From positions 1 through 64,000 of the forward strand of contig JAFSCE010000032.1 of assembly GCA_017436915.1 (NCBI GenBank): a stretch of DNA of 64,000 bases, read 5' to 3'. The notes under the pieces are model-generated. The model had not been told where the DNA came from. It did not search any database and saw nothing but the letters and a program-made list of their open reading frames with translations. This DNA comes from Clostridia bacterium (GTDB taxonomy: Bacteria; Bacillota; Clostridia; Oscillospirales; Acutalibacteraceae). Below are positions 1 through 64,000 of the stretch, in pieces. The translations under genes were made by a program, and so were the position numbers. How positions within the stretch are numbered: position 1 is the first letter of the stretch; the number at the start of each line of letters is the position of its first letter.

Positions 1-769
1 CATCAGCAGAATGATAGCCGATCTTGAAAAAGAATGGGGCGTAACGCTTCTTGAACGAAGCAAGTACGGTGTTAAGCCTACAAGTGACGGTATGAAGTTG
101 TTGCCATACGCACAAAACCTCTGCGCCGATTTTGATAAACTGAAAATGCAGGTGGATGAGCTCAACGGCCTGCAATTAGGACTGATCCGCATCGGTACAT
201 TTTCAAGCGTGGCAACCCATTGGTTGCCGAATATTATAAAAGAATTTCAAAAGGACTACCCCAACATCGACTATGAACTTCTGCTCGGTGATTATACCGA
301 GATTGAAGAATGGATACACACGGGCAGAGTAGATTGCGGTTTTTTGAGATTGCCGACACACGCAGACTTTGAAACCATCTTTTTAGAGAAAGATAAGCTG
401 ATGGCGATTATCCCCGAAAATCATCCGCTAAAAGACTGCGATAGATTTCCCGTAGCTGCTCTTTGTGATGAGCCATTTATGCTTCTTGAAAAGGGTGCAA
501 AGGCAGAAATTTCAGAAATCTTTGAGCGTAATAATCTAACTCCAAATGTTAAATTTACCACTTGGGACGATTATGCTGTAATGTCTATGGTGGAAAGCGG
601 ACTCGGTATTGCGATACTTCCCGAACTGATCTTAAAAAGAGTACCATATAGAATTATCGCAAAAGAGCTTGACGTTCCGGCATATCGCAATATCGGACTT
701 GCTTTGAGAGATAAGAAAACCGCCTCACTTGCGGTGAAACGGTTTGTTGAATATTTGCAGTATAGATAA
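1..769 (+). CDS. LysR-family transcriptional regulator, 5' truncated by window edge
   Basis: DNA-binding transcriptional regulator of the LysR family; the reading frame is already open at the left edge, so most of the N-terminal winged helix is missing. What remains begins inside the recognition helix region (ISRMIADLEKEWGVTLLER is the typical LysR pattern that ends in a conserved L-F/L-E-R). It continues through the linker helix into a type-2 periplasmic-binding-like effector domain (from about residue 55, LQLGLIRIGTFSSVATHWLP). The C-terminal part contains the usual MVESGLGIAILPE stretch. Its target and effector cannot be told from the sequence. The gene is more AT-rich than most of the window. 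No strong terminator follows immediately; the next hairpin is about 220 bases downstream. Confidence 0.9.
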   Translation, partial: ISRMIADLEKEWGVTLLERSKYGVKPTSDGMKLLPYAQNLCADFDKLKMQVDELNGLQLGLIRIGTFSSVATHWLPNIIKEFQKDYPNIDYELLLGDYTEIEEWIHTGRVDCGFLRLPTHADFETIFLEKDKLMAIIPENHPLKDCDRFPVAALCDEPFMLLEKGAKAEISEIFERNNLTPNVKFTTWDDYAVMSMVESGLGIAILPELILKRVPYRIIAKELDVPAYRNIGLALRDKKTASLAVKRFVEYLQYR

Positions 770-816
770 TTGCTGATATACTAAAAAATATGGATGGAAC
801 ATACGCCTGCTCAAAC

Positions 817-890
817 TAGCAGAATTTTGCTAAAAATTTGATTAGCAGGCGATTAGCAAAATGCCGATTTTCTGCTAATTACAATTAGCA
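817..890. repeat. Cluster of TTAGCA/TGCTAA motifs after the LysR gene
   Basis: Within about 75 bases the hexamer TTAGCA or its complement occurs repeatedly. TAGCAGAATTTTGCTA (817-832) is an imperfect palindrome, ATTAGCA occurs at 841-847, 852-858 and 884-890, and its inverse TGCTAAT lies at 873-879. The stretch is AT-rich and non-coding. It could be an operator array or a decayed hairpin; nothing ties it to a known regulator. Confidence 0.4.
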
Positions 891-984
891 AGAATTAGAG
901 CGGGGTATGATAATAGTCCGAGTTCATTTTTGACTATATAAAATCAGAAACTTACCTAGGAAAAAGAGTGAGTAAAGAAAAGTG

Positions 985-1017
985 AAAGTGCCGAAAACGC
1001 AGTGTTTTCGGCACTTT
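985..1017. terminator. Bidirectional terminator between LysR and tRNA-Arg
   Basis: A 14-bp perfect stem (985-998 with 1004-1017) with a 5-nt loop is followed by a T run on the plus strand. On the minus strand it starts right after the encoded CCA of the tRNA and is followed by a T-rich tail. It most likely ends the tRNA transcript and could also stop read-through from the LysR side. Confidence 0.8.
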
Positions 1018-1018
1018 T

Positions 1019-1095
1019 TGGCGCGCTTGCCCGGATTCGAACCGGGGGCGTTCCGCTTAGGAGGCGGACCCTCTATCCTGCTGAGGTACAAGCGC
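1019..1095 (-). tRNA. tRNA-Arg (anticodon CCU)
   Basis: On the minus strand this folds into a canonical cloverleaf. The acceptor stem GCGCTTG/CAAGCGC spans 1095-1089 and 1029-1023. The D stem is CCTC/GAGG. The anticodon stem is TCCGC/GCGGA with loop CTCCTAA, giving anticodon CCT (reads AGG). The T arm is CCCGG-TTCGAAT-CCGGG. The discriminator base is G (1022) and CCA is encoded (1021-1019). A strong minus-strand promoter lies at 1218-1245, with a tRNA-like relic between promoter and gene, and a terminator follows directly. Confidence 0.97.
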
Positions 1096-1199
1096 ATATA
1101 CGATACAATTCAAACCTATGACCATTTGCCTTTTTGCAAAGGCGAGCGTTAAAACACCCGCTTAGGAGGGGGCTGTTATATCCATTTAACTATGCGGGC
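1096..1199 (-). pseudogene. Degenerate tRNA-Arg(CCU)-like element
   Basis: Read on the minus strand from 1199, the sequence starts like a tRNA: GCCCGCA, then a D arm (AGTTAAATGGATATAAC) close to the common bacterial tRNA-Arg(CCU) D arm, then an anticodon loop CTCCTAA (plus strand 1162-1168) identical to that of the neighbouring tRNA. The anticodon stem has two mismatches. The variable region is far too long (about 35 nt) and contains its own small hairpin. The T loop is TTTGAAT (1108-1114) with a poor stem, and the acceptor 3' strand pairs badly. It sits about 12 nt downstream of a near-consensus promoter's expected start. I read it as a decayed tRNA gene; a functional tRNA-like RNA is possible but less likely. 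Confidence 0.5.
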
Positions 1200-1217
1200 T
1201 TATTAAATGATAGGATA

Positions 1218-1245
1218 ATTATACCATGTAATTTTTCCTTGTCAA
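1218..1245 (-). promoter_or_regulatory. Strong promoter for the tRNA-like element and tRNA-Arg
   Basis: On the minus strand TTGACA (1245-1240) and TATAAT (1223-1218), both perfect consensus hexamers, are separated by 16 bp. Initiation would fall near 1211, just before the tRNA-like element at 1199. Confidence 0.8.
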
Positions 1246-1249
1246 TTCA

Positions 1250-1278
1250 TTGCTTTTTCAGAAAAAGAGTGCTATACT
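1250..1278 (+). promoter_or_regulatory. Promoter of the DUF3048 lipoprotein gene
   Basis: TTGCTT (1250-1255), 17 bp, TATACT (1273-1278), ending 39 bases upstream of the ATG. It is arranged divergently and interleaved with the minus-strand tRNA promoter. Confidence 0.65.
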
Positions 1279-1317
1279 GTAACAAATTGCAGAAATTTGT
1301 TAAAGGGAGTCCTGTGT

Positions 1318-2370
1318 ATGAAAAAAATCGTTGCGCTTGCCTTGATTTTGGTATTGCTTTGCGGTATGACCGCCTGTTCAAAGCCGGAAGAACCGGCCGA
1401 ACCGACGACCACGCCCGCCCCGACGACCACTACCCTGAATTTAAAAGGAATCAACCTGCTCACGGGCGAAAAAGCAAGTGATTCCGCATCTTCTCGTCCG
1501 ATCGGTATCATGGTGCCGAACGACAGCGCTACGATTGGAAAACAGATTGGCATTGATAAAGCGGATTTTATCATGGAAACCGAAACGGAAGGTTCTATCC
1601 CGCGTATGTTGGCGGTCTTCCGCAACGTGGAAAGCATTCCCGATAAAGTCGGTCCCGTTCGCAGCGCCCGTTCTCCTTTCATAGCAACCGCACGTGCACT
1701 GGACGTCGTCTATCTTCACGCGGGTGGAAGCTTGCAAGCAAGAGCCCTGCTCAAAACCGGTGTGTTGGATCATTTTGATGCCCTGACCGATGCCAAAACC
1801 TTCTGGCGCGACAACCAACTGAAAGCCGCTATCGACTATGTACACAGCGTTGCAACCAGCAGAGAAGCCATTTCGGCGCGTCTTACCAAAAATAACATCC
1901 GCACGGAAGCCAACCAAGCGTTCCCCTTCAAATTCAGCGAAACGGCAAAAACCGGTGACGCCGCGGCCAACACCGTTCAACTTCGCACGACCGCCAGTCA
2001 TACGGTAACGTTCAAATATGACGCCGCCACCAAAACATACAACAAAAACGTCGGTAAAATCGAAACCTGCAAGCCCCATAAAACGATTGACGGAAAACAA
2101 CTTTCCTTCACAAACGTTTTGGTTTTGTACAGTACGAAACTCGCTGAGGTTACCGATGCCGGCAAAGGCAACACCGCCAATTTCGAAAACGGAACCGGCA
2201 AAGGGTATTTGATTTCGATGGGCACTTATCGTGAGATTACCTTTAACCGCACAGATTCCTCGATCGCAATCATGGAAAAAGACGGCACCACAACAGCACT
2301 GCTGAACAAAGGTAAAACGTATATGTTCCTGGTCGATAAAAATCTTGCCGGCAAGGAAATCTTCCAATAA
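1318..2370 (+). CDS. DUF3048 domain-containing lipoprotein (YerB-like)
   Basis: Predicted secreted lipoprotein of the YerB/DUF3048 family (350 aa), found widely in Firmicutes, with unsettled molecular function. The N-terminus has a Lys-rich start, a hydrophobic stretch and a lipobox-like end (GMTAC, Cys about residue 20), followed by a Pro/Thr-rich linker typical of surface-tethered proteins. The DUF3048 core begins near residue 50 with RPIGIMVPNDS. It includes the family's GPVRSARSPF motif and ends with a C-terminal domain (AGKEIFQ end). I chose the ATG at 1318 because a good ribosome binding site (AAAGGGAG) precedes it; the longer in-frame ATG at 1297 would spoil the signal peptide. The gene is monocistronic, with its own promoter and terminator. 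Confidence 0.9.
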   Translation: MKKIVALALILVLLCGMTACSKPEEPAEPTTTPAPTTTTLNLKGINLLTGEKASDSASSRPIGIMVPNDSATIGKQIGIDKADFIMETETEGSIPRMLAVFRNVESIPDKVGPVRSARSPFIATARALDVVYLHAGGSLQARALLKTGVLDHFDALTDAKTFWRDNQLKAAIDYVHSVATSREAISARLTKNNIRTEANQAFPFKFSETAKTGDAAANTVQLRTTASHTVTFKYDAATKTYNKNVGKIETCKPHKTIDGKQLSFTNVLVLYSTKLAEVTDAGKGNTANFENGTGKGYLISMGTYREITFNRTDSSIAIMEKDGTTTALLNKGKTYMFLVDKNLAGKEIFQ

Positions 2371-2380
2371 GATTGTGAAA

Positions 2381-2415
2381 ACGGGCATCGCTCTTATGAG
2401 CGATGCCCGTTTTTT
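2381..2415. terminator. Terminator shared by the DUF3048 gene and the ynzC-like gene
   Basis: A 13-bp perfect stem (2381-2393 with 2398-2410) and TTAT loop, followed by six T on the plus strand. The minus-strand ynzC-like gene ends at 2414, so the same hairpin lies just past its stop codon. Confidence 0.9.
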
Positions 2416-2620
2416 AATGTTTCATGCCGCGAAGCGGTTGGACTGTGCCATCCGGTCGTTCGACCGTGGTGTTATCCAAGATCTGTTTCATGTTCGAACG
2501 GAATTCGCGGATATATTCCTCCCTAAGCTGTTGCCGTTCCGCCTGTTCCTCAGCAGTCAACTCACGCTCACGTGACAACCGCGTCAGTTCACTGATCCGA
2601 TCCATTTTTCGTTGCTGCAT
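2414..2620 (-). CDS. ynzC: DUF896 family protein (YnzC-like)
   Basis: Small cytosolic protein (68 aa) of the DUF896/YnzC family, a short two-helix fold common in Firmicutes; the physiological role is not established. The family pattern is visible: M-x-R-I-x-E-L-x-R-L at the start, then a Glu/Gln-rich second helix (LTAEEQAERQQLREEYI) and a conserved end (NTTVERPDG). The start is the ATG at 2620, 8 bases after a GGGGTGAT ribosome binding site; the reading frame continues upstream but without support. It is the last gene of the mnmG-rsmG-ynzC run, separated from rsmG by only 4 bases. Confidence 0.88.
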   Translation of the reverse strand: MQQRKMDRISELTRLSRERELTAEEQAERQQLREEYIREFRSNMKQILDNTTVERPDGTVQPLRGMKH

Positions 2621-2624
2621 ACTA

Positions 2625-3359
2625 TCACCCCAACGGTTCTTTTGCAATCTTCGCCGACTGACGCGGAAACCGCGGCGGCGTGGGTTTGGTCTTGTCAATC
2701 ACAAACAAGCGGCGCTCTTGCTGTTCCACTCCGTCGTGCGGAAGGCGCGGAAGCGTGAGTTCTTTCACTGCGGACACCCGCCCGCCAAGCAGCTCCACCG
2801 CGCGCGTTGCCGCTTTCAGTTCCGCATCACTGTCCGGTCCTTTCATGGCAATGAAACGCCCGCCGACTTTCACAAACGGCAAACAATATTCCGAAAGCAC
2901 CGGCATTGCCGCCACGGCACGCGCGGTTGCCACGTCGTACTGCTCGCGCAGTTTCGGGTTTCGTCCGCCTTCCTCAGCACGCGCGTGAATCAACTGTGCC
3001 CGAATCCCCAGCGCGTCACACACTTCCTTTAAGAAGATGAGTCGTTTGTTCAAGCTGTCCAATAACGTAAGCGAAATATCTTCCCGCACGATGGCGAGCG
3101 GGATTCCCGGAAAACCCGCACCCGTTCCGACGTCAATCACCGAAAGCCCGGTTTTCTCAGACAAGACGCTGAGCGCGGTCATGCTGTCGGCAAAATGTTT
3201 AAGTACAATATCCTGCGGCTCGGTAATGGCTGTCAGATTCATTCGCTGATTCCACTCGACCAACAATTCCGCATATCGATCAAACTTTTGACAAGCCGTA
3301 TCGCTCACCGTGATGCCGTATTCCGCCGCATACTCGCGTAAAAGCTCTGTATCAATCAT
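2625..3359 (-). CDS. rsmG: 16S rRNA (guanine527-N7)-methyltransferase
   Basis: RsmG (GidB) methylates N7 of G527 in 16S rRNA using S-adenosylmethionine, in the cytosol. The protein (244 aa) has the usual N-terminal helix and the family motif [10 protein letters not shown] (about residues 36-45). The SAM-binding loop is [17 protein letters not shown] (about 70-86), and the later motif [11 protein letters not shown] is present. The ATG at 3359 overlaps the mnmG stop codon (ATGA), so the two are translationally coupled; an upstream in-frame ATG inside mnmG is unlikely. The pairing with mnmG is the classic gidA-gidB arrangement near bacterial origins, but here parAB does not follow it and instead lies some 60 kb to the right. 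Confidence 0.95.
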
Positions 3360-5221
3360 GCGTTCGCCCCCAACCATACGATCAGCACCGACACGTCCGC
3401 GGGGCTGACACCGCTGATACGGGATGCCTGCCCGATACTGCGCGGACGGATCTTGCCGAGTTTTTCCTGCGCTTCCTTGCGCAAACCAACGATGGTGGTA
3501 TAATCCACGTCCTCCGGCAGCAACCGATTTTCCAGCCGCCGCATCTCGTCAATATCTGCCTGCTGACGGCGGATATATCCTTCGTACTTGATCTCCACTT
3601 CCACCTGTTCGCGCACCAACGCATCCAGCGGCGGGCGATCGGTGTCGACCGCCGTCAGATTGTCGTAATTGAGTTGCGGGCGACGTAAGAGTTCCTCCAA
3701 CCGAATCCCGCTGACAACGGGTGTTGTTCCGTTTTGTTCCAAGACGGTATTGAGCTCGGCGGTAGGCGATAAAATCGTTTCGTGCAACCGCTCGCGCTCC
3801 GCCGCTTTTTGCTGTTGACGGCGACAAAACCGTTCCCATCTGCCGTCATCCACCAACCCGACCTCTCTGCCGAGCGGCGTTAATCGTTCATCGGCATTAT
3901 CCTGCCGCAAAATAAGGCGATATTCCGACCGCGACGTCATCATACGATAGGGATCCATACAACCTTTGGTAACCAGATCGTCGATCAGCGTACCGATATA
4001 ACTCGACGCGCGATCAAGCAACATCGGCGGGCGCCCTTTGAGTTTCAGCGCCGCGTTCACACCGGCAACCAATCCTTGCGCCGCCGCCTCCTCATAACCG
4101 GAACTGCCGTTAAATTGCCCCGCCCCGTAAAGACCGGGGAATTCTTTACATTCCAGCGTAGCCGACAACTGCAACGGATCACAACAATCGTACTCGATCG
4201 CATACGCGGGGCGCATGACCACGACGTTTTCCAAACCCGGAATGGTATGCAAAAATTGTAGCTGCACATCCACCGGCAAGGACGAGGAAAGCCCCTGCAA
4301 ATACATTTCATCCGTGTTCAGTCCACACGGCTCAATAAACACCTGATGCCGCTCTTTGTCGGCAAACCGCACGACCTTATCCTCAAAACTGGGACAATAC
4401 CGCGGCCCCACACCGCTGATCTTGCCGCCGTACAGCGGTGAACGGTGCAGATTTTCCAAAATCACGCGCTTGGTTTCGGCGGTCGTCCAAGTGATATGAC
4501 ACGCCACTTGATTTTCCAATTTCCCCTCGGTTTCAAACGAGAACGGCACCACCGGCTCATCCCCGAGTTGTTCTTCGGTTTTGGAAAAATCAATACTGGA
4601 ACGCAGCACGCGCGCGGGTGTGCCCGTCTTAAATCGCCTCAAAGATAATCCCATATCAACGAGCGATTTTGTAAGTTCGGAAGCGGGAAACAGCCCATCC
4701 GGTCCGCCGTCATACGATACGTCGCCGATAAACAACGTGCCGCGCAGATAGGTACCGGTGGCGAGGATTACCGCCTTGGCGGTATACTGCTCCTCCAACC
4801 GCGTGGTGAGCAGCCACTCCTCTCCCGTTCGCTCCAGCGACACGATCTCCGCTTGTTTGAGTTCGATGTTTGGTGTCGTTTCCAATTTTTGTTTCATATA
4901 CGCGCCGTACACACGGCGGTCGATCTGTGCACGCAGGGAATGTACCGCAGGCCCTTTGCCGCGGTTAAGCATACGGGATTGTAAAAACGTGGCGTCTGCC
5001 GCTTTTCCCATTTCACCGCCGAGTGCATCGATCTCGCGCACCAAGTGCCCCTTGGCGGTACCGCCGATCGACGGATTACAAGGCATATTCCCGACCGCAT
5101 CAAGGTTGATGGTGAAGATCGCGGTACGACACCCAAGTCGCGCCGCCGCCAAAGCGGCTTCGATTCCTGCGTGCCCCGCGCCGATAACGGCAATATCAAA
5201 TTGTCCTGCCGAAAATTTCAT
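3356..5221 (-). CDS. mnmG: tRNA uridine-5-carboxymethylaminomethyl synthesis enzyme MnmG
   Basis: FAD-dependent subunit (621 aa, full length) of the MnmE-MnmG complex, which installs carboxymethylaminomethyl groups on wobble U34 of certain tRNAs. The N-terminal dinucleotide-binding motif is [21 protein letters not shown] (shortened: GAGHAG at about residues 14-19). The conserved CNPSIGG stretch and a second nucleotide-binding region ([10 protein letters not shown]) are present, as is the C-terminal MnmE-binding helical domain. Its partner mnmE is in the same window at 25.8 kb, in a different operon. The gene is driven by a good promoter at 5255-5283, directly beside a cluster of DnaA-box-like motifs. 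Confidence 0.97.
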
Positions 5222-5254
5222 ACCGTTTGCTCCTGCTGCTCAGTTTCTTGGTCT

Positions 5255-5283
5255 ATTATACCGCCTTTTCCTCAAACTTTCAA
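5255..5283 (-). promoter_or_regulatory. Promoter of mnmG-rsmG-ynzC
   Basis: On the minus strand TTGAAA (5283-5278), 17 bp, TATAAT (5260-5255). It ends 33 bases upstream of the mnmG ATG. The -35 box lies 12 bases from the first DnaA-box-like motif. Confidence 0.75.
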
Positions 5284-5294
5284 CAATGTATTTT

Positions 5295-5402
5295 TGTGGA
5301 AAAGTGGAAAGTTTGGTGGAAAACTTTTTTGCCCCTTGCGGATGATGACGCACCCTGACGCAAGCCGTCGAACCGACCACACTTTCCACCGATCCTTCCA
5401 CA
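5295..5402. promoter_or_regulatory. Cluster of five DnaA-box-like motifs (GTGGAAA)
   Basis: TGTGGAAAA (5295-5303), AGTGGAAAG (5303-5311) and GGTGGAAAA (5315-5323) lie in one orientation. CTTTCCACC (5382-5390) and CCTTCCACA (5394-5402) face them in the other. They share the TCCAC/GTGGA core of the DnaA box, and similar motifs occur at the probable origin and after recF. The cluster lies between the diverging mnmG and rsmA promoters, so DnaA control or titration is an inference. Confidence 0.5.
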
Positions 5403-5418
5403 AATCGCCGTTTTTATA

Positions 5419-5447
5419 TTGAAAAGTCGCCTTTTTTGTGATAGCAT
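5419..5447 (+). promoter_or_regulatory. Promoter of rsmA
   Basis: TTGAAA (5419-5424), 17 bp, TAGCAT (5442-5447), 30 bases before the rsmA ATG. The -10 box is weak. Confidence 0.5.
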
Positions 5448-5477
5448 AACAAAAAAGAAGTAAAAAGGAGGGGTTGT

Positions 5478-6338
5478 ATGCCGGCTTTAACCGATTTGAA
5501 TACTGTGCGGGAGATTTTGTCGCGACACGGCTTTTCATTTTCCAAAGCGCTCGGTCAGAATTTTCTCATAAACCCCTCCGTTTGTCCGCGGATGGCACAG
5601 TTGTGTCATCCCGAGCTTGACGGCGAGTTTGCCGTTTTGGAGATCGGGCCCGGCATCGGGGTGTTAACAAAAGAACTCGCGCAGGTGGCAAAACGCGTCA
5701 TCAGCATTGAACTGGATACCCGCCTGCTTCCCATTTTGAAAGAAACGCTGGCGGACTATCCGAACGTCACGGTCATCAACGGCGATGCCATGAAACTCGA
5801 TCTTGCCGCCGTGTTAAAAGAACACGCGGAGGGTTTGCCTGTGGTGGTGTGCGCCAACCTGCCGTATTACATCACCTCCCCTCTGCTCATGCGCTTGCTC
5901 GAAAGCCGCCTGCCCGTCGAGGCGATCACCGTACTGGTGCAAAAGGAAGCCGCCGTGCGCCTGTGTGCCCAGCCCGCCACCCGCGAATGTGGAGCGGTCA
6001 CCTTGGCAGTGCGATACTTTGCCGAGCCGGAAATTTTGTTTTCGGTGTCCCGCGGCAGCTTCTTGCCCGCACCAAAGGTCGACAGCAGTGTTATCCGCCT
6101 GCGGCTGCATGATAAACCACCTTGTGAAATTGCCGATGAAGCATTGTTTTTCCGTTTGGTGCATGCAGCATTCGGGCAACGGCGCAAAACGCTGTCCAAT
6201 TCGCTGGGCGCAGCCGGCTATACGAAAGAGCAGATCATCACCGTATTACAGGCAGCCGAACTGTCCCCCACCGCCCGCGCGGAGGAGCTCACGCTCGCAC
6301 AGTTTGCCGCGCTGACAAAACTCTTTTTGACAATATAA
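5478..6338 (+). CDS. rsmA: 16S rRNA (adenine1518-N6/adenine1519-N6)-dimethyltransferase
   Basis: RsmA (KsgA) dimethylates two adjacent adenines near the 3' end of 16S rRNA in a late step of small-subunit assembly. The 286-aa protein is of normal length. It shows the N-terminal GQNFL motif (about residues 26-30), the SAM-binding motif VLEIGPGIGVLTKEL (about 54-68), the catalytic NLPYYI motif (about 130-135), and the RNA-binding C-terminal domain with FGQRRKTLSNSL. The ATG follows a strong AAAGGAGG site. It is transcribed alone, divergent from mnmG, and ends at a terminator shared with malQ. Confidence 0.96.
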   Translation: MPALTDLNTVREILSRHGFSFSKALGQNFLINPSVCPRMAQLCHPELDGEFAVLEIGPGIGVLTKELAQVAKRVISIELDTRLLPILKETLADYPNVTVINGDAMKLDLAAVLKEHAEGLPVVVCANLPYYITSPLLMRLLESRLPVEAITVLVQKEAAVRLCAQPATRECGAVTLAVRYFAEPEILFSVSRGSFLPAPKVDSSVIRLRLHDKPPCEIADEALFFRLVHAAFGQRRKTLSNSLGAAGYTKEQIITVLQAAELSPTARAEELTLAQFAALTKLFLTI

Positions 6339-6367
6339 AAAACACCCTGCTACTGCAGGGTGTTTTT
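6338..6367. terminator. Bidirectional terminator between rsmA and malQ
   Basis: A 13-bp perfect stem (6338-6350 with 6355-6367), TACT loop, with T or A runs on each side. The malQ stop codon (6352-6350) lies inside the hairpin, so the last few malQ codons form one arm of it. Confidence 0.9.
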
Positions 6368-7861
6368 GTTTTGTTTTTTCTCGCTTTGCGGAAGTCGACC
6401 GTATAAGGCCGTGTTTTCCCTCACAATACCCGCAAGCCAATCGTTAACGCAACCCGCGCCAATACGCCATTGCCAGTTGTCGCCGAGCGTTGCCGGGGTG
6501 TTGATCCGCCCTTCACTGCCAAGCCCGATGATATCCTGCATCATCAAAATGGCGGTATCCGCCACCGACATCAGCGCCGCACGCATCATCGACCAGTTAA
6601 ATCCTTCTTCATCATCTACGTGAAGATATCGTCTGGCCATTTTTACGTCATTCGGTTCCGCCGTTTCGGTCCAGCCAAGAATGGTATCGTTGTCGTGTGT
6701 TCCTGTATATACCACGCAGTTTCGGCCGTAATTATGCGGCAGATAATCGCTGTCTTCGCGACTGTCAAAGGCAAATTGCAATACCTTCATTCCGGGGAAT
6801 CCCGAATCTGCCAACAGTTCACGAACGGCAGGCGTGAGAAACCCCAGATCCTCCGCAATAATCGGCAGTTTGCCGCCCAAAGCGGTCTTCAGCGCCTCAA
6901 ACAGTTCCATGCCGGGGCCCTTGATCCAGTGCCCGTTTTTGGCGGTAAGTTCGCCATACGGCACGGCAAAATACGATTCAAATCCGCGAAAATGATCAAT
7001 GCGTACCATGTCATACAGCTTCAACGCATATTGCAAGCGGTGCTTCCACCAACCGTAATCGTCCTTTTGCATATACGCCCAATCATACAGCGGGTTACCC
7101 CAAAGCTGCCCATCCTCGCAAAACGCATCCGGCGGCACACCCGCCACCAGCTCCGGGCGCAACCGTTTGTCCAATTGAAACTGAGCGGGATCGGCCCACA
7201 CGTCCGCGCTGTCGTATGCCACGTAGATCGGAATATCCCCGATGATGCGAATACCCGCGGCGTTGGCGTATTCTTTCAGCGCCGTCCACTGCATAGCAAA
7301 TTCATATTGAACGAACCGATAGAAAGCGAGTTCCCCCGCATACGTGCGGCGCGCGGCAGATAATGCCGCCTCTTCGCGTAAGCGAAGCGGCTCCTCCCAC
7401 TGCGACCAGTTTTCGTCGCCGTGTGCTTTTTTAAGTGCCATAAACAGCACGTAATCGTCGAGCCACCACGCATTTTCCGCACAAAATGCGTGGTAATTTT
7501 TGTCCGGCACAAAGCGGTCAAAGGCCTTTTTAAGAAGCGGGAAGCGGTTTTCGTATAACTTTCCGTAATCAATACGGTGGGGATCGTCACCAAAATCACA
7601 AGCAGAGATCTCTTCTGCGGTCAACAGCCCGTCCTCTTTTAGTGTATCAAGATCCACAAAATACGGATTGCCGGCAAACGAGGAAAAGGACTGATAAGGC
7701 GAATCGCCGTAGCTCGTAGGCCCCAGCGGCAATACCTGCCAATAGCTTTGTCCGGCTTTTACGAGAAAATCTACGAATTCATACGCTTCCTTGCCCAGCG
7801 TCCCGATGCCGTAGGAAGACGACAACGAAAAGATCGGCATCAGAATACCGCTTGCTCTCAT
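6350..7861 (-). CDS. malQ: 4-alpha-glucanotransferase (amylomaltase, GH77)
   Basis: Cytosolic GH77 enzyme that transfers alpha-1,4-glucan segments between maltodextrins, releasing glucose. The protein is 503 aa, normal for bacterial amylomaltases. Family landmarks are LPLGPTSYGDSPYQSFS near residue 45, the nucleophile region VRIDHFRGFESYF, the acid/base motif IAEDLG, and GTHDND near residue 395 for the third acidic residue. It is the last gene of a minus-strand operon with two sugar permeases and a binding protein, which points to use of imported maltodextrins. The stop codon lies inside the terminator stem. Confidence 0.95.
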   Translation of the reverse strand: MRASGILMPIFSLSSSYGIGTLGKEAYEFVDFLVKAGQSYWQVLPLGPTSYGDSPYQSFSSFAGNPYFVDLDTLKEDGLLTAEEISACDFGDDPHRIDYGKLYENRFPLLKKAFDRFVPDKNYHAFCAENAWWLDDYVLFMALKKAHGDENWSQWEEPLRLREEAALSAARRTYAGELAFYRFVQYEFAMQWTALKEYANAAGIRIIGDIPIYVAYDSADVWADPAQFQLDKRLRPELVAGVPPDAFCEDGQLWGNPLYDWAYMQKDDYGWWKHRLQYALKLYDMVRIDHFRGFESYFAVPYGELTAKNGHWIKGPGMELFEALKTALGGKLPIIAEDLGFLTPAVRELLADSGFPGMKVLQFAFDSREDSDYLPHNYGRNCVVYTGTHDNDTILGWTETAEPNDVKMARRYLHVDDEEGFNWSMMRAALMSVADTAILMMQDIIGLGSEGRINTPATLGDNWQWRIGAGCVNDWLAGIVRENTALYGRLPQSEKKQNKNTLQ

Positions 7862-7871
7862 ACACTAACCA

Positions 7872-8729
7872 CTACCCTTTTACCGCACCCGAAAGCACGC
7901 CCTTGATGATATGCTTCTGGCAAATGATATAGATCACCACGATGGGAATCAGACACATCATGATCATCGCCATCGTCGCGCCGTAATCCACCCGACCGAA
8001 GCTTCCTTGCAAAAACTGGATATGGATCGGAATGGTCATATACTTGGTGCGATCCAGCACCAGATACGGCAACAGATAATCGTTCCACACCCACATCGTC
8101 TGTAAGATCGCCACCGAAATATAGGTGGATTTCATGATCGGCACGTCCACCAAAAAGAATGTCTGCAACGCGTTGCAACCGTCCATATCCGCGGCCTGCT
8201 CCACCTCAAGCGGAATACTTTTAATAAATCCCGAAAACAAAAACACCGCCAACCCCGCACCGAAACCGAGATAAATGATCGGGATGGTCCACGGTGTGTT
8301 CAGTTTCAAATTATCCGCCGTTTTGGAAAGCGTAAACATCACCATTTGAAACGGCACGACCATGGAAAAAATACACAAGTAGTATATCACTTTGCAAAAC
8401 AAGCTGTCAACACGGTTGATATACCAAGCCGCCATGGAGGTGCACAGCAAGATCAGCGCCACCGAAAAAACGGTGATCACCACGCTGTAAAACGCCGACA
8501 TATAAAACGGATAATTGCCGTTGTTAATACCGGTAACGTAGTTTTGAAACCCCATAAACGTATCGGTCGTCGGCAGTTGAAAGGGCTCTAATGCAATCGA
8601 CGAACTGCTTTTGAAGGAATTAACAAAAACAATAATGATCGGCAAGATCCACGCGGCTGCCAGTACGGAAAAAACCGCCGTCAGCACGGCATTGACGGTA
8701 CGCGTACCGCGACTTAAACCGGACGCCAC
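7872..8729 (-). CDS. Carbohydrate ABC transporter permease, MalG-type
   Basis: Inner-membrane permease of the CUT1 sugar family (285 aa). Six hydrophobic helices are visible, the first at about residues 15-33. The cytoplasmic EAA loop that contacts the ATPase reads EVEQAADMDGCNALQTFFLV. The substrate is probably maltodextrin or a related oligosaccharide, inferred from malQ downstream. The start overlaps the stop of the preceding permease by one base, so the two are coupled. No ATPase gene is nearby; CUT1 systems in Firmicutes often share a distant MsmK-type ATPase. Confidence 0.92.
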   Translation of the reverse strand: MASGLSRGTRTVNAVLTAVFSVLAAAWILPIIIVFVNSFKSSSSIALEPFQLPTTDTFMGFQNYVTGINNGNYPFYMSAFYSVVITVFSVALILLCTSMAAWYINRVDSLFCKVIYYLCIFSMVVPFQMVMFTLSKTADNLKLNTPWTIPIIYLGFGAGLAVFLFSGFIKSIPLEVEQAADMDGCNALQTFFLVDVPIMKSTYISVAILQTMWVWNDYLLPYLVLDRTKYMTIPIHIQFLQGSFGRVDYGATMAMIMMCLIPIVVIYIICQKHIIKGVLSGAVKG

Positions 8730-9622
8730 TATTCCTGCACCTCCCGACTTCTGGTAAAATACAACTGTGACAGCGCGATGATAACGACTGCCAAAAAGAA
8801 AATAACGGCTTTTGCCTGACCGATACCCATATTGGACACGCTGTTGTAAAACGATTGATAAATGTTAAGCGCCAGCATCTCGGTCTGTCGAAACGGTGCG
8901 CCGCCCGTAAGTGCCAAGTTTTGGTCAAAGAGCTTAAAGGAATTTGTGAGCGTTAAAAAGGTACAGATGGTGATAGACGGCATTACCGTCGGAATTATGA
9001 TATGCCGTAAGATCTGAAAAGACCCCGCACCGTCTATCTTGGCGGCTTCCAAGTATTCTGTCGGCACGTTCTGCAGACCGGCAATGTAAATGATCATCAT
9101 ATAGCCGATCTGTTGCCAGCAAAGCAAGATCACGAGTCCCCAAAACCCGTACGTCGCATTGAGCGCTAACGTTGACCCCAAAAAACGGATGATCACACCA
9201 TCTAAGATCATTTTCCAAATATACCCCAGCACGATTCCGCCGATGAGGTTCGGCATAAAAAACACCGTGCGGAAAACGGTCGAGCCCTTAATTCCTTTTG
9301 TCAGCACAAACGCGATGGCAAACGCAACCAAATTGATGACCGTAACCGACACCAGCGTAAAGGCAACCGTAAACAAAAACGAACGTAAAAACGTTTCGTC
9401 TTCGAGTGCTTTTGTATAGTTATCAAAACCAACGAACGTGGTAAATTTCAAGGTTTTAAATCGAAAAAATGATAAATAGATCCCCTGCAAAAACGGCCAA
9501 ACGAAGCCAATACAAAAGGCGAGAACCGTCGGCAGTAAAAACAGCGGCGCAAAGGTGCGCATAGAGCGCCGCTGACTGCGATTCATCACCGCAGCCGACG
9601 ACCGTTTTGTTGTCTTTTTCAT
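8729..9622 (-). CDS. Carbohydrate ABC transporter permease, MalF-type
   Basis: Partner permease (297 aa) of the CUT1 sugar transporter. It has a basic N-terminus, six predicted membrane helices (the first at about residues 26-48), and the EAA loop EYLEAAKIDGAGSFQILRH, followed by IIPTVMPS. It forms the heterodimeric channel with the MalG-type protein encoded immediately downstream. A stable hairpin separates it from the binding-protein gene, which may lower permease expression relative to the binding protein. Confidence 0.92.
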   Translation of the reverse strand: MKKTTKRSSAAVMNRSQRRSMRTFAPLFLLPTVLAFCIGFVWPFLQGIYLSFFRFKTLKFTTFVGFDNYTKALEDETFLRSFLFTVAFTLVSVTVINLVAFAIAFVLTKGIKGSTVFRTVFFMPNLIGGIVLGYIWKMILDGVIIRFLGSTLALNATYGFWGLVILLCWQQIGYMMIIYIAGLQNVPTEYLEAAKIDGAGSFQILRHIIIPTVMPSITICTFLTLTNSFKLFDQNLALTGGAPFRQTEMLALNIYQSFYNSVSNMGIGQAKAVIFFLAVVIIALSQLYFTRSREVQE

Positions 9623-9639
9623 GTATCGTCACCTTACCC

Positions 9640-9672
9640 AAGCAAGGCGGCCGCGGGGCGGCCGCCTTGCTT
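9640..9672 (-). other. Intercistronic hairpin between binding protein and permease
   Basis: A perfect 15-bp GC-rich stem (9640-9654 with 9658-9672) and 3-nt loop, with no T run after it on the minus strand. It is therefore more likely an mRNA 3'-end stabiliser or partial attenuator than a full terminator. It would favour the upstream binding-protein message, as known for malE-malF type operons. Confidence 0.75.
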
Positions 9673-9680
9673 CTTTGGAA

Positions 9681-10970
9681 TTATTGATGTGATGCTTGAT
9701 ATTGTTTTGACCAACCGTCTACGATCGCGGTTTTCACACCGTTCCAATCTCCCGTTCCCGCAGAATACGCGGCGAGAGCAGACACGACCTCGGCGCGCCA
9801 CGCATCGGTATTCGGCGTGTAGGGGAACATCCACTTGACACTCGTCGTATCCCCTTTTGCCAGCATGTCATCTAAGATGGCATACAGCCCGTTGTCCGGT
9901 TTTTTTGCCGATTTAAACGGAGACGTAAAGCCCATTTCTCCGCTTGAAAGCGCCATAGTACCCGTTTCGCTTGTGGCAAGCCACTTCATGAAATCAAGCG
10001 TTGCCTTTTGATCGGCTTCGGATACCTGCGAATTTACCACCCAGTAATTCTCCGTGCCTGCCGCTAACCCTTGCTTCGCATCGTCTACACCGAAATAAAT
10101 CGGTAAAAAGCCGATGTTTTCTTTGCCGATCGCCGTCGCGTTCGCATATTCCCACGTACCGTTCTGGTAAAACACCGCTTTGCCTTCCTTAAACTCGGCA
10201 ACCGCATCGTCGCCCGTTTTGGAGGTGAGGGTTTTGGGATCGGTCGCGGAATTATTAATATACAGATCCCACACCGCTTTAAGGTTATCCAGATACGTGC
10301 CCTTAATGGTAGCGGGTTGTGTGGTCACGTTATCCGCCGTAAATTCATAATACAACGGCAGATTCGTCAAATGCCCCGAAAAACGCCAAGCGGACGAGCC
10401 GTCAAGACCCGACGAGGTAAACGCATCAAAACCCAATTCCTTGGAACGTGAGTGAATGTCCTCGGCGATCCGCTTGAGCGACGCAAAATCTTTAATATCC
10501 TCAATGGAATATCCCGCGTCGGCAAGCAGCTTTTTGTTGGTAATCAGTCCGTACGCCTCGTATACGTAGGCGATACCGTAAACCTTGCCGTCTTGTTTGA
10601 GCGCAAAATCATCGGAAATGAGCTCTTTGTAGATCTCGGAATCCGAAATGTCCAACGCGTAATCTTTCCACGTCGATAAGCCGATTGGACCGTTCACCTG
10701 AAACATGGTCGGCGGGTTTTCTTTGTCGATCTCCACACCAAGCGTTTTTTCATAATCACCCGATGCCGCGGTCACGACTTTAACGTCAATGCCTTTTTCT
10801 TCCTTGTATTTGGCGGCAACCATCTGCCAATCGTCGTTTGCTTCCGGCTTAAAGTTCAAATAATACACCTTGCCGGCTTGCGGATCATCGTCTGCCGGTT
10901 TGTCGGTACAACCGGAAAACAAACAGAGCATCAAACCAAATACCAGTGCCATGCTGAAAACTTTTTTCAT
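9681..10970 (-). CDS. Extracellular sugar-binding lipoprotein of ABC transporter
   Basis: Solute-binding protein (429 aa, SBP_bac family 1) anchored outside the membrane, delivering oligosaccharide to the two permeases downstream. The signal peptide starts MKKVFSMALVFGLMLCLFSG and ends in a lipobox with the lipidated Cys (LFSGC, about residue 21). The mature domain begins with the YLNFKPEANDDW strand, and the late MKWLATSETG motif is typical of sugar-binding members. The start is at 10970 because an AGGAGGAG site lies directly upstream; the longer frame has no such support. Specificity for maltodextrin is inferred from malQ in the same operon. Confidence 0.93.
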   Translation of the reverse strand: MKKVFSMALVFGLMLCLFSGCTDKPADDDPQAGKVYYLNFKPEANDDWQMVAAKYKEEKGIDVKVVTAASGDYEKTLGVEIDKENPPTMFQVNGPIGLSTWKDYALDISDSEIYKELISDDFALKQDGKVYGIAYVYEAYGLITNKKLLADAGYSIEDIKDFASLKRIAEDIHSRSKELGFDAFTSSGLDGSSAWRFSGHLTNLPLYYEFTADNVTTQPATIKGTYLDNLKAVWDLYINNSATDPKTLTSKTGDDAVAEFKEGKAVFYQNGTWEYANATAIGKENIGFLPIYFGVDDAKQGLAAGTENYWVVNSQVSEADQKATLDFMKWLATSETGTMALSSGEMGFTSPFKSAKKPDNGLYAILDDMLAKGDTTSVKWMFPYTPNTDAWRAEVVSALAAYSAGTGDWNGVKTAIVDGWSKQYQASHQ

Positions 10971-11190
10971 ACGGGAGCTCCTCCTTGCATATAATGTTGG
11001 GTTACTGAAAACAGTATACCGCACCGCCTGTAGCAACTTTTGTCACTTTTTGCCCGCGTGTACGAATGTTCTTTTTTCAGTATGCGCACCCGTTTTACCA
11101 CGTATGCACCATGCTTTTTTGAAATTTAACAAAAACCTCCACCACAGTGTTCTAAATGACTTGTTTTTAGTAGAATTTTTTATGGTTATA

Positions 11191-11199
11191 TGTTATAAT
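11191..11199 (+). promoter_or_regulatory. Extended -10 promoter for the small membrane gene pair
   Basis: TGTTATAAT matches the extended -10 form (TG-N-TATAAT). No good -35 box is visible, as is common for extended -10 promoters. The start codon at 11224 follows an AGGAGGG site. Confidence 0.6.
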
Positions 11200-11223
11200 G
11201 AATTTTATCGTAGGAGGGTTATT

Positions 11224-11458
11224 TTGAAAAAGAAAATACTTCATATCGTTATTGACATAATTTTGATTACAGCCGTGTTTACTATTACGGATATCATATT
11301 GCAAAAGGTCTTTGTTTCCAAAAAACATATGGCTTGAACTCGGCATATACATTATTATTTATGGAATCATATTCGGTGCTAAAAGTGGCGTTTTTTATCT
11401 TTGCAAACAGTTTAAAAACAAACCCCTTGCCGAAAAGGAGAAGGAAAATGAAAAGTAA
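11224..11458 (+). pseudogene. Small two-helix membrane protein gene, frameshifted at an A6 run
   Basis: A TTG start after a strong AGGAGGG site opens a frame (MKKKILHIVIDIILITAVF...) that stops after 37 codons at 11337. If one A is removed from the run of six at 11320-11325, the frame continues smoothly through a second hydrophobic helix (LELGIYIIIYGIIFGA) and a charged tail to a stop at 11456-11458. This would make a protein of about 77 aa with two membrane segments. Its end overlaps the start of the next small membrane gene, as intact pairs often do. Either the gene is broken, the sequence has a homopolymer error, or slippage on the A run corrects the frame. I do not recognise the family. 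Confidence 0.6.
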
Positions 11459-11645
11459 ATGGGTTTTGTTTTCATCCATTTTTCAATTAGTAATTGGCAT
11501 AACCGCTATTGTTGCCTATATTGTAGTTGTAGCTTCGGGGGAATTGATCAGCAAATGGACGATAACACTGCTGCTTGCAATTGCATTTGTTATTATGGGT
11601 GTTGTTGGTATAATCGAGTGGAACCGTGCCAACAAAAAGGATTAG
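11448..11645 (+). CDS. Small two-helix membrane protein, unknown function
   Basis: A 65-aa protein made almost entirely of two membrane segments (about residues 5-29 and 37-57), with a short charged tail (EWNRANKKD). The ATG at 11448 is preceded by AAAAGGAGAAGG, which lies inside the end of the preceding frameshifted gene; the two overlap by 11 bases and are probably co-transcribed. Base composition is clearly more AT-rich than the flanking operons. I do not recognise a family and assign no function. Confidence 0.7.
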   Translation: MKSKWVLFSSIFQLVIGITAIVAYIVVVASGELISKWTITLLLAIAFVIMGVVGIIEWNRANKKD

Positions 11646-11654
11646 AAAATAATA

Positions 11655-11692
11655 AAAACGCCCCGCATGGATATATCCATGCGGGGCGTTTT
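11655..11692. terminator. Bidirectional terminator between small membrane gene and jag
   Basis: An 18-bp perfect stem (11655-11672 with 11675-11692), with A and T runs on its outer flanks, placed between converging genes. The jag stop lies 4 bases beyond. Confidence 0.93.
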
Positions 11693-11695
11693 GTT

Positions 11696-12553
11696 TTACA
11701 GATCGATTCTGCCGTACAGAGTGGCTTTGATTTCGGTTTCCGAAGTGGTACGCTCCGGGGGAGCAATATCCTCTGCGGTGTTCATCGGGTTGCTGCGCGG
11801 CACGAATTTACGAACCGGGCGATCGATCGCCATCGGATCACGGCGTTCGCCGCGGACCGGACGCTCCTCGCGGTCGCGGTTATCCGAACGACCTCTGCTG
11901 CGCGAACGGGTTTTCACGGGGTTATCCTCCGAAGGGGCAATCACCACGTGGCGTTGCGGCTCACTGCCGACGCTGTACGAGGTGGCGCCGTCCACTTTTT
12001 GGACAGCGGTGTGAATGATGCGGCGCTCATACGGATTCATCGGCTCAAGCGAGGTCTTGCGGCCGCTCTTTGCCGCCTGGATCGCCGCTTTGCGGGCAAG
12101 GCCCGACAAGGTCTTTTCGCGTTTCTCGCGGTAGTTGCCCACGTTCACGGTCACGCGGTAAAACGCGCTCTCCACGCGGTTGGCAACCAAACTGGTTAAA
12201 TACTGCAGCGCATCCAGCGTTTCGCCGCGACGGCCGATGATAAAGCCGAGATCTTCACCCTCTAAGGTCAGGGCGCAGGTGCCGTCCTCCTCTTTCGCGG
12301 TGATCTCTACGTCTTCGACACCCATTTTCGAAAGAATGTCTTTCAAAAACGCGACAGCCGCTTTACACGGATCAGTTTCTTTAACGGTCACTTTGACCTG
12401 TGCTTTGGTGCCGCCAAACAAGCCAAATGCTTTTTTCTGCGGCTCTTGCAGGACCTCTACCGTGAGATCCTCAGTCGGAACGCCAAGTTCCTCGGCGGCA
12501 AGTCGTACGGCTTCTTCTACCGTTTCCGCCTCTTTGAGCAGTTCTTTTTGCAC
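11696..12553 (-). CDS. jag: RNA-binding protein Jag/KhpB (SpoIIIJ-associated)
   Basis: Cytosolic RNA-binding protein usually encoded next to yidC. Three domains can be read. An N-terminal Jag domain (ETVEEAVRLAAEELGV, about residues 8-23) comes first. A KH domain follows, with the unusual loop LGFIIGRRGETLDALQYL. Then comes an R3H domain (MNPYERRIIHTAVQK with a following SVGSEPQRHVVI). A long Arg/Asp-rich tail looks disordered. I prefer the GTG start at 12553, preceded by GAGAGG, because it matches the usual N-terminus; an ATG at 12574 would add seven residues but lacks a good binding site. It lies 34 bases after yidC (13 bases if the ATG start is used). Confidence 0.9.
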   Translation of the reverse strand: MQKELLKEAETVEEAVRLAAEELGVPTEDLTVEVLQEPQKKAFGLFGGTKAQVKVTVKETDPCKAAVAFLKDILSKMGVEDVEITAKEEDGTCALTLEGEDLGFIIGRRGETLDALQYLTSLVANRVESAFYRVTVNVGNYREKREKTLSGLARKAAIQAAKSGRKTSLEPMNPYERRIIHTAVQKVDGATSYSVGSEPQRHVVIAPSEDNPVKTRSRSRGRSDNRDREERPVRGERRDPMAIDRPVRKFVPRSNPMNTAEDIAPPERTTSETEIKATLYGRIDL

Positions 12554-12587
12554 GGTGCTTTTTCCTCTCTTCATCTATTCCGAACGA

Positions 12588-13721
12588 TTACTCGTCTTTC
12601 GGTTCCGATTGGTCTTCCGCCACCGCATCCTCCTGCGGTTTTTCCTCAGAGGCCGGCTCTTGTTTTTTCTTTTTGGCGGGAGCTTTTTTCTCTTGCTTTT
12701 GCTGTGCGGCTAATTCGCGCTGCTCTTTGGCGCGCGCCTCGGCAAGACGCTTTTTATCCTCTTGCTTTTGACGGCGGCGCTCCTCGTACTCGATCTCCGC
12801 CTGCGCACGGATCTTGGCAGGGTTATAGATCTGGTTAAGTACGTAGGTCTGTAAAAGCGCGATCAAGTTGGAGCAGATCCAGTAAATACCGACACCGCCG
12901 GGAACGGTGAAGGTGATAAACAGCGAAAACGCGGGCATCCACACGAGCATCATCACGTTGGAGCAACCTTGTCCCGGCTGATTTTCTGCAGCCGTCGCCA
13001 TCTTGGTATAGTGCATGGACAACAAGCTGGAAAAGAACGCGGTAAGTCCCGAGATCAGCGGAATGATCCACAAAACGGAAATATTCGCAAATCCGCTCCA
13101 CGGATTTTGCAGCAGATCCTTGCCGAAGAACATGAAGTCCTTTTTGAGTTCTTTCATTTCGGCAACGTAACGATCGGCTTCTTCGGCTTTGTACCCGGCT
13201 TTTACGATCTCGGCTTTCACTTCCGTCTCGTAGTCTTCCAGGCGACCGAGCATATGCATTTCTTTGTAGTACCCTTTGAACTCTTTTTCATCCACTTTTC
13301 TGTCGCCTTCGGCGGTGGTCATCGCGGTAACCGACGCGGTAATAACCTGGTCCGGAACACCCGCAATGTGCTTAAGCGGTGCATAGATAACCGAAATAAT
13401 GCCGAACAGAACAAGCATCTGAACGAGCATCGGCATACAGCCGCCGGTCATGCTGACACCGTGCTTTTCGTACAGTGCCATCTGCTTTTCCTGCAGCTTT
13501 TTCGGATCTTTTTCGTATTTTTTCTTCAGGCGTTCCAAACGGGGCGCCAAACGCGCACGGTCCGCCGTACTTTTCTGTGTTTTAAGAGATAACGGGAACA
13601 GGATCACGCGCACGATCAAGGTAAACAAGAAGATTGCAAGCAGATATTCCGGAATCAAACCGTAGATCAGTCGCATCAACCAACCAAGCGGGATCGCTAA
13701 AATATCAAAAATAGCCGTCAT
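12588..13721 (-). CDS. yidC: Membrane protein insertase YidC (SpoIIIJ type)
   Basis: YidC/Oxa1 insertase (377 aa) that inserts and folds inner-membrane proteins. It is the short Gram-positive form without the large periplasmic domain. The first core helix carries the conserved positive residue (LIVRVILFPLSLKTQKS, about residues 35-51), followed by the cytoplasmic coiled-coil hairpin. The loop between the second and third core helices is long, about 80 residues and rich in charge. The last helices (FSLFITFTVPGGVGIYWI) are typical. The tail from about residue 310 is highly Lys/Glu-rich, consistent with ribosome contact. The N-terminus has no lipobox. Confidence 0.95.
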   Translation of the reverse strand: MTAIFDILAIPLGWLMRLIYGLIPEYLLAIFLFTLIVRVILFPLSLKTQKSTADRARLAPRLERLKKKYEKDPKKLQEKQMALYEKHGVSMTGGCMPMLVQMLVLFGIISVIYAPLKHIAGVPDQVITASVTAMTTAEGDRKVDEKEFKGYYKEMHMLGRLEDYETEVKAEIVKAGYKAEEADRYVAEMKELKKDFMFFGKDLLQNPWSGFANISVLWIIPLISGLTAFFSSLLSMHYTKMATAAENQPGQGCSNVMMLVWMPAFSLFITFTVPGGVGIYWICSNLIALLQTYVLNQIYNPAKIRAQAEIEYEERRRQKQEDKKRLAEARAKEQRELAAQQKQEKKAPAKKKKQEPASEEKPQEDAVAEDQSEPKDE

Positions 13722-13735
13722 GGCTTCGCTCTCCT

Positions 13736-13972
13736 TTATCGTTTTTTGAACAGTTCAAATGTTTCAGGGACCGGATCGTATCCGTGGCCGCCACCCGGTC
13801 GGCAGCGAAAAATTCGCCGTGCGGCAAGAATCACGCCTTTTACGGCACCGAAGCGCTCGATTGCCTCAATGGCATACGCGGAACATGTCGGTTGAAACCG
13901 ACAAACCGACGGAAAAAGCGGAGATAAAAACTTTTGATACCCTCTGATAAAGAGTTTCAAAATCCATTTCAT
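13736..13972 (-). CDS. yidD: Membrane protein insertion efficiency factor YidD
   Basis: Short basic protein (78 aa) associated with the inner membrane that helps YidC-dependent insertion. The family core is plain: [12 protein letters not shown], then [15 protein letters not shown] (about residues 24-38) with its paired cysteines, and [14 protein letters not shown] near the end. Its start overlaps the rnpA stop by four bases, and yidC follows after 14 bases, giving the standard rnpA-yidD-yidC order. Confidence 0.95.
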
Positions 13973-14304
13973 GCGATCACTCCCGCTTTTTTCAGCAGCT
14001 CCCGCATCGCCTTTTCAACTTTCGGCTCCTTACTTTCTACGGTTGCCGCGCGCGCAACAAACACCATATCAAATCCACCGGTAATTTCCGGCGCGATCTG
14101 ACGGTATGCTTCCCGAATAAGGCGACGACAACGGTTGCGCTTTACCGCCTTACCCAGTTTTTTTCCGGTGGTGATGCCAAACCGCGGGATACCAAACCGA
14201 TTCTTTCGAACGTACGCGATCAAAAGAGGATGTACAAACGACCGTCCCCGATAATACGCGCCCCGAAATTCGGTGTTTTGTTTCAACACGTACAGTTTTG
14301 ACAT
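13969..14304 (-). CDS. rnpA: Ribonuclease P protein component
   Basis: Protein subunit (111 aa) of RNase P, which binds the catalytic RNA and the 5' leader of pre-tRNAs. The signature RNR motif region [21 protein letters not shown] (key residues K-R-N-R and R-R-L-I-R, about residues 48-66) is intact. The preceding FGITTGKK strand is typical. It follows rpmH and overlaps yidD. The gene for the RNA subunit is not in this window. Confidence 0.95.
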
Positions 14305-14355
14305 ACGCTATTACCCCCGTACCATATAAAAAAAAGCCACACAAAGTGGCTCTTT

Positions 14356-14490
14356 TTAATAGGTAAGACGATTTCTTCCCTTAGCTCTGCGGCGAGCCAG
14401 AACCTTACGGCCGTTGGCAGTTGCCATTCTCTTACGGAAGCCGTGTTCCATTTTACGATGTCTTTTCTTAGGCTGATATGTCCGAAGCAT
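14356..14490 (-). CDS. rpmH: 50S ribosomal protein L34
   Basis: A 44-aa, very basic ribosomal protein, too short for most default gene calls but unmistakable: [18 protein letters not shown] at the N-terminus, then [10 protein letters not shown] and a C-terminal [12 protein letters not shown]. It is the first gene of the minus-strand rpmH-rnpA-yidD-yidC-jag operon and lies head-to-head with dnaA, as in many bacteria. A strong promoter is at 14522-14551. Confidence 0.97.
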
Positions 14491-14521
14491 GGTATTTCCC
14501 CCTTTCGCCTTGCGAGAGTTT

Positions 14522-14551
14522 ATTATATAACAGATATTTCATAAAAGTCAA
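14522..14551 (-). promoter_or_regulatory. Promoter of the rpmH operon
   Basis: On the minus strand TTGACT (14551-14546), 18 bp, TATAAT (14527-14522), ending 32 bases upstream of the rpmH ATG. Confidence 0.8.
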
Positions 14552-14832
14552 CAGTTTTTCCTGCTTTTTTCCGTGCAAGCTGTTTTTTACGGATTTTGAC
14601 AACCTTTTTTATACGCCGTTTTTGCCGTTTAAACCCGCTTTTTTGCCTGTTCTTTTTAATTAAGCCGTCTGATGACTCGGAACTATATAAAAAGTTAAAA
14701 AATATTCGTTTAAAGGATTGTAAAGCTTAAAATAATGTGATACAATTAGGTGTGTATTTATACCTTTATATATTATATATATAATTAGTTAATGCTTTCC
14801 GCCCTGATCTGTGGTAAAAGGAGTTTTAAAAA
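14552..14832 (+). promoter_or_regulatory. AT-rich rpmH-dnaA intergenic region with dnaA promoter
   Basis: The 342-base gap between rpmH and dnaA holds two divergent promoters. The dnaA promoter is TTGTAA (14718-14723), 17 bp, TACAAT (14741-14746). Between it and dnaA lies a very AT-rich tract (14756-14790) and one weak DnaA-box-like site, TGTGGTAAA (14810-14818). The ribosome binding site AAAAGGAG is 8 bases before the ATG. The AT tract may contribute to the origin, but the better unwinding signal is downstream of dnaA. Confidence 0.7.
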
Positions 14833-16176
14833 ATGGAATCCATCAAAGAAGCTTGGTCAGAAATATTGGCCTATTTAAAAAACCAGTCGGATATCAGCCA
14901 AGTTGCTTATAACACTTGGATCAGTTGCATTGAACCGTGTTCCATTGAAGATAATGCGGTCGTTGTTTTAGTGCGCACCAATTTTCAGCGCGGTATCATC
15001 GAAGGACAATATGCAGACAGAATCAAAACTGCCGTGCGCGAAGTGCTGGGCATTCCGTTTGATTTAAAAATCTTATCGGAAGAAGATCAAAAAGAAAAAG
15101 CTGATGTAAAACCGGATTCCAATTTTCCGCAAGCGGAAAATTTTGTAGATCAAAACCCTGTTACGTCGGATTATTCGTTTGATAATTTCGTGGTCGGCCC
15201 TTCTAATAAACTTGCCCACGCTGCCTCGCAGGCGGTTGCCAATAAACCGGCCCGTGATTTTAATCCCTTGTTCATTTACAGCGATTCCGGTCTTGGTAAA
15301 ACCCACTTAATGTTTGCCATCTGTAATGAAATCCGCCGTCGTGACCCGTCACAAAAGGTGTTGTTCACCAAAGCGGAATTTATGACCACTGAATTGATTG
15401 AAGCAATTCGCAACGGTTCAACTGCAGAGTTTCGCGCGAAGTATCGTCACGTCGATATGTTATTGATCGACGATATTCAATTTATTTCGGGAAAACAAAG
15501 TACGCAGGAAGAATTTTTCCATACGTTCGATGAATTGCATCAAGCGGGAAAACAAATCGTGCTCACCTCCGACCGTCCCCCGCGTGAAATTGCTACTTTG
15601 GAAGAGCGCTTACGTACTCGTTTTGAAATGGGACTTATGGCGGATATTCAGCCGCCGGATTTTGAAACGCGTATTGCCATCATCAAAGGCAAGGCCCAGC
15701 TGTTAAATATGAACATCAGCGATGATATCGTTAATTATCTGGCAACACATCTGAAGAAAAACGTTCGTCAGCTCGAAGGTGCCGTGCGCCGTATTCATGC
15801 ACAGTGTATGTTGGAAGGTGATAATCCTACCCTTCTAACCGCTCAAGCGGCCATCCGCGATATTAAAAGCGATAATCAACCGGTACCGATCACCGTGGAA
15901 CGGATTATTACAGAGGTTGCCCGTACCATGTCGGTAACCGCAGACGATATTCGTTCCAATAAACATTCCGCCACGATTTCCGCGGCACGTCAGGTTGCCA
16001 TTTATGTTGTTCGCAACGTAACAAGTTTGCCGATGAAAGCCATCGGTGAAGAATTTGGCGGGCGTGATCATTCCACTGTGGTATATGCCTTACAAAAGGT
16101 AGAAAAACGCATGGAAACCGACACGACGTTTAACGGCATGATAAAAGATATTATTAAAAATATTTCGGAAAACTAA
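14833..16176 (+). CDS. dnaA: Chromosomal replication initiator protein DnaA
   Basis: DnaA (447 aa) binds origin sites and, with ATP, unwinds oriC and loads the helicase. Domain I is at residues 1-80, a short linker follows, the AAA+ domain runs from about 110 to 320 and the DNA-binding domain covers the C-terminal 95 residues. The Walker A loop reads SDSGLGKT (150-157), with Ser in place of the usual first Gly. Walker B is LLIDDIQF. The signature helix GGRDHST is at 410-416 (D412, H413, S414). The position that corresponds to E. coli Arg399, a minor-groove contact to the 5' end of the DnaA box, is His378 in SNKHSATISAARQ. Both changes deserve attention because nearby DnaA boxes lack the usual TTA start. 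It is the first gene of the rightward leading-strand cluster. Confidence 0.98.
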   Translation: MESIKEAWSEILAYLKNQSDISQVAYNTWISCIEPCSIEDNAVVVLVRTNFQRGIIEGQYADRIKTAVREVLGIPFDLKILSEEDQKEKADVKPDSNFPQAENFVDQNPVTSDYSFDNFVVGPSNKLAHAASQAVANKPARDFNPLFIYSDSGLGKTHLMFAICNEIRRRDPSQKVLFTKAEFMTTELIEAIRNGSTAEFRAKYRHVDMLLIDDIQFISGKQSTQEEFFHTFDELHQAGKQIVLTSDRPPREIATLEERLRTRFEMGLMADIQPPDFETRIAIIKGKAQLLNMNISDDIVNYLATHLKKNVRQLEGAVRRIHAQCMLEGDNPTLLTAQAAIRDIKSDNQPVPITVERIITEVARTMSVTADDIRSNKHSATISAARQVAIYVVRNVTSLPMKAIGEEFGGRDHSTVVYALQKVEKRMETDTTFNGMIKDIIKNISEN

Positions 16177-16429
16177 GTGAAAAATATGTGAAACACAGTG
16201 GAAAGTTTTTCACATTTTATAAACATTCCACTCACACGTTTCAACACGATGTTGAGATTAAAATATCTTTCACATTTTTCCCCGCAACGTTCCCCTTACT
16301 TTACACAAATCAAAATACCAAAATCTGCGGAAAATACGCACTATTTTAAACCTTTCAACAATTCCACAAAGACTACTAATTACTACTACTAAAGAAAGAT
16401 ATATTTTTATAAAAGAAAGGACGATCCTT
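16177..16429 (+). other. Probable origin of replication (oriC) between dnaA and dnaN
   Basis: This AT-rich, gene-free gap holds DnaA-box-like motifs: AGTGGAAAG (16197-16205), TTCCAC (16226-16231) and AATTCCACA (16360-16368). Four bases after the last box comes ACTACTAATTACTACTACTA (16372-16391). This matches the box-then-DnaA-trio arrangement of the Bacillus subtilis basal unwinding element, which also sits in the dnaA-dnaN gap. An AT-rich stretch follows (16391-16415). The consensus TTATCCACA is absent. Gene direction also switches in this area. Assignment rests on position and motif pattern, not on a computed skew. Confidence 0.75.
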
Positions 16430-17533
16430 ATGCGAATTACCTGTGCAAGACAATCCTTAGTCGATGCTGTGAATAATGTGCAAAGAGGTGTCGCATCTAA
16501 ATCTGCTTTGCCGGCACTGGAAGGCATTTTACTCAAAGCGTCTGCATCTTCCTTATTTTTAGCAGGATACGATATGGAACTCGGTATTACCACGACCATT
16601 GAGGCCGATGTTGAAGAAGCCGGTGAATTGGTACTGACCGCGAAATTGTTTTCTGAAATTATTCGCAAATTACCGGAAGAAGAAATTACGATTGTTTCCA
16701 ACGATCGTAATAATACCGTTATCCGCAGCGGTAATTCGGAATTTACCATCATGGGTTTTTCCTCGGCCGATTATCCGGAATTACCTACCATCAATGACGG
16801 CGCCGCGCTTACCATGCAACAAAACGTGCTGAAAAGCATGATTCGTCAAACGTTGTTTGCGGTGGCACAGACCGATACCCGCCCGATCCATACCGGTGTG
16901 CAGTTTGAAATTGCAGATAACACGTTGCGTTTGGTTGCGGTAGACGGATCTCGTTTGGCAATGCGTTGTGAAGAAATCAAGAGCAGCGAAACTTTACAAT
17001 TTGTGGTACCCGGCAAGACGTTAAGCGAAGTTCTTAAACTTTTAAGTGATGAAGAGGAACCGTTGTACGTAACGGTTGGTTCTCGCCACATTATTATGGA
17101 AATCGGCGGTTATTCGGTGTTTTCTCGTTTGCTGGAAGGTGACTTTTTGCCGTATCGAAAAGCGATTCCGGTACAAACGACTACAAAGATCCGTGTGAAG
17201 ACCCGCGAAATGATTGACGCCGTTGACCGCGCCTCGCTGGTGATCAGCGACCGTATTAAATCTCCGTTGATCTGCCGCTTTAAGGACGATCAGATTTATC
17301 TTTCTTGTATTACGGCACTCGGTAGTGTAAACGAAATTTTGTCAGTCGGCATGGAAGGTCGTCCGGAAGAAATGGGCTTTAACTGCCGTTTCTTGTTAGA
17401 CGCTTTACGTAATACCGAAAGCGATGAAATTTTGATCGAGCTCAACGGTGCACAAGCCCCGATGAAAATTATTCCGACCTCCGGCGAAAATTTCTTATTC
17501 TTGGTATTGCCGGTTAAATTAAAACGCGTATGA
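16430..17533 (+). CDS. dnaN: DNA polymerase III subunit beta (sliding clamp)
   Basis: Ring-shaped clamp (367 aa, normal length) that holds DNA polymerase III and many repair factors on DNA. Three successive clamp folds of about 120 residues are present. The N-terminus (MRITCARQSLVDAVNNVQRGV) and the C-terminal peptide-binding pocket ending (LVLPVKLKRV) are typical. A GAAAGGACG site precedes the ATG. The stop codon overlaps the start of the yaaA-like gene. It follows the probable origin directly. Confidence 0.97.
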   Translation: MRITCARQSLVDAVNNVQRGVASKSALPALEGILLKASASSLFLAGYDMELGITTTIEADVEEAGELVLTAKLFSEIIRKLPEEEITIVSNDRNNTVIRSGNSEFTIMGFSSADYPELPTINDGAALTMQQNVLKSMIRQTLFAVAQTDTRPIHTGVQFEIADNTLRLVAVDGSRLAMRCEEIKSSETLQFVVPGKTLSEVLKLLSDEEEPLYVTVGSRHIIMEIGGYSVFSRLLEGDFLPYRKAIPVQTTTKIRVKTREMIDAVDRASLVISDRIKSPLICRFKDDQIYLSCITALGSVNEILSVGMEGRPEEMGFNCRFLLDALRNTESDEILIELNGAQAPMKIIPTSGENFLFLVLPVKLKRV

Positions 17534-17733
17534 TAACGAAAATTCAAACTGATTTTATCCGATTGGATGCTTTATTAAAACTTGCCGGTGTTGCCGATAC
17601 GGGTGGGCAGGCAAAATGGATGATTCAAGACGGTACGGTATTGCTAAATGGTGAAGTTTGTACCCAACGCGGAAAAAAGATCCGCCCGGGTGATACCGTA
17701 ACGGTCGATGATATAACAATAACGGTCGAGTGA
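17530..17733 (+). CDS. yaaA: S4-domain RNA-binding protein (YaaA-like)
   Basis: A 67-aa protein consisting of one S4 RNA-binding domain: FIRLDALLKLAGVADTGG, QAKWMIQDGTVLLNGE, then RGKKIRPGDTV. Genes of this type sit between dnaN and recF across Firmicutes and are thought to bind ribosomal RNA or assembling ribosomes; exact function is uncertain. It overlaps dnaN by four bases (ATGA) and precedes recF by 13 bases, so all three are probably one transcript. Confidence 0.93.
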   Translation: MITKIQTDFIRLDALLKLAGVADTGGQAKWMIQDGTVLLNGEVCTQRGKKIRPGDTVTVDDITITVE

Positions 17734-17746
17734 GGCATTAATTAGT

Positions 17747-18847
17747 ATGCAGGTTTCCCGACTATCCTTTGAGGGATTTCGTAATTTAAAACCCGGCTGT
17801 TTTGAACCGCATCCCGGTGTCAATGTCATTGTGGGAGAAAATGCGCAGGGAAAAACAAATCTTTTGGAAGCCATTTGGTTATTTACCGGTACCAAGAGTT
17901 TTCGCTCTGCCAAAGATAGTGAATTGGTTGCGTTTGATTGTGACCAAAGCCGTCTTGAAATGAATTTTGAAGCCGGCGGGCGTGATCAACAAGCTGAGAT
18001 TACCATTCAAAATCGCCGCGTGGCAACGCTTAACGGAATCAAACAATCCTCTGCGGCAAAATTAGCGGGGGTGTTTTGCGGCATTGTGTTTTCGCCGGTG
18101 CATTTATCACTGATAAAAGGTGGTCCTGCCGAACGACGCCGTCTTATCGACGCCGCCTATTGTCAGTTGCGACCGACCTACGTAAAAACGTTATCGGAAT
18201 ATGCAAGAATTCTTGCACAGCGAAACGCCTTATGTAAAGCGCAAGATACCGGAGAAGCGGCCGCCGAAATGATGGATCTGTGGGATCGCCAATTAGCGCA
18301 AGCCGGCTGTCGTATTTTACACGCCAGACAACGGTATGTTCAGCGTATGGCAACCGTTGCGCGTAAAATTTATCAAGGGTTGTCCTCCGGAAAAGAGGCG
18401 TTCGACCTGCGATACGTTTCTACCGTTAATATTTTACCGGAAGAAACACCGGCAGAAATGGCGGCAAAACTGTATGAAGAACTGCGCCTGCATCGTCGTG
18501 CGGATTTTTCTGCCGGGTTTACCACTGTCGGCCCGCATCGGGACGATATGGAGGTTTATATTAACGGTATTTCCGCCCGTAGTTTTGGTTCGCAAGGGCA
18601 ACAACGCAGTGCGGTACTTGCTATAAAACTTGCCGAAGCGGCGTTGCTCGAGGAAGTGACGGGTGAAAAACCGATCGCGTTACTCGATGACGTGATGAGT
18701 GAATTGGATCACTCCCGTCAGGAATATATTTTAAATCATATTAAAGACTGGCAAGTATTTATTACTTGTTGTGATCCTGAACCGCTGAAAGCACTAAAGG
18801 ATGGACAAAAGATCTACGTAAAAAGCGGCGAACTTTCCACAAAATAG
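17747..18847 (+). CDS. recF: DNA replication and repair protein RecF
   Basis: SMC-like ATPase (366 aa) that helps load RecA at single-strand gaps. The Walker A motif is GENAQGKTNLLEAI (about residues 30-43). The ABC-type signature lies in RSFGSQGQQRSAVLAIKLA (about 278-296), and Walker B is PIALLDDVMSELD (about 306-318). All are intact. It lies in the conserved dnaA-dnaN-yaaA-recF order. The last codons form one arm of a 13-bp inverted repeat that continues into the gap before remB. Confidence 0.96.
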   Translation: MQVSRLSFEGFRNLKPGCFEPHPGVNVIVGENAQGKTNLLEAIWLFTGTKSFRSAKDSELVAFDCDQSRLEMNFEAGGRDQQAEITIQNRRVATLNGIKQSSAAKLAGVFCGIVFSPVHLSLIKGGPAERRRLIDAAYCQLRPTYVKTLSEYARILAQRNALCKAQDTGEAAAEMMDLWDRQLAQAGCRILHARQRYVQRMATVARKIYQGLSSGKEAFDLRYVSTVNILPEETPAEMAAKLYEELRLHRRADFSAGFTTVGPHRDDMEVYINGISARSFGSQGQQRSAVLAIKLAEAALLEEVTGEKPIALLDDVMSELDHSRQEYILNHIKDWQVFITCCDPEPLKALKDGQKIYVKSGELSTK

Positions 18848-18866
18848 TTACTGTTTGTGGAAAGTT
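18831..18866. repeat. 13-bp inverted repeat with two facing DnaA-box-like motifs
   Basis: AACTTTCCACAAA (18831-18843) and TTTGTGGAAAGTT (18854-18866) are perfect inverses separated by 10 bases. Each arm contains TTTCCACA. The recF stop lies at the end of the first arm and the remB ribosome binding site begins just after the second. There is no T run, so it is not a standard terminator. It could be a DnaA-binding pair or an RNA hairpin affecting remB translation. Confidence 0.65.
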
Positions 18867-18880
18867 TAAGGAGAGGCATT

Positions 18881-19144
18881 ATGTATTTACATATAGGGCA
18901 GGAAACGGTCGTACCGATGCGGGAAATTGTTGGGATTTTCGATATGGAAAACACGACGATCTCCAAAAATACGCGCGGCTTTCTAAATGAAGCCCAACGA
19001 AGCGGACGGGTAATTACCGTCGGTGATGACCTTCCAAAAAGTTTTGTGGTTTGCCAAAAAGGGGACGAGCCACCAACCGTCTATATTTCGCAGATATCCT
19101 GCGCAACTTTGTTAAAACGAGCCGAATCTTTCCGGTCAATTTGA
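18881..19144 (+). CDS. remB: DUF370 protein, RemB/YaaB-like regulator
   Basis: Small protein (87 aa) of the DUF370 family. In Bacillus the RemA/RemB (YaaB) members affect biofilm matrix genes; RemA binds DNA, while the role of RemB is less clear. The family start MYLHIGQETVVPMREIVGIF and the conserved mid section (FVVCQKGDEPPTVYISQISCATL) are present. The ATG at 18881 follows AAGGAGAGG; an upstream in-frame start lies within the inverted repeat and is unlikely. It occupies the usual place between recF and gyrB. Confidence 0.9.
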   Translation: MYLHIGQETVVPMREIVGIFDMENTTISKNTRGFLNEAQRSGRVITVGDDLPKSFVVCQKGDEPPTVYISQISCATLLKRAESFRSI

Positions 19145-19163
19145 GTGAATGAGAGGTACTGAA

Positions 19164-21110
19164 ATGGATCAGAATTTAGAAAATGAAATGACCCGCCCCG
19201 ACAGTGAGGTCTATGACGAAAGTCAAATACAGGTTTTAGAGGGGCTGGAAGCCGTTCGTAAGCGTCCCGGCATGTATATCGGATCAACAGGACCGCGCGG
19301 ATTGCACCATCTGGTATATGAGATCGTGGATAACTCCATTGACGAGGCGTTGGCCGGTTTTTGTACCCACATTGAGGTGGATATTTTACCGGGTAACGTT
19401 ATCTCCGTGCGCGATAACGGCCGTGGTATTCCGGTTGGTATTAATGAAAAACTCGGTATTCCGACCGTAACGGTCGTATTGACCGTGTTGCACGCGGGCG
19501 GTAAATTCGGCGGAAGCGGCTATAAGGTATCGGGCGGTCTGCACGGTGTTGGTTCATCAGTTGTTAACGCGCTTTCCGAGTGGTTAGAGGTTGAAATTTC
19601 CCGTGAGGGCAAAGTGTTTGCTCAGCGGTTTGAACGCGGTGTGGCAACTTCCGATTTAACGGTGATCGGCACGTCCGATTGCGACGGTACGCTGATTCGC
19701 TTTAAGGCAGATGCTGAAATTTTCAGCGAAACCACCGAATACGAGTTTGAAGTACTGCAAAAGCGTTTACGTGAACAAGCATTCCTTAATGCAGGTCTTA
19801 AGATTACGCTCACCGACATGCGTGACGAAGAAAACGTCGTGTCGCAGGAATATTGTTACGAAGGCGGTATATCCTCCTTCGTAGAATTTATGAACAAAAC
19901 GCGCGGCTATCAAGCGCTGCACGAAAACGTTGTGCATATGTCGCTTACCGACGGAGACTCGATTGCCGAAGTCGCGTTCCAGTATAACGATAGCTACAAC
20001 GAAAACATCATTTCGTTTGCCAACAACATTCACACGGTGGATGGCGGTACGCACGAAAACTCCTTCAAAAACGGCATTACGCGTATTCTTAACGATTACG
20101 CTCGCCGCCACAATATGCTAAAAGACGCGGATTCCAACCTGAAAGGTGACGATGTCCGCGAGGGCTTAACAGCGGTTATCAGCGTGAAGCTAAAAGACGC
20201 ACAGTTTGAAGGTCAGACCAAGGCAAAACTGGGTAATACCGCCATGGGTACGTTGGTCACCCAACTGCTGAACGAAAAATTAACGCCGTATCTGGAAGAA
20301 AATCCGGCGGTTGCCAAAGGCATTTTGGAAAAATCCATCAATGCTGCACGCGTACGTGAGGCGGCGCAAAAAGCCAGAGAACTCGCCCGTAAAAAGAGCG
20401 GACTTGCCTCCACCCGCATGCCGGACAAGTTGGCAGATTGTATCTGGAGCGATGCCGAGCGTACCGAGCTGTACATCGTTGAGGGTGATTCGGCTGGTGG
20501 TTCCGCGATCCAAGGTCGTGATCGCAACTTCCAGGCGATCTTGTCGATGTGGGGCAAAATGCTCAACGTCGAAAAGGCGCGGCTTGACAAGGTATACGGC
20601 AACGAAAAACTGATTCCGGTGATCGTGGCGCTCGGTTGCGGTATCGGTGACGATTTTGATCTGTCCAAACTGCGTTACGGTAAAGTCATTATCATGGCGG
20701 ATGCCGACGTTGACGGTGCGCACATCCGCACCTTGCTGCTGACGTTCTTCTTCCGTTACATGCGTCCGCTTATTGAAGAAGGCCACGTGTATATTGCGCA
20801 ACCGCCGCTGTTTAAGGTATCCAAAGGCAAGCAGGTGCGGTATGCGTTCTCCGATGAAGAACGTGACCGTTACATTGAAGAGCTCGGCGGCAACACCGAT
20901 ATTCAGCGCTACAAAGGTCTTGGTGAAATGGACCCTGAACAGCTGTGGGAAACCACGATGGATCCGGCGTTCCGCACTATGCTGAAAGTAGAATTATCCG
21001 ATGCGATCGCGGCGGACGAAACCTTCACCATCCTAATGGGTGATAAGGTCGAACCGCGCCGTGACTTTATTGAAAAGAACGCGAAATACGTGTCCAATCT
21101 TGATATCTAA
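19164..21110 (+). CDS. gyrB: DNA gyrase subunit B
   Basis: ATPase subunit (648 aa) of gyrase, which introduces negative supercoils. The GHKL ATPase domain shows [22 protein letters not shown] and [15 protein letters not shown]. The TOPRIM domain has EGDSAGGSA and [12 protein letters not shown], and the C-terminal [20 protein letters not shown] is typical. I took the ATG at 19164, preceded by GAGAGG, over the ATG at 19149. The reading [19 protein letters not shown] near residue 20 is standard. It is separated from gyrA by two unrelated membrane genes. Confidence 0.97.
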
Positions 21111-21121
21111 GGATGTTATCC

Positions 21122-22222
21122 ATGAACGACTCTTTCACCGAAGTGGAATATTTCGTCGATCTAAACCGTGAGGAATATGTCCGTTCACAAGAGATCCTCG
21201 CCGGTCGTGCGGGGAAGATGGCGCGCGGGATGCGCATAATGTCGCTGTTCATGCTGGCGGCGTGCGTTGTCATGGGAATAACGGATTTTCGGTATTCTAA
21301 CGGCATTGACTGGTCGCTTGTATCGCTGCTGGTGCTTTTGATCGGTTCGGAGTTGTGGATGATGCTGACGATGCCCGCACAATTGCGTCGGCGAAGCGAA
21401 GCGGCATACGATTCAACCGTTTACAACGGCTATGTGTTTTTCGGTACCGTGACGGTCGAAAGCGATGCGATCCGTAAGCGTACCGCCACCGCAACCACCG
21501 TAATTCCGTATGAACAATGTCGCGTGTATGCGGAAACTGCCGATATGATGATCTTTTGCGGAATGGATGGAAAATCCATCGTAATTCCTGCACGGTTTTT
21601 GAATGAGCGCACCGCTGAAGCCACACGGCAAGCGGCGCTTAAAAACGTTCCCCTCCCGCGGCAGATGTTGTTAGATAAACTCGTCCCCGGCATCGCAGAA
21701 GACGAAACGATTTCTCTTCCCAACCGGGAAACAACGGAAGACGTGTTGCTGACGGTAGAGGTGGACTATACCGACAACGAGATTGTCGGTATCGCTGCGG
21801 AGACCGCCATGGAGCGGTTTGTGGCGTCACTTCCGAGCAAATGTGTTCTCATGACGATGTTGGCTTCGCTTGGATATTTCATCTTCGCGATTAAACCACT
21901 CCCGCTATTTTTATCCGCGTTGTTGACTGCTTTTTTGGTATCGGTCATCAAAGCGCGAATTCGGATGCGGCGTGCTATCACACGCACCGAGCGCCGCGTT
22001 TGCAAGCTGCGGGTGGAATTTACCGGTTCGTATATTCTGCTCGTGGGCAAAGCGGATGGGATGCGCCCGTTACGGTTGCCGTGGTCACACGTTACCCGCG
22101 CCGTGAACTGCCGTGATACAGTAGAAATTTATACCGGTAAGGACCGACAGTTGTCGATTCCCAAGCGGTGTATTTCCGATTTTGAAGAATTGAGTGGTAT
22201 TGTAGACAGCCACCTAAGCTAA
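21122..22222 (+). CDS. YcxB-like membrane protein with duplicated architecture
   Basis: Membrane protein (366 aa) of unknown function whose layout resembles two YcxB-type units in tandem. Each half has a pair of hydrophobic helices (about residues 38-57 and 64-84; 239-258 and 261-278). Each pair is followed by a soluble beta-rich part that ends in an IPxR/K motif: KSIVIPARFL near 151-160 and QLSIPKRCISDFEEL near 343-357. That ending is characteristic of the YcxB-like C-terminal domain, which often reads V-x-I-P-K-R. Family assignment is by pattern recognition and not certain. The start at 21122 follows AAGGAT. It sits 11 bases after gyrB and is followed by a second protein of the same design. 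Confidence 0.75.
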   Translation: MNDSFTEVEYFVDLNREEYVRSQEILAGRAGKMARGMRIMSLFMLAACVVMGITDFRYSNGIDWSLVSLLVLLIGSELWMMLTMPAQLRRRSEAAYDSTVYNGYVFFGTVTVESDAIRKRTATATTVIPYEQCRVYAETADMMIFCGMDGKSIVIPARFLNERTAEATRQAALKNVPLPRQMLLDKLVPGIAEDETISLPNRETTEDVLLTVEVDYTDNEIVGIAAETAMERFVASLPSKCVLMTMLASLGYFIFAIKPLPLFLSALLTAFLVSVIKARIRMRRAITRTERRVCKLRVEFTGSYILLVGKADGMRPLRLPWSHVTRAVNCRDTVEIYTGKDRQLSIPKRCISDFEELSGIVDSHLS

Positions 22223-22241
22223 CCGTAAGGAGGAACGCCCG

Positions 22242-23285
22242 TTGGATAACTTTACTTCCGATTTGCCGCAACTGGTTGTGGCGGGGCGTTTTCTCACGGG
22301 ACAAGAGGAGGAGCGTTGGCAACGGACTCTGCATGATCCGGTTTCAAAGCTGCTTTGTGTGGTTTTGGGCGTGTTGCTCATTTTCTTTTCGATTCAAGCA
22401 GCGGGTGCTGCCACCCAAATCGATTGGCGGATTCCCTCATTGGTGGTCCCGTTAATGGCGGGTTGTTTATGGTTTTTAATTGCACGGGTATTGCGTGCCC
22501 GCCGTCGCAAACGACAGGCGCTTGAAAACGCTTGGTTGGAACGGTGGCAGGATCACCGCATGATCCGCGCGGGCAGTATGATCTCGTTGTACCGCGATCG
22601 TGCGGTATACAGCACGATGCGCGGCAGCAGCATCCTGCCGTACACGCAGGTTACGCACTGTGTTGAAAGTGTAGATGGTATTCTTCTTGGAGACGGTCAC
22701 GTTACCGTTTGTTTTCGTGGCGCTGACATGACGGCACAACAGCTGTTTGCCGTTCGCCGCTTTCTGCAGGAGCATGTCAGCCCATCGGTCTATCGTGTCA
22801 AAGAATCGGCGGTGCCCTTGCTCAGCGAACCGTTACCCAACGTGCGGTTTGCAAATTATGACACGGTCATTACCCGTGCTACCGTTATCCCGACAACGGA
22901 TAACCGGGACTTTCACGAATTGCTGGGCATAGTGTTGCCGCAGATGATTATCTACGGCTTGACTCCGGCATTAATGACAGCTTTAACACCGTGGCCGCTT
23001 CTCAATTGTGTGATCTTTTGCGGGGTGTTTATGCTGCTGGGTGCACTTATAACACACCTGGCTGTCCGCCTGAAAACCGGCAAACAAGGTGTGGTGCGGC
23101 TCGCCTTTACAAAAGAAGGCGTTGCCAAGCAGCAAAACGGCGCGGTGTCCTTTGCCGTGCGCGGCCGCTACCAAATGAATAAAAGCGAAGCCGGTGTAAC
23201 GGTGTTGTATGCGACCGGTGAACGATTGGATATTCCGTGGTCGGCGATCGAAGATCCCGACGCGTTAAACAGAGAACTCCCCTAA
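22242..23285 (+). CDS. Second YcxB-like membrane protein
   Basis: Membrane protein (347 aa) with the same plan as its upstream neighbour. Two hydrophobic pairs lie at about residues 36-56 and 64-82, and again around 225-270. Each is followed by a soluble segment (SMISLYRDRAVYSTMRGSSI and a final part ending RLDIPWSAIEDPD). Identity to the neighbour looks low, so this is an old duplication or two members of one family. The start is TTG at 22242, 8 bases after a strong AAGGAGG site. It is probably co-transcribed with gyrB and gyrA. Function unknown. Confidence 0.72.
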   Translation: MDNFTSDLPQLVVAGRFLTGQEEERWQRTLHDPVSKLLCVVLGVLLIFFSIQAAGAATQIDWRIPSLVVPLMAGCLWFLIARVLRARRRKRQALENAWLERWQDHRMIRAGSMISLYRDRAVYSTMRGSSILPYTQVTHCVESVDGILLGDGHVTVCFRGADMTAQQLFAVRRFLQEHVSPSVYRVKESAVPLLSEPLPNVRFANYDTVITRATVIPTTDNRDFHELLGIVLPQMIIYGLTPALMTALTPWPLLNCVIFCGVFMLLGALITHLAVRLKTGKQGVVRLAFTKEGVAKQQNGAVSFAVRGRYQMNKSEAGVTVLYATGERLDIPWSAIEDPDALNRELP

Positions 23286-23312
23286 ATTGGTTCTGATAAA
23301 GGAGACAAAACA

Positions 23313-25814
23313 ATGGATGAGCAAATGACGGTACAGAACAACAAACTGATCAATGTCGATCTTGAAAAAGAGATGCGTAAAAGCTTCCTCGAGTATTCGA
23401 TGTCGGTCATCGTCGCGCGTGCGCTGCCGGATGTGCGTGACGGCTTAAAACCCGTGCATCGTCGTATTCTGTATACGATGCACGAGGATGGCTTTACGCC
23501 CGATAAGGCGCACCGTAAATGTGCGACCACGGTCGGTGACGTGTTGGGTCACTATCATCCGCACGGTGACGCGTCCGTTTACGATGCACTTGTGCGTATG
23601 GCGCAGGATTTCTCACTGCGGTATCCGCTCATTGACGGTCACGGTAACTTCGGTTCCATCGACGGCCACCCCGCCGCTGCCTACCGTTATACCGAGGCGC
23701 GCATGAGCAAGATGGCGCTGGATATGCTCGCAGATATCGAAAAAGAAACGGTAAACTTCGTGCCGAACTTTGACGATACCACCGAGGAGCCGGAGGTTCT
23801 GCCGTCTCGTTTCCCCAACCTGCTCGTGAATGGCTCGGTGGGTATTGCGGTCGGTATGGCAACCAATATTCCGCCGCACAACCTGCGTGAGGTCGTGGAC
23901 GGTATTTGCCTGCTCATTGACAACCCCGAAGCCGGTATGCCGGAGATCATGGATTGCATCAAAGGCCCCGATTTCCCGACCGGCGGTGTTATCATGGGCT
24001 ATTCCGGTATTCGTGCCGCCTATGCGACGGGTCGCGGCCGTATCATCGTGCGCGCCAAGACCGAGATCGAAGAGCACAACGATCGTTTCCGCATCATTGT
24101 GTCCGAGATCCCCTATCAGGTAAACAAATTAAATCTTGTCAAATCCATCATTGAGTTGGCAGATGAAAAACGCATCGAGGGTATCCGTGACGTCGTTGAC
24201 CATTCCAGTCGTGAGGGTATGCGCATTGTCATTGATCTGAAAAAGGATGCTAATCCGCAGGTCGTGCTCAACCAGTTGTTTGCGTACACGCAAATGCAGG
24301 TCACGTTCGGTGCGATCATGCTGTCTCTTGTCAACGGTGTGCCGCGCATTCTCACACTCAAGGAGATGCTCGAGGAATATATCAAGTTCCAGTGCGAGGT
24401 CATCACCCGCCGCACCACCTTTGATCTGCGCAAGGCAAAAGAGCGCGAACACATCGTGGAAGCGCTCAAGGTCGCTGTGGATTTCATCGACGAGGTTATT
24501 GCCATCATCCGCGGATCCTTGGATACCGCGGATGCCAAGCAAAAACTTATGGAACGTTTTGGCTTTGACGATGTTCAGGCAGAAGCCATCGTGCAGATGC
24601 GCTTGCGTCAGTTGTCGGGATTAGAGCGCCAGAAGATCGAGGATGAACTCGCCGCTCTGCGTCAACGAATTGCGGAGCTGCAGAGCATTCTTGAGGACGA
24701 GATGAAAGTAAAAGCCCTCGTAAAAGAGGAATGCCTCAAACTGCGTGACAAATACGGTGACGATCGCCGCACCGAGATCTCGATGGTCTCCGGCGAGGTG
24801 GATATTGAAGACCTCATTCCGGTGGAGGAATGTGTGCTCACCATGTCCCAGCGCGGCTACATCAAGCGTCAGCCGGTGGACGTGTATAAGGCACAGCGTC
24901 GCGGCGGCCGTGGCATCAAGGGTATGACCACCCGCGAGGAAGACGTCACCGAAACGATGTTCTTGTGCTCCAGCCACGATATCGTGATGTTCTTTACCTC
25001 GGCCGGTCGTGTATATCGCCTGAAGTGTTACGAGGTGCCGGAAGGCAGCCGTACCTCCAAGGGTATGAACATAATCAATCTGTTGCCGCTGACCGGTGAT
25101 GAAAAGGTCACCGCCATGATCCGTGTTACGGAATTTGAAGACGACAAGTATCTGTGTATGGTCACTCGCCGCGGCGTTATTAAACGTACCCGCCTTAACG
25201 CGTACAGCAATGCCCGCAAGAGCGGTTTGATCGCGGTTGACCTCGATGAGGGCGATGAGCTCGCGTGGGTGCACGTGACCGACGGGTATCAGAAATTGCT
25301 GGTCGGTACGCGTAAAGGTATGGCGATCTGCTTCGATGAAAACGATGCGCGCGTGGTGGGCCGTACTGCCCGCGGCGTGAAAGCCATCACACTCAGTGAG
25401 GACGACGAGGTCGTCGGTATGGCGATCCGTGACGATAACAATCTGTTGCTTACCGTTACCGAAACCGGTTACGGTCGACTCAGTGAATTCGCTGATTACC
25501 GTGTACAGTCCCGTGGCGGTAAAGGTCTTACCAACTATCACACCGAGGAATACGGCGATGTTGCCGCGATCCGCATGGTGAGTGTAGACGACGATATCAT
25601 CCTCATTTCCTCCGGCGGTATCATTATCCGCTTGGCGGCAGAAGAGATTCGTCAGTGCCGCCGTCCGTCTAAGGGCGTACGCGTCATGCGCGTGGAAGAA
25701 GGTACGCGTATCGTGTCGCTGGCGAACGTGCCGCACGAGGATGAGGCGGAAGTCGAGGACGGCGAAACGTCCGTTCCCGCAGAGGAAACACCCGCCGAGT
25801 CGCAGGGTGAATAA
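23313..25814 (+). CDS. gyrA: DNA gyrase subunit A
   Basis: DNA cleavage and religation subunit (833 aa) of gyrase. The winged-helix region is intact, with the active-site Tyr at about 126 in AYRYTEARM. The quinolone-determining region reads HPHGDASVYDALVRMAQ, so the position of E. coli Ser83 is Ala87, with Ser at the next position and Asp91 retained. The coiled coil follows. The C-terminal beta-pinwheel starts after the GyrA box AQRRGGRG, which confirms a gyrase and not topoisomerase IV. The acidic tail is about 30 residues long. The stop codon overlaps the mnmE start by one base. Confidence 0.97.
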   Translation: MDEQMTVQNNKLINVDLEKEMRKSFLEYSMSVIVARALPDVRDGLKPVHRRILYTMHEDGFTPDKAHRKCATTVGDVLGHYHPHGDASVYDALVRMAQDFSLRYPLIDGHGNFGSIDGHPAAAYRYTEARMSKMALDMLADIEKETVNFVPNFDDTTEEPEVLPSRFPNLLVNGSVGIAVGMATNIPPHNLREVVDGICLLIDNPEAGMPEIMDCIKGPDFPTGGVIMGYSGIRAAYATGRGRIIVRAKTEIEEHNDRFRIIVSEIPYQVNKLNLVKSIIELADEKRIEGIRDVVDHSSREGMRIVIDLKKDANPQVVLNQLFAYTQMQVTFGAIMLSLVNGVPRILTLKEMLEEYIKFQCEVITRRTTFDLRKAKEREHIVEALKVAVDFIDEVIAIIRGSLDTADAKQKLMERFGFDDVQAEAIVQMRLRQLSGLERQKIEDELAALRQRIAELQSILEDEMKVKALVKEECLKLRDKYGDDRRTEISMVSGEVDIEDLIPVEECVLTMSQRGYIKRQPVDVYKAQRRGGRGIKGMTTREEDVTETMFLCSSHDIVMFFTSAGRVYRLKCYEVPEGSRTSKGMNIINLLPLTGDEKVTAMIRVTEFEDDKYLCMVTRRGVIKRTRLNAYSNARKSGLIAVDLDEGDELAWVHVTDGYQKLLVGTRKGMAICFDENDARVVGRTARGVKAITLSEDDEVVGMAIRDDNNLLLTVTETGYGRLSEFADYRVQSRGGKGLTNYHTEEYGDVAAIRMVSVDDDIILISSGGIIIRLAAEEIRQCRRPSKGVRVMRVEEGTRIVSLANVPHEDEAEVEDGETSVPAEETPAESQGE

Positions 25815-27181
25815 TGAGTAGCGTTATTGCTGCGATCTCCACACCGATGGCACCCGCCGGGCTGGGGGTTATTCGCCTTTCCGGTGCGGGTGCGATTGAA
25901 ATCGCGTCGTCGGTCTTCAAGCCCGTTGATGATGCGAAGCAGTTGACAGCGCTTTCGGGTTACCGCGCCGCCTACGGGCGGGTAGCGGATGCCGACGGCG
26001 ATATTGACGAATGTATTGCAACGGTGTTCCGTGCACCGCACAGCTATACCGGTGAAGACGTGGTGGAGTTTTCCTGCCACGGCGGTTTGTATCTCTTACA
26101 GCGTACTCTGCGTGCGTTGTTTTCCGCCGGTGCCAAGCCGGCAGAAGCGGGCGAGTTTACCCGCCGCGCGTTTTTAAACGGCAAGCTGGATCTCACCGGT
26201 GCCGAATCGGTGATGACGCTGATCGAAGCAAACGGCCGGCTTGCCGCCAAGACCGCCTTGACGGTGCGCGAAGGCGCGCTGTATCGGCGGTTGACGGCGG
26301 TCAAGGATGCGCTGATTGCCTTACAGGCACAATTTTCCGCGTTTGTGGATTATCCGGACGACGATATTCCGGAGCTTGAATATGAAGCGTTGGAAACAGA
26401 GCTCGAAAAAGCAAAGAAACAGTTACAAAACCTGCTTTCCACCTACGATGCCGGTCGCGTATTGCGCGAGGGCATCGATACCGCGATCGTGGGCAGTCCG
26501 AACGTGGGAAAATCCACGGTGATGAACCTGCTCAGCGGTTGTGAACGCAGTATCGTTACCCCGATTGCCGGTACCACTCGTGACGTGGTGGAGGAGGTCG
26601 TGCGGGTTGGAGAAGTTTGCTTGCGGTTATCGGACACGGCGGGTATTCGCGAAACCGACGATACGGTGGAGGCGATCGGTGTTGAGCGCTCGCGCCGTCG
26701 TTTGGAATCCGCCGCGCTGATTTTAGCGGTGTTTGATGCTTCCCGCCCGTTGTCGGCAGACGATCTTTCTCTCATCCGGCAGTTGCCGACACACGGTACG
26801 ATCGCTATAATTAACAAACAGGATCTCGATAAGCAAATCGATGATACGACAATTAAAGAAAAGTTTGTATATACCGTGGAACTGCAAGCGGTGAGCGGAA
26901 CAGGTCTTGAAAAACTTACCGCTGCCATTCACGCCGTGACCGGTATTGATCGCTTGAACGATGCCGAACCGGTGCTTGCCACCGAGCGCCAGCGGTACTG
27001 CGTGTGCCGTGCGGCAGAAAGTGTCACGGAAGCCCTTTTAGCGCTGCAAAGCGGCATGACGTTGGATGCGGTATCGGTCAGTGTGGACGGCGCCATCGGT
27101 GCCGTATTGGAACTGACGGGCGAGCGCGCCACCGAAGCGGTGGTGGACGGCATCTTTTCTCGGTTTTGTGTCGGAAAATAA
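25814..27181 (+). CDS. mnmE: tRNA modification GTPase MnmE
   Basis: GTPase partner (455 aa) of MnmG in modification of wobble uridine 34. The N-terminal folate-binding domain, a helical domain and an inserted Ras-like G domain are visible. The P-loop is GSPNVGKSTVMN (about residues 224-235), the switch II region DTAGIRETDD and the specificity motif NKQD. The essential C-terminal Cys is present in the last residues (FCVGK). It is translationally coupled to gyrA (TAATG). The usual clostridial partners rsmG and mnmG are in the separate operon at 2.6-5.2 kb. Confidence 0.96.
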   Translation: MSSVIAAISTPMAPAGLGVIRLSGAGAIEIASSVFKPVDDAKQLTALSGYRAAYGRVADADGDIDECIATVFRAPHSYTGEDVVEFSCHGGLYLLQRTLRALFSAGAKPAEAGEFTRRAFLNGKLDLTGAESVMTLIEANGRLAAKTALTVREGALYRRLTAVKDALIALQAQFSAFVDYPDDDIPELEYEALETELEKAKKQLQNLLSTYDAGRVLREGIDTAIVGSPNVGKSTVMNLLSGCERSIVTPIAGTTRDVVEEVVRVGEVCLRLSDTAGIRETDDTVEAIGVERSRRRLESAALILAVFDASRPLSADDLSLIRQLPTHGTIAIINKQDLDKQIDDTTIKEKFVYTVELQAVSGTGLEKLTAAIHAVTGIDRLNDAEPVLATERQRYCVCRAAESVTEALLALQSGMTLDAVSVSVDGAIGAVLELTGERATEAVVDGIFSRFCVGK

Positions 27182-27185
27182 ACAG

Positions 27186-27219
27186 AAAAAAGCCCTGTCT
27201 TTTCACAGACAGGGCTTTT
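27186..27219. terminator. Bidirectional terminator between mnmE and pduL
   Basis: A 12-bp stem (27188-27199 with 27208-27219) with flanking A and T runs, between converging genes. Confidence 0.9.
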
Positions 27220-27229
27220 CGGAAACAAC

Positions 27230-27805
27230 TTATTTAATAAGTGTGCCCGTGGCGTTCATGCCGGCAGCAGCGGCGTTGGATTCGTCGGTGTCGATGTGCA
27301 TTGCCAGCGCAAACTTGTCGCTGACACGAACCACAACGTCGCCGAAGATCAGCGAACGGTCGTCGGATTCCACTTTTACCGAAACAACGTCCTTATCCTG
27401 GACGCCGTATTCAGCGGCATCCGCGGGGGTCATGTGAATGTGACGTTTGGCGGCGATCACGCCTTCGGTGAGTTCCACCTCGCCGCAAGGACCAACCAGT
27501 TTGCAACCGCCGGAATTAGCGGTGTCACCCGATTCACGGATGGGCGCCACAACACCAATGGAACGCGCGTCCGTCAAGGACAGCTCCACCTGCGTGGCGG
27601 GGCGGACGGGACCCAAAATGCTGACACCCGCCAGCGTCTTTTTCGGGCCGACAACGTCCACGCGCTCGGCGCAAGCATACTGACCGGGCTGGGACAACTC
27701 TTTTTTCACCGTCAGCTCGTAGCCCTTACCGAACAGAATGTCCAAATGTTCGCGGGATACGTGAATGTGACGGGCAGACGTTTCAACTAACAACGGTTTT
27801 GCCAT
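27230..27805 (-). CDS. pduL: Phosphate propanoyltransferase (PduL-type phosphotransacylase)
   Basis: PduL-type enzyme (191 aa) that interconverts acyl-CoA and acyl-phosphate, unrelated to the Pta family. Two copies of the PduL domain are visible, each with the His-rich metal-binding pattern: SARHIHVSREHLDILFG (residues 10-26) and AAKRHIHMTPADAAEYG (about 118-134). There is no microcompartment encapsulation peptide at the N-terminus and no shell-protein gene nearby, so it probably serves as a cytosolic acetyl- or propanoyl-transferase in fermentation. It is transcribed alone from a promoter at 27845-27873. Confidence 0.93.
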   Translation of the reverse strand: MAKPLLVETSARHIHVSREHLDILFGKGYELTVKKELSQPGQYACAERVDVVGPKKTLAGVSILGPVRPATQVELSLTDARSIGVVAPIRESGDTANSGGCKLVGPCGEVELTEGVIAAKRHIHMTPADAAEYGVQDKDVVSVKVESDDRSLIFGDVVVRVSDKFALAMHIDTDESNAAAAGMNATGTLIK

Positions 27806-27844
27806 ATTTTACATCTCCACTCGTAGTAATAGTTTCTGTTTAGA

Positions 27845-27873
27845 ACTCTATCATATTACCCATCATTTGTCAA
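27845..27873 (-). promoter_or_regulatory. Promoter of pduL
   Basis: On the minus strand TTGACA (27873-27868), 17 bp, TAGAGT (27850-27845), ending about 40 bases before the pduL start. Confidence 0.7.
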
Positions 27874-27884
27874 GGAAGGTCGTT

Positions 27885-28472
27885 ATGGAACAGAACTGGA
27901 ACGTGTTAAAAAATGCGTGTATGGACTGCCGTGCGTGCGGTTTGTGTGAAACGCGCCACAACGTGGTGTTCGGTGTCGGCAACCCGCAGGCGGAGGTACT
28001 CTTTATTGGCGAGGGGCCGGGCGAGAACGAAGACCTGCAGGGCGAGCCGTTTGTCGGCAGAGCCGGCAAACTGTTAGACGTGATGCTGGAGGCGGTCGGT
28101 CTGTCTCGCAAGCACAACATTTATATCGCCAACATGGTCAAATGCCGCCCCCCGCAAAACCGTGATCCCCTGCCGGAGGAGCAAGCGGCATGCGCCCACT
28201 GGTTGTCGGAACAGATGCGGTTCATCAATCCCAAGATCGTGGTGTGCCTTGGCCGTATTGCTGCTTTTCATTTCATTTCACCGGATTTTAAGGTAACGCG
28301 CCAACACGGCGAGTTCATTGAAAAAGACGGTGTGTTGTACATGGGCATGTTCCATCCGGCGGCGATTTTGCGCAACCCCAATCAAAAGCCGGTGGCATTT
28401 GAAGATTTTGTGAAGTTGCGGGATAAGATCTTGGAGATCTGCACGCGCACTACCTTGAATTTTGACGACTGA
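27885..28472 (+). CDS. Family-4 uracil-DNA glycosylase (iron-sulfur type)
   Basis: DNA repair enzyme (195 aa) that removes uracil from DNA. It belongs to the thermophile-type family 4 with a 4Fe-4S cluster. The candidate ligands Cys15 and Cys18 near the N-terminus and Cys87 and Cys103 later match the family's spacing. The active-site motif GEGPGENED (about 42-50) and the C-terminal [11 protein letters not shown] are clear. The ATG at 27885 follows AAGGAAGG; an earlier in-frame start has no support. It is followed after 14 bases by the carboxypeptidase-like gene, likely one transcript. Confidence 0.94.
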
Positions 28473-28486
28473 AAACGGAGCAAACG

Positions 28487-29839
28487 ATGAAACGATTGTT
28501 ACGCCGCACATCTGCGGTATTGTTGGGAATATGCTTGTTACTCGCGGCGTTTCCCGTTGCGGGTGCCGAACTGCGGTATGAATACCCCGCTGACGAGGAT
28601 CCGATCGAATCCCCTTCCGCGGTGATGCTATATATGGGTGTCAAAGCGGAGCAGGATGTGTATCTGTATGAAAAAGATGCCGACACGCGATACGAGCCGG
28701 GCGCACTGATGCGCGTGGCAATGCTCGGGTATGCCATGCACCTTATTGAGGAACAGCAAATCGATATGGATACCGCGACCGGCACCTATACCTTGGAACT
28801 GTTTAACCACTACGTGGCGGGAACGGGACTTCACGTGGCGCTGATGGGATTCGGTGAGACGTGGAAGCTTCGCGATCTGCTCACGCTTTGTGCCATCCAA
28901 ACCGCCGCCGATTGTGCGGTGACACTCGCGGCGGCACTCAGCGGCACTCCGGACGCCTTTGTGGAGGGACTCAATCTCTATGCGGCAGAGCTTGGCTGTA
29001 AAAACTCTCATTTCACCAACGTCGTGGGTCTTAATGAAGAAGGTCAATATATGTCTGCAAGGGATGCGGCGATACTATCCCGTGCGGCAATGCAGTATAC
29101 GGGAGTGCGGGACGCACTGGAGTTGACACAATATACTGTCACCCCCGTTTCTGGTGGGAAAACGCGTAGTTGGCCGACCAGCTGTGATTTTATCCGCCAG
29201 TCGTCGGAGGCGTATTACACCTATGCACTCGGCGGTAAAACCGGCGGCACTTTAACCGAGATGTCGCTGATGGCGTTCGGTGGGAACAACGGCTATGAAT
29301 ACATGGCGATCGTGATGGGCGCCCCCCGCAAGGACAAGGACGACAATTTGACCAACATTGCCTATGCCGATGCACGGCGTTTGATCCGTTGGGGGTTGCT
29401 GGATTTTCGCTATGAAACACTTGCCCGCAAAAACGAGCCGGTCGGCCGCATCACCGTGCGCGACTCCGCCGAGCGAAGCAGTGTCAGCTTGGTGCCGGTG
29501 CGCGATCTTGCCGCCGTGCTCGGTGAATCGGTCAAGAGTGAGGATATCACGCGGCGGGTGGTCACAACAGAAGAGGAATGTGTCGCCCCGATCGAGGCGG
29601 GACAGGTGCTTGGCACGCTGGAGTTATACCTCGGCGAAGAATTGGTTGGCTCGATACCGGTCGCGGCAGGCGAAAACGCCTCGCGCAGTTTTTTGTATGC
29701 CGCGTGGTGCGACGTTCGTGATTTTCTGTTTTCGGGTTGGACGTTGGCAATTCTCATCATTCTTCTGTTGGCGGTGGTGGGCTACGTGGTCCTCAATGTC
29801 CAATACAACAAAAAACGTCGGCGCAAATGGCGAAGCTAA
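28487..29839 (+). CDS. Secreted D,D-carboxypeptidase-like protein (S11), probably inactive
   Basis: Protein of 450 aa with a signal peptide (residues 1-27), a penicillin-binding S11 peptidase-like domain (about 40-310), a DacF-type C-terminal region and a membrane helix at the C-terminus (about 414-436) with a basic tail. The fold-level pattern is clear (SHFTNVVGLNEEGQYMSARDAAILSRAA). Catalytic motifs are degraded: the SxxK site reads ALMR (73-76) and the SxN site reads TAA (139-141), while KTG at 250-252 is kept. It therefore lacks both the serine nucleophile and the general-base lysine. It may bind peptidoglycan or act as a regulator; enzyme activity is unlikely. Confidence 0.85.
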   Translation: MKRLLRRTSAVLLGICLLLAAFPVAGAELRYEYPADEDPIESPSAVMLYMGVKAEQDVYLYEKDADTRYEPGALMRVAMLGYAMHLIEEQQIDMDTATGTYTLELFNHYVAGTGLHVALMGFGETWKLRDLLTLCAIQTAADCAVTLAAALSGTPDAFVEGLNLYAAELGCKNSHFTNVVGLNEEGQYMSARDAAILSRAAMQYTGVRDALELTQYTVTPVSGGKTRSWPTSCDFIRQSSEAYYTYALGGKTGGTLTEMSLMAFGGNNGYEYMAIVMGAPRKDKDDNLTNIAYADARRLIRWGLLDFRYETLARKNEPVGRITVRDSAERSSVSLVPVRDLAAVLGESVKSEDITRRVVTTEEECVAPIEAGQVLGTLELYLGEELVGSIPVAAGENASRSFLYAAWCDVRDFLFSGWTLAILIILLLAVVGYVVLNVQYNKKRRRKWRS

Positions 29840-29844
29840 TTATG

Positions 29845-29876
29845 AGAACCGCACGAATTTCGTGCGGTTCTTTTTT
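29845..29876 (+). terminator. Terminator after the carboxypeptidase-like gene
   Basis: A 12-bp perfect stem (29845-29856 with 29860-29871) with ATT loop, followed by six T. Confidence 0.92.
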
Positions 29877-29912
29877 ATTTTTGAGTTTATTCGTTAAATT
29901 TTCGTCAAACTC

Positions 29913-29941
29913 TTGAAAAACCGTGAAAAAAAGGGTAAAAT
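29913..29941 (+). promoter_or_regulatory. Promoter of pgk-tpiA-gpmI
   Basis: TTGAAA (29913-29918), 17 bp, TAAAAT (29936-29941), 61 bases upstream of pgk. Confidence 0.65.
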
Positions 29942-30002
29942 AACTCTGATATGGATCGTTTTTCCAGCTGAAAAACGGTACCGATAAGAAAGGGGAATCC
30001 TC

Positions 30003-31214
30003 ATGAATCTCTTGAACAAGAAAACCGTGGAAGATCTGCAGGTAAAAGGTAAGCGCGTTTTGGTGCGTTGCGACTTCAACGTGCCGCTGAAAAACGGCGT
30101 GATTACCGATGAAAACCGCATTGTGGCAGCTCTTCCCACGATCAAGTATCTGATGAATCAGGGCGCCAAGGTTATTTTGTGCTCCCACCTCGGCAAGCCG
30201 AAGGGCGAGCCCAAGCCGGAATATTCGCTGGCACCGGTTGCCGTGCGCCTGAGCGAAAAGCTCAACTGCAAGGTTGTGTTTGCGGCGGATGACGAAGTTG
30301 TCGGCGCAAACGCTCGCAAAGCGGTTGACGCGATGAAAGACGGCGAGATCGTTCTGTTGCAGAACACCCGCTATCGTGCAGAGGAGACCAAGAACGGCGA
30401 AGCGTTCTCCAAGGATCTGGCTTCCTTGTGCGATCTGTTTGTAAACGACGCGTTCGGTGCGGCGCACCGCGCTCACTGCTCCACCGTCGGTGTGGCTTCT
30501 TTCGTGGAAGAATCCGCTAACGGTTACCTGATGGCGAAAGAGATCGAGTTCCTCGGCAACGCCGTGGAAAATCCGGTTCGTCCGTTCGTTACCATTTTGG
30601 GCGGCGCGAAAGTGGCGGACAAGCTGAACGTTATTGAGAATTTGCTGAACAAAGCCGATACCCTCATCATCGGCGGCGGTATGGCGTATACCTTCCTGGC
30701 TGCTAAGGGTTACTCGGTCGGCACCTCGCTGCTCGACAACGAGAAGATCGATTATTGCCGCGAGATGCTCGCACGTGCGGAGCAGAAAGGCGTTAAGCTC
30801 CTGCTGCCGGTCGATTGCGTGATCTCCAAATCCTTCCCCGATCCGATCGATGCTCCCATCGACGTTCAGGTCGTGGCGGCGGATGCGATCCCGGCTGATA
30901 TGATGAGCTTGGACATCGGTCCGAAAACGGCCCAGCTGTATGCAAACGAAGTGAAGTCTGCCAAGACGGTCGTGTGGAACGGCCCGATGGGCGTGTTCGA
31001 GAACCCGATTTTGGCAAAGGGCACCATCGCGGTTGCCGAAGCGCTTGCCGAGACGGATGCCACCACCATTATCGGCGGCGGCGATTCCGCAGCGGCTGTG
31101 AATACCTTGGGCTTTGGCGATAAGATGAGCCACATTTCCACCGGTGGCGGCGCCTCTTTGGAATTCTTAGAGGGTAAAGAGCTTCCCGGAATTGTCGCAA
31201 TGAGTGATAAATAA
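30003..31214 (+). CDS. pgk: Phosphoglycerate kinase
   Basis: Glycolytic kinase (403 aa) that transfers phosphate from 1,3-bisphosphoglycerate to ADP. The N-terminal substrate site motif [12 protein letters not shown] (about residues 16-27), SHLGKPKG and the C-terminal nucleotide-binding GGGDSAAAV (about 358-366) are all intact. An AAAGGGG site precedes the ATG. It is the first gene of a three-gene glycolytic operon; gapA and eno are not in the window. Codon usage is strongly biased, as expected for a highly expressed gene. Confidence 0.97.
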
Positions 31215-31239
31215 TCCAAGAAAGGATAGGAAGAATAGT

Positions 31240-31992
31240 ATGGGTAAGTATGTTATTGCGGGTAACTGGAAAATGAACAAGACCCCCGCAGAAGCCGTTG
31301 AACTGATCGAGGCGATCAAACCGTTGGTTGCAGATGCGACCTGTGACGTGGTTGTCGGTGTTCCGTTTGTGGATCTGCCGGCAGCGTTGGAAGCTGTTAA
31401 AGGCAGCAAGATCGGCGTTGCCGCTCAGAACTGCCACTGGGAGAAATCCGGTGCGTACACCGGCGAGATCTCCGCTGAAATGCTGAAAGCCATGGAAGTC
31501 GGCTATGTGATCCTCGGTCACAGCGAGCGCCGCACTTATTTCGGCGATACCGACGTTACCGTTCAGAAGCGTATGCGTGCTGCGTTGGATGCGGGTTTGA
31601 CCGTCATCCTGTGCGTGGGCGAATATCTGGAGCAGCGTGAGCAGGGCATCACCGGCGAGATCGTGGCGATGCAGACGAAAGTCGCTCTCGGCGGCGTGTC
31701 CGAGGAAGAACTCGCACGCGTGATCATTGCGTACGAGCCGGTTTGGGCGATCGGTACCGGCCGTACCGCTACGGCGGAGCAGGCAAACGAGGTTTGCGCA
31801 CAGATCCGTGACGTTATCGCGGGTCTGTACAACGATAAAGCCGCAAAAGCGGTCACCATTCAGTACGGCGGTTCCATGAACGCGGCAAACGCGGCAGAGC
31901 TGCTTGCACAGTCGGATGTTGACGGTGGCTTGATCGGTGGCGCTTCCTTGAAGCCCGCAGATTTTGCGACCATCGTTGCGGCTGCGAAATAA
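31240..31992 (+). CDS. tpiA: Triose-phosphate isomerase
   Basis: Interconverts dihydroxyacetone phosphate and glyceraldehyde 3-phosphate (250 aa). The catalytic residues sit in GNWKMNKT (Lys11), the His of GHSERRTYFG (about residue 94) and the Glu of AYEPVWAIGTG (about 166). The flexible-loop WAIGTGRTAT and the phosphate-binding GGSMNAANA are intact. The start at 31240 gives the family's usual N-terminus; the longer frame from 31204 overlaps pgk. It lies 25 bases after pgk. Confidence 0.97.
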   Translation: MGKYVIAGNWKMNKTPAEAVELIEAIKPLVADATCDVVVGVPFVDLPAALEAVKGSKIGVAAQNCHWEKSGAYTGEISAEMLKAMEVGYVILGHSERRTYFGDTDVTVQKRMRAALDAGLTVILCVGEYLEQREQGITGEIVAMQTKVALGGVSEEELARVIIAYEPVWAIGTGRTATAEQANEVCAQIRDVIAGLYNDKAAKAVTIQYGGSMNAANAAELLAQSDVDGGLIGGASLKPADFATIVAAAK

Positions 31993-32009
31993 GTTACGTT
32001 TTCAACATC

Positions 32010-32040
32010 GGGCGCAAGGTTTGTTAAAAATCTTGCGCCC
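32010..32040 (+). other. Intercistronic hairpin between tpiA and gpmI
   Basis: GGGCGCAAG (32010-32018) pairs perfectly with CTTGCGCCC (32032-32040), and weaker pairs extend the stem inward. No T run follows, and the gpmI binding site begins a few bases later. It may stabilise the upstream message. Confidence 0.6.
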
Positions 32041-32060
32041 CTCTAATGAGGAGAAATAAG

Positions 32061-33575
32061 ATGAAAAAACCTTTAGTGTTGATTATTATGGATGGTTTCG
32101 GTCTGAACGACGATGTGATGGGCAACGCCATCAAAGCCGCCGCGACCCCGAACCTTTCCAAGCTCTTTGCTGAAAACCCGTTTACCGCTATCGGCGCTTC
32201 CGGTATGGACGTCGGTCTGCCGGACGGGCAGATGGGTAACAGCGAGGTCGGTCATACCAACATCGGTGCCGGCCGCGTGGTGTATCAGGAGCTGACCCGC
32301 ATTACCAAATCCATTAAAGACGGCGATTTCTTTGAGAACGCCGCCCTCAAAAATGCGATGAAAAATGCGAAAGGCGACAAAGCGTTGCACCTCATCGGTC
32401 TGCTGTCCGACGGCGGCGTGCACAGCCACTTGACCCATTTGTACGGCTTGCTGGAGATGGCAAAAAAATCCGGCGTTAACAACGTATTCGTGCATTGCTT
32501 GATGGACGGCCGCGACGTGCCGCCGACTTCGGGCAAGGATTTCGTGGCACAGCTGCAGGAGAAAATGAACGAGATCGGTGTGGGCAGCATTGCTACCGTG
32601 ATGGGTCGCTACTACGCGATGGACCGCGATAATCGCTGGGAACGCGTGGAAAAAGCGTATGCCGCGATGGTGTACGGCGAGGGTGTGAAGAACACCGACG
32701 CCGTGGACGTCATGGCAAAATCGTATGACGAGGGCGTCACCGATGAGTTCGTGGTGCCCGCCGTGTGCGACGAAAACGGCAAGATCAAAGCGGGCGACAG
32801 CGTGGTCTTCTTTAACTTCCGCCCCGACCGTGCGCGTGAGATCACCCGCACCTTTGTGGATTCGGAGTTTGCGGGTTTTGAGCGCAAAAACGGCTTCTTC
32901 CCCCTCACCTACGTGTGCATGACGCAGTACGATGCGACCATGCCAAACGTTGACGTGGCGTTCCGTCCGCAATCTTTGAACAATACGCTGGGCGAATATC
33001 TCGGCAAGAACGGCAAAACGCAGCTGCGCATTGCGGAGACCGAGAAATACGCACACGTGACCTTCTTCTTCAACGGCGGCGTTGAGCGTGAGTTTGAGGG
33101 CGAGGATCGCGTCTTGATCAACTCTCCCAAAGTTGCCACTTACGACCTGCAACCCGAAATGAGCGCTTACCCCGTGTGCGACGCGGTAGTGGAGCGGATC
33201 CGTTCGGGTAACTACGACGTGATTATCCTCAACTATGCGAACTGCGACATGGTTGGTCATACCGGTGTGTTCGACGCGGCAAAAGCCGCAGTGGAAGCCG
33301 TTGACACCTGCGTTGGCAAAACGGTGGATGCCGTGTTGGAAATGGGCGGCGTGGCGCTGATCACAGCTGACCACGGTAACGCGGATAAGATGCTGGAGGA
33401 GGACGGTGTATCGCCGTTCACGGCACACACCACCTACCCCGTTCCGTTCTGCGTGGTGGGACATCCGTGCGAGCTGCGCGAGGGCGGTCGCCTGTGCGAT
33501 ATTGCGCCGACGATGCTCCAAATCCTCGGTTTGGCACAACCCGCCGAGATGGATGGACAGAGTTTGATGAAATAA
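32061..33575 (+). CDS. gpmI: 2,3-bisphosphoglycerate-independent phosphoglycerate mutase
   Basis: Metal-dependent mutase (504 aa) that converts 3-phosphoglycerate to 2-phosphoglycerate in the cytosol. The phosphatase-like domain begins LVLIIMDGFG, with the metal-binding Asp11. The phosphoserine nucleophile is Ser61 in MGNSEVGHTNIGAGR. Later metal ligands occur in CDMVGHTGVFDA and ITADHGNADKM. The ATG at 32061 follows AATGAGGAGAAA; an earlier ATG at 32046 adds five unsupported residues. It is the last gene of the pgk operon, ending at a clear terminator. Confidence 0.97.
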   Translation: MKKPLVLIIMDGFGLNDDVMGNAIKAAATPNLSKLFAENPFTAIGASGMDVGLPDGQMGNSEVGHTNIGAGRVVYQELTRITKSIKDGDFFENAALKNAMKNAKGDKALHLIGLLSDGGVHSHLTHLYGLLEMAKKSGVNNVFVHCLMDGRDVPPTSGKDFVAQLQEKMNEIGVGSIATVMGRYYAMDRDNRWERVEKAYAAMVYGEGVKNTDAVDVMAKSYDEGVTDEFVVPAVCDENGKIKAGDSVVFFNFRPDRAREITRTFVDSEFAGFERKNGFFPLTYVCMTQYDATMPNVDVAFRPQSLNNTLGEYLGKNGKTQLRIAETEKYAHVTFFFNGGVEREFEGEDRVLINSPKVATYDLQPEMSAYPVCDAVVERIRSGNYDVIILNYANCDMVGHTGVFDAAKAAVEAVDTCVGKTVDAVLEMGGVALITADHGNADKMLEEDGVSPFTAHTTYPVPFCVVGHPCELREGGRLCDIAPTMLQILGLAQPAEMDGQSLMK

Positions 33576-33578
33576 TGC

Positions 33579-33611
33579 AAAACGGTCGTTCGAAAAGAAC
33601 GGCCGTTTTTT
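33579..33611 (+). terminator. Terminator after gpmI
   Basis: A 13-bp stem with one G-U pair (33579-33591 with 33597-33609) and a run of six T. Confidence 0.9.
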
Positions 33612-33623
33612 CATATAAAACGG

Positions 33624-33652
33624 TTGACCGATGAAAAAAGCGGTGTTACAAT
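33624..33652 (+). promoter_or_regulatory. Promoter of ilvE
   Basis: TTGACC (33624-33629), 17 bp, TACAAT (33647-33652), 29 bases upstream of the chosen ilvE start. Confidence 0.7.
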
Positions 33653-33681
33653 AAAACATCATGGACAAAGAGGTGTCGGAT

Positions 33682-34695
33682 ATGGATAAGAAGAATATCG
33701 ATTGGAGCAATCTCGGTTTTGCTTACGTGCAGACCGATAAGCGCTACGTTGCAAATTATAAGGATGGCAATTGGGATGACGGTTGCCTGACCGAGGACGC
33801 CACGATTACGATCACCGAATGTGCAGGTGTGTTGCAGTATGCGCAGACCTGCTTTGAGGGGCTTAAAGCGTATACCACGGTGGACGGCAAGATCGTCTGC
33901 TTCCGTCCCGATATGAACGCCGCCCGCATGGCGGATTCCTGCCGCGGCTTGGAGATGCCGGTGTTCCCTGAAGACCGTTTCGTTGAGGCGGTCGTAGAGG
34001 TCGTGAAAGCCAACAAGGACTGGGTGCCGCCGTACGGCTCGGGCGCGTCGTTATATCTGCGCCCCTTTATGTTCGGCAGTAACGCCGTTATCGGCGTGAA
34101 ACCCGCGACCGAGTATCAGTTCCGCATTTTCGCGACACCGGTCGGTCCGTATTTCAAGGGCGGTGTCAAACCGCTGACGCTGCGCATTTCGGATCTGGAC
34201 CGTGCCGCTCCTAAGGGTACCGGTAACATCAAGGCGGGTCTTAACTACGCCATGAGCTTGCGCAACATTGTGGATGCGCATAACTGCGGATACGACGAAA
34301 ACGTGTACGTGGATTCCGCTACGCGCACCTTTATTGAGGAGACCGGCGGTGCGAACATTATTTTCGTTACCAAAGACGGTAAGTTGGTTACCCCGAAATC
34401 CGACACCATTCTCCCCTCCATTACGCGCCGCTCGTTGATGCAGGTTGCGGAGCAATATTTGGGAATGGAAGTGGAGCAACGCGAGATCAAGCTGTCTGAG
34501 ATCGATCAGTTCGCTGAGTGCGGTCTGTGCGGTACGGCGGCAGTGATTTCGCCGGTCGGCAAGATCGTTGATCACGGTAAGGAGATCACGTTTGCAGGCA
34601 TGGGACCGGTTATTCAAAAGCTGTATGATACCTTGCGCGGTATTCAGATGGGCGAGATCGAAGGTCCTGACGGTTGGATCAAAGTTATTGAATAA
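33682..34695 (+). CDS. ilvE: Branched-chain amino acid aminotransferase
   Basis: PLP-dependent class IV aminotransferase (337 aa) that makes leucine, isoleucine and valine from their keto acids with glutamate. The PLP-binding Lys lies in GNIKAGLNYAMSLRN (about residues 181-195), and the class IV motif with the conserved Glu is in FIEETGGANIIFV. I chose the ATG at 33682, preceded by AGAGGTG; an in-frame ATG at 33661 is too close to the promoter. It has its own promoter and is followed by a T-box-controlled operon with the rest of the pathway. Confidence 0.95.
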   Translation: MDKKNIDWSNLGFAYVQTDKRYVANYKDGNWDDGCLTEDATITITECAGVLQYAQTCFEGLKAYTTVDGKIVCFRPDMNAARMADSCRGLEMPVFPEDRFVEAVVEVVKANKDWVPPYGSGASLYLRPFMFGSNAVIGVKPATEYQFRIFATPVGPYFKGGVKPLTLRISDLDRAAPKGTGNIKAGLNYAMSLRNIVDAHNCGYDENVYVDSATRTFIEETGGANIIFVTKDGKLVTPKSDTILPSITRRSLMQVAEQYLGMEVEQREIKLSEIDQFAECGLCGTAAVISPVGKIVDHGKEITFAGMGPVIQKLYDTLRGIQMGEIEGPDGWIKVIE

Positions 34696-34701
34696 TTTTG
34701 C

Positions 34702-34730
34702 TTGACATCGTGCTAAAGTGATGATATAAT
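34702..34730 (+). promoter_or_regulatory. Consensus promoter of the T-box-controlled ilv-leu operon
   Basis: TTGACA (34702-34707), 17 bp, TATAAT (34725-34730): both hexamers and the spacing match consensus exactly. It starts 6 bases after the ilvE stop codon. Confidence 0.92.
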
Positions 34731-34736
34731 TTAGCA

Positions 34737-35015
34737 AATCAACAAACACGATGATGGGGAGAAAGCCGTTTTAATCCCGAACACAGAGAGTCGGCGGGTG
34801 GTGTAAGCCGACAGACGGAGAACGGTATACTGGCCCCGGAGTGCTGATCTGAACAGGTGAATTCCTCATTAGGACAGCCGGCAACCCACCGTTATCCGGG
34901 GGCGCGATTATAGGATCGCCGTGAGTGGCCATTAAGGTGGCAAAAAGAGTGGTACCGCAAGGTTTTTACAACAACTGTAAGACCCTGTCTCTTTATTTTA
35001 AGAGGCAGGGTTTTT
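34737..35015 (+). promoter_or_regulatory. T-box leader, probably leucine-specific (CUG)
   Basis: A tRNA-sensing leader. The T-box sequence AGAGTGGTACCGCAAGG is at 34946-34962, and its UGGU (34950-34953) would pair with the ACCA end of an uncharged tRNA. The competing terminator is at 34982-35015. Stem I has the K-turn (GATGA at 34750-34754 facing GGAGT) and the AG-type apical part (AGAGAG, GGTGTAA). A lower helix pairs TGGGG (34755-34759) with CCCCG. Counting from that helix as in the known glycine T-box, the specifier codon is CTG (34830-34832), leucine, followed by a purine. Reading from the upper helix instead would give ACT (threonine). The gene order favours leucine. Confidence 0.9.
34982..35015 (+). 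terminator. T-box regulated terminator
   Basis: A 12-bp stem (34982-34993 with 35000-35011) with a TATTTT loop and T run, formed when the antiterminator around the T-box sequence is not stabilised by uncharged tRNA. Confidence 0.92.
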
Positions 35016-35047
35016 GTGTCTATTTGAGGCAGAAAAGAGGAATTGTT

Positions 35048-36244
35048 ATGTTGACCATCGACAAGATCTTTCAGGCGTCTACCGTTTTGAAGGATATTAT
35101 CCGCCCGACCCCGCTTGCCAAAGCATACGGGATCGCGCCGGATTGCACGCTGTATCTCAAACCGGAAAATCTGCAAAATACGGGTTCGTTTAAGCTGCGC
35201 GGTTCGGGTTATAAGATCGCGATGCTGTCCGACGAGGAAAAGGCAAAGGGTGTTATCGCCTGCTCCGCGGGTAACCATGCGCAGGGTGTGGCGCTTGCCG
35301 CGACTAAATGCGGTATTTCTTCGCTCATTTGCTTGCCGGATACGGCGCCCCTTTCCAAGGTGGAGGCCACTAAGAATTTCGGCGCGGACGTCTGCTTGGT
35401 TGAGGGCTGCTATGATGATGCGTACAACCGTGCCTTGCAACTCAAAGACGAAAAAGGGTACACGTTCGTGCACCCGTTTGATGATGAAGATGTTATCGCA
35501 GGACAAGGAACGATCGGTCTTGAGATCGTTAACGAGATGGATGATATTGACGCCGTGATCGTGCCCATCGGCGGCGGCGGTCTGATCTCGGGTGTTGCGT
35601 ATGCAATCAAATCCATCCGTCCGTCCATCAAGGTATACGGTGTGCAGGCGGCGGGAGCGCCGAGCATGTACAACTCCGTAAAGAGCGGAAAGATCGAAGC
35701 GCTGGATGCCGTATCCACCATTGCAGACGGTATTGCGGTGAAAAAACCCGGCGAACATACTTTTGAGTACGTCAGCAAATACGTGGACGATATTGCGCTG
35801 GTGACGGAGGATGAAATTTCTTCGGCGGTGCTGGCACTGATTGAGAAGCAAAAGATGGTTGCCGAGGGCGCCGGTGCGGTGTCGGTGGCGGCGGCCATGT
35901 ATAACAAATTCCCGCTTGCCGGCAAAAAGGTGGTCAGCTTGATCTCCGGCGGTAATATTGATGTAACGAGCTTGTCGCGCGTTATCGAACGCGGCTTGAT
36001 GCGCTCGGCGCGTATTGTCAACCTGCTGATCGAACTGGCGGATAAGCCCGGTCAGCTCAAAGACGTATCCCGCATCATTGCCGATTGCGGCGGTAACGTC
36101 ACCGGCGTTCATTATGAGCGCGGCGGCACCAAGAGCGTTAACGGGTGTTTCCTGCGCATCACGTTGGAAGCGCGTAACTACGACCATGCCGATGAGATCG
36201 TCCACGCACTGGAGGCCGAGGGCTTCCGTATTGCAGAAAGATAA
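35048..36244 (+). CDS. ilvA: Threonine ammonia-lyase (threonine dehydratase)
   Basis: PLP enzyme (398 aa) that converts threonine to 2-oxobutanoate and ammonia, the entry step to isoleucine. The PLP Lys is in NTGSFKLRGSGYKI (about residues 44-57), with the phosphate loop GGGGLISGVAYA near 177. A C-terminal ACT domain (residues 320-398, LIELADKPGQLKDVSRII) marks the short TdcB/IlvA-like form with one ACT unit. The first gene behind the T-box leader, it is followed 12 bases later by ridA. The start codon follows AAAGAGG. Confidence 0.94.
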   Translation: MLTIDKIFQASTVLKDIIRPTPLAKAYGIAPDCTLYLKPENLQNTGSFKLRGSGYKIAMLSDEEKAKGVIACSAGNHAQGVALAATKCGISSLICLPDTAPLSKVEATKNFGADVCLVEGCYDDAYNRALQLKDEKGYTFVHPFDDEDVIAGQGTIGLEIVNEMDDIDAVIVPIGGGGLISGVAYAIKSIRPSIKVYGVQAAGAPSMYNSVKSGKIEALDAVSTIADGIAVKKPGEHTFEYVSKYVDDIALVTEDEISSAVLALIEKQKMVAEGAGAVSVAAAMYNKFPLAGKKVVSLISGGNIDVTSLSRVIERGLMRSARIVNLLIELADKPGQLKDVSRIIADCGGNVTGVHYERGGTKSVNGCFLRITLEARNYDHADEIVHALEAEGFRIAER

Positions 36245-36256
36245 GAGGGTTTTGAT

Positions 36257-36628
36257 ATGAAGATCATACATACAAGCAACGCACCCGAAGCGATCGGGCC
36301 GTACAGCCAGGCAATGGTCGCGGGGGGACTGGTGTTCACCTCCGGTCAGATCGCTATCAACCCCGCGAGCGGGGCGGTGGAAGCGACCACCATTGAAGAA
36401 CAGACCGAGCAGGTGTGTAAAAATATCGCCGCGGTGCTGGAAGCTGCCGGCTCGTCCATTGACAAGGTCGTCAAGACCACGTGCTTTTTACAGTCGATGG
36501 AGGATTTTGCCGCGTTTAATGCCGTTTACGGCAAGTATTTTACCGGCAAGCCCGCTCGTTCTTGCGTGGCGGTCAAAACGTTACCGAAAAACGTGTTGGT
36601 CGAGGTCGACACGATAGCAGAGCAATAA
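36257..36628 (+). CDS. ridA: 2-iminobutanoate/2-iminopropanoate deaminase RidA
   Basis: Small trimeric enzyme (123 aa) that hydrolyses the reactive enamine/imine released by IlvA, protecting PLP enzymes from damage. Family motifs are AIGPYSQAMVAGGLVFTSGQ near residue 11-30 (key G-P-Y-S) and the catalytic Arg in ARSCVAVKTLP near 100-110, with a conserved Glu near the end (VLVEVDTIA). Its position 12 bases after ilvA, in the same operon, fits this role exactly. Confidence 0.95.
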   Translation: MKIIHTSNAPEAIGPYSQAMVAGGLVFTSGQIAINPASGAVEATTIEEQTEQVCKNIAAVLEAAGSSIDKVVKTTCFLQSMEDFAAFNAVYGKYFTGKPARSCVAVKTLPKNVLVEVDTIAEQ

Positions 36629-36640
36629 GGAGATTCAGTG

Positions 36641-38305
36641 ATGGATACCAGTAAATACAGCGTCGGGTATTATCCGGCACCGGGTACGCATGTCAAATGG
36701 GTACAAAAAGATCATATTGAGAAAGCGCCCGCGTGGTGCAGCGTTGACCTGCGCGACGGCAACCAGAGTCTTATCATCCCGATGAGCTTGGAAGAAAAGA
36801 TCGAGTTTTACAAGTTGTTATTGCAGCTTGGGTTTAAGGAGATCGAGGTGGGCTTCCCTGCCGCGTCCGAAACCGAATATGAGTTTTTGCGCACATTGAT
36901 TGAGCGGGACATGATCCCCGACGACGTGACGGTGCAGGTGCTGACCCAGTGCCGTGAGCATATTATCCGCAAGACCTTTGACGCGTGCAAGGGTGCCCCC
37001 AACGCGATCATTCATTTTTACAACTCGACCAGCGTGGCACAGCGTGAGCAGGTGTTCCGCAAATCCAAAGAGGAAATTAAGCAGATCGCGGTTGACGGTG
37101 CGAAGCTCGTCAAACGTCTTGCCGCAGAGTACGAGGGCAATTTCCGCTTTGAGTATTCGCCGGAAAGCTTTACGGGCACCGAGCCGGAGTACGCACTGGA
37201 AGTGTGCAACGCGGTTCTGGATGTGCTCGAGCCGAGCGTGGATAACAACGTGATCATCAATCTACCGGTCACGGTGGAAATGAGTATGCCGCACGTGTAT
37301 GCGAGCCAAGTGGAGTACATGAGCGAGAATTTAAAATACCGCGAGCACGTGACAGTATCCTTGCATCCGCACAACGACCGTGGTACCGGTGTGGCGGATA
37401 CCGAGTTGGCGCTGCTTGCCGGCGCGGACCGCGTGGAAGGGACACTGTTCGGTAACGGTGAGCGTACCGGTAACGTGGATATTATCACGCTGGCGATGAA
37501 TATGTACTCTCACGGCGTGGATCCAAAGCTCGACTTTTCGGATATGCCGTCCATTGTGGAGGTATACGAGAAATGCACGCGGATGCACGTGTACGAGCGG
37601 TCTCCCTATGCGGGCGCGCTGGTGTTTGCTGCGTTCTCGGGCAGCCACCAGGATGCGATCGCCAAGGGAATGAATTGGCGCAAGGAAAAGAATTTGCACG
37701 CGTGGACAGTGCCGTATATTCCGATCGACCCGCAGGATATCAGCCGCACCTACGACGCAGACGTGATCCGCGTCAATTCGCAGAGTGGCAAGGGCGGTAT
37801 CGGGTATCTGCTTGAGCAGAGTTACGGTTATGTACTGCCGCCGAAAATGCGCGAGCATTTCAGCTATTTGTGCAAGAGTGTATCCGATCACGATCACCGC
37901 GAGTTAAAGGGCGACGATGTACTTTCGATTTTCAAAGAGCATTATTTGGATCTCAAAGCGCCGCTTTCCATTGCCAATATGACTTTTACGCAAAAGGATG
38001 GCGGCGTGGATGCGTACGTTACCTTTGAAAAGGACGGTCAAAAGAACACCGTGCATACCACCGGTAACGGATCGCTGGACGCGGTCAGCAACGCGCTTAA
38101 AGCGTATACCGGCAGTGTCTATAAATTAAAAGTCTATACCGAGCACAGCGTGCAGGAGCAATGCTCCGATTCGACTGCCGCTGCGTATATCGGTTTGGAA
38201 AAAGAGGATGGCACGCTTTGCTGGGGTGCCGGCACCGATACGGATATTATCCGTGCCGGTATCAACGCACTGATTAGTGCGTACAACAATTTGATCACAG
38301 AGTAA
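36641..38305 (+). CDS. leuA: 2-isopropylmalate synthase, LeuA2 type
   Basis: Condenses acetyl-CoA with 2-oxoisovalerate, the committed step to leucine (554 aa). The N-terminal TIM barrel has the family motif [11 protein letters not shown] (about residues 34-44) with the metal-binding Asp, and [12 protein letters not shown] (about 242-253) with the other ligands. The C-terminal LeuA regulatory domain follows, from about residue 430 (leucine feedback site). Length and motif variants match the longer type-2 form found in actinobacteria and some clostridia. The ATG at 36641 follows AAGGAG; a GTG directly before it is also possible. Co-transcribed with ridA and leuC. Confidence 0.95.
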
Positions 38306-38319
38306 AGGAGTGGTCACAC

Positions 38320-39579
38320 ATGGGAATGACCATGACACAAAAAATATTGGCGGCACACGCGGGGCTGGAAACCGTATCCGCGGGGCAGCTGATCAATGCG
38401 AAGTTGGATATTGTTCTCGGCAACGACATTACCACGCCGGTGGCGGTCAACGAGTTCAAAAAAGCCGGCTTTGACAGTGTATTTGATAAGGATCGCGTAG
38501 CGATCGTGTTGGATCACTTTGTTCCGAACAAAGACATTAAAGCGGCAGAGCAATCCAAGCAGTGCCGCGAGTTTGCGTGTGCGCATTGTGTCAGCCATTT
38601 TTACGATGTCGGTAAAATGGGTATTGAGCATGCTTTGCTTCCTGAACAAGGTGTTGTGACGGCGGGCGATTGCATCATTGGTGCGGACAGTCACACCTGC
38701 ACCTACGGTGCGCTCGGTGCTTTTTCCACGGGTGTTGGCAGTACCGATATGGCCGCCGGCATGGCGACAGGCATGGCATGGTTTAAGGTGCCCGCCGCGA
38801 TTCGCTTTGAGTTAAAGGGTAAATTGCCCGCTAATTGCAGCGGTAAAGACGTGATCCTATATATTATCGGTAAGATCGGCGTGGACGGTGCGTTGTATCG
38901 CAGCATGGAGTTCACCGGAGAGGGCGTCGCTTCGCTGTCGATGGACGACCGTCTGTGCATCTGCAACATGGCGATTGAGGCGGGTGCGAAAAACGGCATC
39001 TTCCCCGTGGATGACACGACGCGCGAGTATATGAAAGGCCGCTGTGAGCGTCAGCCCGTAGAGTATACGGCCGACGCGGATGCCGTGTACGAGCAGACGA
39101 TCGAGATCGATCTGTCCGCAATGGTGCCCACTGTCAGCTGTCCGCATTTGCCGGAAAACACCAAGGCGGCGAGCGAACTTTCGGATATTAAGATTGATCA
39201 GGTTGTGATCGGTAGTTGCACCAACGGTCGTATGGAGGATATGGAAACGGCGTACCGCGTGCTGAACGGTAAGAAGATCGTCGACGGCGTACGTTGTATC
39301 ATCATTCCCGCTACCATGCAGATCATGCGCGAGTGTGTGGAGCGCGGCTACGTCACGGCATTCATTGATGCGGGTGCGGTGGTGTCCACCCCAACCTGTG
39401 GTCCTTGCCTTGGCGGCTATATGGGCATTCTTGCAGCGGGTGAGCGGTGCATTGCCACCACCAACCGCAACTTTGTCGGTCGTATGGGTCACGTGGATAG
39501 TGAAGTGTATTTGGCAAGCCCCGCAACGGCGGCTGCCAGCGCGTTGACCGGTTATATTACCGAGCCGAAAGGGGTATAA
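38320..39579 (+). CDS. leuC: 3-isopropylmalate dehydratase large subunit
   Basis: Aconitase-family large subunit (419 aa) that isomerises 2- to 3-isopropylmalate with LeuD. It is the short LeuC2/homoaconitase-like form. The substrate-binding segment [18 protein letters not shown] and the 4Fe-4S ligands (one Cys in [11 protein letters not shown], two in [10 protein letters not shown]) are intact. It lies 14 bases after leuA and 3 bases before leuD. Confidence 0.96.
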
Positions 39580-39582
39580 ACG

Positions 39583-40068
39583 ATGAAAACACAAGGAACT
39601 GTTTTTAAGTATCCCGATAACGTGGATACCGACGTGATCATCCCGGCGCGGTATCTCAACACTTCCGACGCCAAGGAACTCGCAAAGCATTGTATGGAGG
39701 ATATTGACACCGAGTTCGTCGGCAAGGTCAAAGCGGGCGATATTATGGTGGCGGGTTGGAATTTCGGTTGCGGCTCATCTCGTGAGCACGCACCGCTTGT
39801 TATCAAGACCTGCGGTACCGGTTGCGTGATTGCCAAAAGCTTTGCGCGTATTTTCTACCGCAACGCCATCAATATCGGGCTTGCTATTTTGGAATGTGAG
39901 CAGGCGGCGGAGGAAATTTCTGCGGATGATGAAGTCAGCGTTGATTTTGATACCGGTATCATTTATAATGTGACTACCGGCAAGCAGTATCAGGCAGAGC
40001 CGTTCCCGCCGTTCATTCAGAATATCATTCAAAAAGGCGGTTTATTGGCATCCTTGAAAGAAGCGTGA
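39583..40068 (+). CDS. leuD: 3-isopropylmalate dehydratase small subunit
   Basis: Swivel subunit (161 aa) of isopropylmalate isomerase, the short form that pairs with LeuC2. The core reads [13 protein letters not shown] near residues 13-25 and [15 protein letters not shown] near 53-67, which contacts substrate. The stop codon is directly followed by the leuB start region. Confidence 0.96.
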
Positions 40069-40073
40069 GTGTT

Positions 40074-41153
40074 ATGCAAAAAAATATTGCGGTTATCCGT
40101 GGTGACGGAATCGGTCCCGAGATCGTCGAGCAAGCGTTGCTCGTGCTGAATAAGATCGGTGAGCTGTACGGTCATACGTTTACCTATACGGATGTGGATA
40201 TGGGCGGTGTCGCCATTGATAAATGGGGCGATCCGTTGCCGGCCGAAATGCTCCAAAAATGTGTTGCGGCAGACAGCGTGCTGCTCGGTGCGGTCGGCGG
40301 CCCGAAATGGAACGACGTTCCCGGTGATAAACGCCCCGAAAAAGGGCTCTTGCGTCTGCGTGCGGGCATGGGGGTTTACAGTAACAATCGCCCTGCAAAA
40401 ATTTGGCCGCAGCTTGCCGATGCATCGCCTCTCAAAGCGAGCATTGTGGACAAAGGCATTGATTTTATTATCGTGCGCGAATTGATCGGCGGTATTTATT
40501 TCGGCAGTCATACCACCGAAGAGAAAAACGGCGAGAAAAATGCCGTGGATATTTTGCAGTACTCCGAGAGTGAGATCGAACGCATCGGTCGTATCGGATT
40601 CGAAACGGCGCGTAAGCGTTCGGGAAAACTGTGCTCGGTGGAAAAGAGCAATGTGCTGGATTCCAGTCGTTTGTGGAAAGCTGTTATGCATCGCCTTGCC
40701 GAGGAGTATCCCGACGTAGAGCTTTCGGATATGTTGGTGGATAACTGTGCGATGCAGATCGTAAAAGATCCGTCACAGTTCGACGTGGTAGTTACCGAGA
40801 ATATGTTTGGCGATATTTTGTCAGACGAGGCCTCGATGATTACGGGCTCTATCGGCATGATCCCGTCGTCAAGTCTGGGTGCTTCAAGCAACGGATTGTA
40901 TGAGCCGATCCACGGCTCGGCGCCGGATATTGCCGGCATGGATTTGGCAAACCCCATCGGTACGATCCTTTCGGCGGCGATGATGCTGCGCTTCAGCTTC
41001 GATATGCCGGCGGAGGCCGATTGCATTGAGAATGCGGTATCGGCGGTGCTGGATGCAGGGTATCGCACGGCGGATATTTATTCCGACGGTTGTGAAAAGA
41101 TCGGTTGCTCCGAGATGGGGCGCCGTATTTTGGAAAATATGAGAAAGGACTGA
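40074..41153 (+). CDS. leuB: 3-isopropylmalate dehydrogenase
   Basis: NAD-dependent oxidative decarboxylase (359 aa) that gives 2-oxoisocaproate. The N-terminus NIAVIRGDGIGPEIV, the substrate Arg residues in LRLRAGMGVYSNNRPAK, and the signature region NMFGDILSDEASMITGSIG (about residues 240-258) are intact. I chose the ATG at 40074 because family members begin here; a GTG at 40065 overlapping leuD is the alternative. Both starts have weak ribosome binding sites, and coupling to leuD translation is likely. Confidence 0.95.
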   Translation: MQKNIAVIRGDGIGPEIVEQALLVLNKIGELYGHTFTYTDVDMGGVAIDKWGDPLPAEMLQKCVAADSVLLGAVGGPKWNDVPGDKRPEKGLLRLRAGMGVYSNNRPAKIWPQLADASPLKASIVDKGIDFIIVRELIGGIYFGSHTTEEKNGEKNAVDILQYSESEIERIGRIGFETARKRSGKLCSVEKSNVLDSSRLWKAVMHRLAEEYPDVELSDMLVDNCAMQIVKDPSQFDVVVTENMFGDILSDEASMITGSIGMIPSSSLGASSNGLYEPIHGSAPDIAGMDLANPIGTILSAAMMLRFSFDMPAEADCIENAVSAVLDAGYRTADIYSDGCEKIGCSEMGRRILENMRKD

Positions 41154-41157
41154 TACG

Positions 41158-42825
41158 ATGAAGTTGTCCGGCTCCGATATTATCGTGCGCACCCTCATTG
41201 AGCAGGGCTGCGACGTCGTGTTCGGTTATCCCGGCGGCCAGATCATCAACGTGTACGATTCTCTTTATAAATATCAAGAAGAATTAAAGCATGTGCTGAC
41301 AGCGCACGAGCAGGGCGCGGCCCACGCCGCCGACGGCTATGCGCGTGCGACCGGCAAGGTCGGTGTGGTGATTGCCACTTCCGGTCCCGGCGCCACCAAT
41401 CTGGTAACGGGTATAGCCACCGCTTACTTGGATTCCGTGCCGATCGTTGCCATTACCGGCAACGTGCCGAGTTCCGGTATCGGTACCGATAGTTTCCAGG
41501 AAATTGATATTACCGGTATTACGCTGCCGATCACCAAGCACAACTATTTTGTGGGGTCGGTGGAAAACTTAGCGGATACCATTCGTGATGCGTTCCGTTT
41601 GGCGCAATCGGGTCGTCCGGGTCCGGTATTGATCGACGTGCCGAAGGACGTGCAGATCGCCATGTGCGAGTACGAGCCACAGCCGCCGGTACAGCCCGAT
41701 GAAAAACAAGCCGCAAAGGACGTTCGCATTGAACAAGCGGCGGCGTGCATCAACGAAGCGAAGCGACCGTTCGTGTATTTTGGCGGCGGTTTGATGGCCG
41801 GTGAGGCAAGCGAAGAGTTGTTAGCGCTTGCCGATAAGATCGACGCACCGATCGGATGCTCTATGATGGGTATTTCGGGTGTGCCGACTGATCATCCGCG
41901 ATTCCTCGGTATGCAGGGAATGCACGGACATTACGCGTGTTCCATGGCGATGCACAAGGCGGATTGTATTATTGCGCTGGGTGTTCGTTTCAACGATCGC
42001 GTGACCGGCAACCGTGCCAAATTTGCCAGAGGTGCGAAGATCGTACATATCGATATTGACGGCGCAGAGCTTTCCAAGACTATCGAAGCGACTCATGGGC
42101 TTCGCGGTGACGTGAAAAAGACGTTGCAAAAGCTGTTGCCGTTGCTTGACAAGCAGGAACGGCCGAAATGGCAGGAGAAGATTGCACAGCTTCGCCGAGA
42201 AGAAGCGGAAAGTGCCGATAATCGCGCGGGTATGACGCCTCGCGCGGTGCTTAACGTACTTAACCGGCATTTGGGTGACAACACACCGGTTGCGACCGAT
42301 GTGGGACAGCACCAGATGTGGACGGCACAGCACGCGAAGTTCAAGCACGATCGTCGGTTTATTTCCAGCGGCGGTCTCGGTACGATGGGTTTTGGCCTGG
42401 GTGCTGCGATCGGTGCACAGATGGGTACCGGTGAACACACGGTTTTGGTGACCGGCGACGGCAGTTTCGGTATGTGTTTGAACGAGCTTGCTACTGCGGT
42501 GTCGGAAAACGTGCCGCTTGTGGTGTTGTTGCTTAACAACGGCGTGCTCGGTATGGTGCGCCAGTGGCAAACGTTGTTCTTTGATAAGCATTATTCCAAC
42601 ACGGTGCTGGATCGCAAAACCGATTTTGTGAAATTGGCGGAAGCGTTCGGTGCTAAGGGATTGCGTGCTACCACGTTGGACGAGCTGGATGCCGCGCTCA
42701 GCGAAGCGTTTTCCACAAACGGACCGTGTGTTGTGGAATGTTTCATAGATAAAGATGAATTCGTTCTCCCGATGCTGCCGCCCGGCGGATCGATGGACGA
42801 TATCATAGTAAGGATGGGTGACTGA
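41158..42825 (+). CDS. ilvB: Acetolactate synthase large (catalytic) subunit
   Basis: ThDP-dependent enzyme (555 aa) that forms acetolactate or acetohydroxybutyrate. The catalytic Glu is in HEQGAAHAADGYARATGK (about residue 47). The FAD/quinone-type middle domain follows, and the ThDP-binding motif GDGSFGMCLNELATAV occurs with a downstream NN near residue 460. It is followed after one base by ilvN, its regulatory subunit, and sits within the T-box operon. Confidence 0.96.
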   Translation: MKLSGSDIIVRTLIEQGCDVVFGYPGGQIINVYDSLYKYQEELKHVLTAHEQGAAHAADGYARATGKVGVVIATSGPGATNLVTGIATAYLDSVPIVAITGNVPSSGIGTDSFQEIDITGITLPITKHNYFVGSVENLADTIRDAFRLAQSGRPGPVLIDVPKDVQIAMCEYEPQPPVQPDEKQAAKDVRIEQAAACINEAKRPFVYFGGGLMAGEASEELLALADKIDAPIGCSMMGISGVPTDHPRFLGMQGMHGHYACSMAMHKADCIIALGVRFNDRVTGNRAKFARGAKIVHIDIDGAELSKTIEATHGLRGDVKKTLQKLLPLLDKQERPKWQEKIAQLRREEAESADNRAGMTPRAVLNVLNRHLGDNTPVATDVGQHQMWTAQHAKFKHDRRFISSGGLGTMGFGLGAAIGAQMGTGEHTVLVTGDGSFGMCLNELATAVSENVPLVVLLLNNGVLGMVRQWQTLFFDKHYSNTVLDRKTDFVKLAEAFGAKGLRATTLDELDAALSEAFSTNGPCVVECFIDKDEFVLPMLPPGGSMDDIIVRMGD

Positions 42826-42826
42826 G

Positions 42827-43333
42827 ATGAATCGATTTACCGTAGCCATTTTGGTCAACAACCAGTTCGGTGTTCTGAACCGAGTCACCAGTATGTTTCG
42901 CCGCCGTCAGTTTAACATCAGTTCGCTGACCGTGAGCGAAACCGAATCGGCGGACTTTTCCCGTATCACCGTTCAATCGGAGGGTGACGAGATCAACAAA
43001 CAACAGTTGATCAATCAACTGTATAAGTTGCCGGACGTGCGTTCCGTTGTGGAGTTGGATCCGCTGGAAACCGTCAGCCGCGAACTCTTACTGATTAAAG
43101 TGGAGCATTCGCCGGAAAACCAAGGCGAGATTCGCGCTGCGTCGGACGCATACGAAGGAAAGATCGTGGACTATACCAAGGATGCCATGATCATCCAAAT
43201 GGTCGGTGATAGCCGCAAGATCGATAATTTCCTCGATCTGATGAAGGATTTCACCATTTTGGAAATTTGTCGCACAGGTGTCGTGTCGCTGGAACGCGGT
43301 GCGGTCACCATTCAACGAGTAACGAATTTATAA
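42827..43333 (+). CDS. ilvN: Acetolactate synthase small (regulatory) subunit
   Basis: Regulatory subunit (168 aa) that activates IlvB and gives valine feedback. The ACT domain covers about residues 1-75 (TVAILVNNQFGVLNRVTSMF, where valine binds at subunit interfaces), followed by the usual C-terminal domain (MIIQMVGDSRKIDNFLDLM). The ATG at 42827 is one base after the ilvB stop, so the two are coupled. Confidence 0.96.
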   Translation: MNRFTVAILVNNQFGVLNRVTSMFRRRQFNISSLTVSETESADFSRITVQSEGDEINKQQLINQLYKLPDVRSVVELDPLETVSRELLLIKVEHSPENQGEIRAASDAYEGKIVDYTKDAMIIQMVGDSRKIDNFLDLMKDFTILEICRTGVVSLERGAVTIQRVTNL

Positions 43334-43344
43334 GAAAGAGGTAA

Positions 43345-44367
<1,023 letters not shown>

Positions 44368-44374
44368 CAAAAGA

Positions 44375-44402
44375 GCGCAGGGTGCTTTATGGCATCCTGC
44401 GC
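44375..44402 (+). other. Intercistronic hairpin between ilvC and ilvD
   Basis: An 11-bp stem with one G-U pair (44375-44385 with 44392-44402) and a 6-nt loop, without a T run. It probably protects the 3' end of upstream messages or reduces ilvD expression rather than terminating. Confidence 0.55.
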
Positions 44403-44429
44403 CTACTCCATTGAAGGCAGGGTTGCTTT

Positions 44430-46088
44430 ATGGTAAAAGATAAAATTGTTGACGGTTGCCAAAACGCGCCGCATCGAAGCTTGTATCACGCGCTGGGGCT
44501 GACCAAAGAGGAGCAGGCACGTCCGCTCATTGCGGTCGTCAGCTCGTATAATGAGATCGTGCCCGGTCACATGAATCTGGATAAGATCGTGGAGGCCGTA
44601 AAACTGGGCGTTGCGATGGCGGGCGGTACACCCATCGTGTTCCCCGCGATCGCGGTGTGCGACGGCATTGCCATGGGCCACGAGGGCATGAAATATTCTT
44701 TGGTGACCCGCGATCTGATCGCGGATTCCACCGAAGCGATGATTCGCGCCCACGGCTTTGACGGCGTCGTCATGGTGCCCAACTGCGATAAAAACGTGCC
44801 GGGTCTGTTGATGGCGGCGGCGCGTGTAAACATCCCGACGGTGTTTGTCAGCGGCGGTCCGATGCTGGCAGGTCGTGTGAACGGCAAGAAGACCAGTCTT
44901 TCCAGTATGTTTGAGGCGGTGGGTGCGTATTCGTCGGGTAAGATTGACGAAGCGCAGCTGACGGTGTGCGAAATGAACACCTGCCCCACCTGCGGGTCTT
45001 GCTCGGGTATGTATACCGCAAACTCCATGAACTGTTTGACCGAGGTGCTCGGAATGGGCCTTCGCGGCAACGGCACGATCCCGGCGGTGTATTCACAGCG
45101 CATTGAGCTTGCGAAACATGCCGGTATGCAGGTGATGGAGCTGGTTCGCCGCGGTATCCGTCCGCGCGATATTATGAACGAGCGTTCCATCCGTAACGCC
45201 TTGATCGCGGATATGGCGCTTGGTTGTTCTACCAATTCCATGCTCCATCTGCCGGCGATCGCCAACGAGTGCGGTGTGGACTTCAGTTTGGAAATGGCAA
45301 ACGAACTCAGTGCCGTGACCCCCAACCTGTGTCATTTGGCACCGGCAGGTCCCACCTACATGGAAGATCTCAACGAAGCGGGCGGCGTGTACGCGGTGCT
45401 GAAAGAACTCAGCAAATTGAATTTGCTCGATCTGGACGTCATAACCGTCAGCGGCAACACGATGGGCGAAAACATTGCGGATGCTGTCAATCGTGATCCG
45501 TCGGTCATCCGTCCGGTAGAAGATCCCTATTCCGCGACCGGCGGTATTGCCGTACTCAAGGGCAATTTAGCGCCCGAGGGCAGTGTGGTCAAACGCTCGG
45601 CGGTATTGCCCGAAATGCTCGTACACGAGGGTCCTGCCCGCGTGTTTGATTGTGAAGAGGATGCCCAAGCTGCGATCAATGCCGGTAAGATCAAGCCCGG
45701 CGATGTGGTGGTTATCCGCTACGAGGGCCCGAAAGGCGGCCCCGGTATGCGTGAAATGCTCAACCCCACCTCTGCCATTATGGGTATGGGACTCGGCAAC
45801 AGCGTGGCACTGATCACCGACGGTCGATTCAGCGGGGCAACCCGTGGTGCGTGTATCGGTCACGTGTCTCCCGAAGCTGCGTCCGGCGGTGTGATCGGTG
45901 TGGTCAAAGAGGGCGATATTATCAGCATCAACATTCCGGAAAACACGCTGGAGTTGAAAGTGGATGACGCGGAACTTGCGGAGCGCCTAAAGAATTTTGT
46001 TCCGAAGAAAAAAGAACTTTCCGGTTATCTGAAACGTTATGCGGCACTGGTTTCCAGTGGCGCGAAAGGTGCGATCTTGAACGGATGA
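44430..46088 (+). CDS. ilvD: Dihydroxy-acid dehydratase
   Basis: Iron-sulfur dehydratase (552 aa) for the third common step of valine and isoleucine synthesis. Cluster-ligand and substrate motifs are present: [14 protein letters not shown] (Cys at about 114), [17 protein letters not shown] (about 183-199), and [16 protein letters not shown] near 463-478. It closes the ilv part of the operon. Its stop codon overlaps the start of the DUF815 gene (ATGA). Confidence 0.97.
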
Positions 46089-47278
46089 ATACAGGGTTTT
46101 TATACGTACAACTGCACTCATTAACCGTATTTCGGGCATTGCTTGACGATCCCGTGATCACCGCACTCTGTCGCTTCCTCGGCACGCCGTCATCGGATAC
46201 CGCCGAGGCGGTGTCCGCCTATGCGGCGTTTGTCGCTGAGGTGTACAACACCGGTGCAGAGAGCTTTGCTGCGTATGTGCAAGGACTTGTCAATGACGAT
46301 GAAAATGCGTATATCCGTTTAATCGGCAAGGGTGAGCAACCGCCTGCCGAGATGGAACGGTGTGCTCAGGCGGAGTTCGGTATTTTGCAAACGGTTGCCG
46401 ATCTGACGGCAAACGAGTTGTGTGCGGAGCTTGCGTGGAGCGGGTATCTGCCGGCTTTCCCGGTGGGTAAAGTGGATCTTGCCGGCGATTACGCCATGCG
46501 GTGTGCCAACGTCGGCCGTTACGGATACGGGATGTACGCGAAGCACCGTATGTTCTACGTCAGCCCCGAAAATAAGATCGTGCCGGTATATCATCCCGAC
46601 CGCACGCGGCTGTCTTCGCTTGTGGATTACGAGCGCGAAAAGCAGATCATCGTGGATAATACGGTGGCACTGCTGGAAGGAAAGCCCGCCGCGAATATTC
46701 TCCTGACCGGTGATGCGGGCACCGGTAAATCGTCTACCGTGAAAGCGGTGGTCAACGAATTGCACGACCGCGGCCTGCGCATTTTAGAGGTGCGTAAGGA
46801 GCAGTTGCACGCGATCCCGTCGATACTGGATTCGCTCAGTAGCAATCCGCTGAAATTCATCCTGTTCATCGATGATCTGTCGTTCCAAAAGGATGACGAT
46901 AATTTCAGCGCGCTCAAGGCCATTTTGGAGGGCTCGGTTTCCACCAAAGCGCAGAACGTGGTGGTATATGCCACCAGTAACCGCCGTCACTTGGTGAAAG
47001 AGACCTTCTCCGACCGTGACGGTGACGATATTCACCGCAACGATACCATGCAGGAGATCATCTCGCTGTCGGCGCGGTTCGGTATCCACATTACATTCCA
47101 AAAGCCGGACAAGCAGACCTATCTTGATATCGTACAGCATTTGGCCGCCGAGCGCGGGCTTCAGTACGATCCCGATGAATTGGCATTGCTTGCCGAACGG
47201 TTTGCGCTGGATAAAGGCGGTCGTTCCGCCCGCGCCGCGAAACAATTTGTGGATGGTTTAACAACGGCAGAAAACTAA
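46085..47278 (+). CDS. DUF815 family AAA+ ATPase
   Basis: Cytosolic AAA-type ATPase (397 aa) of the DUF815 family; role not established. An N-terminal helical region of about 190 residues precedes the ATPase domain. That domain has Walker [16 protein letters not shown] (about residues 207-221), Walker [11 protein letters not shown] (about 260-269) and a following ATSNRRHLV sensor motif typical of the family. It overlaps ilvD by four bases, so it is translated from the tail of the ilv-leu message, though no metabolic link is evident. It ends at a terminator shared with rmuC. Confidence 0.9.
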
Positions 47279-47281
47279 GGA

Positions 47282-47311
47282 AAAGCCCCCGCTCAAAAGA
47301 GCGGGGGCTTT
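47282..47311. terminator. Bidirectional terminator between DUF815 gene and rmuC
   Basis: A 13-bp perfect stem (47282-47294 with 47299-47311), AAAA loop, flanking A and T runs, between converging genes. Confidence 0.93.
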
Positions 47312-47325
47312 GTTGTTTGCAAGGG

Positions 47326-48525
47326 TTATTCTTCTGTTTGGATGCTTGGCAGGGCGAGGAGGTCGTCGGCCTCGTTGGCTTCTAATTCTTCCACGTCGCG
47401 CAGATTGCGTAGAATGGTGTTGTTGCGTTTGCGAGCATTGTCGAGAACGTTGCCGGCCTCGTCCACCTTTTTCTTGGCTTTTTCAAGCAACTCTTCAAAT
47501 TTGCCGTACTGTGTTTTTACGGCACCGAGCACTTTCCAGACCTCGGCGGCGCGCTTATCAAGTGCTATCGTGCGGAAGCCGATGCGCAAGGTGTTGAGAA
47601 ACGCGGTGATGGTAGTGGGACCGCACACCATAATGCGGTATTTGTTCTGCAATTCTTCTGCCAACCCGGGACGGCGCAAAATTTCGGCGTACAAACCCTC
47701 GGTCGGCAAGAACATGATGGCAAAATCGGTGGTTTTCGGCACGTCGATGTACAGCTCCGCAATGGTTTTGGCTTCGTTGCGGATAGTGCGTTCAAGCGCT
47801 TTGGTTGCTGCTTCCGCCGCGTCTTTGTCCGCTTTTTCCGCGGCATCTACCAAGCGTGCGTAATCTTCTTGCGGAAATTTGGAGTCGATGGGCAACCAAA
47901 TATAGGTGCCGTCCTCGTCACGCGACGGAATCTTGATCGCAAATTCCACCTGCTCGCGGTTGCCGCGAATGGAAACGTTTTGTGCGTACTGCTCGGCGGT
48001 AAGCGTTTGCTCCAAAATATTGCCGAGCTGGACTTCTGCCCAAGTGCCGCGCGCTTTCACGTTTGTGAGTACACGTTGCAGATCGCTGACACCGCTTGCC
48101 AGCTCTTTCATTTCGCCGAGCGATTTATACACGCTTTGCAGCTGCTCACCGACCGTCTTAAAACTGGAATCTAAGCGCTTTGTCAGTGTGCTTTGCAGTT
48201 TTTCATCCACCGTTTCCCGCATTTGATCCAGCTTTTTCTCATTGCTTTCCTGCAAGCCGCGCACGGCGGTGGTGAGAGTAGCATTTAGTTTTTCTTGATG
48301 TTCACCGGAAACTTTTAAGGATTCCTTTTGCCCTTCGGTGATGGTTTGATTCATTTCCTTTAAGGCGCCGCTGATCTCCTGACGGGTGCTGCGCACTTCG
48401 TCGCGCAGGCGCCGTTCCGATTCCTCCAGGTGTTCGCGGGAATCGCTTTTGGGTTTGCGAACCAGCAACAAAACCTGCAGGATGATCACCAGCACCAGCA
48501 GAGCGGCTATCACATACAATTCCAT
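47326..48525 (-). CDS. rmuC: DNA recombination protein RmuC
   Basis: Membrane-tethered protein (399 aa) of the RmuC family, linked to suppression of inverted-repeat rearrangements and recently to antiphage nuclease activity. One N-terminal membrane helix (about residues 3-22) is followed by a long coiled coil (25-130) and the RmuC nuclease-like domain. The family strands YIWLPIDSKFPQEDYARLVDA and TTDFAIMFLPTEGLYAEI are clear. It is the last gene of the minus-strand holB-ricT-rmuC group, 2 bases after ricT. Confidence 0.93.
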   Translation of the reverse strand: MELYVIAALLVLVIILQVLLLVRKPKSDSREHLEESERRLRDEVRSTRQEISGALKEMNQTITEGQKESLKVSGEHQEKLNATLTTAVRGLQESNEKKLDQMRETVDEKLQSTLTKRLDSSFKTVGEQLQSVYKSLGEMKELASGVSDLQRVLTNVKARGTWAEVQLGNILEQTLTAEQYAQNVSIRGNREQVEFAIKIPSRDEDGTYIWLPIDSKFPQEDYARLVDAAEKADKDAAEAATKALERTIRNEAKTIAELYIDVPKTTDFAIMFLPTEGLYAEILRRPGLAEELQNKYRIMVCGPTTITAFLNTLRIGFRTIALDKRAAEVWKVLGAVKTQYGKFEELLEKAKKKVDEAGNVLDNARKRNNTILRNLRDVEELEANEADDLLALPSIQTEE

Positions 48526-48527
48526 TG

Positions 48528-49394
48528 TTATTCAAGCTCCTGTAACTCTTCTTGTTCTTTTTTCTCGGGTTTGTTGTTTTTGCCGTCCTTGATGACCTTG
48601 ACGTCATCACGGTGCAGTGAGATGGGCGGCGAGTCGGGGGCTTTTTCCAGACGCACTTTCAAATTGCCCGAAAGAATATTGACTTCAACCACCGTACCAC
48701 GTCCCTCGGGTGTGTTGACAAGAGCACCTTGCTTGGGGGTTACCTTGATGAGTGAAGAATAGGTGTCCTGCTCATACTTTAAGCAGCACATGAGTCTGCC
48801 GCACGAACCGGAAATTTTGGTGGGGTTGAGAGACAACCCCTGCTCCTTTGCCATTTTGATAGATACGGGTTGAAAATCGGGCAGAAACTGCGCACAGCAA
48901 AGCGGTCGGCCACAGATGCCGAGCCCGCCGAGCATTTTCGCTTCGTCACGCACGCCGATCTGCCGTAATTCGATGCGGGTGTGGAACAAACCCGCGAGAT
49001 CTTTGACAAGGTTACGGAAGTCCACGCGTCCCTCGGCGGTGAAATAAAAGAGAATTTTGGAATTATCAAACGCATATTCCGCGCTGATGAGTTTCATATC
49101 CAGCTTGTGTGCTGCGATGCGCTCTTCGCATAATTTAAGCGCCTGCTCTTCTTTTTCGGCGTTTTCTTTGGCGTGACGCACATCGTCTGCCGTTGCCGGC
49201 CGTACCACCGCTTTGAGGGGTTGAATGATCTCGGAATCCTCCATGTCGCGGTTTTCCATTACGACCTCGCCGCACTCCAACCCGCGGGAGGTTTCCACGA
49301 TGGCGTGATCGCCCTTGCGGAAGGTGTGACCCGCGGAGGCGAAATAATAGACTTTTCCCATGTTCTTAAAGCGAACACCAATAATGTTGGTCAT
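48528..49394 (-). CDS. ricT: PSP1-domain protein RicT (YaaT)
   Basis: RicT/YaaT (288 aa). In Bacillus it is part of an iron-sulfur complex with YlbF and YmcA that supports RNase Y mRNA processing and sporulation. The PSP1 C-terminal domain lies at about residues 60-145. Cys-rich motifs CGRPLCCAQFLPDF and GSCGRLMCCLKYEQDTY match the cluster-binding cysteines. The C-terminal tail is Lys/Glu-rich. It follows holB after 12 bases, the same order as in Bacillus (holB-yaaT). Confidence 0.93.
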   Translation of the reverse strand: MTNIIGVRFKNMGKVYYFASAGHTFRKGDHAIVETSRGLECGEVVMENRDMEDSEIIQPLKAVVRPATADDVRHAKENAEKEEQALKLCEERIAAHKLDMKLISAEYAFDNSKILFYFTAEGRVDFRNLVKDLAGLFHTRIELRQIGVRDEAKMLGGLGICGRPLCCAQFLPDFQPVSIKMAKEQGLSLNPTKISGSCGRLMCCLKYEQDTYSSLIKVTPKQGALVNTPEGRGTVVEVNILSGNLKVRLEKAPDSPPISLHRDDVKVIKDGKNNKPEKKEQEELQELE

Positions 49395-49406
49395 AGCGAT
49401 TCTCTC

Positions 49407-50411
49407 CTATCGTCCTGCGGCGCGTCTGAGCCGCGCGCAGAGAATGGTTAAAAATAACGTGTGGTTCATGTTAAAGAACCGTGCCGTTTGCAGATCTTCA
49501 ATTACCGCGATCAGCGCCAACAATTGTGTGCGTGTCAGCGACCGTGAAAGCGCTTTGGCCGTTTCGGGCGATGTGCTTAAAAAAGCCGTATGACTGAATT
49601 TCGCAACCAATGCGTCACGGAAAATCAGTTTAAGACCGCTGAGCACTGCCGTAACACGGTCTTTTTGCTTTTCGAGCGGCGCGGTGGCGGTAAGCAGTGA
49701 CAGCTCTGTAGGAGCGGTAACGGCAGAGGCGATGGACGGCAACAGTTCCAAGATATCTTGATATGATCCGTCCGACAAGCCGTCGAGCGCTTGTCCAATG
49801 ATGCCGCCCCACAGCGATGCGGCGCGGGAAAGTTCCTCCTCCGACAGGTTTGGCAGACGACGGCGCAACACGGCGGTCGCTTCCTCTGTTGATACACCGG
49901 AAAGCGGTACGGCAAAGACGCGCGAACGCACGGTTTCAAGCAGTTGGGAACGTTGTTCGCAGGTCAGAATAAAGCGCACGTGTGCGGGGGGTTCTTCCAA
50001 CACCTTGAGCAACGAGTTTTGTGCTTGCTCGGTCATGTTTTGCACGTCACACAGAATGAAGACGCGCACCGCCGCTTCGTTCGGTCGCACGTAGACCTCT
50101 TCACGCAGTTCGCGTACCACGTCAATATGGAACGAGCGCGCTTCTCCCCCGCCGCCGATTTCGGTAATGTCGGGGTGGTTTCCCGAAAACGCCTTGTGAC
50201 AAGCGGGGCAGGTTCCGCAGGGCTTTTCGCTGCCGGAACGGCACACCGCCGCCGCGGCGAGCTGGCGCGCCAAGGTGCGGCGACCGCTGCCTTTCGGTCC
50301 TTCCAGGAGAATGGCATGCGGAAATGCACCGCCATCCAAACGGGAGGAGAGCAACGCTTTTGCTGCCGAATTGCCTGCAAAAACAGAGCCGTCCGGTAAC
50401 GTCCAGTTCAT
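49407..50411 (-). CDS. holB: DNA polymerase III subunit delta'
   Basis: Clamp-loader subunit (334 aa) that helps DnaX open the sliding clamp. The AAA+ domain has a P-loop of the form GPKGSGRRTLARQ, where the catalytic Lys is Arg; delta' does not hydrolyse ATP, so this is acceptable. A four-Cys zinc site spans CRSGSEKPCGTCPACH (about residues 57-72). The sensor region SLLKVLEEPPAHVRFILT is typical. It starts at the promoter on the minus strand near 50444-50472 and leads ricT and rmuC. Confidence 0.94.
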   Translation of the reverse strand: MNWTLPDGSVFAGNSAAKALLSSRLDGGAFPHAILLEGPKGSGRRTLARQLAAAAVCRSGSEKPCGTCPACHKAFSGNHPDITEIGGGGEARSFHIDVVRELREEVYVRPNEAAVRVFILCDVQNMTEQAQNSLLKVLEEPPAHVRFILTCEQRSQLLETVRSRVFAVPLSGVSTEEATAVLRRRLPNLSEEELSRAASLWGGIIGQALDGLSDGSYQDILELLPSIASAVTAPTELSLLTATAPLEKQKDRVTAVLSGLKLIFRDALVAKFSHTAFLSTSPETAKALSRSLTRTQLLALIAVIEDLQTARFFNMNHTLFLTILCARLRRAAGR

Positions 50412-50443
50412 ACGCTCTCCCCCTTCGTTCCATATTTAATACA

Positions 50444-50472
50444 AGTATACAGCACTTTTGCTCATCTGACAA
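50444..50472 (-). promoter_or_regulatory. Promoter of holB-ricT-rmuC
   Basis: On the minus strand TTGTCA (50472-50467), 17 bp, TATACT (50449-50444), ending 33 bases upstream of holB. Confidence 0.75.
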
Positions 50473-50480
50473 GAATTTTC

Positions 50481-50509
50481 TTGACAAGTCCCGTGGAAAG
50501 CCGTACCAT
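50481..50509 (+). promoter_or_regulatory. Promoter of znuA-znuC-znuB
   Basis: TTGACA (50481-50486), 17 bp, TACCAT (50504-50509), 31 bases upstream of the start codon. No clear Zur-type palindrome is visible to me. Confidence 0.6.
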
Positions 50510-50539
50510 TTTATTAAATAAACGGAAGGGAGGGAGACT

Positions 50540-51463
50540 GTGAAGACACGATACGGTAAAGTGGTGATCTTGCTTTGTGTTATTACGATCGTTTCATTGG
50601 GAATAACCGCCGTGTTTGGCGTAAAAGCCCCCGAAAAGACCGACGAGCTGTCGGTGATGGCAAGCTTTTATCCCCTGTATACCGCGGCGTTGAACGTGGT
50701 TGGCACGTGTGATGGGGTCACGGTCTCCTGCCTTACCCGCCCGCAGGCGGGTTGCTTGCACGACTATCAACTCTCCCCCGCTGAGCGCGCAGCACTTGGC
50801 GAGGCGGACGTGCTCTTACAAAACGGCGCCGGAATGGAATCGTTTTTGGGACCCGCGTTAGAATCGCTTTCGGGGCTTACCGTGATCGACACCTCTGCCG
50901 GGTTAGAGCTGTTGACTTGTGAAGCGCACGAGCACGGTCATGACCATCATCATAGCGTGAATGCGCATCTGTGGGTGGACCCTGTTCTGTATGCCGAGCA
51001 GGTGAAACGCGTACGCGACGGACTCTGTGCGGTCGATTCTGCACACGCGGCGGAATATATCGCAAACGCGGAAGCATATTTACAAAAAATCGCGGCGGTG
51101 GAACAACAGTTAAACGAAATCTCTCTCCCCCACACTCATGCGCTGCTCTTTCATGAGTCTGTGGCGTATGCGGCAAAGGCACTTCAGCTTGAAACGGTTG
51201 GTATCGTTCCTCTCGGTGAGAACGAGGCCGCGTCCGCCGGCGATCTGGCAGAGATAGCGGATGCGCTGAAAGGAAAAGCGGTATTGCTTCTTTATGATAC
51301 GCAATATACCGCGCTGTACGAATCCCTGGCGCAGTATGCCGACAAGGCGGCGATCGTGCGCTGGGACACGGCTGTGCAACCGATAAACGGAGTGGCGGCG
51401 AAAGATGCGTGGCTGGTTGCCATGCGGCAAAATATCAACGCGTTAAAGGAGGCGGCGGCATGA
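50540..51463 (+). CDS. znuA: Metal ABC transporter substrate-binding protein, ZnuA-like
   Basis: Cluster A-I binding protein (307 aa) for zinc or manganese. It has an N-terminal hydrophobic signal or anchor (about residues 7-26) without a lipobox Cys. The first metal-ligand His lies in the LHDYQLSP region (about 74), followed by an acidic His-rich loop EAHEHGHDHHH (about 129-139). The ligand HLWVDP comes next, then a His near 204 in LLFHESVAYAA. The His-rich loop argues for zinc. The start is GTG at 50540 after GGGAGGGAG. It overlaps znuC by four bases. Confidence 0.93.
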   Translation: MKTRYGKVVILLCVITIVSLGITAVFGVKAPEKTDELSVMASFYPLYTAALNVVGTCDGVTVSCLTRPQAGCLHDYQLSPAERAALGEADVLLQNGAGMESFLGPALESLSGLTVIDTSAGLELLTCEAHEHGHDHHHSVNAHLWVDPVLYAEQVKRVRDGLCAVDSAHAAEYIANAEAYLQKIAAVEQQLNEISLPHTHALLFHESVAYAAKALQLETVGIVPLGENEAASAGDLAEIADALKGKAVLLLYDTQYTALYESLAQYADKAAIVRWDTAVQPINGVAAKDAWLVAMRQNINALKEAAA

Positions 51464-52194
51464 GCTCGTGCGGATTGCACTGCTTGAAAATTTCCGATAT
51501 CGGCGTGCAGGCAGACGGACACACCCTGCTGCGGGACGTCAATCTGCACGTGCATTGCGGAGAACTGACGGCTATCGTCGGCCGCAACGGCGCGGGAAAA
51601 ACGACGTTGCTAAAGGCGATCTTGGGCGAGATCCCGCATACCGGCAACGTGGAGTTTTCCGGTCATAACGGCACCCCCGTGGTGGGCGGCAAACCGCGTA
51701 TCGGGTACGTGCCGCAATCGCTTTCCATTGATCGCCATACTCCCGCAACGGTGTACGACATGTTGTTGGCGTTGACGACAAGCTATCCCGCGTTTTTCCC
51801 CAAACGTCGAAAAACGGTGGAAAACTTCCGCGCACATCTTGCGCGATTCCGTGCGGCGGAGCTGCTCGACCAACCGATCGGACGGTTGTCCGGCGGTGAA
51901 CTGCAACGGGTGCTGCTCGCCGCGGCCACCCTGCCGACACCAGACTTGCTTATTTTGGACGAGCCGGTTTCCGGTGTGGATCACAACGGCCTTGCGGAAC
52001 TGTATGAGTTGCTCGACACGTTAAAAGAGCAAGAGGATATGGTTATTTTGCTGGTGTCGCACGATCTGGACTATGTTCGCAAACACGCCGATAAGGTAGT
52101 TTTGCTTAACAAGACCGTGCAAGCGTTCGGCACCCCCGACGACGTGTTTGCCACCGAGGCGTTTCGCGCAACCTTTGCGGGAGGTGATGCGTGA
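51460..52194 (+). CDS. znuC: Metal ABC transporter ATP-binding protein, ZnuC-like
   Basis: Cytosolic ATPase (244 aa) of the zinc/manganese transporter. Walker A is GRNGAGKTTLLKAIL (about residues 41-55), the signature LSGGELQRVLLA (about 145-156) and Walker B LLILDEPVSGVD (about 165-176), with the switch His in LLVSHDLDYV. The ATG at 51460 overlaps the znuA stop (ATGA); the longer frame within znuA is unsupported. Confidence 0.95.
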   Translation: MSSCGLHCLKISDIGVQADGHTLLRDVNLHVHCGELTAIVGRNGAGKTTLLKAILGEIPHTGNVEFSGHNGTPVVGGKPRIGYVPQSLSIDRHTPATVYDMLLALTTSYPAFFPKRRKTVENFRAHLARFRAAELLDQPIGRLSGGELQRVLLAAATLPTPDLLILDEPVSGVDHNGLAELYELLDTLKEQEDMVILLVSHDLDYVRKHADKVVLLNKTVQAFGTPDDVFATEAFRATFAGGDA

Positions 52195-53012
52195 TGATAC
52201 AAGCCATCGGTGAATTGTTTACCTATGATTTCATGCGCCGCGCTGTGCTTGGCGTATTGCTGATGATGCCGCTGTTTTCTTTGCTCGGTACCTTGGTGGT
52301 TAACAACGGTATGGCGTTTTTCTCGGACGCGCTCGGTCATTCGGCACTGACGGGAGCCGCCATCGGTTTGCTGTTCGGGCTTGCAGATCCGAGTCCCGCC
52401 ATGCTGATCTTCGCTATCGTATTTGCGTTGTTGATGAATGCCATTCGGCACTCGCGGTTGTCTTCCACCGATACGGTCATAGGCGTGTTTGCTTCCTGCG
52501 GGTTGGCGTTGGGATTGGTACTGCTTTCGAAAAACAGCAGTTTTTCCGGATATCAAAGCTTGCTGATCGGGGATATTTTATCCATCACCAATCAGCAACT
52601 ATGGATATTGGCAGGCACCTTGCTTACGGTCGTGATCGTTTGGGTGCTGTGCTTTAACGGTTTTTTTGCCGTGGCGCTCAGCCCGTCACTTTCGCGCAGT
52701 AAGGGGTTGCCTGCGGTGTGGCTGGACAACCTGTTCGTGGTCGTGATGGCGGCGGTGGTGATGCTGTCGGTGCGGTTGGTGGGGTTGTTGCTCATTAACG
52801 CTATGCTGATCCTGCCCGCAGCCGCAGCGCGCAACGTTGCCAAAGGGTTGCGCAGTTACGTTTTGCTTTCGTTGATCTTTTCTTTGTTTTCCGGATTGCT
52901 GGGGTTGCTCGTATCGTATTTGAATGCCTTTGCGACCGGTCCTACCATCGTGCTCATCGGTGCGGCGGTGTTCTTTGGAACGTTTTTCATCGCGCGCCGC
53001 GAAAAAGCATAA
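52194..53012 (+). CDS. znuB: Metal ABC transporter permease, ZnuB-like
   Basis: Polytopic permease (272 aa) of the ABC-3 family with eight or so membrane helices, forming the channel for ZnuA/ZnuC. The N-terminal RRAVLGVLLMM segment, SDALGHSALTGAAIG and the C-terminal AAARNVAKGLRSY are typical of the family. The ATG overlaps the last base of the znuC stop codon; a GTG directly before is possible. It ends at the terminator shared with the CorC-like gene. Confidence 0.93.
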   Translation: MIQAIGELFTYDFMRRAVLGVLLMMPLFSLLGTLVVNNGMAFFSDALGHSALTGAAIGLLFGLADPSPAMLIFAIVFALLMNAIRHSRLSSTDTVIGVFASCGLALGLVLLSKNSSFSGYQSLLIGDILSITNQQLWILAGTLLTVVIVWVLCFNGFFAVALSPSLSRSKGLPAVWLDNLFVVVMAAVVMLSVRLVGLLLINAMLILPAAAARNVAKGLRSYVLLSLIFSLFSGLLGLLVSYLNAFATGPTIVLIGAAVFFGTFFIARREKA

Positions 53013-53013
53013 A

Positions 53014-53041
53014 AAAAGCCCGCTCTGTTGAGCGGGCTTTT
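53014..53041. terminator. Bidirectional terminator between znuB and the CorC-like gene
   Basis: A 12-bp perfect stem (53014-53025 with 53030-53041), TGTT loop, flanking A and T runs. Confidence 0.92.
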
Positions 53042-53044
53042 CGT

Positions 53045-53911
53045 TTATTCTTCTATGGGGTCTTTTTTGACGATGTGCACCAAGTCGATACGGCGCTCGT
53101 CCATTTTGAGGATGGTCAGTTCAACGTTTTCGAACAGAACGGTCTCGTGTTCCTCCTCGGCGGGAATATGACCCAATTGATCAATCAGGAAACCGGCAAG
53201 GGTATCGTAATCGCCCTCGGGGAAGTTGACGTCCAGCAGCTCACCGACTTCGTCGATCGCCATGGAGCCGTCTATCTCAAAGGTGTTTTCACCGGTCTGT
53301 TTGACCTCTTCTTCCTCGTTGTCGTATTCATCCTGAATGCTGCCCACGATGGATTCTAAAAGGTCCTCCATTGACACGATACCGGCGAGGCCGCCGTATT
53401 CGTCCACCGCCATGGCAAGCTGGATGTGTTTTTCGGTCATTTCTGCAAACAAATCATCACAGCGCTTGGAGCCGGGCACAAAATAAGCTTTGTGCATCAG
53501 CGAACGTAAGGTGAGATCCTCGGGGAGCGGTTTGCCCACGTACGGGAGCAAGTCCTTGATGTGCAGAATACCGATCACGTGGTCGAGATCTTCTTCATAG
53601 ATCGGCACGCGGGAGAATCCTTTTTCGATACTGATCGCCAAGGCATCCTGTACGGAATCTTCCACGTCGACGGCTTCGACGTCGGTGCGGGGGGTCATGA
53701 TGTCCTCAGCGGTCATTTCGCTGAATTCAAAGATGTTGTTGATCATATCCTTCTGGGATTCCTCAATGACACCTTTTTCTTCGCCGGCATCCACCAGTTC
53801 ACGGATATCCTCCTCCGTGACGTTGCGGCGGCGCGTGACCAAACGGGACATCGCTTTCCAGAAGTTAGACGGAGTGCTTGATAAATTACCGTCAGACGCA
53901 GGGTCAGACAT
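53045..53911 (-). CDS. CBS-pair and CorC/HlyC domain protein
   Basis: Protein of 288 aa with two CBS repeats (about residues 65-185, beginning with the family motif MTPRTDVEAVD) followed by the CorC/HlyC ion-transport-associated domain (from about 205). Members of this group are the cytosolic part of CNNM-type magnesium/cobalt efflux proteins. Here the transmembrane DUF21 domain is missing, so this resembles the soluble CorC form, which acts with a membrane partner encoded elsewhere. Sometimes annotated as hemolysin; that is unlikely. It is transcribed alone from a strong promoter at 53953-53981. Confidence 0.9.
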   Translation of the reverse strand: MSDPASDGNLSSTPSNFWKAMSRLVTRRRNVTEEDIRELVDAGEEKGVIEESQKDMINNIFEFSEMTAEDIMTPRTDVEAVDVEDSVQDALAISIEKGFSRVPIYEEDLDHVIGILHIKDLLPYVGKPLPEDLTLRSLMHKAYFVPGSKRCDDLFAEMTEKHIQLAMAVDEYGGLAGIVSMEDLLESIVGSIQDEYDNEEEEVKQTGENTFEIDGSMAIDEVGELLDVNFPEGDYDTLAGFLIDQLGHIPAEEEHETVLFENVELTILKMDERRIDLVHIVKKDPIEE

Positions 53912-53952
53912 GGCTTAAAAATTCCCCTTTCAAAAATTCGGAATACATCCAC

Positions 53953-53981
53953 ACTATACCGCATCAAAAAAGATTTGTCAA
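53953..53981 (-). promoter_or_regulatory. Promoter of the CorC-like gene
   Basis: On the minus strand TTGACA (53981-53976), 17 bp, TATAGT (53958-53953). Confidence 0.8.
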
Positions 53982-54052
53982 ATTTTCAGCCAAAAACAGG
54001 CGGATTTTCCACAAAAGACGGTTAAAAAATATCAAAAAAGCCGCGGTTTCAC

Positions 54053-54081
54053 TTTACATGGGTGAAAATTTATGCTATGAT
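54053..54081 (+). promoter_or_regulatory. Promoter of nifJ
   Basis: TTTACA (54053-54058), 17 bp, TATGAT (54076-54081), 54 bases before the ATG. A TTTTCCACA motif, similar to the DnaA-box-like sites near the origin, lies at 54005-54013. Confidence 0.65.
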
Positions 54082-54135
54082 ATCCGGTGGTGTGTATTAA
54101 ACATTCATCTATTATCCTAAAGGGAGGAAATATTC

Positions 54136-57100
54136 ATGGCAAGAAAGTTCAAAACCATGGACGGTAACAACGCCGCGGCACACGTATCTTATGCGTTTAC
54201 CGAGGTTGCGGGTATCTACCCGATCACCCCGTCCAGCCCGATGGCCGACTATGTTGACCAGTGGGCAGCCGCCGGCCTGAAAAACATTTTCGGCACGACG
54301 GTCAAGGTGTCGGAGATGCAGTCGGAGGCCGGTGCTGCCGGTACCGTACACGGCTCGCTGAACGCGGGTGCATTGACGACTACCTACACGGCTTCTCAGG
54401 GTCTTCTCCTGATGATCCCGAACATGTATAAGATCGCGGGCGAATTGCTGCCCTCCGTCTTCCATGTTTCGGCTCGTTGCGTTGCGTCGCATGCGCTGAA
54501 CATTTTCGGCGATCATTCCGACGTGTACGCCTGCCGTCAGACCGGTTTCGCCATGCTTGCGGAAACCAACCCGCAGGAAGTCATGGACCTCGGTGCTGTG
54601 GCTCACCTGGCGACCATTAAGGGCCGTGTACCGTTCATCAACTTCTTTGACGGTTTCCGCACCTCTCACGAGATCCAGAAGATCCAGGTTTGGGATTTTG
54701 ACGATCTCAAAGAGATGTGCGATATGGACGCGGTTGCCGCGTTCCGTAAACGCGCGCTCAATCCGGAGCATCCGGTCATGCGCGGCTCTCACGAAAACGG
54801 CGACATTTTCTTCCAGCATCGTGAGGCCTGCAACAAGTACTACGAAGCGATCCCCGGTATCGTTGAAGAGTACATGGGCAAGGTCAACGCGAAGCTCGGT
54901 ACTGATTATCAGCTGTTCAACTACTACGGCGCACCCGATGCCGAGCGCGTGATCATCGCGATGGGTTCGGTTTGCGACGTGGCGGAAGAGGTTATCGATT
55001 ACCTGACCGCTGCCGGCGAAAAAGTTGGTCTTATCAAAGTTCGTTTGTACCGTCCGTTCTCCGCTGAGCATCTGGCGAAAGCCATCCCTGCTTCGGTGAA
55101 GAAGATCGCGGTGCTCGACAGAACCAAGGAGCCCGGCGCGCTCGGCGAGCCGTTGTTCCTCGACGTTGTGGCGGCATTGACCGCACAGGGCCGTTCCGAC
55201 ATTAAGGTTATCGGCGGTCGTTACGGTCTCGGTTCCAAGGATACCCCGCCCTCCAGCTTGTTTGCGGTGTACAAGGAACTCGCGAAAGACGCGCCCAAGG
55301 CGCAATTCACCATGGGTATCGTCGACGACGTGACCGGTCTGTCCCTGCCTGAGGAGGTTGCTCCCAACACGGCGGCAGAAGGTACCATCGAATGCAAATT
55401 CTGGGGTCTGGGCGGCGACGGTACCGTCGGTGCTAACAAGAACTCCATCAAGATCATCGGTGACCACACCGACAAATACGTGCAGGCATACTTCCAGTAT
55501 GACTCCAAGAAGACCGGCGGTATCACCATTTCGCACCTGCGTTTCGGCGATCAGCCGATCAAGAGCCCGTACTACATTAACAAGGCGGACTTCGTGGCTT
55601 GCCACAACCCGTCCTACGTTATTAAGGGCTACAAGATGGTTAATGACGTCAAACCCGGCGGTGTCTTCATGATCAACTGCCAGTGGACGCCCGAAGAGCT
55701 CTCGGAGCATCTCGATGCCGAGACCAAGCGCTACATTGCGAAAAACAACGTGCAGCTCTACACCATCAACGCGATCGACCTCGCTATGCAGATCGGTATG
55801 GGCAAACGCACCAACACCATTCTGCAGTCTGCGTTCTTCACGCTGGCAAACGTTATGCCGCAGGAAGATGCGATCCGTTATATGAAGGAAGCGGCAACCA
55901 AGTCCTATTCCAAGAAGGGTATGGACGTTGTCGAAATGAACCACAAGGCGATCGATGCCGGCGCTACCGCGTTTGTGAAGATCGACGTGCCGGCTGACTG
56001 GGCAAATGCCGAGGATACGGCTGTTGCCGCGGTCGAGAACGGTCCTGCGAAGCTGGTCAAGATGGTCGACACCATCATGAAACCCGTTGGCAAGATGGAC
56101 GGCGATTCGCTGCCGGTTTCCGCGTTTGTGGATCATGCTGACGGCACCTTCGAGCACGGTGCTTCCGCTTACGAGAAGCGTGCGGTTGCCGTTCTCGTTC
56201 CCGAGTGGGATGCCACCACTTGTGCAAAATGTAACAAGTGCGCCTTCGTTTGCCCGCACGCAACGATTCGTCCGTTCGCTCTGAACGAGGAAGAGGTTGC
56301 GGCTGCTCCGGAAGCCATGAAGAAAGCTCCGAAGCCGGTTATCAAGACCAACTACACCTACACCATGGCGGTATCGCCGATGGATTGTATGGGTTGCGGC
56401 GTCTGCGTCGGCGTTTGCCCGACCAACTCCCTGAAGATGGTATCCCGCGAGTCGCAGGATGCACAGCAGGAAGTGTTCGATTACTGTGTGGCTAAGGTTT
56501 CCGAAAAACCGGAGATCCAGGGCAACACCGTTATCAGCAGCCAGTACAAGCAGCCCCTGCTCGAGTTCTCCGGTTCCTGCGCAGGTTGCGCCGAGACCGC
56601 GTATGCTCGCTTGATCACCCAGTTGTTCGGTGACAGAATGTATATCTCCAATGCGACCGGTTGCTCCTCCATCTGGGGCGGTCCTGCGGCTACTTCGCCG
56701 TACACCGTCAACAAGGACGGCCACGGTCCCGCATGGGCGAACTCCTTGTTCGAGGACAACGCCGAGCACGGCTTCGGTATGTACCTCGGCCAGAAAGCCA
56801 TCCGCGCCAGCTTGATCGAGCAGGTTGAGGAAATGGCGAAATCCGAAAAAGCATCCGAGGAGTTCAAGGCAGCTGCTGAAGCTTACTTGAACACCGTCAA
56901 CAACGGTGCTGAGAACACCAAGGCCACCAAGGCGTTGGTTGCCGAACTCGAGAAAGCGGCGGCAGAGGGTTGCCCGACTGCTCCGGCTATTCTGGAGAAG
57001 AAAGAGTATCTGTCCAAGAAGTCCGTCTGGGTATTCGGCGGTGACGGTTGGGCATACGATATCGGCTTCGGTGGTGTGGACCACGTCCTCGCTTCCGGCG

Positions 57101-57663
57101 AAGATATCAACATCATGGTCTTCGATACCGAGGTGTATTCCAACACCGGCGGTCAGGCATCCAAGGCCTCGCAGATCGGTCAGGTGGCACAGTTTGCCGC
57201 TGCCGGTAAAGCGATTGCCAAGAAGAGTCTTGCGGAGATCGCGATGTCCTATGGTTACGTCTACGTGGCACAGATCGCTATGGGTGCCGACATGAATCAG
57301 ACCATCAAAGCGATCGCAGAAGCCGAGGCATATCCGGGCCCGTCTCTCATCATCGGTTACGCGCCCTGTGAGATGCACAGCATCAAGGGCGGCATGGTCA
57401 ACTGCCAGGCCGAGATGAAGAAGGCCGTGGATTGCGGTTACTGGAATATGTTCCGCTTCAATCCGGCTGCTGACAAGAAATTTGTCATCGACAGCAAGGA
57501 GCCGTCCACCAGCTATCGCGACTTCATCATGAACGAGGCGCGTTATTCCTCGCTGACCCGCTCCTTCCCCGAGCGTGCCGAGGCGCTGTTCACCGAAGCC
57601 GAAGCGGCTGCGATGAAACGTTACGATCACTTGCTCAAACTGCAAGCGCTCTACAACGAATAA
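54136..57663 (+). CDS. nifJ: Pyruvate:ferredoxin (flavodoxin) oxidoreductase
   Basis: Single-chain PFOR (1175 aa) that oxidises pyruvate to acetyl-CoA and CO2 while reducing ferredoxin. It is central to anaerobic energy metabolism. Domains in order are the alpha-like domain (GIYPITPSSPMADYVDQWA near residues 25-43), the gamma-like domain (VWGL-type GLGGDGTVGANK near 430), two 4Fe-4S ferredoxin motifs (CAKCNKCAFVCP and CMGCGVCVGVCP, about 695-760), and the ThDP domain (CAGCAETAYARLITQLFGDR with GGDGWAYDIGFGGVDHVLA). All cofactor motifs are intact. Codon usage is strongly biased, consistent with high expression. The gene is monocistronic with its own promoter and terminator. Confidence 0.97.
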   Translation: MARKFKTMDGNNAAAHVSYAFTEVAGIYPITPSSPMADYVDQWAAAGLKNIFGTTVKVSEMQSEAGAAGTVHGSLNAGALTTTYTASQGLLLMIPNMYKIAGELLPSVFHVSARCVASHALNIFGDHSDVYACRQTGFAMLAETNPQEVMDLGAVAHLATIKGRVPFINFFDGFRTSHEIQKIQVWDFDDLKEMCDMDAVAAFRKRALNPEHPVMRGSHENGDIFFQHREACNKYYEAIPGIVEEYMGKVNAKLGTDYQLFNYYGAPDAERVIIAMGSVCDVAEEVIDYLTAAGEKVGLIKVRLYRPFSAEHLAKAIPASVKKIAVLDRTKEPGALGEPLFLDVVAALTAQGRSDIKVIGGRYGLGSKDTPPSSLFAVYKELAKDAPKAQFTMGIVDDVTGLSLPEEVAPNTAAEGTIECKFWGLGGDGTVGANKNSIKIIGDHTDKYVQAYFQYDSKKTGGITISHLRFGDQPIKSPYYINKADFVACHNPSYVIKGYKMVNDVKPGGVFMINCQWTPEELSEHLDAETKRYIAKNNVQLYTINAIDLAMQIGMGKRTNTILQSAFFTLANVMPQEDAIRYMKEAATKSYSKKGMDVVEMNHKAIDAGATAFVKIDVPADWANAEDTAVAAVENGPAKLVKMVDTIMKPVGKMDGDSLPVSAFVDHADGTFEHGASAYEKRAVAVLVPEWDATTCAKCNKCAFVCPHATIRPFALNEEEVAAAPEAMKKAPKPVIKTNYTYTMAVSPMDCMGCGVCVGVCPTNSLKMVSRESQDAQQEVFDYCVAKVSEKPEIQGNTVISSQYKQPLLEFSGSCAGCAETAYARLITQLFGDRMYISNATGCSSIWGGPAATSPYTVNKDGHGPAWANSLFEDNAEHGFGMYLGQKAIRASLIEQVEEMAKSEKASEEFKAAAEAYLNTVNNGAENTKATKALVAELEKAAAEGCPTAPAILEKKEYLSKKSVWVFGGDGWAYDIGFGGVDHVLASGEDINIMVFDTEVYSNTGGQASKASQIGQVAQFAAAGKAIAKKSLAEIAMSYGYVYVAQIAMGADMNQTIKAIAEAEAYPGPSLIIGYAPCEMHSIKGGMVNCQAEMKKAVDCGYWNMFRFNPAADKKFVIDSKEPSTSYRDFIMNEARYSSLTRSFPERAEALFTEAEAAAMKRYDHLLKLQALYNE

Positions 57664-57672
57664 GCATTTTTC

Positions 57673-57710
57673 AGAACCCCACGTCAATTACTGACGTGGG
57701 GTTCTCTTTT
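57673..57710 (+). terminator. Terminator after nifJ
   Basis: A 14-bp perfect stem (57673-57686 with 57692-57705) and a T-rich tail. Confidence 0.93.
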
Positions 57711-57735
57711 TACATTAAGACCGCGACGAAAAATA

Positions 57736-57764
57736 TTGCCTTTTTTCTCAGTTCATGATAAAAT
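57736..57764 (+). promoter_or_regulatory. Promoter of the moxR operon
   Basis: TTGCCT (57736-57741), 17 bp, TAAAAT (57759-57764), 37 bases upstream of the moxR ATG. Confidence 0.6.
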
Positions 57765-57801
57765 TATTTGTCTGTATTTTGTGTGTACAAGGAGAATTAT
57801 C

Positions 57802-58746
57802 ATGGGAAAGAATTATTATCAGCTTGCTCTTGACATTCAGGAGCAGATCAAAACCGTCGTTTTGGGAAAAGATGCGGTTATCAATAAGATTCTTGCCGCG
57901 ACCTTAGCAGGAGGACACGTTCTGCTTGACGATATTCCCGGCGTCGGAAAAACGACGTTGGCGCTTGCTTTTTCCCGCGCAACGAGCATGGATTATCACC
58001 GGCTTCAGTTCACGCCCGACGTCCTCCCTACCGACGTGACGGGCTTTACGATCTACGACAAGAAAACGGATGCGTTTCAGTATAAAGAGGGCGTTGCGTT
58101 CTGCAACTTGTTTCTGGCTGACGAGATCAACAGAACGTCGTCAAAGACCCAATCGGCGCTTCTGGAATTGATGGAAGAAGGTAAGATCACCGTTGACGGC
58201 GTGGTGCATCCGTTGCCCGATCCGTACGTCGTTATCGCGACGGAAAATCCGATTGGTTCCGTTGGTACGCAAATGCTGCCCGACTCACAGCTTGACCGTT
58301 TTATGGTATGCGTTTCCATGGGGTACCCCTCGATTGCGGACGAGGTGGCCATCTTAAAGGATCGGCAAGATCAAAATCCGCTTGAGACTGTGCAAGCTGT
58401 TGCTAACAAAGACGATATCAAGGCCATGCGCGAGAGCGTTAAGAGTGTTTATATGCACGACAAAATATACGATTACATTGCCGCCATTGCAGACGAGACC
58501 CGCAAAAACGAAATGTTTAAGCTCGGCCTTAGTCCGCGCGGAACGCTCACGCTTGCCAGAATTTCGCGTGCCGTTGCCTTCTTGCGCGGCAGAGATTTTG
58601 TGATTCCCGATGATATTGCTTACATATTCCGCGACGTGGCGGCTCACCGTGTCGTGCTGAGCCCCAAAGCAAAAATTTCCGGTCTTTCGATGGACGATAT
58701 TTTGACAAGTGTACTTGAGAAGGTTCCGGTACCGAAGCTGTCATAA
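57802..58746 (+). CDS. MoxR-family AAA+ ATPase
   Basis: Cytosolic AAA+ ATPase (314 aa) of the MoxR family, thought to act as a chaperone for partner proteins of the DUF58/von Willebrand type. Walker A is DIPGVGKTTLALAF (about residues 45-58), Walker B NLFLADEINRTSSKTQSALL (about 106-125), with the lid domain at 200-314. The start at 57802 follows AAGGAG; the reading frame extends upstream through the promoter. It is the first gene of a three-gene set with DUF58 and transglutaminase-like membrane proteins, a conserved association. Confidence 0.94.
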   Translation: MGKNYYQLALDIQEQIKTVVLGKDAVINKILAATLAGGHVLLDDIPGVGKTTLALAFSRATSMDYHRLQFTPDVLPTDVTGFTIYDKKTDAFQYKEGVAFCNLFLADEINRTSSKTQSALLELMEEGKITVDGVVHPLPDPYVVIATENPIGSVGTQMLPDSQLDRFMVCVSMGYPSIADEVAILKDRQDQNPLETVQAVANKDDIKAMRESVKSVYMHDKIYDYIAAIADETRKNEMFKLGLSPRGTLTLARISRAVAFLRGRDFVIPDDIAYIFRDVAAHRVVLSPKAKISGLSMDDILTSVLEKVPVPKLS

Positions 58747-58758
58747 GGAAGAGAATAA

Positions 58759-59943
58759 ATGACAAAAGAAAAGCTTATTTATTTGGTGGTCGCTGTTGTT
58801 TCGGGCGTGTTTTTTGTCCTTTATCGCGACATGCTTGCGCTCGTTTTGTTTTTGGTTATTTTAGCGATACCTTTCCTGCTTTTTTTCATTACCGTTTTGA
58901 TGCGTTTGGGCGTTCGCGTTCGAGTGGAGACCGATCGCACGGTGTATTCCGGTGAGGAAACGGCAACGGTATCGCTTGAAATTTCCAACTATTCCCTATT
59001 GCCTGTTTCGCAAATAACAGTGTTTGCCAATTACAAAAACGCATTCTTTAAACATTACGATGTCGGTGAGTTTCAGTTCTTTGCGCCGCCGCTTTCGAAA
59101 AACCGCTACGAAATCGAGATCCGATCGCGCCACGCGGGAAAAATTGACGTTTTCTTTAAGAAAGCGCGAGTTTTCGATTATTTCGGTGTGTTTTCACTTC
59201 CGATAAGGATGAAAAAGCACGTGTCTGTCTCGTTTTTGCCGCGGGTACATTCTATTGAGCCGACCTTACGCAAGAACACGTATACCGCCAGCGAGACCAA
59301 CTTGTATTCCCAACACAAGCCGGGTGATGATCCGACAGAGATCTTTGCCATCCGTGAGTACGTTGATGGAGACAAACTTAGCAGAATTCACTGGAAATTA
59401 ACCTCAAAGCAAGATAAATATATGGTCAAGGATTACAGTTTGCCGATAAACGAAGCGGTACTCATTTTGCCCGAGCTTGTTTTTGATGAAGGGAACGAAA
59501 CCAATCTTGACCTCATTGACTCGGTTTTAGAAATTGCCTTTTCCCTGTCGCACACCTTGATCGAACGCAAAACGTTGCATGCGATCGGTTATTATAACGC
59601 CGAAGTGGACAAGGTTTGTGTGCAAAAGATAGGCGATCTTGACGATCTCTATTCCGTGTTCGGGGAGATCTTCAATACGTCGACGTACTACAGCAACCCC
59701 GTTTTAGCAAATATGGATCCCGAATTGCAGCAGAACATGTCGCACGTTGTCTATATTTCCGCTAACGTGACGGAGGATCGGGGCAATGCGTTGTCAGCAG
59801 GCAAAAGCGAGGCGCTGCTCCACACGGTTATTAACGTCGTGGGCGAGGGTGCGCTTGATGCTGATGTTGGCGGCGAAGAGATTAACTGGATATCTGTGAA
59901 AAAAAGCGGTATTGCTTCGTCCCTTAACGAGGCGGTTTTATAG
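58759..59943 (+). CDS. DUF58 domain membrane protein
   Basis: Protein of 394 aa with two N-terminal membrane helices (about residues 7-25 and 28-50), a beta-rich extracellular or CARDB-like section and the DUF58 motif (KPGDDPTEIFAIREYVDGD, about 191-209, followed by IHWKLTSKQDKYMVKDY). DUF58 proteins resemble von Willebrand A domains and are usually encoded with a MoxR ATPase, as here, 12 bases downstream. Function in the envelope is inferred from family context only. Confidence 0.92.
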   Translation: MTKEKLIYLVVAVVSGVFFVLYRDMLALVLFLVILAIPFLLFFITVLMRLGVRVRVETDRTVYSGEETATVSLEISNYSLLPVSQITVFANYKNAFFKHYDVGEFQFFAPPLSKNRYEIEIRSRHAGKIDVFFKKARVFDYFGVFSLPIRMKKHVSVSFLPRVHSIEPTLRKNTYTASETNLYSQHKPGDDPTEIFAIREYVDGDKLSRIHWKLTSKQDKYMVKDYSLPINEAVLILPELVFDEGNETNLDLIDSVLEIAFSLSHTLIERKTLHAIGYYNAEVDKVCVQKIGDLDDLYSVFGEIFNTSTYYSNPVLANMDPELQQNMSHVVYISANVTEDRGNALSAGKSEALLHTVINVVGEGALDADVGGEEINWISVKKSGIASSLNEAVL

Positions 59944-59951
59944 GAGTTATC

Positions 59952-62354
59952 ATGAAAAACAAACGCAATCTTTCCGCCAACAACGGGGTATCACTCTCCT
60001 ATCGGGTTGACGTTAATGAACGGATCAAAATCCCGTTTTTTAACGAGATCTTGCTTACCCTGCTTGCCATAATGGCTTCCGTTGGCGCGATTATGACCTT
60101 TGCGACCATTTTGGACTTTACGGTTACGCCGAGCATTGTTATAGCGTTTATTGCGGCGTTTTCGGTCGCGTATACGGTTTTGTATAAACTTATTAAAAAA
60201 CGGCGCGCCTTGGTTATTGCGGGCGCGGTGGTTTTGGCGGGTCTCATAACACTTTTGTTCTTTAAGGACGTTTCAAAAGGTGCGGTTGTTATTTTTGACC
60301 AGTCGCGAGCCACCATCAGCAAGTATATGTTTTGGGATGCCGTTAAGCCGACTTACAAGTGGCGGGATGAATTTGTGTATCTCACCAATACGGTGACTGT
60401 TCTGTTGTCCCTGGTGCTTTGCTCCGCAATCAGTTATTTTACGGTGGTAAAGCAAAGCTTTATTGCCATTTTTCTCTTAACGTTTCCGTTCTTTGAGGTT
60501 GGTGCCGCGTTTGGTGCTGTCCCCCACTACCTGTATTTTTCGCTTATGCTGGCATCCTGGGCTTCCATGCTTACCGTTTCCAGGGCGGCCAACGCGAAAA
60601 TTAAGATGCGTCGTTCCAATGGTGAAAAGCAGAACGTAAAGGTTGGCGGGAACAAGCAGAAGTTCGCGGGGGTGGCGATTGTCGTTGCTGTTCTGGTCTT
60701 CTTTCTCTTTAGCGGGATAACGGCGTATCTCAATGCCGTTGGTTTTAGTCGTGCCGAGAATGTTGATAAGTTGCGACACGACACCAAGTATGCGTTTGCG
60801 GATCTTATAGACTATATCACCGGTAAAGACCACGACGGAAGTCTTAAAGAAGGCAGGCTTTACGAGGTTGACGACCGCATTATCAAAAACAGGCACTATA
60901 TTACCATGGAGACCACCATCAGTTCTACAAAGGAACCGATAAAGTTAAAAGGATATACGGCTACCATTTATAAAAACAATAGTTGGAATCAGACGGATGC
61001 GTACGAAAAGTACCAAACCATGTTTGATGAGTTTGCGAAGTCCGCTTATATGATGGGCGATGCTACGGGTCGATTGATTACCAGTAACCCTAAATTTGCG
61101 GGCGACTTTTTTACAGATATCACGCTCAGCAATTTCCGGCGCAAAAAGCCGTATGCGTATGCGACGTATTTTGCGAGTTTCACGGGTGATTATACTTCGG
61201 TCTACGATAATTACGCTGTTCCGCCTGATAACGATCAGTATACCTATCCCGCGTATCTTTGGGAAGACTATCTTTATATGGTGGCTGATTCGGTCGTGTA
61301 TAAGACGGAGGATTATCAAGCGGCCTATGCCAAATACAAGGACTTTGTCAACGAGGAGTATATTAAGTCGGAAGTGGCCGAATCGGTGCGTGCGTTGGCG
61401 ATGAGCTTTGAAGCATCGGATAAATTTGAGTATATCAATGCCATGCGTCCATTCCTCCAGCAAAATATGGAGCATACTTGGAAGTCCGGAAAATGCCCCA
61501 AAGACGTTGATTTTGTAGAAAATTTCCTTTTTAACACCAAGGTCGGCTACAGCACACATTTTGCCACCGCCGCCGCGGTGCTGTTGCAGGCACGAGGATA
61601 TCCCGCGCGCTATGTTGAGGGCTACTACATCCCTGCCGAAGTTTTTAACAAAACGGAGTCAGATCGTGTAGAAGAGTATAAGACGATCGATATCACCGAC
61701 ATGTATGCGCACGCTTGGGTGGAAGTTTTTGATGACATATACGGTTGGATTCCGGTGGAAGTGACGCCCGGATATTGGAAAGGGGATTTCGGTGGCCCTC
61801 AAGCGGGTGGGCTGGAGAAGCCGGAGCCTGACGCGCCTGAAGTGCCTGAGCAGCTGCCTACGGATTTTGAGATCGTCGAAGATGAGGTCGAAAACGAGGT
61901 TGCCGACGAACCGTTTGAACCAACAACAATCCGTTGGCCATGGGAGGTTGTGCCGATTGCGGTAGCCGCGGCCGTTGTGGCCTTTTGCGTGTATCGCCTT
62001 GTCATTGCGGTCTCAAAAAGACGGGTTTACGCTTCGCGCGACATTGACAAAAAACTGAAGTTTGCGCACAAGTGGCTGGTGTCGCTGGCGACATATCAAA
62101 AAATCCCTGTTGGCAATGTCTACGATCACATGGAGTTTGCCAAACGCGTGGGCGGCGCGGGTCGCTATATTACGACGGAGACGGTCGAACGCATTTTAAA
62201 CGTGTTTTTGAAACACGCTTACTCCCGCACCCCTGCTACGTTAGAGGAAGCAAACGAGGTGTTAAGCGGGTTGCGCGACTACTCGCGCGCAATCTACGCG
62301 AGTTTGTCAAAACCCAAAAAGTGGGCGTACAGACACTTGCGGAATCTGTATTAA
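59952..62354 (+). CDS. Transglutaminase-like membrane protein, catalytic Cys replaced by Ser
   Basis: Large membrane protein (800 aa) with about six N-terminal membrane helices (residues 28-275), an extracellular section, a transglutaminase-like domain (about 490-615), another membrane helix (about 664-686) and a cytosolic DUF4129-like tail. The domain is clear from KVGYSTHFATAAAVLLQARG, then PARYVEGY, MYAHAWVEVFDD and IPVEVTP. The canonical catalytic Cys of the GxCxxFA motif is Ser534 (codon AGC at 61551-61553), the His is kept (His587), and the third residue is Glu603 where Asp is usual. Peptidase or transamidase activity by the usual mechanism is therefore doubtful. It ends the moxR operon at a strong terminator. 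Confidence 0.9.
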   Translation: MKNKRNLSANNGVSLSYRVDVNERIKIPFFNEILLTLLAIMASVGAIMTFATILDFTVTPSIVIAFIAAFSVAYTVLYKLIKKRRALVIAGAVVLAGLITLLFFKDVSKGAVVIFDQSRATISKYMFWDAVKPTYKWRDEFVYLTNTVTVLLSLVLCSAISYFTVVKQSFIAIFLLTFPFFEVGAAFGAVPHYLYFSLMLASWASMLTVSRAANAKIKMRRSNGEKQNVKVGGNKQKFAGVAIVVAVLVFFLFSGITAYLNAVGFSRAENVDKLRHDTKYAFADLIDYITGKDHDGSLKEGRLYEVDDRIIKNRHYITMETTISSTKEPIKLKGYTATIYKNNSWNQTDAYEKYQTMFDEFAKSAYMMGDATGRLITSNPKFAGDFFTDITLSNFRRKKPYAYATYFASFTGDYTSVYDNYAVPPDNDQYTYPAYLWEDYLYMVADSVVYKTEDYQAAYAKYKDFVNEEYIKSEVAESVRALAMSFEASDKFEYINAMRPFLQQNMEHTWKSGKCPKDVDFVENFLFNTKVGYSTHFATAAAVLLQARGYPARYVEGYYIPAEVFNKTESDRVEEYKTIDITDMYAHAWVEVFDDIYGWIPVEVTPGYWKGDFGGPQAGGLEKPEPDAPEVPEQLPTDFEIVEDEVENEVADEPFEPTTIRWPWEVVPIAVAAAVVAFCVYRLVIAVSKRRVYASRDIDKKLKFAHKWLVSLATYQKIPVGNVYDHMEFAKRVGGAGRYITTETVERILNVFLKHAYSRTPATLEEANEVLSGLRDYSRAIYASLSKPKKWAYRHLRNLY

Positions 62355-62396
62355 AAAGCGAGTGACAGTAATCCCCTGTCCCCCTTTTTTAAATGT

Positions 62397-62433
62397 GAGC
62401 CGTTCGCGAAGCGCGGGCGGCTCTTCTCTTTTT
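62397..62433 (+). terminator. Terminator of the moxR operon
   Basis: A 12-bp stem with two G-U pairs (62397-62408 with 62412-62423), AAG loop and a TTCTCTTTTT tail, 43 bases after the transglutaminase stop. Confidence 0.88.
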
Positions 62434-62453
62434 AAAAAAGAACAAATGTTCGT

Positions 62454-62469
62454 TGTTTCACGTGAAACG
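62454..62469. other. parS site 1
   Basis: TGTTTCACGTGAAACG matches the ParB-binding consensus TGTTNCACGTGAAACA at 15 of 16 positions. First of three such sites within 117 bases ahead of parA. Confidence 0.92.
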
Positions 62470-62504
62470 TGGGGTGCGCTGTTTTTTAAGACTGCTCTCC
62501 CCTG

Positions 62505-62520
62505 CGTTTCACGTGAAACA
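62505..62520. other. parS site 2
   Basis: CGTTTCACGTGAAACA matches the parS consensus except for its first base; the palindromic core is perfect. Confidence 0.92.
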
Positions 62521-62554
62521 ACGAGGACAGACGTGGCAAAAGGTCGGAAAGCAT

Positions 62555-62570
62555 TGTTTCACATGAAACA
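62555..62570. other. parS site 3 (variant centre)
   Basis: TGTTTCACATGAAACA differs from consensus by one central base (A for G); ParB proteins often accept this change. Confidence 0.8.
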
Positions 62571-62664
62571 TTTTGAAATTTTGAGCAAAAATCTGCAATT
62601 TTCTCTTTTATATCGGCAAAAAGTGTGATAGTATAGTGTTACGCAAACAAAAGAGGTGAGTTGC

Positions 62665-63426
62665 ATGGGCAAGGTTGTGGCGGTCGTCAATCAAAAAGGC
62701 GGCGTTGGAAAAACGACCACGACGGTTAACTTAACATCAGCGGTTGGCGCACTCGGCAAGCGGTGCTTGTTGGTGGACTTGGATCCGCAGGGTAATGCGA
62801 CCAGTGGTGTTGGAGTTGATAAACGTCAAGAGATGGTGTCAACGTACGAGTTGCTGATCGGACAAGCTGAGCCGCAGTCGGCGGTGCGTAAAACGCCGTA
62901 TCAAAACGTAGACGTGTTACCGTCAAGCATGCAGCTTGCGGGCGCGGAGATCGAAATGGTGGAGATCAGTCGCCGCGAAAATCGTTTGAAAGCGGTGTTG
63001 GCGGAGCTGCGTGAGCAGTACGATTACATCTTTATTGATTGTCCGCCATCGCTCGGGCTGTTGACACTGAACGCGTTGTGCGCTGCTGATACGTTGCTGG
63101 TGCCGATTCAGTGCGAATATTACGCACTGGAGGGGCTGTCGCAGTTGATGGCGACGGTAAGGCAGGTGAAACGCTTGTATAATCCCATGTTGGATTTGGA
63201 GGGCGTGCTGCTGACGATGTATGACGGACGGCTGAACCTGACACAGCAGGTGGTTGCCGAAGTCAAGCGGTTTTTCCCGCGAAAAGTGTTTGCAACACCG
63301 ATCCCGCGCAGTGTGCGGCTGTCGGAAGCGCCGAGTTTCGGAAAACCGATCAATTATTACGATAAGAATTCAAAAGGTGCCAAGGCGTATGACGCGTTGG
63401 CGCAGGAATTTATAATAAGACGGTAG
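62665..63426 (+). CDS. parA: Chromosome partitioning ATPase ParA (Soj)
   Basis: ParA/Soj Walker-type ATPase (253 aa) that binds the nucleoid and segregates parS-ParB complexes; in Bacillus it also controls DnaA. The deviant Walker A is KGGVGKTTTTVNL (about residues 10-22), Walker A' lies in LLVDLDPQGNATSGVG (about 34-49), and Walker B in YIFIDCPPSLGLLTLNAL (about 113-130). The ATG at 62665 follows AAGAGGTGAG. Three parS sites lie directly upstream and parB follows after 10 bases. Confidence 0.96.
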   Translation: MGKVVAVVNQKGGVGKTTTTVNLTSAVGALGKRCLLVDLDPQGNATSGVGVDKRQEMVSTYELLIGQAEPQSAVRKTPYQNVDVLPSSMQLAGAEIEMVEISRRENRLKAVLAELREQYDYIFIDCPPSLGLLTLNALCAADTLLVPIQCEYYALEGLSQLMATVRQVKRLYNPMLDLEGVLLTMYDGRLNLTQQVVAEVKRFFPRKVFATPIPRSVRLSEAPSFGKPINYYDKNSKGAKAYDALAQEFIIRR

Positions 63427-63436
63427 GAGGGGGACC

Positions 63437-64000
63437 ATGGCGAGTAAAATCGGAGGGCTTGGTAAAGGCCTGGATGCGTTGTTTGCCGAAAATGCGGTAG
63501 AGGAGCAGGGGAAAACCGTGACGCTGCGCCTTACGGACATTGAGCCGAACCGCGCACAGCCGCGTAAGCAGTTTGATGAGGCGGCGCTCGGCGATTTGGC
63601 GGCGTCCATTTCGCAACACGGCGTGTTGCAACCGCTGTTAGTCCGGCCGCTTCCGAACGGGCGGTATTCATTGGTGGCAGGTGAGCGTCGTTGGCGCGCT
63701 TCGCGCATGGCGGGGCTTACGGAAGTGCCGGTGGTGATTCGGGAAATGACCGATCAAGCGGCGGCAGAGCTTGCGCTGATTGAAAATCTGCAGCGTGAAG
63801 ATTTAAACCCGATGGAAGAGGCGATCGGTTATCGCACGCTGATGGATTCCTACGGTATGACGCAGGAAGAAGCGGCGCAGGCGGTCAATAAATCGCGTCC
63901 GGCAGTCGCAAACGCTTTGCGACTGTTAAATCTGCCGGATGAATTGGCCGCAATGGTGCATAACGGCACCTTATCTGCCGGTCATGCGCGCACGTTGCTC
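63437..64000 (+). CDS. parB: Chromosome partitioning protein ParB (Spo0J), truncated by window edge
   Basis: Frame open to the right edge (188 codons visible). ParB binds parS, spreads along DNA as a CTP-dependent clamp and recruits SMC. The N-terminal ParA-contact peptide GLGKGLDALF is at residues 7-16. The CTP-binding ParB/Srx domain has ENxxRxxPR-type motif EPNRAQPRKQF and the GERRWRASRMAGL motif (about 80-92). The later ENLQREDLNPMEEA and the helix-turn-helix that reads the parS site (MTQEEAAQAVNKSRPAVANA) are present. AGGAGG precedes the ATG. The C-terminal dimer domain lies outside the window. Confidence 0.95.
   Translation, partial: MASKIGGLGKGLDALFAENAVEEQGKTVTLRLTDIEPNRAQPRKQFDEAALGDLAASISQHGVLQPLLVRPLPNGRYSLVAGERRWRASRMAGLTEVPVVIREMTDQAAAELALIENLQREDLNPMEEAIGYRTLMDSYGMTQEEAAQAVNKSRPAVANALRLLNLPDELAAMVHNGTLSAGHARTLL

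Follow-up and report, generated by a model that had tools for sequence, protein, structure and literature searches.

DnaA-trios were reportedly first described by Richardson et al. in 2016, and the current model assigns one DnaA protomer to each trinucleotide of a continuous array. In the basal unwinding system (BUS) of Bacillus subtilis incC, CTA repeats run toward dnaN and are separated by a 4-nt spacer from two overlapping, co-oriented DnaA boxes. A search that demanded at least three contiguous trios predicted a BUS in 1755 of 2070 species (excerpt of PMC8287927). Trios also occur in the DNA unwinding element (DUE) of Thermotoga maritima, where they are combined with an eTrio (excerpt of PMC10316083), and a DnaD recognition element with the motif 5'-TnnT-3' has been described on the strand opposite to the trios (excerpt of PMC10201434).

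Here, we analyze the dnaA-dnaN gap in a 64-kb stretch of clostridial DNA (the window), which is contig C31 of a 1.50-Mb genome in 38 contigs. The layout of the gap resembles the incC BUS, as compared via the Bacillus loci L088 and L103, but both boxes are three mismatches off, the spacer reads AAGA and the array is broken by one base. The three-part design of the predicted BUS is present as well, but the site is not called by a simplified form of the published rule, i.e. a box with at most two mismatches followed by at least three contiguous trios (compared with the excerpt of PMC8287927). The window shares with the T. maritima DUE trios in more than one putatively functional block, although the latter has a different box type and a TTATT module (excerpt of PMC10316083). 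TnnT motifs opposite to the trios recall the DnaD recognition element (excerpt of PMC10201434), but the TnnT pair is missing in 8 of the 18 species that share the break. By comparison of sequences, the BUS design of this origin is known, whereas the shared one-base offset of the trio array is new. In the literature searched, which left most subscription journals outside its coverage, we found no description of out-of-register trio arrays and no papers on the DnaA boxes of this bacterial group.

The dnaA-dnaN gap as a chromosomal origin

The gap comprises 253 bp with an A+T content of 69% (Table 1). By DnaA, the nearest named relatives are Clostridia, e.g. Anaerotruncus colihominis and Acutalibacter, with approximately 50-54% identity. 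Within the 64-kb window, the GC skew changes from negative to positive at about 16 kb, and the cumulative skew of this window, as distinct from the whole genome, has its minimum at 16894, inside dnaN and approximately 0.5 kb off the gap. Five CTA triplets lie within 19 nt, a density not reached once when the gap was dinucleotide-shuffled 5000 times, and this is the largest such cluster in the 64 kb on either strand. Boxes of the TTTTCCACA type with at most two mismatches occur ten times in the gap versus 2.0 expected (0 of 1000 shuffles), while boxes of the canonical TTATCCACA type occur three times versus 1.2 expected (P 0.11). A DnaA-box cluster above chance is therefore found with the former motif, but not with the latter. 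The original prediction had described an origin with a DnaA-trio unwinding module and had proposed the position of the skew minimum as its check. Within the window, both the sign change and the minimum lie near the gap, and skew, CTA cluster and box layout bear the prediction out. By these features, the gap (16177-16429) is most probably a real chromosomal origin with a predicted BUS and, as origins go, it is an ordinary one.

Table 1. Features of the dnaA-dnaN region, numbered from the first base of the window.
Feature	Position	Strand	Basis or remark
dnaA	14833..16176	+	ORF, 447 aa
dnaA-dnaN gap, origin (incC-type)	16177..16429	+	sequence, GC skew, shuffle statistics
Upstream box TTTTTCACA	16206..16214	+	-167 from array
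Upstream box GTTTCAACA, forward arm of fixed-position inverted pair	16238..16246	+	-135
Upstream box ATCTCAACA, reverse arm	16250..16258	-	-123; clade peak of reverse boxes at -124 ± 1
Upstream box TCTTTCACA	16266..16274	+	-107
Box at the position of Bacillus DnaA-box #6, CTTTCAACA	16352..16360	+	layout shared with relatives and Bacillus loci
Box at the position of DnaA-box #7, AATTCCACA, box of the original prediction	16360..16368	+	sequence, layout in relatives
4-nt spacer AAGA	16369..16372	+	compared with relatives
Proximal DnaA-trios CTACTA, sharing the register of the boxes	16373..16378	+	motif 3'-GAT-5' on the - strand
4-nt linker ATTA, phase break	16379..16382	+	one base longer than a trio
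Distal trios CTACTACTA, +1 out of register	16383..16391	+	CTA positions, relatives
dnaN	16430..17533	+	ORF, 367 aa; dnaN of relatives found past the gap

Relatives used for comparison

DnaA was found in 8 of 9 genomes of the window's genus, in all genomes of three sister genera (12/12, 3/3 and 1/1) and in 116 of 120 family genomes, nearly all of them one per genus; a named set of 80 loci was kept in addition. The clade, as used here, consists of the eight sites of the window's genus and 17 sites of the genera g104, g53, g68 and g72. In total, 211 loci with a dnaA match were used to locate the gap and gave 210 site calls (25 clade, 105 other family, 80 named), with no site from L008, in which dnaA is limited to its front part. 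The named and family sets seem to have at least one organism in common (L051 and L158). A filter that demanded a score of at least 12 and CTA as first trio was passed by 167 sites (25 clade, 77 other family, 65 named); the remaining 43 (28 family, 15 named) were excluded. Sites were located by boxes, spacer and the two leading trios, without regard to the distal trios, and the phase counts given below are therefore not built into the site calls.

Boxes and spacer of the unwinding region

The window contains the BUS order of tandem co-oriented boxes, short spacer and trios, and CTTTCAACA and AATTCCACA overlap by one base in the layout of the Bacillus boxes #6 and #7. All eight sites called in the genus have tandem boxes with a one-base overlap and a 4-nt spacer before the first CTA. 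The same layout is seen at the 17 sister-genus sites, where the boxes abut or overlap by one base, and in the Bacillus loci L088 and L103, with TTATCCACA as first and ATATTCACA as second box. Judged by this layout, AATTCCACA (16360-16368) is the counterpart of Bacillus box #7, which is also degenerate in the Bacillus loci, and the essential #6 position is taken by CTTTCAACA (16352-16360). The original prediction had located AATTCCACA correctly but treated it as the key box, and it is the second box, CTTTCAACA, that holds the #6 position. In vitro, strand separation at the B. subtilis origin required the upstream box but not the box at the #7 position (excerpt of PMC8287927).

The GC-rich spacer of the Bacillus BUS is missing, as predicted: the commonest spacer among the relatives is GCCC, and AAGA has one G/C in four. 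With at most one G/C at 15 of 167 sites, such a spacer is unusual but not unique. A spacer without GC also has a precedent, because changes in the GC-rich sequence of the Helicobacter pylori oriC did not stop unwinding in vitro (excerpt of PMC8235120).

Both boxes of the window deviate from TTATCCACA at three positions, and the gap contains no exact copy of this motif, which agrees with the original prediction. However, the comparison of gaps in relatives identifies non-consensus boxes mostly as a lineage-wide trait. Exact TTATCCACA is present in 0 of 25 clade gaps, in 5 of 105 other family gaps and in 28 of 80 named gaps, and TTTTC[CA]AC-type boxes occupy the same fixed places in near relatives and in the family. 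The T at box position 3 fits the E. coli-type consensus TTWTNCACA that was used for Clostridioides difficile (excerpt of PMC7561715), and the locus is therefore an origin with weak boxes, not one with a novel box code. In the G000 genome, the consensus box TTATNCACA occurs 57 times versus 43 times for the reversed pattern, figures that are too close for any inference. The idea that the gap offers a natural test of box strictness holds only weakly, because its boxes are typical for the lineage, the box that was judged occupies the #7 position and the loss of the GC-rich spacer has a precedent.

Further upstream, the family has a box map of its own, with forward boxes at approximately -158, -136 and -98 and reverse boxes at approximately -124 from the array, unlike named Bacilli and other Clostridia; in the named set, forward boxes are found at -76 and -64 and reverse boxes at -56. 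Matches were summed over three neighboring offsets, by which one site may count repeatedly, and were compared with 2000 jittered sets. Counted in this way, forward boxes at -158 ± 1 gave 44 matches over 77 family sites (jittered maximum 24), and reverse boxes at -124 ± 1 gave 22 matches over 77 family sites (jittered maximum 13) and 16 over 25 clade sites (jittered maximum 8). In the window, the forward box at 16238 and the reverse box at 16250 produce the inverted pair TCAACA-CGA-TGTTGA at 16241-16255. Its arms tend to co-vary in relatives (TTAACA/TGTTAA, TTCACA/TGTGAA and TCCACC/GGTGGA at -132 to -134), with arm identity at 121 of 175 positions versus 110.9 after shuffling (P 0.013, the rows being related). 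L207, L215, L216 and L217, four species of one sister genus, contain a second inverted pair of strong boxes at a near-fixed place, about -337 to -345 from the array, which is of the TTCCACC...GGTGGAA type with stems of 7-8.

A one-base phase break in the trio array

The CTA triplets of the window start at 16373, 16376, 16383, 16386 and 16389, i.e. at +0, +3, +10, +13 and +16. The distal CTAs at +10/+13/+16 thus replace the in-register positions +9/+12/+15, and the array lacks one continuous 3-nt trio register. The 4-nt spacer and the CTAs up to 16391 had been recognized in the original prediction, but as one regular run, which is in fact broken at 16379-16382. This overlooked break of one base is a genuine variant, which relatives share and which lends itself to testing.

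Scoring the phase from CTAs at +6 to +16, a distal CTA exclusively in the +1 phase was found at 18 of the 25 clade sites, including the window (slip species), while the other seven are in register. Outside the clade, 129 of 142 sites have a distal CTA, which is in register in 127; the two exceptions are L198, with the +1 phase only but with a spacer called one base short that may be mis-anchored, and L206, with the +2 phase only. Fisher's test for slip in the clade versus the others gives 7e-17 when the related rows are treated as independent. On a DnaA+DnaN tree with 32 rows, the slip state changes at least four times. We read these changes as gains in the window's sub-clade (L001, L002, L003, L009), in L007 and in the genera g53 and g104, and as a return to register in L209/L210, with deeper placements being unsure on long branches. 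Two of the seven clade members in register, L209 and L210, belong to a slip genus, and the phase break is therefore not fixed.

The linkers of the slip arrays read ATTA, AATA, ACTA, TAGA, TGTA, TATA, TGGA and CGGA. With eight different linkers and the distal CTA at +10 and/or +13, the linker length is kept while its letters vary. In L009, the second trio is mutated as well. In-phase runs are short: contiguous NTN trios in phase number no more than two in 17 of 18 slip arrays, the exception being the window with three, and at least three are present at 112 of 142 sites outside the clade. Eight of the 18 slip species have a weak distal block, which reads CTACGA in seven and ACGACTA in L007. A strict box-plus-array scan across the order detected the slip pattern in 1 of 295 genomes, the window's own, and the in-register pattern in 18 of 295, although this pattern misses most true arrays and some in-register matches resemble repetitive coding sequence, such as the seven CAACAACAACTACTAC-like matches in G332 alone.

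These deviations may influence how such origins are counted. The published BUS rule permits a species-specific box motif; our simplified form instead scored TTATCCACA (or TTTTCCACA) and searched for a box with at most two mismatches, 0-16 bp and then three NTN on the top strand. With TTATCCACA, the site in the window is not called, both boxes having three mismatches, and a BUS is called at 2/18 slip, 3/7 other clade, 40/77 family and 41/65 named sites; the TTTTCCACA motif raises these figures to 7/18, 5/7, 59/77 and 44/65, respectively. Contiguous NAN trios are present in the window in the minimum number of three (CTA CTA ATT in phase), besides the distal CTACTACTA. As the simplified rule misses the window, counts of BUS-positive origins may run low in this lineage.

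DnaA residues and a candidate DnaD-type protein

The B. subtilis structure places bases one and two of a trio in a pocket between neighboring DnaA protomers, with the third facing away, and the residues in contact with the trio are defined for B. subtilis DnaA (excerpt of PMC10721633). Of these residues, I190, I193, R202, K222 and E228 are retained by the DnaA of the window, in which T replaces N187 and Q replaces E223. Replacing Asn187 by alanine leaves B. subtilis DnaA severely defective (excerpt of PMC10721633). Thr in place of Asn187, which contacts the trio adenine, is found in L001-L003, i.e. in the window and the two nearest species, and these also have the G/C-poor spacers AAGA, CACA and GACA. 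As a correlate of slip, N187T was rejected, since the slip sister genera keep N. Arg202 (L103 numbering), a guanine contact of the trio, is replaced by His in 53 of the 105 remaining family members, and their arrays are mostly still CTA-rich.

Compared with Bacillus, domain IV of DnaA in this lineage shows P386 to A, T415 to S and H419 to Y (L103 numbering), and box position 3 is T instead of A. This position changed at least 12 times on a tree with 162 rows. An independent-pairs test of the best-scoring columns 352, 339 and 347, a set without 386, 415 and 419, did not support co-variation between domain IV and box, with a mean of 0.2-1.4 of 9 independent pairs in agreement, and we make no claim of co-adaptation.

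On the strand opposite to the trios, TnnT motifs are located at +1, +4, +8, +11 and +14 in the window, which includes the pair of a DnaD recognition element. A single TnnT within the 20-nt array was found in 8 of 18 slip species (L007, L012, L207, L215, L216, L217, L219 and L220). At G000:C4:31174-31638, an open frame encodes 323 aa and has two domain matches to DnaB_2 (DnaD-type); its product is a candidate helicase-loading partner.

Models for the broken array

We consider it probable that the gap is a chromosomal origin with 16352-16391 as its BUS and that the DnaA filament most likely steps over the extra base to reach the distal trios. DnaA would bind the tandem overlapping weak boxes at 16352-16368, assisted by the upstream box cluster at 16206-16274 with its lineage-specific fixed distances. 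From there, it would be transferred to the minus strand at the two trios that are in register (16373-16378), and opening would begin at these trios. Past the second trio, the filament would most likely skip one extra uncaptured base and proceed along the distal trios (16383-16391) in the shifted register. Such an uncaptured base is conceivable because the third trio base faces away from the protein (excerpt of PMC10721633). What the sequences show directly are the individual parts with their fixed spacing and conservation, and a one-base slip that recurs; from these we infer binding of DnaA at the boxes and trios, the start of unwinding at this site and a single filament across the break. Thr at the position of Asn187, the short in-phase runs (17/18), the weak distal blocks (8/18) and the in-register L209/L210 speak against the proposal.

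If only the nearest two or three trios mattered, the distal register would be released and an indel beyond them would be neutral drift. The proximal trios are the most critical ones in B. subtilis (excerpt of PMC10201434), and the phase state flips inside one genus, in L209/L210 versus their neighbors. Drift, however, predicts scatter, and the off-register CTAs of the clade, at +7 in one site, +10 in 17, +13 in nine and +16 in one, all belong to one phase, while 127 of 129 arrays elsewhere stay in phase 0. We therefore regard drift as possible but doubtful.

The distal block could alternatively be kept for DnaD, which would read 5'-TnnT-3' on the opposite strand at free spacing, such that the register may slip. 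DnaD needs two TnnT motifs at a flexible distance, and distal mutation spares unwinding by DnaA (excerpt of PMC10201434). The five TnnT positions of the window and the protein with two DnaB_2 matches encoded in G000 would suit this role. Nonetheless, a single TnnT is left in 8 of 18 slip species, on which ground the DnaD element was rejected as the full cause of the slip, and the slip has occurred to exactly one phase; this explanation is unlikely.

We consider it improbable that the site is adequately described by the initial view, in which a Bacillus-like element has one degenerate box, lacks the GC spacer and informs on box strictness. Both boxes do have three mismatches to TTATCCACA and fail the limit of two, and the gap is without exact consensus, but a tandem pair is present, weak boxes are found lineage-wide and the simplified search rule also fails at the BUS of 37 of 77 other family sites. 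That the distal CTACTA belongs to a dnaN promoter or leader instead of the origin is very improbable and was dismissed as unsupported, because, despite a weak -10 likeness by eye of TACTAT or TACGAT in some sister species, no sigma-70-like site was found on the + strand at 16100-16460 and dnaN follows the start of the array at distances between 34 and 201 across the clade.

Implications for the DnaA filament

Returning to a filament that steps over the extra base, a more general but less probable version can be offered tentatively: the DnaA filament on single-stranded origin DNA may not need to hold one 3-nt register. The array, with two blocks lying a trio plus one base apart, would have been gained repeatedly and maintained at exactly this offset, and its second block would be read either after skipping one base or by another DnaA assembly located on the same helical face, 10 bp from the first. 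The 18 slip species and their seven in-register close relatives provide a panel for asking whether register, helical phase or the first two trios matter. Thus, the one-base break amounts to a natural experiment on how strictly the DnaA filament must keep its 3-nt register.

Follow-up and report, generated by a model that had tools for sequence, protein, structure and literature searches.

A TgpA-like membrane protein of a gut clostridium has serine at the catalytic cysteine site of its transglutaminase-like domain: one of several independent losses of the nucleophile among MoxR-linked proteins of Clostridia

The last gene of a moxR, DUF58 and tgpA-like unit in a gut clostridium encodes a membrane protein whose extracytoplasmic transglutaminase-like domain carries Ser at the position of the catalytic Cys. 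This change is not peculiar to one genome: the Cys has been lost independently several times among the MoxR-linked TgpA-like proteins of Clostridia. We somewhat favour the view that the protein is a pseudo-transglutaminase, acting as a ligand-binding module without turnover, and, judging from the relatives described below, part of the widespread TgpA-like family probably serves for binding, or as a serine-based enzyme, and not as a classical transglutaminase. The window to which all coordinates refer (Table 1) is the whole stretch of DNA that was analysed, 64,000 nt of Clostridia bacterium (Acutalibacteraceae) GCA_017436915.1, contig JAFSCE010000032.1.

Table 1. Features of the window discussed in the text.
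Feature	Coordinates	Strand	Basis or remark
D-Ala-D-Ala carboxypeptidase-like protein	28487-29839	+	PF00768 (Peptidase_S11) and PF07943 (PBP5_C)
Terminator-like hairpin closing the preceding gene	57673-57705	+	Sequence
MoxR-type AAA+ ATPase (AAA_3 and AAA_lid_2)	57802-58746	+	PF07726, E 4e-52; PF17863, E 1e-22
DUF58 protein	58759-59943	+	PF01882, E 0.0012, under the cut-off; clear by similarity to sister operons
TgpA-like membrane protein, extracytoplasmic transglutaminase-like domain, Cys nucleophile replaced by Ser	59952-62354	+	ORF of 800 aa
Transglut_core domain, residues 487-603	61407-61760	+	Pfam PF01841, 62-66 bits, E 6e-17 to 3e-18
Ser534 (AGC), at the catalytic Cys position of Transglut_core	61551-61553	+	Alignment and codon reading
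His587 (CAC), triad His	61710-61712	+	Unchanged in all clade X and Y proteins that lack the Cys
Glu603 (GAA), third triad residue	61758-61760	+	Glu also in most Cys-bearing relatives
Terminator-like hairpin between the three-gene unit and a ParA-like ORF	62397-62423	+	Sequence

The three genes lie on one strand in the order moxR, DUF58 and tgpA-like, separated by 12 and 8 bases, which bears out the association with MoxR and DUF58 partners proposed in an earlier, sequence-only reading of this DNA. RBS-like sequences (AGGAG or AGGAAG) are found upstream of all three starts, the tgpA-like ATG being preceded by AGGAG; for moxR, the ATG at 57802, which also follows AGGAG, is the likely start and was preferred over the TTG at 57736. 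The DUF58 protein shares 29-67% identity with the products of the middle genes in the operons of clade X, the group of relatives to which the window protein belongs. The tgpA-like ORF (59952-62354) encodes N-terminal hydrophobic segments, a long hydrophilic region that bears the domain and a C-terminal hydrophobic segment. Its Transglut_core match stands above the curated PF01841 cut-off of 23 bits, while the match to TgpA_N (PF11992) at residues 39-258 reaches 23.9 bits, under the cut-off of 30. A profile search of the organism's own genome found no Cys-bearing TgpA paralogue that could cover for the Ser protein; the one other Transglut_core protein encoded there is small and lipoprotein-like, with a different architecture.

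Both the AGC codon and the alignment with Pseudomonas TgpA confirmed that Ser534 lies exactly at the Cys site of the family, the window motif being GYSTHFA where the family has GYCxHFA. His587 is found within AHAWVE and Glu603 within WIPVEVTPG. The core motifs RYxEGY and HAW are retained under purifying selection, in agreement with the earlier statement that the His and the fold motifs are well kept. When the protein was compared with the PDB by phmmer, TgpA (6g49/6g4h) was the closest solved structure by sequence (E 2e-8); its Cys and His face Ser534 and His587, and its triad Asp closes this aligned block, opposite Glu603. The Ser-His-Glu geometry of the window protein is taken solely from this sequence alignment with TgpA, and AlphaFold2, run on the ectodomain and on the core with only three near-identical sequences as input, gave models with mean pLDDT values of 31 and 40, too low to be used. 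The Glu in place of Asp had been regarded as a second anomaly of the site, a view that was rejected: among the 154 Cys-bearing relatives surveyed, 118 have Glu as the third residue, 35 have Asp and one has Asn, so that Glu603, being the majority state alongside Cys, is ordinary.

It had been suggested that an alignment of relatives would reveal whether Ser is fixed, and within the genus it is. The gene is present in three of the nine genomes of the window's genus, one of them having two copies, and all four gene copies, from three assemblies, carry Ser as AGC, the orthologues being 92, 87 and 61% identical to the window protein (range 61-92%). Ser is also found in two other genera. Since Ser occurs in all four genus copies and beyond the genus, it is neither a strain quirk nor a sequencing error, and an error of sequencing or assembly in the window genome can be given a negligible probability. 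The sequence-only reading had held that Cys in relatives would point to such an error or to a strain-specific mutation; the close relatives are all Ser, whereas most of the wider family has Cys, and the genus has one Cys protein (L081) as its sister. The related-locus search recovered the same two near copies, both from the goat-rectum MAG RGIG3123 (L036 and L037, on short contigs, 92% and 87% identical to the window's), which represent either two strains binned together or a genuine duplication.

For a wider view, 187 distinct TgpA-like proteins of Clostridia were collected by searches at the levels of family, order and class and from stretches taken by place; because resemblance to the window protein and membership of genera of interest guided the collection, its counts are not population frequencies. 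The nucleophile position is occupied by Cys in 154 of these proteins, Ser in 25, Asp in four, Asn in two and Ala in two, so the residue that replaces Cys across independent lineages is always small. Among 60 loci picked before the state of the residue was known, five are non-Cys (L162, L170, L183, L184 and L185). The catalytic His is kept in every Cys protein and in 31 of the 33 non-Cys proteins, including all eight with Ala, Asp or Asn, none of which has Cys or Ser at the nucleophile site. In L056 and L057, which have Ser for Cys, the His is also gone (Phe or Tyr in its place), and these represent fully decayed sites within the same family. All three genes of the operon are present and in order in 24 of the 25 loci read with wide flanks, all of which come from clades X and Y apart from one additional Ser row; in the exceptional locus, L240, only DUF58 and tgpA lie within the stretch read. 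A linked loss of the metal site in the DUF58 partner was also considered and rejected, as the DxSxS motif is absent from every DUF58 stretch read, beside Cys and non-Cys TgpA-like genes alike, and the DUF58 metal site therefore shows no correlation with Cys loss.

The history of the site was followed on a tree of 93 proteins from which the nucleophile column had been removed. This tree, which was built quickly under a single-profile model and has long deep branches, requires no fewer than seven Cys/non-Cys switches, six of them forced by well-supported branches, and 12 residue-level changes are counted at the nucleophile position. Clade X, formed by the window's genus (g1) and genera g50 and g92, holds 11 Ser proteins, one with Ala and one with Cys (by locus, L081/L246 Cys and L083/L244 Ala, the others Ser, with L082, L126 and L127). 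The Cys protein L081 is placed as the sister of g1 with a support of 98-100, and forcing the non-Cys rows of clade X together without it was rejected (AU p 0.001). The codon at the site is AGC in g1, TCN in g50 and g92 and TGC in L081; AGC and TCN are two steps apart, via Cys or Thr. By tree and codons together, clade X acquired its Ser on more than one occasion, because a Cys protein is the sister of the AGC genus, a single Ser clade is rejected and the Ser codons are of two kinds. Either g1 and the other lineages exchanged Cys for Ser separately, or an ancestral Ser encoded by TCN went to Cys and then to Ser encoded by AGC. L081 comes from genus g92, yet it stands apart from the other g92 proteins, so that paralogy or transfer seems to be involved; a return to Cys is a further explanation. 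In the genus rows, a Cys within SGKCPKD, some 20 residues N-terminal to Ser534, was considered as a substitute nucleophile and dismissed, the matching stretch of the clade X relative L038 (KLPGDTD) having no Cys.

A second group, clade Y (support 100), gathers 17 non-Cys proteins from six families of the class, 11 with Ser, four with Asp, one with Ala and one with Asn, and includes one nested Cys genus group (g47); its genes also lie behind moxR and DUF58. The loci are L128, L129, L091, L184, L185, L080, L116, L130, L131, L133, L134, L162, L170, L040, L054, L097 and L183. This deep clade is a candidate pseudo-transglutaminase subfamily.

Compared with its two close copies, the window gene has a dN/dS of 0.12-0.18 overall and of 0.13-0.14 in the core, and this purifying selection indicates that it is not decaying. 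A rival explanation, that selection relaxed recently as a prelude to losing the operon and that a functionless domain persists by chance, would be in line with the presence of the gene in only three of nine genus genomes and with the Ser rows elsewhere that also lack the His; the missing copies may, however, partly reflect incomplete assemblies, the three-gene operon is intact, with RBS-like sites and terminators, the His and the acid are invariant over long trees, and the selection data largely refute this explanation, which is improbable. In the non-Cys proteins of clade Y, over a tree length of 18.3 substitutions per site and a median of seven changes per column, His587 undergoes no change and the acid switches only between Glu and Asp; over the roughly 5 substitutions per site of clade X, neither of the two changes. 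Among 115 columns, those that evolve faster in clade Y than in the Cys proteins are led by T605, P516, S534 and Y533 (the p-values derive from parsimony counts and are uncorrected for the 115 columns), and the acceleration of the nucleophile column and its neighbours has the pattern of lost catalysis. In clade X, G532, Y533, H536, R553, Y554, E556, H587, W589, E603 and T605 show no change, and no listed triad or motif column is faster, bar one change at P551 and the Ser-to-Ala exchange itself. From these rates, clade Y resembles an enzyme that has given up catalysis but kept its pocket, and the site of clade X looks intact except for the exchange of a single atom.

The pseudo-transglutaminase reading has the strongest support for the family as a whole and leads by a modest margin for the window protein. 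The chemistry at the nucleophile position is not conserved, given that Ser, Asp, Asn and Ala occur together in clade Y and Ser and Ala in clade X. In a protein of this kind the extracytoplasmic domain would no longer carry out Cys-based acyl transfer at a useful rate; the cleft would still bind the ancestral ligand outside the cell, perhaps a peptide or a wall-linked amine or acyl group, and the retained His and acid would serve to hold it. The bound or unbound state might then be passed via the membrane segments to DUF58 and MoxR inside the cell, the protein being a sensor or a structural part of a complex. Against this, the near-total conservation seen in clade X would equally be expected of a working triad, and Ala is found in only one clade X row (L083).

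Ser534, His587 and Glu603 could instead form a working serine triad, in a hydrolase or acyltransferase (amidase, esterase or slow transacylase) acting on envelope peptides, which we consider possible but clearly the less probable alternative. Every other active-site residue is invariant in clade X, where Ser was reached repeatedly, via AGC and via TCN, and Ser is the commonest replacement overall (25 of 33). Near the site, E556 is Glu in all rows of clades X and Y versus 39 of 60 Cys rows; for papain-like Cys-to-Ser variants, it has been proposed that greater negative charge at the site helps them stay active (PMC10318531). However, the frequency of Ser needs no selection for a nucleophile, since a single base change turns a Cys codon into a Ser codon; sister proteins with Ala, Asp or Asn at the site keep the same His and acid, and the tested Ser variants of another cysteine-enzyme family, OTUD4, are inactive. 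It is suggested still more tentatively that clade X as a whole may be a naturally evolved Ser-His-Glu enzyme of transglutaminase fold, derived from a Cys enzyme more than once (AGC, TCN), L081 perhaps having reverted from Ser to Cys. The sequence-only reading had offered a binding module or an unusual Ser hydrolase, which proved the correct pair, Ser being fixed, the operon present and the motifs selected; of the two, the Asp, Asn and Ala replacements favour the former, and the full conservation of the remaining site residues in clade X leaves room for the latter.

MoxR-DUF58-TgpA operons are widespread, and TgpA has been reported to be essential in Pseudomonas aeruginosa. Like P. aeruginosa TgpA (PA2873; DUF3488/TgpA_N and Transglut_core), the window protein is a membrane protein with an extracytoplasmic Transglut_core domain, and both are encoded by the third gene of their unit, which for TgpA is the co-transcribed PA2875-PA2874-PA2873 (PMC3507681). 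TgpA has a Cys-His-Asp triad and its fragment 180-544 possesses transglutaminase activity (PMC3507681), whereas the window protein has Ser-His-Glu and a TgpA_N match under the cut-off. The gene order is also that of the bifidobacterial PFNA cluster, aaa-atp (MoxR), duf58 and tgm, which, unlike the window unit, has linked pkb2 and fn3 genes and whose tgm product has been described as presumably a cysteine enzyme (PMC8430577).

A survey of papain-like enzymes reported Ser in place of Cys in five families or proteins, namely menin, PF09641 (2HLY), DUF2145, DUF2272 and DUF3750, and called their activity speculative (PMC10318531). As in those five, Ser replaces the catalytic Cys of the window protein and the other two active-site residues are kept; their Ser is a conserved family trait, whereas here Cys and Ser alternate within one family, and TgpA-like or Transglut_core proteins are missing from the Ser-for-Cys list of that survey. 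The closest precedent for a repeated Cys-to-Ser loss in a cysteine-enzyme family is that of the OTUD4 homologues of insects, in which the exchange has been recurrent and independent; two Drosophila OTUD4 proteins that were tested were inactive, and putting the Cys back did not restore activity (PMC4654579). The OTUD4 proteins differ in being eukaryotic deubiquitylases of another domain family, and in their case inactivity was assayed. EPB42 (protein 4.2) and FBXO21, both named in PMC10318531, have an inactive transglutaminase-like fold, as proposed here, but are human proteins without MoxR or DUF58 partners. No paper on Ser variants of TgpA-like proteins was found in the open-access literature. 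Natural relatives that have repeatedly lost the nucleophile but kept operon and cleft make it possible to test whether the transglutaminase reaction is needed or the domain is a receptor. Should the Ser forms be active, they would offer a rare example from nature of a cysteine enzyme that has become a serine enzyme, and clade X, if a Ser enzyme, would provide a natural series for this conversion.

Elsewhere in the window, the D-Ala-D-Ala carboxypeptidase-like protein at 28.5 kb had likewise been described as inactive, which is plausible from its motifs: read by eye, SxxK appears as ALMR and SxN as TAA, while KTG is kept.
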